DNA of 16,463 nucleotides from Acidobacteriota bacterium (GTDB lineage Bacteria > Acidobacteriota > Terriglobia > Terriglobales > Acidobacteriaceae). The translations under genes and the position numbers were made by a program. Of this stretch, positions 1 through 16,463 are shown in pieces. The stretch covers positions 1 through 16,463 of the forward strand of contig JAKART010000012.1 in assembly GCA_021819255.1 (NCBI GenBank), in the 5' to 3' direction. The notes under the pieces were generated by a model. The model saw only the letters and a list, made by a program, of their open reading frames with translations, was not told the DNA's origin and did no database searches. The first letter of the stretch is position 1. Every line of letters begins with the position of its first letter.

Positions 1-2
1 CT

Positions 3-899
3 TCGAGCCGCAATCTCTCCATCCGTCTTCTTCGCCGGGTATCCATCGTCGGCGGCCTGGCTGCCTGTGCGCTGCTGGCCGGCAGCGCGGCCCAGGCACA
101 GAGTGTCACCCTGGCCGAGGTCAGTCCCGGACCTGCCTTTGCGGCTTCCGGCGGCGGCGGCGACGTAGCAGCTTTGCGCCTCCACGAGAGTCCCGCAGAG
201 ACTCCCGCCGAAACTCCCGCCGAGGAGACCGCGCAGTCTGCGACCGCGCCTGTGTTCGTGGTCACACCCGAGCTGCGAGCCGACACCCTGGCCGCGCGCG
301 GCAGGTACGAGGAGGCCATCGCCGCCTACCTCAGGATCTGGCCCCGCACCGCGGAGATCGACAACAAAGTTGGCGTAGCCTATCAGCGCCTCTCCAGGGA
401 TCGGGAAGCCGTGGCCTACTACGAGCTGGCCCTGGCCCGTGACCACCGCCTGGCCGCGGCCTACAACAACCTGGGAACCGTCTTCTTCCAGGAGAAAAAG
501 GACAAGGAGGCCAAGCGCCTTTACAAGCGGTCCATCCGGCTCAACTCCGGCGAGGCAGCCTTCTGGGGCAACCTGGCCATGGTCTACCTGGAACAGAAGC
601 ACTACAGCGACTGCGCGGAGGCCTATCAGCGCGCCTTCAGACTCAACCCGGAGATCTTCCCGGAGATGGAGTTGAATGGGTTGCGTCAGAACGAATCGCC
701 CCGGGAGATGGCCCGGATGTATCTTACCTTTGCGGAGATCTACGCCCACGCCGGGATGAAGGACGAGGCGATCGTCTACCTTGGCAAAGCGTTTGCAGAG
801 GGCTTCACAAATCTACAGTGGGTTGAGCAGAATCAGCAGTTTGCCGTCCTGCACGGCTACCCGGCGTTTGAACAGTTGCTGAACCAGCACCTGCACTGA
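3..899 (+). CDS. Secreted tetratricopeptide-repeat (TPR) protein, 5' end outside window
   Basis: The reading frame is open from position 3, so the start codon lies before the window. The TTG at 174 is unlikely to be the start because the residues before it form a good signal peptide: arginines (RLLRR), a hydrophobic stretch (about 30-95) and an AQA-QS cleavage site near 104-110. A low-complexity SPAETPAETPAEE segment follows, made by three 12-bp units at 191-226. Tandem TPR helices then run from about 270 to 660; the clearest have the form YNNLGTVFF...A..LYKRSIRLN and WGNLAMVYLEQ..Y..CAEAYQRAFRLNP. A last partial repeat (AEIYAHAGMKDEAIVYLGKAF) is near 740-815. TPRs bind proteins, so this is probably a periplasmic scaffold or assembly factor. 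The partner is unknown and no enzyme domain is visible. It is the only complete or partial gene before the non-coding stretch at 900. Confidence 0.8.
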   Translation, partial: SSRNLSIRLLRRVSIVGGLAACALLAGSAAQAQSVTLAEVSPGPAFAASGGGGDVAALRLHESPAETPAETPAEETAQSATAPVFVVTPELRADTLAARGRYEEAIAAYLRIWPRTAEIDNKVGVAYQRLSRDREAVAYYELALARDHRLAAAYNNLGTVFFQEKKDKEAKRLYKRSIRLNSGEAAFWGNLAMVYLEQKHYSDCAEAYQRAFRLNPEIFPEMELNGLRQNESPREMARMYLTFAEIYAHAGMKDEAIVYLGKAFAEGFTNLQWVEQNQQFAVLHGYPAFEQLLNQHLH

Positions 900-1041
900 T
901 CGGCGGCGCGCCTGCCGTCCCCGTCGCCCAGATCTCGCGCAGTTTGCGATCCGGGAGATGCCTGACCTCAGACAGTGCGGTTCTCGTCCTGCTCAATCGA
1001 TTGTTCTAGTCACTTCAGCTATCGGTCGATGGAGACGCATT

Positions 1042-1061
1042 GGGTGGGGTGGGGGTGGGGG
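1042..1061 (+). other. G-quadruplex candidate
   Basis: Four G-runs of 3, 4, 5 and 5 bases are separated by single T bases. Single-base loops are the arrangement that gives the most stable parallel quadruplexes. The run touches the palindrome beginning at 1065, and its last Gs could pair with CCCC at 1064-1067, so the two structures may compete. Confidence 0.6.
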
Positions 1062-1064
1062 TGC

Positions 1065-1093
1065 CCCACATCTCGGGCTTTTCGAGATGTGGG
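1065..1093. repeat. Perfect 11-bp inverted repeat (hairpin)
   Basis: CCCACATCTCG (1065-1075) and its exact reverse complement (1083-1093) flank a 7-nt loop, GGCTTTT. No T-run follows on either strand, so it is not a classical terminator. Palindromes beginning GTGCCCCA, as here, resemble dispersed intergenic repeats I recall from Terriglobia; that recollection needs a genome-wide check. Confidence 0.65.
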
Positions 1094-1129
1094 CCGGCCC
1101 ATATCTTCATGGCGGCCATCCGCAAAACT

Positions 1130-1138
1130 TGCTAGGCT
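1130..1138 (+). promoter_or_regulatory. Candidate extended -10 box for the amidotransferase gene
   Basis: TGCTAGGCT has the TGn extension and a TAGGCT hexamer resembling TATAAT. The same nine bases occur before parA (3059-3067), and the distance from hexamer to start codon is nearly the same (about 64 and 66 nt). No good -35 box is visible. Recurrence at the same distance is the main support. Confidence 0.4.
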
Positions 1139-1140
1139 CT

Positions 1141-1174
1141 TAGTGCAGAGTCCGGTGCGTAGTGCAGAGTCCGG
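1141..1174 (+). repeat. Two 15-bp direct repeats in the leader
   Basis: TAGTGCAGAGTCCGG occurs at 1141-1155 and again at 1160-1174, a period of 19 bases. They would lie in the 5' untranslated region if transcription starts just after the -10 box at 1130. They could be a regulator site or a simple tandem duplication. Confidence 0.7.
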
Positions 1175-1201
1175 CGCCGTCTCTGCCGGCATCACAGGGT
1201 T

Positions 1202-2032
1202 ATGAAGCCTCGTATTGCGATTCCAGTTCCGACCACCAAGGATCCGGCCTACAACCAGCGCTCCTGGCCCAGCTATGCGGCAGCGGTTGGTCACGCTGGA
1301 GCGGAGCCCGTGGAGATCCCGTTGCAGGCGCCGCTCGAGGAGTTGCGGCGTCTTGCGGCCGGCTGCAACGGAGTCCTGCTGCCGGGGAGTCCGGCCGACG
1401 TGGACCCAGCCCGCTACGGAGCCGAGCGCGAACCGGCCTGTGCTGCCGCAGACCCGGCGCGGGAGGCGGTGGATTACCTGTTGCTGGACCATGCGGAGCG
1501 GCAGGGAAAGCCCGTGCTGGCCATCTGTTACGGAATCCAATCTCTCAACGTGTGGAGCGGGGGGACGCTGGTGCAGGACCTGCTGCCACTGCCGGTCAAC
1601 CACGCTGCGGGCGGCAAGGTCGCCGTGGCGCATACGGCGCAGGTGGCGCCCGGCAGCCTGCTGGCCTCGCTGCTCGGCCCGGAAGAAGCCCCGCTGACAG
1701 ATGGCTACCTTCGCCTTCCGGTAAATTCAAGCCATCATCAGGCCGTGGCCGCTCCGGGTAGCGGACTGCGGATCGTGGCGAGGAGCCCGGAAGATGGCGT
1801 GATCGAGGCTTTGGAACTGGACTCGGACCATCCCGCGTTCCACGTGGAACACTCTGCCGAGAGCCGCCAGCCCCAGCGATTCCTGCTGGGCGTGCAGTGG
1901 CATCCTGAACGAAGTTACTTGATCAGTGCCGCCAGCCGCGCCCTCTTCCAGCGCCTGGTGGACGAGGCGCGATCCTGCGCCCAGAGCCACCACGCCACGC
2001 TCGACCCAACCCCGCCAGCCAACGCTTGTTAG
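1202..2032 (+). CDS. Class I glutamine amidotransferase, PuuD / peptidase C26 type
   Basis: This 276-aa protein matches the gamma-glutamyl-gamma-aminobutyrate hydrolase family, cytosolic enzymes that hydrolyse gamma-glutamyl bonds. The nucleophile elbow is AICYGIQSLNV with Cys109, followed by GGTLVQDL. The catalytic His234 and Glu236 are in GVQWHPE. An early GVLLPGSPADVDP segment (57-69) matches the family's conserved glycine-rich loop. Oddly, about 16 extra residues (roughly 207-226, containing FHVEH) precede GVQWHPE, and this insertion is encoded by DNA with a perfect parS site (1837-1850). The ATG has only a weak AGGG two bases upstream; a -10-like box is at 1130. No putrescine-pathway genes are nearby, so the natural substrate is open. 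It ends 8 bp before the preferred rsmG start. Confidence 0.88.
   Translation: MKPRIAIPVPTTKDPAYNQRSWPSYAAAVGHAGAEPVEIPLQAPLEELRRLAAGCNGVLLPGSPADVDPARYGAEREPACAAADPAREAVDYLLLDHAERQGKPVLAICYGIQSLNVWSGGTLVQDLLPLPVNHAAGGKVAVAHTAQVAPGSLLASLLGPEEAPLTDGYLRLPVNSSHHQAVAAPGSGLRIVARSPEDGVIEALELDSDHPAFHVEHSAESRQPQRFLLGVQWHPERSYLISAASRALFQRLVDEARSCAQSHHATLDPTPPANAC
1837..1850. promoter_or_regulatory. parS: parS site 1, inside the amidotransferase coding region
   Basis: GTTCCACGTGGAAC is a perfect 14-bp palindrome identical to the core of bacterial ParB-binding parS sites. It is translated as part of FHVEH. Two identical sites lie at 3001 and 3029, and parA and parB are just downstream, which supports real ParB binding. 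Confidence 0.85.
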
Positions 2033-2040
2033 CCTGTCTC

Positions 2041-2742
2041 ATGCCCAGCCCGCCGCGCCCAGCCTCCAACGAACTCCCCTCTGCCGACCGCATCGCCCTT
2101 CTTTTAAAACCCTACCTTGGCGCCTCTGCCCCCCCTCTGGAGCTCTTCACCAGGCTTTCGGTCTACCTGGATCTCCTGCGGCGTTGGAACGCGCGCACCA
2201 ACCTCACCGCCATCCGCACTCCGGAAGAGATTGTGGGCCGCCACTTCGGCGAGAGTCTGTTTGCCGGACTTCAGCTTCAGGCCAGGCTGATCGCGGCGGC
2301 GGGGCGCGCCCCCGATCCTTCTTCGGCTCTCACCCCTCATCCAGCGCCATCCGTGCTGGACTTCGGCTCCGGAGCCGGCTTTCCCGGCCTTCCCATCCAG
2401 CTTCTGCATCCCGGCTGGCGCGTCACCCTCGCCGAGTCCCAAGGCAAGAAGGCCGCCTTTCTGCGCGAAGCGATTCGCACCCTCGGGCTGGAGACCGAGG
2501 TCTGGGCCGGCAGGGTCGAGGACCTCCCGCCCGTAGCCGGCCGTCTTCGCCGGTTCGACGCCGTCACCCTGCGCGCTGTCGACAAGATGGAAATGGCCCT
2601 TCAGGAGGCGCGGCGGCGCGTCCTGCCGGGAGGCTGGCTGTTGAGCTTCACCACGCAACCTCCGCTCGCCCAGGAAGCCATCCCCCTTCCCGGAGCCGCT
2701 CCCGGCTGGCTGACGCTGGAACGGATCCAGCCGCAGACATGA
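2041..2742 (+). CDS. rsmG: 16S rRNA (guanine527-N7) methyltransferase RsmG (GidB)
   Basis: RsmG methylates N7 of G527 in 16S rRNA using S-adenosylmethionine. Signatures are the N-terminal YLDLLRRWNARTNLTAIR segment (42-59), the SAM-binding loop VLDFGSGAGFPGLPI (105-119), the acidic residue in VTLAESQGKKAAFLREA (Glu132) and VTLRAVDKM (175-183). From this ATG the protein is 233 aa, slightly longer than usual because of a Pro/Ala-rich insertion (about 81-103) just before the SAM loop. A TTG at 2026 would add five residues but overlaps the previous stop; I prefer ATG 2041. Neither start has a clear ribosome site. rsmG beside parA-parB is a classic arrangement close to replication origins. Confidence 0.93.
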   Translation: MPSPPRPASNELPSADRIALLLKPYLGASAPPLELFTRLSVYLDLLRRWNARTNLTAIRTPEEIVGRHFGESLFAGLQLQARLIAAAGRAPDPSSALTPHPAPSVLDFGSGAGFPGLPIQLLHPGWRVTLAESQGKKAAFLREAIRTLGLETEVWAGRVEDLPPVAGRLRRFDAVTLRAVDKMEMALQEARRRVLPGGWLLSFTTQPPLAQEAIPLPGAAPGWLTLERIQPQT

Positions 2743-2814
2743 AAGCGGCCTTCACCGCCCCCATGCTCCGGTCGCTGGGGCCAACGCTGCGTGCCGCTTC
2801 GCCACCGCCCGCAA

Positions 2815-2947
2815 CCTCCTCCGCAGGCCTCTGCCACATCCGCAGGCCTCTGCCACATCCGCAAGCCTCTGCCACATCCTCAGGCCTCTGCCACATCCGC
2901 AAGCCTCCGCCACATCCGCAAGCCTCCGCCACATCCGCAGGCCTCCG
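2815..2947. repeat. Tandem array, seven 19-bp units
   Basis: The core CCACATC starts at 2834, 2853, 2872, 2891, 2910 and 2929, exactly 19 bp apart. A degenerate first unit begins at 2815. Units differ at few positions (for example CCGCAGG, CCGCAAG, CCTCAGG). A 19-bp period does not preserve reading frame, so this is a non-coding minisatellite or an array of protein sites. It ends about 50 bp before the parS pair. Confidence 0.9.
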
Positions 2948-3000
2948 AGCGGGCTTCGCCAGCCGGGCTTTGCTCGTCGATGCACAGCATTTCCTCCGGA

Positions 3001-3014
3001 GTTCCACGTGGAAC
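3001..3014. promoter_or_regulatory. parS: parS site 2
   Basis: A perfect GTTCCACGTGGAAC palindrome upstream of parA, 28 bp centre to centre from site 3. It is a ParB loading site by sequence and context. Confidence 0.9.
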
Positions 3015-3027
3015 GCGCCCTTCTCCT

Positions 3028-3043
3028 TGTTCCACGTGGAACA
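3028..3043. promoter_or_regulatory. parS: parS site 3 (full 16-bp palindrome)
   Basis: TGTTCCACGTGGAACA is palindromic over all 16 bases, the complete consensus form, so it is probably the strongest of the three sites. It ends about 16 bp before the candidate parA -10 box, so bound ParB could also affect parA transcription. Confidence 0.92.
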
Positions 3044-3058
3044 TATTCCCGGGGACTC

Positions 3059-3067
3059 TGCTAGGCT
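3059..3067 (+). promoter_or_regulatory. Candidate extended -10 box for parA-parB
   Basis: TGCTAGGCT, identical to the box at 1130, lies about 66 nt before the parA start. This predicts a leader of roughly 60 nt. No convincing -35 box is seen. Confidence 0.4.
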
Positions 3068-3089
3068 GAGTTCGTTCCGTCATCACAGG

Positions 3090-3131
3090 AAAGATCCTGT
3101 CGCCCCAAATAAAGATCCTGTCGCCCCAAAT
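3090..3131 (+). repeat. Perfect 21-bp tandem duplication before parA
   Basis: Two identical 21-bp units (3090-3110 and 3111-3131), beginning AAAGATCCTG and ending GCCCCAAAT, run to one base before the parA ATG. The first unit also forms a hairpin with the preceding bases: ACAGGA (3085-3090), loop AAGA, TCCTGT (3095-3100). That stem hides the only Shine-Dalgarno-like AGGA in the leader. Confidence 0.9.
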
Positions 3132-3132
3132 C

Positions 3133-4068
3133 ATGCCTCTGGACTCCATGCCGACCGACCCCGCCCCCTCCGATCTCACACCCGCCACGCAACTCGCCAA
3201 CGGCCGGCCCACCAGCAAGGTCATCGCCATCGTGAACCAGAAGGGTGGCGTTGGCAAGACCACCACCGCCATCAACCTGGCCGCAGCCGTCGCCCTCGAG
3301 GGCATCCCCACCCTCCTGCTCGACGTCGATCCCCAGGCCAACACCACCGGCGGCCTGGGCTTCTCCCGCGATGACAACCGACCCTCTATCTATCATCTTC
3401 TTCTGGGTGACGTCACCGCCCCGGAGGTCATCCTCTCAACCGAGATTGCCAATCTCTCCCTGATTCCCGGGACCAAAAATATGATCGGCGCCAACGTGGA
3501 GCTGGTCGGCGTCGAACATCGCGAGCACCGCCTCCGCGAGGCTCTGGAACCCGTCCGCAACGACTATCCGTTCCTCTTCCTCGACTGCCCCCCCGCCCTG
3601 GATCTCCTCACCCTGAACTCCCTGGTCGCCGCAGACACCCTTCTGGTTCCCATGCAGGCCGAGTACTTCGCCCTGGAGGGCATCTCCGAACTGATGGCCA
3701 CCCTGGACCGCGTCGCGGCCGGCTTTAACCCCAGCCTGGCCATCGAGGGCGTCCTCCTGACCATGTTTGATGACCGCACCAACCTCTCCCAGCAGGTCCG
3801 GGAGAACCTGAAGACTTTCTTTGACCAGAAGCTCTTCCACACCACCATTCCCCGCAACGTCCGCCTCGCCGAAGCTCCCAGCCATGGGAAGCCCGTGGCC
3901 CTCTACGATCCCCGCTCCCGTGGTGCGGAAGCCTACTTCCAGCTCGCCCGGGAACTGCTCGTCCGCAACGGCTTCCCTGCCTCCACGAAGCCACTGCCGA
4001 AGCCCAACCTCTCCGTGCTGGAGGGCATCGGCGAGTCCAAGCGTGGCATCTGGCCCTTCCGGAGATGA
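3133..4068 (+). CDS. parA: Chromosome partitioning ATPase ParA (Soj)
   Basis: This 311-aa protein is a Walker-type ATPase that binds DNA non-specifically and moves ParB-parS complexes apart. The deviant Walker A motif KGGVGKTT is at 37-44, with the signature Lys37. LLLDVDPQAN (61-70) supplies the A' aspartates, FLFLDCPP (147-154) is Walker B, and LLVPMQAEYFALEGI follows. It is longer than typical chromosomal ParA (about 255 aa), with about 28 extra N-terminal residues rich in Pro/Asp/Ser and a C-terminal tail of about 30 residues ending GIWPFRR. The ATG at 3133 has no Shine-Dalgarno sequence at normal spacing; a second ATG at 3148 is possible. parB follows after 105 bp in the same direction, so the two are probably co-transcribed. 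Confidence 0.95.
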   Translation: MPLDSMPTDPAPSDLTPATQLANGRPTSKVIAIVNQKGGVGKTTTAINLAAAVALEGIPTLLLDVDPQANTTGGLGFSRDDNRPSIYHLLLGDVTAPEVILSTEIANLSLIPGTKNMIGANVELVGVEHREHRLREALEPVRNDYPFLFLDCPPALDLLTLNSLVAADTLLVPMQAEYFALEGISELMATLDRVAAGFNPSLAIEGVLLTMFDDRTNLSQQVRENLKTFFDQKLFHTTIPRNVRLAEAPSHGKPVALYDPRSRGAEAYFQLARELLVRNGFPASTKPLPKPNLSVLEGIGESKRGIWPFRR

Positions 4069-4173
4069 AGAAACAAAATCCCAGCCGGATCCCGAACCGC
4101 CGCCCAGCCGAATTCCTGAAACATCCCGGGTCGCAAAATACCTGGTGACAAGCCCTAAAGACAGGAAACCCCC

Positions 4174-5136
4174 ATGCCCCCATCCACTAAAGGCGCCTCC
4201 CCGCAGCCCTCCACCCATGCTCCCAGCCGTCCTCGCGCTTTGGGCAAGGGCCTGGAGTCTCTTCTACCCACCCGTCCAGCCCCTTCGTCCTCCGTCGCCC
4301 CAGCCCATCCCGCCGCTGAACCCGCCGGAAAGCCGCTGGAGATTCCGCTTCACCTGATTGATCGCAACCCGTTCCAGACCCGCACTCACTTCGACGAAGA
4401 GAAGCTCGCCGAACTGGCTGCCTCCATCCTCGCCTCCGGGGTTGTGCAGCCCATCGTGGTGCGTCACGGTGTCAACCATCGCCAGGACGGGCGGTACACC
4501 CTCATCACCGGCGAACGCCGCCTGCTGGCCAGCAAAAAAGCCGGCAAAGAGACCATCCCCGCCATTGTGCGCGAGGTCTCGAACCTCCAGGCGATGGAGA
4601 TGACCATCGTCGAGAACCTGCAGCGAACGGATCTGAACCCCATCGAGCAGGCGCATGCCTACCTGCGCCTCAGCCGCGACTTCCACATGACCCAGGAGCA
4701 GATGGCCGAGCGCACCGGCAAGGATCGCGCGAGCGTCTCTAACTTCCTTCGTTTGTTGAAGTTACCTGAGCCCGTCCAAACTCAGGTCGAGTCCGGCTCG
4801 CTCAGCTTCGGCCATGCCCGCGCGCTGCTCGCCCTCGAGTCGCCGGAGGCCATCCTGGACGCCGCCCAGAAGATCCTCGCTCTGCATCTGTCCGTGCGCG
4901 CCACGGAGAACTACGTCCAGGGACTGCTCAACCCGGAGGCCAAAGTCAAGCCGGCCAATCCCGTTCTGCCGCTCGATCCCAACGTGCGCGAGGCTCAGGA
5001 CTCCCTGCGCCGCCGCCTGGGGTTGAAGGTGACCATCGAGGACAAGAAGGGCAAAGGCAAGGTGATCATCGAGTACTCTGGAGTCGAAGACTTCGACGCC
5101 ATCCTGGCGGCCCTGGGAGATCAGGCCACGGAGTAG
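4174..5136 (+). CDS. parB: Chromosome partitioning protein ParB (Spo0J)
   Basis: ParB binds parS, loads onto DNA as a CTP-dependent clamp and stimulates ParA. In this 320-aa protein the N-terminal ParA-activating segment is RALGKGLESLLP (21-32). The CTP-binding domain includes NPFQTR (65-70), ITGERRLLASKK (111-122) and ENLQRTDLNPIEQA (147-160). The helix-turn-helix is around MTQEQMAERTGKDRASVSN (172-190). The C-terminal dimerisation domain is about 272-317. The usual GERRxR motif here reads GERRLL, lacking the last Arg, while the two preceding Args are kept. An AGGAAA ribosome site sits 5 nt before the ATG, much better than that of parA. Three matching parS sites lie upstream. Confidence 0.96.
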   Translation: MPPSTKGASPQPSTHAPSRPRALGKGLESLLPTRPAPSSSVAPAHPAAEPAGKPLEIPLHLIDRNPFQTRTHFDEEKLAELAASILASGVVQPIVVRHGVNHRQDGRYTLITGERRLLASKKAGKETIPAIVREVSNLQAMEMTIVENLQRTDLNPIEQAHAYLRLSRDFHMTQEQMAERTGKDRASVSNFLRLLKLPEPVQTQVESGSLSFGHARALLALESPEAILDAAQKILALHLSVRATENYVQGLLNPEAKVKPANPVLPLDPNVREAQDSLRRRLGLKVTIEDKKGKGKVIIEYSGVEDFDAILAALGDQATE

Positions 5137-5156
5137 CGCGCGGCTCCAATATCCGA

Positions 5157-5170
5157 GGTCCAAGGTCCAA
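5157..5170. repeat. 7-bp tandem duplication
   Basis: GGTCCAA occurs twice in a row between parB and the next gene. It is short and may be chance; no terminator is recognisable in this 85-bp gap. Confidence 0.4.
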
Positions 5171-5207
5171 GCTCTCCGCGCCGCAGCGCAACCGGCTGCA
5201 CTTCCTC

Positions 5208-5213
5208 TATACT
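5208..5213 (+). promoter_or_regulatory. -10 box TATACT, predicting a leaderless mRNA
   Basis: TATACT ends 8 nt before the ATG at 5222. Transcription normally starts about 7 nt after the -10 hexamer, so the mRNA would begin at or next to the start codon. No Shine-Dalgarno sequence is present, which fits leaderless translation. The -35 box is not recognisable. Confidence 0.5.
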
Positions 5214-5221
5214 CTGCCGTT

Positions 5222-6037
5222 ATGCAGGCCACTCGTTTCGAGTACCGGTACCGCTCGCCCATCCATGCGCTGCTCTTCCTCCTGGGATTCACTTCGCCAT
5301 GGCTATTTCTTCGCTCCCTGGCTGGAGTTCCTGGGTTCACCACCAGTTCCACCTGGCTGACGCTGGCCTCTTTTCTGGCCCGGCAGGGGTGGCTCAGCTT
5401 TGGCGCGGCCACCGTGCTGCTGCTCCTGCTGGCGCTGCTCTTCACCGGGCTGGGCGCGGCCTTTCGCATCTGGGGCACGGCGTACGCAGGGGTAAGCGTG
5501 GTCCACTCACCCTCCATGCAGGGCCAGGAGCTGCTGGCCGACGGACCGTACCGCCGCACGCGCAATCCCCTGTACCTGGGGACCATCCTGCACACTCTTG
5601 GGGTTACGATCCTGATGCCGCCCAGCGGCGCTGTCTTCAGCCTTACGCTGCTCTGGATCTTCCAGGTGCGGCTGGCGCTGGCCGAAGAGACATTTCTCTC
5701 CCGGCGCTTTGGCGAGCCGTATCGCGAGTACAAGACCGCCGTCCCGCGCTTCCTGCCCGCGCCCACGGCGATACCAGCCGCCGGCCGCCGGCCTCGCTGG
5801 CTGCCGGCCATGCTCGGCGAGATCTACTTCCTCGGAGTCTTTCTGGTTCTGGCCATCTTTGGCTGGGACTTCAACGCACAACCGCTGCGCCAGGGAGTGC
5901 TCATCTCGGTGGGGCTTTGGATGGTGCTGCGCGCGTTGGCTCCAGGCGCGGATCAGAAGACCACAGCACCCAACTCCACTGGTCCCAACTCCACAGCACC
6001 CAACTCTTCAGGATCCAACTCCACAGGTCCGGCATAA
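5222..6037 (+). CDS. ICMT/PEMT-like integral membrane methyltransferase
   Basis: This 271-aa membrane protein belongs to the isoprenylcysteine carboxyl methyltransferase / phospholipid methyltransferase superfamily. The SAM-binding hallmark is GPYRRTRNPLYLG (108-120), followed by paired acids AEE (154-156) and FGEPYREYKTAVPRFLP (163-179). Hydrophobic segments lie near 13-30, 58-85, 117-148, 198-215 and 223-240. Bacterial members usually act on small lipids or isoprenoids; the substrate cannot be told from sequence. The last 25 residues are an unusual hydrophilic tail of APNST/GPNST-type pentapeptides, encoded by four 15-bp repeats (5964-6023). The start is probably leaderless. It faces the HU gene tail to tail. 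Confidence 0.85.
   Translation: MQATRFEYRYRSPIHALLFLLGFTSPWLFLRSLAGVPGFTTSSTWLTLASFLARQGWLSFGAATVLLLLLALLFTGLGAAFRIWGTAYAGVSVVHSPSMQGQELLADGPYRRTRNPLYLGTILHTLGVTILMPPSGAVFSLTLLWIFQVRLALAEETFLSRRFGEPYREYKTAVPRFLPAPTAIPAAGRRPRWLPAMLGEIYFLGVFLVLAIFGWDFNAQPLRQGVLISVGLWMVLRALAPGADQKTTAPNSTGPNSTAPNSSGSNSTGPA
5964..6023 (+). repeat. Four 15-bp in-frame repeats in the methyltransferase tail
   Basis: The units begin at 5964, 5979, 5994 and 6009 and share CCAACTC. Each codes for a five-residue unit around PNS. The copies are imperfect, so this is an older amplification. Confidence 0.8.
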
Positions 6038-6102
6038 TCCGGACAGCATGGCGGACGGCAGCCGCAGCGCCCGCCACGGTCTTTCCAGCCGCGCAGACAA
6101 AC

Positions 6103-6140
6103 GAGGCCAGAGAAGCCGGAAGACCGGATTCCCTGACCTC
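6103..6140. terminator. Hairpin between convergent genes, probable terminator
   Basis: An imperfect inverted repeat has two 17-nt arms (6103-6119 and 6124-6140) with 14 of 17 pairs and an AAGA loop. It lies between two genes transcribed towards each other (stops at 6037 and 6172). On the minus strand the stem is followed by GTTTGT, a weak T-rich tail, so it most likely ends the HU transcript and may also serve the facing gene. Confidence 0.5.
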
Positions 6141-6171
6141 GTGAAAAGCTCCGTCCTGCAACGGAAACAGA

Positions 6172-6468
<297 letters not shown>

Positions 6469-6764
6469 GTTTTGTCTCCTTCGTTCGGTCAGATATAGAA
6501 ATCGGCTGATGCTGAGCTTTGGGCTCCTCTTCGCCTCCGGCCTCTGGCTGCGCCCCACTCTCCTTCTCCGTCCCGTCCAGAGGTTTTGTCGAGCAGGAAA
6601 TCGCCAGTATTCATGGGGGTGCGAAGAACCGCGCCGATGTTCACCTTCAACCTTCCGAGGCGCTTTGTCAACGATAATTCTCCTATTTCCACAGATATTT
6701 ACCGATATTTCCGTGAAATGTATCCTTTTTCACCCGTTTTTGCCGTATCTGACGCCATCTTGGC
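6469..6764. other. Intergenic region upstream of HU, AT-rich in part
   Basis: The part nearest HU is ordinary GC-rich DNA, with a possible -10 (TATATC, minus strand) close to 6490. The part from about 6665 to 6760 is strikingly AT-rich for this genome: 6661-6720 has 22 G+C in 60 bases. It contains the repeated GATATTT(A/T)CCG-like pair near 6694-6713 and a minus-strand TTGACA at 6665-6670 without a matching -10 at the proper distance. A 67-aa frame across it shows no recognisable features. Confidence 0.5.
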
Positions 6765-7529
6765 TCAGAAGAACCGCCTTGGCGTTCGATCTCGCCGCGC
6801 GTCCGGCGCAGCTCCGGCAGAGGCTTCGCCGGCCCCTTTCCCAGGCTCGACCGAGTCTGGCAGGATGGCGCCGTTGAGCATCTCCACCAGCGGCGCGGCG
6901 CGGCGCAAACGCCGCACCACCTGCTGGACCAACTGCGGCGAGAGCGCCAATTCGGCGGGCAGGAGCGCTTGCACGCCCCAGTTGCCGGCGCGAATCAGTT
7001 CGCCGCCTGGATCGTCGCGGGCAAAGCCCTTGGGCATGCGCGTCAGCGCCGCCGGATCCACCGGCTCGAAGCCGCCGCTGGCCTTCAGCAACGGCTCCCG
7101 GGTTCTGCGATAGAGCGCATGATGCGCGCTCATCCAGCGCCGCAGGCGGAGCAACTGTTCGCGATCCGGCATGTAGACGCCGGCCGCGACCATCACCTGC
7201 TGCGGCGAGATTTGCAGATAGAAGCCGCCGCCGGAGGTCTTCTCCATGGTGGCCCGCGACCACCATGCCGCCAGATGCGTCTTGTAAGGCCGCTTGTCTT
7301 TGCTGAAGCGCGTGTCGCGATAGATCCGCATCGCGATCTTGTGCGCCGGACGCACGTGCTCCGGAGCAAACTCCCGCATGGCGGCGTTGATCTCCTCCAC
7401 CACCGCCAGGAGGGGAGCCTTGACCGCCTCTTCATAGAGGCTGCGCCGCGCCTCAAACCACTCGCGCTGGTTATTGCGCGCCAGCCCGCGCAGAAAGGTC
7501 ATCGCCTGGGGAGAAAAGCAGGTCGCCAT
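6765..7529 (-). CDS. DUF2461 family protein
   Basis: This 254-aa protein has the conserved block of the DUF2461 / TIGR02453 family: RIYRDTRFSKDKRPYKTH (68-85) followed by AAWW and GGGFYLQISP. The N-terminal FLRGLARNNQREWFEARR (12-29) also matches the family. The function of the family is not known; no catalytic motif or membrane segment is evident and the protein is probably cytosolic. The length fits, apart from a basic, Ala/Gly-rich C-terminal tail ending RRDRTPRRFF. The start is ATG at 7529. It is followed by the AT-rich intergenic region before HU; upstream, 187 bp separate it from the small membrane-protein gene in the same direction. Confidence 0.85.
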   Translation of the reverse strand: MATCFSPQAMTFLRGLARNNQREWFEARRSLYEEAVKAPLLAVVEEINAAMREFAPEHVRPAHKIAMRIYRDTRFSKDKRPYKTHLAAWWSRATMEKTSGGGFYLQISPQQVMVAAGVYMPDREQLLRLRRWMSAHHALYRRTREPLLKASGGFEPVDPAALTRMPKGFARDDPGGELIRAGNWGVQALLPAELALSPQLVQQVVRRLRRAAPLVEMLNGAILPDSVEPGKGAGEASAGAAPDARRDRTPRRFF

Positions 7530-7716
7530 GCTCCGATGGTATTCGAACCGGCCGGGGTTGCCGCATGCGGCTGGAGCCGTCGGGCGCGCGGGCGCCTGCG
7601 GCCTATGGCATTTCCGGTGTTCACGGGCATCCCGAAGCAGGCTTGCAGCCGCGCTTTTCCTGGTGGAAAGCGCCCATCGAAGCCCGGGCGCCCCCTACAC
7701 CTGCACCGAAAATGCC

Positions 7717-8028
7717 TCAGCGCTTGCGCAGCTTGCGCGCCATCCTCCGCGTCCACTGCACGCCCAGAAAGCTGAGCGCAACCGCCATCACCACCGCCCC
7801 CACTGGAAGACCCGCCAGACGGTAGGCCAGGGCGAAGTCCGGGTGTCGTCCCGTCGCCATCCGGTAGCCGAGCATGGAGAGGATCGCGACGAAGGTCGAT
7901 AGAAAGAACGCGGCCATCCCGGCCGCCGTCCCGAACAAGAGTGATTGGAACCAGCCCAGCTCTCCCAGGGGAATGCCCAACACCTGGCCCTCCCGGCGCG
8001 CGCGCTCGTCATCGTGTGCAGTAGCCAT
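7717..8028 (-). CDS. Small two-helix membrane protein, unknown function
   Basis: The protein has about 103 residues. After a charged N terminus (HDDERARREGQ) it has two hydrophobic segments: roughly SLLFGTAAGMAAFFLSTFVA with following residues, and LAGLPVGAVVMAVALSFLGV. It ends in a strongly basic tail (RRMARKLRKR) likely to face the cytoplasm. I do not recognise a family. Two starts are possible, ATG 8034 and ATG 8028. I prefer 8028 because a minus-strand TATTCT (-10) at 8042-8037 ends 8 nt before it, which would give a leaderless transcript, whereas 8034 would lie before the predicted transcription start. It is divergent from the gene at 8048, and the two share overlapping -10 boxes. Confidence 0.7.
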   Translation of the reverse strand: MATAHDDERARREGQVLGIPLGELGWFQSLLFGTAAGMAAFFLSTFVAILSMLGYRMATGRHPDFALAYRLAGLPVGAVVMAVALSFLGVQWTRRMARKLRKR

Positions 8029-8035
8029 ACTCATT

Positions 8036-8042
8036 TAGAATA
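8036..8042. promoter_or_regulatory. Overlapping mirror-image -10 boxes (bidirectional promoter)
   Basis: On the plus strand TAGAAT (8036-8041) ends 6 nt before the GTG at 8048. On the minus strand TATTCT (8042-8037) ends 8 nt before the ATG at 8028. The two hexamers share five base pairs, so RNA polymerase could start in either direction from the same site. Both predicted transcripts begin at or near the start codon, and neither gene has a Shine-Dalgarno sequence. Confidence 0.5.
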
Positions 8043-8047
8043 AGCCC

Positions 8048-9199
8048 GTGGCAGAGACTGTCCATAACGGCCGGGTCACCCAGATGGTACGCCCGGCGCG
8101 CCTGGTGAATGCGGCGCAGATCGCGCGCGACACAGAGGTCCGGCAATCGCCCAACGGTGTCCGCTTCGCCACCTTTGGCGAGACCGGACTGGCAGACCTG
8201 GATCTGGACCGCATGCTGCAGACCGTCCCCACGGCGATCACTGCGGCGCTCAAGGCGAACACCTACTACTTTGTTCCCCTGGCCATGCGCGAAGCCGCGC
8301 TGGACCTGGAGACTCAGGGCTCGGGGATTGTAAATCCCGCGGCTCGCCCGGAGGATCCAGAGAGCCAGGAGGATCCAGAGAGCCAGGAGGTTCCAGAGAG
8401 CCCGGAGGATCCGGAGCGCCCGGCGTCAGAGCCGCAGCCGGCCCAACCGCAGCCGGCTCAAGCGCAGCTCTCTGGGGCGTCCGCCGCCGCGCCGCCGGCC
8501 ATGGTGGCCAGCGCCTACAGCGAAGAGTTTTCCGACGCCGCCATCTGCCATCGCAACCTTGACCTGGAGCAGGGCCGGCGCGCCGTCTTCATCTCCACGC
8601 GGTTGATGGGCGACCGCTTTGCGCTGAGCTTTGAGTTCTTCATCAATGTGGCCCATGCCTTCGTGGAACGGTCTGGGGTGCCCGCCTCCTTCGCCGATCC
8701 CGTGTGGCGGCAGGCGCTGCGCGGCGTCCGCGGCGAGACGAGCATCGATGCCTGGGAGACGCGCAACCTCGCCTTTGGCCGTCCGGCCAACGCACCTCCC
8801 GAACCCGCGCCTCCGCTCTCTCGGCGCAATCGCGCCTCCATGGGCGACCGTTCCTCCGCGCCGGCCCAGGAGCGCGCCTTTGCCCGCGCCGCGGAAGAAT
8901 CCTCCCGCCAGCCGGCCCTTGACGACCCGGCCGACGACCCGGCCCAAACCGGCGCTCTGGCGGATTCCGACGGCCCGCACCATAACGAGCGCGCTCTGTA
9001 CCTGGAGGCAGCCTTCTCGGACGCGTTGGCCATCTACCTACTCTCGCTGGCGCTGGACTTTGACTACAGCGAGCTGCGCGAGCGTGAGTATCCCCTCCTG
9101 CACCCCTCGGCACTGGCCGAGCGTCTGCGCCTGGCCGCCAACCTTTTTCCGCCCAACCCAGGCTACGAGTTCGCCCTGCGTTACCGCCGCAGAGCCTGA
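8048..9199 (+). CDS. Uncharacterised 383-aa protein with EDPESQ repeats
   Basis: I do not recognise a family. No signal peptide or membrane helix is evident, so it is probably cytosolic. It has three compact parts separated by low-complexity linkers. The N-terminal part (1-92) includes VRFATFGETGLADLDLDRML and a TAALKANTYYFVPLAMREAAL helix. A middle part (about 150-245) includes RRAVFISTRLMGDRFALSFEFFINVAHAFVE. The C-terminal part (about 318-383) is rich in Leu and acidic residues (YLEAAFSDALAIYLLSLALDFDYSELRE). Linker 1 (102-125) is encoded by four 18-bp repeats and is followed by a PQPAQPQPAQAQ stretch; linker 2 (about 250-315) is Pro/Ala/Asp-rich. The GTG start at 8048 fits the -10 box at 8036. 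A structural or adaptor role is possible but speculative. Confidence 0.75.
   Translation: MAETVHNGRVTQMVRPARLVNAAQIARDTEVRQSPNGVRFATFGETGLADLDLDRMLQTVPTAITAALKANTYYFVPLAMREAALDLETQGSGIVNPAARPEDPESQEDPESQEVPESPEDPERPASEPQPAQPQPAQAQLSGASAAAPPAMVASAYSEEFSDAAICHRNLDLEQGRRAVFISTRLMGDRFALSFEFFINVAHAFVERSGVPASFADPVWRQALRGVRGETSIDAWETRNLAFGRPANAPPEPAPPLSRRNRASMGDRSSAPAQERAFARAAEESSRQPALDDPADDPAQTGALADSDGPHHNERALYLEAAFSDALAIYLLSLALDFDYSELREREYPLLHPSALAERLRLAANLFPPNPGYEFALRYRRRA
8351..8422 (+). repeat. Four 18-bp in-frame repeats
   Basis: The units begin at 8351, 8369, 8387 and 8405; the first two are identical (GAGGATCCAGAGAGCCAG) and the others differ at one to a few bases. They encode an EDPESQ hexapeptide and variants, an acidic flexible linker. 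The identity of two units suggests recent slippage and a variable copy number. Confidence 0.9.
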
Positions 9200-9480
9200 A
9201 GCACGTTCCAGCACAACCGCCCAAACATTCTCCCCGGATCCCGCAGCGTGCTCCCTCCTACATCGCCGTCCCCTTCAGTCTCCCTCGATCCACGGCAAAC
9301 CGACCGCGAACGTCTTTCTTTAAGAACGTAGTCCTGTTCCTCGTCCGTCCGAAGACCACAATATGCTTTACCGCCAATTCATCCCGGAAAGCCATGGCTC
9401 CATTGCCACCAGCAAGACCCGGTGGATTCCGGATTTTTCATGCTGTTTGGCTACGTCTAACCACGATGACCAAGGAAATA
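9200..9480. other. Intergenic region, no clear feature
   Basis: These 281 bp contain C-rich sequence without a recognisable terminator or promoter. An open frame from 9394 runs into the next gene but its first 29 residues lack the expected signal-peptide structure, so I treat it as untranslated leader. Confidence 0.4.
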
Positions 9481-10332
9481 ATGCCGAAAACGATGAGCTC
9501 TCTCTCCCTAGCACTCCTCGGCCTGGCGCTTCCGTTCTACCCTCTCGCGCTGCAGGCGCAGAACAATTATGAGATCCAGGTGTACCCGTCGGAAACCGTT
9601 GCGCCCAACACCTTGCTGACAGAACTGCACAGCAACTTCACCGTGGAAGGCAGCACCACCACCCAATATGGGATGCTGCCCACGCAGCACCAGGAGCACG
9701 AAACCATCGAACTCACCGAGGGCATCACAAATTGGTCCGAGGTGGGCTTTTACATCTTTACCGCCGAGCGCAACGGCAACGGCGTTCAGTGGGTGGGCGA
9801 CCATATACGGCCACGTGTGCGCGCTCCGCTGAGTTGGCATCTACCGGTGGGGCTCAGCCTGTCCAATGAGATTGGCTACGCCCGGCCGGAGTTCGCCAAC
9901 CCAACCTGGTCCTGGCAGATCATGCCCATCATCGATAAGACCAGCGGGCGATGGTACTGGTCGGTGAACACGACGATGAACTGGGGGCACCCGGTGCCCC
10001 CACCGCCGAATTACACTGCGGAACAGAGGGCCACCTATTTCCGCGACGTTTCTCCGCATGGCGTCACCTTTGGCCCCGCAGCCACGCTGACGTACCAGCC
10101 CTCGAAGTATTACAACTTGGGAATCGAATACTACGGATACTACGGCGAGTTTGGCCACTTCGTGTCTCTACACAACCAGCAGCAGCAGTTCTTCCCGGTG
10201 ATCAACCTGTTTGTCTCACCAAACTGGGAGATCAATATCGGCGCCGGATGGGGCGCAACGGCATCCACGGACCATCTGATCGTGAAGGGGATCCTGGGCC
10301 ATTACTTCAACTGGCGTAAACCAAAATCGTGA
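9481..10332 (+). CDS. Secreted, probably outer-membrane beta-barrel protein, unknown function
   Basis: From ATG 9481 the protein is 283 aa with a clear signal peptide: MPKTMSSLSLALLGLALPFY, then PLALQAQ-NN as the cleavage region. I chose this start because AAGGAA (9472-9477) precedes it and because it places the signal peptide at the N terminus; ATG 9466 and a TTG/ATG further upstream are less likely. The mature part is rich in aromatic residues, with alternating patterns such as GFYIFTAERNGNG, YYNLGIEYYGYYGEFGHF and WEINIGAGWG, typical of transmembrane beta-strands. It ends in GHYFNWRKPKS, not in a terminal aromatic residue. TELHSNFTVEG and EHETIELTEGITNWSEVGFY look conserved-domain-like, but I cannot name a family. 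It is followed by the accessory region. Confidence 0.7.
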   Translation: MPKTMSSLSLALLGLALPFYPLALQAQNNYEIQVYPSETVAPNTLLTELHSNFTVEGSTTTQYGMLPTQHQEHETIELTEGITNWSEVGFYIFTAERNGNGVQWVGDHIRPRVRAPLSWHLPVGLSLSNEIGYARPEFANPTWSWQIMPIIDKTSGRWYWSVNTTMNWGHPVPPPPNYTAEQRATYFRDVSPHGVTFGPAATLTYQPSKYYNLGIEYYGYYGEFGHFVSLHNQQQQFFPVINLFVSPNWEINIGAGWGATASTDHLIVKGILGHYFNWRKPKS

Positions 10333-10481
10333 GCGCCTGCCGCGCCGGAGGGGCCGCCGGCCCTGTCGAGTTCCGGACACCTTCGAGGAGAAGTAGGTCC
10401 CTCGGCACCCTCCGCTCCCTTCAGGGCTAAGGTCGCGCGGGGCCGAACCAAAACAGGAGGAACACGGAAGAGCCCCTCCAA
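10333..10481. other. GC-rich stretch before the ruvA-end copy
   Basis: No gene is seen. A GGGCC-GCC-GGCCC stem at about 10357-10372 has no T-run, so it is weak as a terminator. The part with CCCTTCAGGGCTAAGG resembles repeat-like intergenic DNA I associate with Terriglobia, which would need a genome search. Confidence 0.35.
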
Positions 10482-10524
10482 CGCACCGCGGACATCGCGG
10501 CGCGGAAGAGCTGCTCAAAGTCGC
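10482..10524. repeat. Diverged 43-bp copy of the ruvA 3' end (left repeat)
   Basis: It matches 12323-12365 at 39 of 43 positions, in the same orientation. Read on the minus strand in the ruvA frame it gives DFEQLFRAAMSAVRW, against DFERLFRAAMSAVR-stop at the true gene end. Most differences are synonymous and the stop codon has become TGG. Such a displaced gene end is the usual mark of insertion at the 3' end of a gene. Confidence 0.85.
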
Positions 10525-10664
10525 ATGTCATTCACAACAATGCGCGCTCCCAATACCTTGCGCTGCTTTGCAAAGACGATGACCCCGGCATTGATGGACT
10601 CATCGCGGTCCACACGAGGCACCAGACGCACAACCGCGTATTCATAAGGAACTCCATCGAGCAC
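10515..10664 (-). pseudogene. Truncated DUF3037 protein gene (49 codons)
   Basis: A GTG at 10664 follows a strong AAAGGAGG ribosome site (plus-strand 10671-10678) by 6 nt. The product reads VPYEYAVVRLVPRVDRDESI then NAGVIVFAKQRKVLGARI, the N-terminal signature of DUF3037 proteins (YxYAVVRxVPxxxxxExINxGVIxF). Family members are usually well over 100 aa; here a stop at 10515 ends the frame after 49 residues. The last codons and the stop lie inside the ruvA-end copy (10482-10524), so the gene was cut at that junction. The function of DUF3037 is unknown; it often follows a HipA-like kinase gene, and such a remnant lies directly upstream. The stub may still be translated. Confidence 0.65.
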
Positions 10665-10725
10665 GCAGGACCTCCTTTTCAAAGACTGCTGAGTTTTCCA
10701 GGCGCCGCATCAGGAATCTCACGCA
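10642..10725 (-). pseudogene. C-terminal remnant of a HipA-like kinase gene
   Basis: This minus-strand frame has 27 codons before its stop and reads FLMRRLENSAVFEKEVLRARWSSL. It resembles the C-terminal end of HipA-like proteins, which in many bacteria precede DUF3037 genes. It overlaps the DUF3037 start by 23 nt, an arrangement typical of translationally coupled pairs. An in-frame stop lies at 10726-10728 and no further kinase sequence is visible upstream, so only the tail is left. The identification depends on a short sequence and on its neighbour. Confidence 0.35.
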
Positions 10726-10937
10726 TCACACTCTCCTGATTTCGGCAGACACGTCACTGCTGAACGTTATCCATAACCAGCTCGCTGGCCACCGTCTACC
10801 CGTTTAGTCGTGTTCTAAGCGAATAATGTATTTTATCGGTTTAGGGGTTAAGAACCGTCAGACGAGTCGCCACAAGTATTGAACGGCTGATTCTGCAATG
10901 CGTTTCAGCCTCACCTTCAGACGCAGGTTCGCAAACG
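10726..10937. other. Non-coding leader region of the endonuclease gene
   Basis: The part near 10800-10860 is AT-rich (for example AATAATGTATTTTATC at about 10822-10837) and probably contains the promoter of the gene at 10938, with TAATGT or TATTTT as possible -10 boxes. No -35 box can be assigned with confidence and no gene is seen. Confidence 0.4.
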
Positions 10938-12155
10938 ATGCCAACGTCCAAGACCGATACCGCCGTAAAGCTAGGATCGACCACCGTCAATGAGGCCAAG
11001 TGCGTCGCGGAACTCGAAGACCTCAAAGCCGCCATAATAGCTTGGGCCGAGAACCATGAACTCTGGCATGATGCTAATTTCCAGACACCGTTCATTTATA
11101 GAGACGAGGCACCGGAACGTCATATCGTCCTCCTGTTGCTTTTTGCAGGACCTCTCTACCACGTGTTTAACTGCACCTACGATGAGTGCGCCGGGCTCTA
11201 CAAGGAGTTCGACGCTCTGCTGCAAGAGCACGGCTTTTGGGGTGAACTGCAGAATTGCTACACGCTAAATATCATGCCCTCGGACGAACAGCGTGCGGAT
11301 GCCTATCTAGCACTTCACCGTTGGCAGTGGATACAGCATCTTGCAAAAGGGCGACTCTTCGATATCCATTCGGAAGTATTCGAACATTTCGCCGGCTACC
11401 CGGACCACTTGGCACGCTTGGAGTGGCGACAGTATGAGGAATTTCTGGATGCGGTATTCAGGAACCAAGGGTTCCGCACAGAACTGGGACCTGGCTCCAA
11501 TGACGGCGGTATAGACGTTCGTCTCTATCAGAGCGCATCCATACCGCAGATGGTCACCATCGTACAAGCCAAGAAATACGCGGCGACCCGCCCAATCCAA
11601 CTTGAAGCAGTCGCCGCGCTGTATGGACATACGGTTGTAGCCAAGGCCAGTAAGGGAATTCTGGCGACCACATCAAGGTTTCAACCCGCTGCGAAGAAGT
11701 TTGCTCTTAGCGTTGCTTCCCGCGTAGGGCTACCGACTTTAGACCTAGTGGACTCACAGTGCATCGGAGGTTGGTGTGCGGAAATTGCGAAAGAACTGGA
11801 CGGTTATTTCAGCAGCGGCGCGACGCTTAGCCCACCTGTAATCACGGCGGAACATCGTAAAGGCTTAACTGGAAGCATCGTTGTGGCCAGGGGCGGCCAC
11901 GATATGGCCATCAACTATTTCGCGAAGATTGTCGCTGACTTTCCCCATGAAGTCATCTTGGAATCGCTCCCATCCGAAGAAGCGAGCGGCGATGGACAGA
12001 CGGGCACTGTAGTGCCAAACACTCACAAGGGTTCAGGCCTGCGCTTCACTGCTTTCAAGCGCAAACGCGAGAATGGGCCTCTCGACTATTGGGGCGGTGG
12101 ACGCTTGTATTCGTACTGGGATGGAACTCCGCAGCATTTCGACTACCGCGACTAA
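10938..12155 (+). CDS. Mrr-type restriction endonuclease with unknown flanking domains
   Basis: The middle of this 405-aa protein is an Mrr catalytic (PD-(D/E)xK nuclease) domain, about 162-275. WRQYEEFLDAVFRNQGF (163-179) carries the helix glutamate, GSNDGGIDVRLY (186-197) carries Asp193, and VTIVQAKKYA (206-215) gives the QxK motif with Lys212. ASKGILATTSRFQPAA and the following helix complete the fold. Mrr-type enzymes commonly cut modified foreign DNA and need no partner methyltransferase; none is present here. Residues 1-160 and about 290-405 match nothing I recognise; one end probably reads the target. Base composition differs from its neighbours: 11041-11100 has 27 G+C of 60, 13141-13200 has 44 of 60. 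The start has no strong ribosome site. Confidence 0.85.
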   Translation: MPTSKTDTAVKLGSTTVNEAKCVAELEDLKAAIIAWAENHELWHDANFQTPFIYRDEAPERHIVLLLLFAGPLYHVFNCTYDECAGLYKEFDALLQEHGFWGELQNCYTLNIMPSDEQRADAYLALHRWQWIQHLAKGRLFDIHSEVFEHFAGYPDHLARLEWRQYEEFLDAVFRNQGFRTELGPGSNDGGIDVRLYQSASIPQMVTIVQAKKYAATRPIQLEAVAALYGHTVVAKASKGILATTSRFQPAAKKFALSVASRVGLPTLDLVDSQCIGGWCAEIAKELDGYFSSGATLSPPVITAEHRKGLTGSIVVARGGHDMAINYFAKIVADFPHEVILESLPSEEASGDGQTGTVVPNTHKGSGLRFTAFKRKRENGPLDYWGGGRLYSYWDGTPQHFDYRD

Positions 12156-12318
12156 GCGAAATAGCGCACATCGCGCTCCTGTTCCGCCACCTGCCGCACG
12201 GCGTTGGGGAGTGTGGCGTTCTGGCAGAGGCCGGGGCGGGCTCTATCTGCTTCTTCAGATTTGCACCCCCTCAAGCTGAGGGTACGCTTACGAAACACCG
12301 GGCGGCATAGCCTGCTCT
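12156..12318. other. Gap between endonuclease gene and ruvA
   Basis: This 163-bp convergent gap contains a hairpin with CCCTCA (12268-12273), loop AGC, TGAGGG (12277-12282). No T-run follows on either strand, so its role as a terminator is uncertain. Nothing else was identified. Confidence 0.4.
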
Positions 12319-12918
12319 TCAGCGCACGGCGGACATCGCGGCACGGAAGAGCCGCTCGAAGTCGCCCGCCACCGAGGTATCTTTGGCTGCGGCCTGCACC
12401 GCCTTCTGCGCCACCGGGCGCGGATAGCCGAGGTTGATCAGAGCGCTCAGCACATCCTCTTCCAGCACGCCCAGCGGCGGCGCGGCAGCCGCTCCCCCCG
12501 CCGCAAAGGCCGCTACATCGTCCAGCTTGTCCTTCAGCTCCAGCACCACGCGCTCGGCCGTCTTCTTGCCGATGCCGGGGATCCGCGTCAGCGTGGCGTG
12601 ATCGCCACCGCGGATAGCGCCCGCCAGCCGCTCGGCGGAGATGCCGCTCAACACTGTAATCGCCAGCTTCGGCCCGATGCCGGAGACCGCCAGCAGCTTC
12701 TCAAAGAGCCTCTTCTCCGTGAGCTCCGCAAAGCCGAAGAGCAGCAGCGCGTCCTCCCGGACGTGGGTGTGCACGTGCAGGCTGGCCTGAGCGCCGGGCT
12801 CGCCGAGCCCGGTGTAGGTGGTCACCGAGATTGCCAGCTCGTAGCCCACCCCGCCGCACTCGATCACCACCGCGTTCGGCGTCCTGCTCAGAATCTGTCC
12901 ACGAAGATGCGCAATCAT
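12319..12918 (-). CDS. ruvA: Holliday junction branch migration protein RuvA
   Basis: RuvA binds four-way DNA junctions as tetramers and loads the RuvB motor for recombination and repair. This 199-aa protein has the normal length. The N-terminal OB-fold begins MIAHLRGQI and includes GGVGYELAIS (22-31) and HTHVREDALLLFGF (50-63). Two helix-hairpin-helix motifs contain SGIGPKLA (79-86) and IPGIGKKTAERVVLEL (113-128). After a flexible Ala-rich linker comes the RuvB-contacting domain, ending GDFERLFRAAMSAVR. A GAGAGGAG ribosome site overlaps the plsC stop 16 bp upstream, so it is translated in an operon with plsC. ruvB and ruvC are not in the window. Its last 43 bp are repeated at 10482. Confidence 0.96.
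   Translation of the reverse strand: MIAHLRGQILSRTPNAVVIECGGVGYELAISVTTYTGLGEPGAQASLHVHTHVREDALLLFGFAELTEKRLFEKLLAVSGIGPKLAITVLSGISAERLAGAIRGGDHATLTRIPGIGKKTAERVVLELKDKLDDVAAFAAGGAAAAPPLGVLEEDVLSALINLGYPRPVAQKAVQAAAKDTSVAGDFERLFRAAMSAVR
12323..12365. repeat. ruvA 3' end, right-hand copy of the 43-bp repeat
   Basis: These are the last codons of the intact ruvA. The left copy at 10482-10524 has the same orientation and 39 of 43 identical bases. The two copies enclose the endonuclease gene and the broken HipA-like/DUF3037 remnant, a segment of about 1.8 kb. Confidence 0.85.
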
Positions 12919-12934
12919 CGGAGTCCGTCTCCTC

Positions 12935-13738
12935 TCAGCCCTGTTCGGCTACGTAGGTCTGGTGGATCACCGCGTGCAGCCGCGCGGTGAGCTCTTCGGC
13001 CTGGCGCGTGTTCATGCCCTCGGTCGAGATCGGCTCGCCTACGATCAGCTTCAGCGGCCGCGGCTTCAATGCATAGCAGTGAATCGGCAACATCTCATAG
13101 GTGCCCACCAGGGTGAGCGGCACCAACGGCGCCTGCGCCTTGATGGCCATCCAGGCGGCTCCGGCGGCCATCGGTTGCAGCTCCCCTTTGGCGGCGCGGC
13201 CGCCCTCGGGAAAGATCACCAGGGGCATGCCGGCCTCCAGCGCGCGCGCCCCCCGCGCCAGACTCACCACCCCCGCTCGCGCCGAACTCTGGTCGATCGG
13301 CACCTGCCCGGAGCGGTTCAGGTACCAGCCGATGAAGGGAACCTTCCACAGCCCGGCCTTGGCCAGGATCCGGAACTGAAACGGCAGCTTGGCAAACAGC
13401 ACCGGCGTGTCGTAGTAGCTCAGATGATTGCAGGCGTAGACGGCAGCTCCCGCGGGGCAGCGTTCAGCGTGCTCGACCGTTACCGGCGAGAAGCCTATCC
13501 GCAGCAGACAACCTGCCCAGATGCGGGCGATGGCATGCTGCTGGCGGCCACTCTTGTCCCACAGGCCACAGATCAGCGAGATGGACCCAAAGAAGGCTGT
13601 GGCCAGCGCAAACAGGGGGATGATCAGCAGGTTGTTGACCCAGCGCCGCCGCCAGGAGACTGGCAGCGGGGGTGGTTCAGGTTCTGCAGCGGGCTGGGCC
13701 GCCACTTCGTTTTTCAAGCTCTGGTCGGCTGCAGGCAT
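12935..13738 (-). CDS. plsC: 1-acyl-sn-glycerol-3-phosphate acyltransferase (PlsC family)
   Basis: PlsC transfers an acyl chain to lysophosphatidic acid to make phosphatidic acid for membrane lipids. The catalytic HxxxxD is in NHLSYYDTPVL (His105, Asp110). The substrate-binding block is FPEGGRAAKG (176-185), with Gly where FPEGTR is usual. VPLTLVGTYEML and KLIVGEPI are the later conserved blocks. The N terminus (1-28) is Pro/Ala-rich, followed by a membrane-associated hydrophobic segment (about 35-60). The protein has 267 residues, within the family range. A GGAGG site directly precedes ATG 13738. ruvA follows 16 bp later and folC lies 82 bp upstream in the same direction. Confidence 0.9.
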   Translation of the reverse strand: MPAADQSLKNEVAAQPAAEPEPPPLPVSWRRRWVNNLLIIPLFALATAFFGSISLICGLWDKSGRQQHAIARIWAGCLLRIGFSPVTVEHAERCPAGAAVYACNHLSYYDTPVLFAKLPFQFRILAKAGLWKVPFIGWYLNRSGQVPIDQSSARAGVVSLARGARALEAGMPLVIFPEGGRAAKGELQPMAAGAAWMAIKAQAPLVPLTLVGTYEMLPIHCYALKPRPLKLIVGEPISTEGMNTRQAEELTARLHAVIHQTYVAEQG

Positions 13739-13820
13739 CTCCTCCTCATGCTATCGCGGCCGGGCGCAAGCCCGCTCCCGCAGCCTTGACCCGGGGCCTC
13801 TGCTGGTTCGCTATCCCGGT

Positions 13821-15401
13821 TCACTCTTCCGGCTCGCTCCGGCCCAACGCCAGGCTGCGGACCTCTGCCACCAGGAAGACGGAGCCGGTCACCACGATGA
13901 CGCCCTGCTCCGGGGTCACCTTCCAGGCATGCTCCAGCGCCTCTCTCACGCTGCCGGCCGCGTGGAAGGGAACGCTCAGCCGCGCGGCGGCGGCGGCAAG
14001 CCCCGCCAGCGGCGCGGCGCGGGGATGCTCGATGGGGGCCAGGATGACGTGATCGCCGCGCCGCGCCGGATCGCTCGAAGCGGAATCGAACAGCGGCAGC
14101 AGCACCTGCTCTATCTCCTCCACTGGCTTGTCCGCCAGGCAGCCGAAGACCAGCGTGCGCGGCTGTGCTTCCGGCAGATGGGCCAGAGCCGCTCGCAGGG
14201 TCCAGGCTCCAGCCGGATTGTGCGCCACATCCAGAAGCAGCGCAGCGCGCCCCGCTCCGCCGCTGCGCCACTCCAACCGTCCCGGCCACTGCGTCTGGCG
14301 CAAACCCGCTTCGATGGCCGCGTTGGAGATGGCCACGGGCCGGCCATCCAGCAGCCGGTGATTGCTGCGCAACTCAAGGGCTGTGGCGATCGCCAGGGCG
14401 AGGTTCCGCTGCTGATGCTGCCCGCAGAGAGGCGAGTCGACGTGCAGAATCTCCCCCTCCAAACTCAGCTCGTAGCGGTTGCGTCCCAGCGGCGAGCCGC
14501 TCCCCGGCAGAGGACTTGACCCGCCAGCCCGTGTCTGCCGGACGGCGAAATCGGAATCCACAACGTTCGTCTGCAGCCGAGCTGGTGGAAGACACCGCGC
14601 CGCATCCACGCCACGAACCTCCAGCCGCACGGCGGCCTCGCCGATGGCCGCATTGGCCTCCGGATGCTGCGCCAGAGTCACCAGAACGCCGTGGGGCCGC
14701 AGGATTCCGGCCTTCTCACCTGCAATCAGGCCGATGGTGTTGCCCAGGTACTCGGTGTGATCGATGCCGATGTCGGTGATCACGCTGACGATGGGCTCCA
14801 CGCTGTTGGTGGCATCCAGCCGGCCGCCCAGCCCAACCTCCAGGACGGCCAGCTCGATGCCCTGCTCAGCAAACCAGGTGAAGGCCATGGCCGTCATCAG
14901 CTCAAAGTAACTGGGAGAGTGGGGCAGCTCCCCGGCGGCGATCAGGCCCACCGCCGCCGCGTCGACCTTCTCGTAGAGCCGGCCAAAGTCGGCGTCGGGA
15001 ATCTGCGCCAGCCGGGTGGTCTCCTCTGTAACGGCGTCGTTCCCACTCGAGGGCGGCGCATCGTGACATGGCTGCACATCTCGGCCTGGAGCGCGCGAGA
15101 CCCGGATCCGCTCATTCACCCGCAACAGATGCGGAGAGGTGTAGAGCCCGGTCTTGAGCCCGGCCGCATGGAGCATGGAGGCCAGCGTCGAGGCCGTCGA
15201 GCCCTTGCCGTTGGTGCCTGCGATGAGCACCGACGGGAAGCTCTTCTGGGGCTCGCCCAAGGCGCGCAGCAGGGCGCGGATGTGATCCAGCGTGAACTTG
15301 CGGCGCTGACCCAGACCCCCTCCGCCAGTGGCCGTTGAACCTCCCGTCCGCAGCTCCGGTCCCAGAGCCTTCAGATGTTCCAGTGCGTCTTCGTAGGTCA
15401 T
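13821..15401 (-). CDS. folC: Folylpolyglutamate synthase / dihydrofolate synthase FolC
   Basis: FolC joins glutamate to dihydropteroate and adds further glutamates to folates, using ATP. The P-loop is IAGTNGKGSTAS (60-71), followed by TGLYTSPHLLRVNERI (84-99). The ligase core includes YFELMTAMAF (165-174), EVGLGGRLDATN (188-199) and DIGIDHTEYLG (210-220). The C-terminal domain has LLLDVAHNPAGAW (388-400), the family's D-x-AHNP motif. At 526 aa it is about 90 longer than usual owing to insertions at about 103-135 (with PCHDAPPSSGNDAVTEET), 270-308 (Pro/Gly-rich) and a Gly-rich stretch at 20-31. The frame is unbroken and the motifs are intact. The start is ATG 15401; an ancestral overlap with the upstream gene appears to have been lost. 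Confidence 0.94.
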   Translation of the reverse strand: MTYEDALEHLKALGPELRTGGSTATGGGGLGQRRKFTLDHIRALLRALGEPQKSFPSVLIAGTNGKGSTASTLASMLHAAGLKTGLYTSPHLLRVNERIRVSRAPGRDVQPCHDAPPSSGNDAVTEETTRLAQIPDADFGRLYEKVDAAAVGLIAAGELPHSPSYFELMTAMAFTWFAEQGIELAVLEVGLGGRLDATNSVEPIVSVITDIGIDHTEYLGNTIGLIAGEKAGILRPHGVLVTLAQHPEANAAIGEAAVRLEVRGVDAARCLPPARLQTNVVDSDFAVRQTRAGGSSPLPGSGSPLGRNRYELSLEGEILHVDSPLCGQHQQRNLALAIATALELRSNHRLLDGRPVAISNAAIEAGLRQTQWPGRLEWRSGGAGRAALLLDVAHNPAGAWTLRAALAHLPEAQPRTLVFGCLADKPVEEIEQVLLPLFDSASSDPARRGDHVILAPIEHPRAAPLAGLAAAAARLSVPFHAAGSVREALEHAWKVTPEQGVIVVTGSVFLVAEVRSLALGRSEPEE

Positions 15402-15440
15402 GCTCGCAATCCGTCTCCCGCCTGCGCCGTGTTCGTCTCC

Positions 15441-16361
15441 TTAGCAGCGCTCTTCGGGAGCAGCGCTCTTCGGGCCTTCTGTCCTCATGTCCACATCGGC
15501 GCGGCCCAGCGTGACCGCCACGCAGATTCGCGCCGCTCTGCCCTTCAGCTCCAGGGCATCGCCGCGGCCGGCGAGATAGCGCGCGTTCAGCGCCGCCGCA
15601 TCCAGGTCCTCCCCAACCGCCAGGCGGTAGCTCTCCAGCTCCCGGGCAAGTTCGAAGGGGGTAAAGAAAAGCTGGAACGGCTCTCCCGCAGCGGCTACGC
15701 GCGCTCCCAACGAGTCTTGCATCTGTTGCTCCGCGCCGGGCAACGCCGCGCGGGGCTGAGCGTAATCGAAGGCCATCCGGCTGCCGGCAGCGAAGCCGGA
15801 GAGGACCCGCAGCGTGGCATGGAAAGCGCTGCGGCTCAGGTAGGGCGTCACCCCAAGCCAAGCGGTCACGGTCACGGCCTGCTCGTCAAAGCCCGCCCTC
15901 CGCAGCCGCTCGCGCAAGCTGTCCCGCTCAAAGTCCACCGCTACGAACCGTGCGCTGGGCAGCGGAGCCACACCGGCCGCCTCCAGCATCTGCAACTTCC
16001 AGGCTTGGGTCGCGGGGTGGTCTACCTCAAAGACGCGCACAGCGGGATACGGATTGCGGCAGGCAAAGGTATCCAGTCCAGCGCCCAGCACCAGATACTG
16101 GCGGGCATTCCTCTCCCGGACGCCGGCCTGCAAGGTATCTTCGGCCAGCCGGGCCCGCACCACCATCCAGGCGCGCAACGCGGCGGAGAAGGGCCGCCTT
16201 CGACCATCCGGAGTGCGCAGCAGCTCCTGCTGCTGCTCGCCGCTCAGGATCCGGACCGCCAGTGGATCCTCGAAGACCAGTGGCCGGGCATCCTGCACCT
16301 GGTGGGCAGCCCGGCGCAGGGCGACCCGCAGCGCGGTCCGGGATGGATGAATCTCATGCAA
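15441..16361 (-). CDS. SAM-dependent methyltransferase, leucine carboxyl methyltransferase-like (TIGR00027 type)
   Basis: This 306-aa protein belongs to the LCMT/TIGR00027 group, class I methyltransferases that commonly modify carboxyl groups of natural products; the substrate is unknown here. The SAM loop is YLVLGAGLDTFACR (89-102), followed by FEVDHPATQAWK (111-122). RPLVFEDPLAV (26-36) is the family's N-terminal block. The start is TTG at 16361, overlapping the stop of the preceding gene by 8 nt, which suggests coupling. The C terminus GPKSAAPEERC is altered by a perfect 16-bp tandem duplication (15443-15458, 15459-15474): with a single copy the frame would run on to a TGA overlapping the folC ATG as ATGA. 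The catalytic part is not affected. Confidence 0.88.
   Translation of the reverse strand: MHEIHPSRTALRVALRRAAHQVQDARPLVFEDPLAVRILSGEQQQELLRTPDGRRRPFSAALRAWMVVRARLAEDTLQAGVRERNARQYLVLGAGLDTFACRNPYPAVRVFEVDHPATQAWKLQMLEAAGVAPLPSARFVAVDFERDSLRERLRRAGFDEQAVTVTAWLGVTPYLSRSAFHATLRVLSGFAAGSRMAFDYAQPRAALPGAEQQMQDSLGARVAAAGEPFQLFFTPFELARELESYRLAVGEDLDAAALNARYLAGRGDALELKGRAARICVAVTLGRADVDMRTEGPKSAAPEERC
15443..15474. repeat. Perfect 16-bp tandem duplication at the methyltransferase 3' end
   Basis: AGCAGCGCTCTTCGGG is present twice without a gap. Sixteen is not a multiple of three, so the second copy changes the reading frame and brings in a TAA right after the repeat. The copies are identical, which suggests a recent event. 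Confidence 0.95.
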
Positions 16362-16463
16362 TGCCGGCGGTCTGGCTCTCCGTCTCCCTGGCCGGAGGAG
16401 CCTTCCTCTGCCCGCCTTCCCACTCCTCGGTCATCCAGCTTAAGGTCTCCGCCAGGTAGGCCT
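16354..16463 (-). CDS. C-terminal end of an unidentified protein, cut by window edge
   Basis: A minus-strand frame runs from the window edge to a TGA at 16354-16356. It reads AYLAETLSWMTEEWEGG and then a charged tail ending SQTAGIA. The stop overlaps the TTG start of the methyltransferase gene, the layout of an operon. The piece is too short to name; it contains no known motif. Confidence 0.45.
   Translation of the reverse strand, partial: AYLAETLSWMTEEWEGGQRKAPPARETESQTAGIA

Follow-up and report, generated by a model that had tools for sequence, protein, structure and literature searches.

A displaced gene 3' end beside a gene that is left whole is the classical picture of site-specific integration, and homology-facilitated illegitimate recombination in natural transformation adds foreign DNA beside a homologous stretch by way of a joint at microhomology. 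The insertion of restriction-modification genes is accompanied by target duplications that are long and vary in length (Nobusato et al. 2000 and Furuta et al. 2010, as cited in PMC3874152 and PMC3031569), and the passages concerned in PMC3874152 place the length of these duplications in the order of 100 bp. Cis-mobilizable elements (CIMEs), whose accretion is treated in parts of PMC5704250, carry attL and attR sites and are devoid of integration genes. The H47 genomic island of E. coli, according to PMC5426353, is excised via short direct repeats without a recombinase of its own.

The locus described here lies in a stretch of 16,463 nucleotides from a member of the Acidobacteriaceae (GenBank assembly GCA_021819255.1, contig JAKART010000012.1), which is referred to as the window. 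As a class, we favour an insertion with a duplicated target end, which would resemble the long target duplications known for restriction-modification genes. The insert lies between direct copies of an otherwise single target, the length of the duplication varies among cases, the cargo of the window is of restriction type, and no recombinase was seen in the insert. In contrast to the restriction-modification insertions in the passages cited, the same gene end, that of ruvA, is duplicated in several lineages, also with other cargo, and the window carries a solitary Mrr-type nuclease rather than a restriction-modification pair. With CIMEs as outlined in PMC5704250, the locus shares the displaced gene 3' end, the intact target gene, the missing integrase and the stacking of ends seen in one genome (G408), whereas it differs in that no relative with an integrase was found at the ruvA site and no common core was shown. 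The insert is a small island with short direct repeats and no own recombinase, like H47, and may or may not be mobile; a gene 3' end is not mentioned for H47 in the abstract of PMC5426353. Likeness to homology-facilitated illegitimate recombination consists in foreign DNA beside a homologous stretch and a putative microhomology joint; unlike that process, no mosaic ruvA was seen in the window when compared with its sister genome G014.

The duplicated ruvA end and its cargo

The ruvA gene of the window is intact, and its 3' end is found a second time as a direct repeat of 49 nt at a spacing of 1841, with 43 of 49 positions identical (88%; Table 1). The preliminary description had given this repeat as 43 bp in the same orientation with 39 identical bases, which is accurate (39/43) and could be extended to the 49 nt. 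Its ungapped local score of 37 compares with a maximum of 16 in 100 dinucleotide-keeping shuffles of the downstream 8 kb, and with at most 17 for reversed-query controls on 103 ruvA loci. Translated in the ruvA frame, the displaced copy reads DFEQLFRAAMSAVRW, and the mostly synonymous differences claimed earlier are found in it: six codons are changed, four of them synonymously, one from R to Q and one from the stop to W. The copy matches the ruvA end of G014 in 42 of 46 nt and that of the window itself in 40 of 46. A third, partial copy is possible, its match being of marginal significance (E 0.012). None of the 28 genus loci fetched has a second ruvA 3' end behind ruvA, the target end being single there. 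Repeats that end at the ruvA stop are weaker evidence than they appear, since the sequence that follows this codon shows no conservation even between near relatives; the alignment of the window with G014 (95.4% nucleotide identity, 4147 columns) ends 2 nt past this stop.

The restriction endonuclease gene noted earlier inside the segment proved to be of Mrr type, as the Mrr catalytic domain was found with 73.8 bits against a cut-off of 21. PADLOC matches are PDC-S02 (E 3.3e-9) and mREase_IV (E 1.7e-8). At least 122 database proteins match, with the best non-self homologue among the best 7996 candidates scored being 72% identical, and a search for the genomic context of homologues, sensitive to close relatives only, found no relative in genome or viral contig collections. 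As for the “broken toxin-antitoxin-like remains” of the preliminary description, a broken gene could be identified, a DUF3037 gene on the minus strand that retains only the initial 41 of the 118 domain positions; it would be at most a candidate member of a toxin-antitoxin system. All 19 DUF3037 homologues examined continue beyond the point of truncation in the window, and in 15 of these 19 the position of GCGACTT corresponds to Arg-Leu; no intact version of the window's own DUF3037 gene was seen. These conserved codons of the homologues suggest a microhomology of 6-7 nt at the far junction. In the spacer between the ruvA stop and the Mrr gene, blastn finds nothing similar to the sequence that follows ruvA in any of the 20 relatives compared. 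Homologues of the second accessory gene occur in 16 of 27 genus mates, in no case at ruvA, and a tRNA search of the window found no tRNA gene as an insertion target.

Table 1. Features of the window around the 3' end of ruvA
Feature	Position	Strand	Basis
Gene X, conserved and convergent with ruvA, at the other end of the gap in relatives; without a Pfam match	8048..9199	+	Gene order of relatives
Second accessory gene of the gap, 312 aa; no Pfam match	9394..10332	+	Pfam search
Possible third, partial copy (19 nt), similar to the interior of the ruvA end	10463..10481	-	17/19 nt
Displaced ruvA 3' end with TGG in place of the stop	10476..10524	-	Repeat search and pairwise comparison
GCGACTT, putative junction microhomology	10518..10524	-	Readable as DUF3037 codons and as ruvA
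DUF3037 gene fragment, truncated at the start of the ruvA copy	10518..10664	-	PF11236 positions 1-41 of 118, E 1.7e-12
Mrr-type restriction endonuclease (predicted), 405 aa, intact frame	10938..12155	+	PF04471
Spacer from ruvA stop to Mrr gene, 163 bp	12156..12318	.	blastn
Proximal repeat copy, the ruvA 3' end	12317..12365	-	Repeat search
ruvA, intact, 199 aa	12319..12918	-	PF01330, PF14520 and PF07499 matches

The gap behind ruvA and displaced ends in other genomes

In the 23 genus loci with gene X on the same stretch as ruvA, the gap between the two genes measures at most 275 bp in 16, 475 bp in one and 1.05-5.15 kb in six. It is filled in all five closest relatives, three times with restriction, SIR2-like or toxin-antitoxin-type genes, and every one of the five holds different DNA. 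The cargo of the gap is a type IV restriction enzyme in G015 (mREase_IV, PADLOC 757 bits), a Gp49-family gene with a PDC-S01 ATPase in G018, a SIR2-like gene (below the Pfam cut-off) with a RES gene in G017, a 554-aa gene of no Pfam family in G016 and, judged by eye, IS-like DNA in the sister G014 and genes other than defence in G012, G023 and G025. Defence genes lie in this gap in the form of Mrr in the window's own genome (G000), mREase_IV in G015 and PDC-S01 in G018, with the SIR2-like and RES genes of G017 in addition; the other genes in G016, G012, G023 and G025 count against a hotspot for defence. The empty sites sought on the basis of the preliminary description exist as near-empty gaps in more distant genus mates, but none is known at the species level of the window, where G014 is occupied. 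Together with the displaced ends described below, these data support the view that the gap between ruvA and X is an insertion hotspot with displaced ruvA ends.

Displaced ruvA ends that bound different cargo, another expectation of the preliminary description, were found in other lineages. In G017 the displaced end (61 nt, 91.8%) lies on a contig other than that of ruvA itself; the DNA past it matches the DNA behind ruvA of G016 (135 nt, 81.5%), which was rejected as proof of a native flank and carries little weight, since this DNA is a repeat dispersed through the genomes, each of them having between 11 and at least 40 matches. The Terracidiphilus-like group contributes three cases: G168, where an end of 24 nt (23 identical) stands around a RelE/HTH pair; G408, where two displaced ends are stacked in a row; and G035, where an end of 37 nt is inverted. 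Terriglobus albidus has a more decayed end of 93 nt at 73%. The sequence that lies beyond the copy in G168 follows ruvA within about 45 nt in G247 and G412, which thereby represent the empty allele. Both G168 and G408 have similar tight joints directly behind an antitoxin gene and may share one origin, and G407 and G417 carry a toxin-antitoxin pair or remnant behind ruvA with no displaced end reported by blastn. Across the cases the duplication measures 24, 37, 49, 61, 85 or 93 nt; the copies, few as they are, reach the ruvA stop codon within a few nucleotides, and their left edges vary.

The weaker cases G172 and G318 are near noise: the copy in G172 scores 17 in the ungapped test, which is within noise, and in the search with all ends G168 and G172 reach 41.9 bits, barely above the reversed control at 38.3. 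A further 44 ruvA loci, 43 of them long enough, gave no outstanding match, the best being an inverted 23-nt stretch in L304 with 38.3 bits against 36.5 for the reversed control. A profile of all ruvA ends, which is less sensitive than the pairwise search, matched in L117 (E 3e-4) and L146 (E 0.011). The second ruvA match of G145 was discarded as a contig-end overlap. An apparent third ruvA copy in G024 was discarded because the sequence on C30 that fits the pattern encodes a different protein. Two ruvA pattern matches lie 110 kb apart in G259.

With one locus per genome, displaced 3' ends occur at ruvA in 4 of 129 cases and at other genes in 3 of 1322. An enrichment at ruvA is only suggested by these counts because it is not significant (p 0.064) when the window, which was given at the outset, and G408, which was fetched on purpose, are left out and ruvA stands at 2 of 127 compared with 3 of 1322 elsewhere. 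A control run without the window's own ruvA gave 2 of 65 for ruvA and 1 of 726 for other genes, where the single case is a repeat whose reading frame is doubtful. Among titles and the opening parts of abstracts, no paper on ruvA as an insertion site was found.

Possible origins of the displaced end

The explanation we favour, and to which we would give about an even chance, is an illegitimate, microhomology-guided insertion that duplicated the ruvA end in a gap that repeatedly gains foreign genes. The space between ruvA and its convergent neighbour would be a tolerated landing place, at which this family of soil bacteria would keep gaining foreign genes. A DNA piece with the Mrr gene and the start of the DUF3037 gene would have been added behind ruvA, its far end being joined to the last ~46 nt of ruvA by illegitimate recombination guided by microhomology, either through one-sided homologous plus illegitimate recombination or through template switching. 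The ruvA end would thereby have been duplicated, with one copy completing the working gene and the other decaying beyond the insert, and the second accessory gene would have been gained beyond this insert. Selection would have kept only those events that left ruvA whole. Several observations speak against this explanation. The differences between the ruvA genes of the window and G014 are spread along the gene with no clear break, whereas one-sided recombination with a diverged donor should yield a mosaic, although a very close donor would leave no visible break. All left edges are confined to the terminal ~90 nt of a gene 600 nt long, a clustering that exceeds the expectation for random joining unless longer repeats were later lost. 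The tight joints behind the antitoxin gene in G168 and G408 resemble a defined unit, and DUF3037 may have been truncated by a deletion that came later, within a site-specific island. The occupied gap of G014 in place of an empty allele, the weak enrichment at ruvA, the scores near noise in G168 and G172 and the cargo of G407 and G417, for which blastn reports no displaced end, count on the same side.

What is at stake is the repeated gain of genes at one gene in one family, several of them defence or toxin-antitoxin genes, with no visible mobility gene and with edges that are still readable. This opens to testing a long-standing question, namely by what means restriction genes and toxin-antitoxin genes that stand alone are moved. 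Microhomology joints at the edges would mean that random capture is enough, provided that selection keeps the repair gene intact; a core common to the edges would mean that an unknown recombination system acts at ruvA.

Site-specific insertion at the 3' end of ruvA, as put forward in the preliminary description, would make the locus a CIME-like remnant in which attL and attR are kept, the integrase is lost or acts in trans, and stacking results from accretion. This is possible, if rather doubtful: a displaced 3' end with an intact ruvA recurs in several lineages, and the two stacked ends in G408 are as expected from CIME accretion in the account of PMC5704250. Moreover, no gene-end repeat lies beside the toxin-antitoxin pair in L206, L207 and L209-L212, the six most similar toxin-antitoxin homologues without ruvA within 1.5 kb (a repeat farther out in L209 is apparently dispersed), and the repeat is therefore tied to the site and not to the toxin-antitoxin cargo. 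The proposal is nevertheless not supported, as none of the cases examined proved to have a tyrosine integrase inside or close by, even with an insert of 0.7 kb consisting of toxin-antitoxin genes only, the left edges vary among copies, and the joint of the window falls inside the broken DUF3037 gene at the putative microhomology. The earlier statement that the segment holds no integrase agrees with the lack of any PF00589 match on the window's contig, and the search for one in larger versions was negative: the window's genome and the five genomes closest to it contain 42 PF00589 matches, and not one of these is on a contig with the ruvA gap. When the fetched loci, 1.33 Mb in all, were scanned with a crude motif, eight matches were returned, none credible by eye; profile and motif scan alike were directed at enzymes of the tyrosine type. 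The ruvA 3' end might also be a true docking site in the Acidobacteriaceae, at which a host or trans-acting recombinase serially inserts integrase-less cassettes that combine cargo with a ruvA end, each new arrival moving the older ends farther out, as in G408; this we regard as unlikely. From the earlier idea of a docking site for defence cargo, a hotspot with varied cargo including defence genes is supported, but a site-specific enzyme is not.

Chance similarity or an assembly artefact is very improbable, even though the assembly of which the window is one contig is 67% complete and in 465 contigs, a contig-end overlap did mimic a copy in G145, and the weaker cases approach noise: the repeat far outscores every shuffle and is internal to a single contig, on either side of which the genes follow the order seen in relatives. 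It is quite unlikely, too, that the displaced end is what erosion has left of a second ruvA that was longer, at one time (near) complete, and arrived by recombination with the cargo. G016 has an 82-nt fragment from the middle of ruvA (75.6%) beside X, on the far side of the insert, and G024 has two ruvA-X blocks, which would fit such an arrival, whereas the G168 copy is almost identical and sharp-edged with an antitoxin gene directly upstream, and the upstream neighbour of the window's copy is DUF3037 sequence rather than ruvA.

Anatomy of the segment behind ruvA

The duplicated ruvA 3' end reported in the preliminary description is confirmed, as nucleotides 12317-12365 recur in direct orientation at 10476-10524 with 43 of 49 positions identical (39 of 43 in the coordinates first proposed). 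This repeat is beyond chance: it scores 37, whereas 100 shuffles reach no more than 16 and reversed-query controls in 103 loci no more than 17. The window makes up an entire contig of an assembly of 2.7 Mb that is 67% complete; the gene order on either side of the segment agrees with that in relatives, which speaks against a chimeric contig. Directly beyond the displaced end, i.e. the extra copy of the ruvA end, a 19-nt stretch (10463-10481) partially matches the interior of the ruvA end for a third time; it could be left over from an earlier insertion or be due to chance.

Parts of the window segment, read from right to left starting at ruvA
Feature	Position	Strand	Remarks
ruvA		minus	intact; rightmost
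Spacer			163 bp, between ruvA and the Mrr-type endonuclease gene
Mrr-type endonuclease gene	10938-12155	plus	PF04471; PADLOC PDC-S02 (E 3.3e-9), mREase_IV (E 1.7e-8)
Stretch beyond the Mrr-type gene			no intact gene recognised
DUF3037 fragment		minus	Pfam positions 1-41 of 118
Displaced ruvA end	10476-10524		between the DUF3037 fragment and the second accessory gene
Second accessory gene	9394-10332		without Pfam match
Gene X	8048-9199		leftmost of the listed parts

Cargo and displaced ends in relatives

In 28 ruvA loci fetched from 27 genus mates, the gap behind ruvA was taken to run up to where the protein match of gene X, the conserved convergent neighbour, ends. Gene X follows ruvA on the same stretch in 23 loci. 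The gap is at most 275 bp long in 16 of these and 475 bp in one, and the remaining six have 1.05 to 5.15 kb. In five loci X was not found on the fetched stretch; two of them belong to genomes G014 and G017, where it sits on another contig. Each of the five closest relatives, whose RuvA is 88-97% identical, has a filled gap. The cargo comprises a 1049-aa restriction-type helicase in G015 (mREase_IV, 757 bits; ResIII, DUF3427), a Gp49-family gene, a PDC-S01 ATPase and more in G018, and a 554-aa gene without Pfam match plus a mid-ruvA fragment in G016. G017 carries a SIR2-like gene on one contig (E 2e-4, under the Pfam cut-off); its other contig has a RES-domain gene and, upstream of it, a partner that lacks a Pfam family. 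G014 has two gap contigs with other DNA and IS-like genes, recognised by eye only. The cargo is not exclusively defence, as the gap genes of G012, G023 and G025, read by eye, have other functions. The G016 fragment (82 nt, 75.6%) lies about 1936-2017 nt past ruvA, near gene X and in ruvA orientation. G024 has two different ruvA-X blocks that are 84% alike, through either duplication or mixed assembly.

A narrow ruvA-end pattern had matches in 94 of the 398 family genomes; only the window and G017 each had a pair of matches associated with ruvA or X. The second copy of G017, next to X, covers 61 nt and is 91.8% like the ruvA end of that genome. When 103 loci were compared with their own ends without gaps, G168 came next (score 22) and all others reached at most 18. 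Its displaced end, identical at 23 of 24 nt, lies some 717 nt beyond ruvA and encloses only one RelE-type and one HTH-type gene; since the sequence on the far side of this end comes within about 45 nt of ruvA in the related G247 and G412, these represent the empty site. Scanning 129 loci with gaps on both strands (some genomes are included twice) added an inverted 37-nt end in G035, beside what by eye are remains of a G168-type toxin-antitoxin pair, and a 93-nt end (73%, E 4e-7; ungapped score 17, within noise) in G172, which is Terriglobus albidus DSM 26559 by its identical ruvA sequence. In two relatives of G172 (loci L106 and L281) the permease found in G172 also follows ruvA, and no displaced end came up in the scans. 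G408, chosen on purpose because the contig with the downstream gene bears its toxin-antitoxin pair, has two successive displaced ends, one of 85 nt (74%) and one of 24 nt (87.5%). They lie roughly 1.1 kb and 3.6 kb beyond ruvA and bound different cargo, the second directly behind a toxin-antitoxin-like pair; such pairs go by gene names such as HigB/HigA. A weak copy was seen by eye at the corresponding place in G318 and was not reported by blastn, which also reported no displaced end in G407 and G417, where such a pair or its remnant follows ruvA.

In an all-against-all search with a best reversed control of 38.3 bits, the copies of G017 (86 bits), the window (71), G035 (56) and G408 (47) were clear, and those of G168 and G172 stood slightly above the control at 41.9. 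No displaced end stood out in 43 further ruvA loci. In L117 and L146 a profile of ruvA ends gives weak matches 6.9 and 8.4 kb past ruvA (E 3e-4 and 0.011). The group of G168, G408 and G035 is labelled 'Terracidiphilus-like' after one member, G199, which shares an identical ruvA with Terracidiphilus gabretensis S55. Cargo and lineage suggest at least four insertion events (window, G017, the G168 group and G172), and the toxin-antitoxin-bearing cases may share one origin.

For the control, one locus was taken per genome, which gave 175 distinct ruvA loci, of which 129 could be used. A displaced end had to include the gene end up to 4 nt or less from the stop and to lie no farther than 8 kb downstream on the same strand, with paralogues excluded. 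Such ends were found at 4 of 129 ruvA loci and, among 1322 other conserved genes, at 3 (Fisher test, p 0.0017), at 3 of 128 ruvA loci once the given window was removed (p 0.011) and at 2 of 127 without the purposely fetched G408 as well (p 0.064), so that the excess at ruvA is only suggestive; the three other genes show that the process is not limited to ruvA. One non-ruvA gene end from the control (L304:14986-16342, oriented locus) is repeated some 1.1 kb downstream in a copy of 96 nt (80%).

Origin of the displaced ends

For site-specific insertion at the ruvA 3' end by an enzyme, as first proposed, the closest known systems are CIMEs and their accretion (PMC5704250). The repeats do end at the stop codon or within a few nt of the ruvA stop; as the DNA behind ruvA is unconserved even among near relatives, no enzyme is needed for this. 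Six genomes have 42 PF00589 matches in all, and not one of them falls on a ruvA-gap contig. It is mainly the joint between DUF3037 and ruvA that favours error-prone joining. The DUF3037 reading frame enters the displaced copy and stops there. Among the 19 homologues examined, out of 29 other genomes with a match, Arg-Leu stands at the break position in 15 and all 19 extend past it, which suggests that CGA CTT are probably DUF3037 codons that are also part of ruvA GGC GAC TTC, giving a putative microhomology of 6-7 nt; an intact version of the window's own DUF3037 gene was not seen.

An illegitimate, microhomology-guided insertion that duplicated the ruvA end is therefore preferred; it resembles homology-facilitated illegitimate recombination in its putative microhomology joint. 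The window's displaced copy is slightly closer to the ruvA end of its sister G014 (42 of 46) than to its own (40 of 46), which suggests that the end would have been duplicated within the lineage or from a near relative, with later change in both copies. A diverged donor ruvA is not indicated, as identity between window and G014 has no clear break along ruvA. The left edges of all copies fall in the last ~90 nt of ruvA, a pattern that might reflect recombinational loss of longer repeats.

The closest kind described is that of restriction-modification genes inserted with long, variable target duplications (PMC3874152, PMC3031569), with which the window finding is classed; a recurrent target, ruvA, is a possible new trait. 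An island without recombinase and with short direct repeats is described in E. coli (PMC5426353).

An intergenic repeat of ~115 nt, whose ends are imperfectly inverted (by eye), occurs in the window at about 7607-7720 and at L088:1700-1825. It is dispersed, with a number of matches that ranges from 11 to at least 40 across the genomes of the window and of five relatives, and appears MITE-like or like a palindromic repeat.
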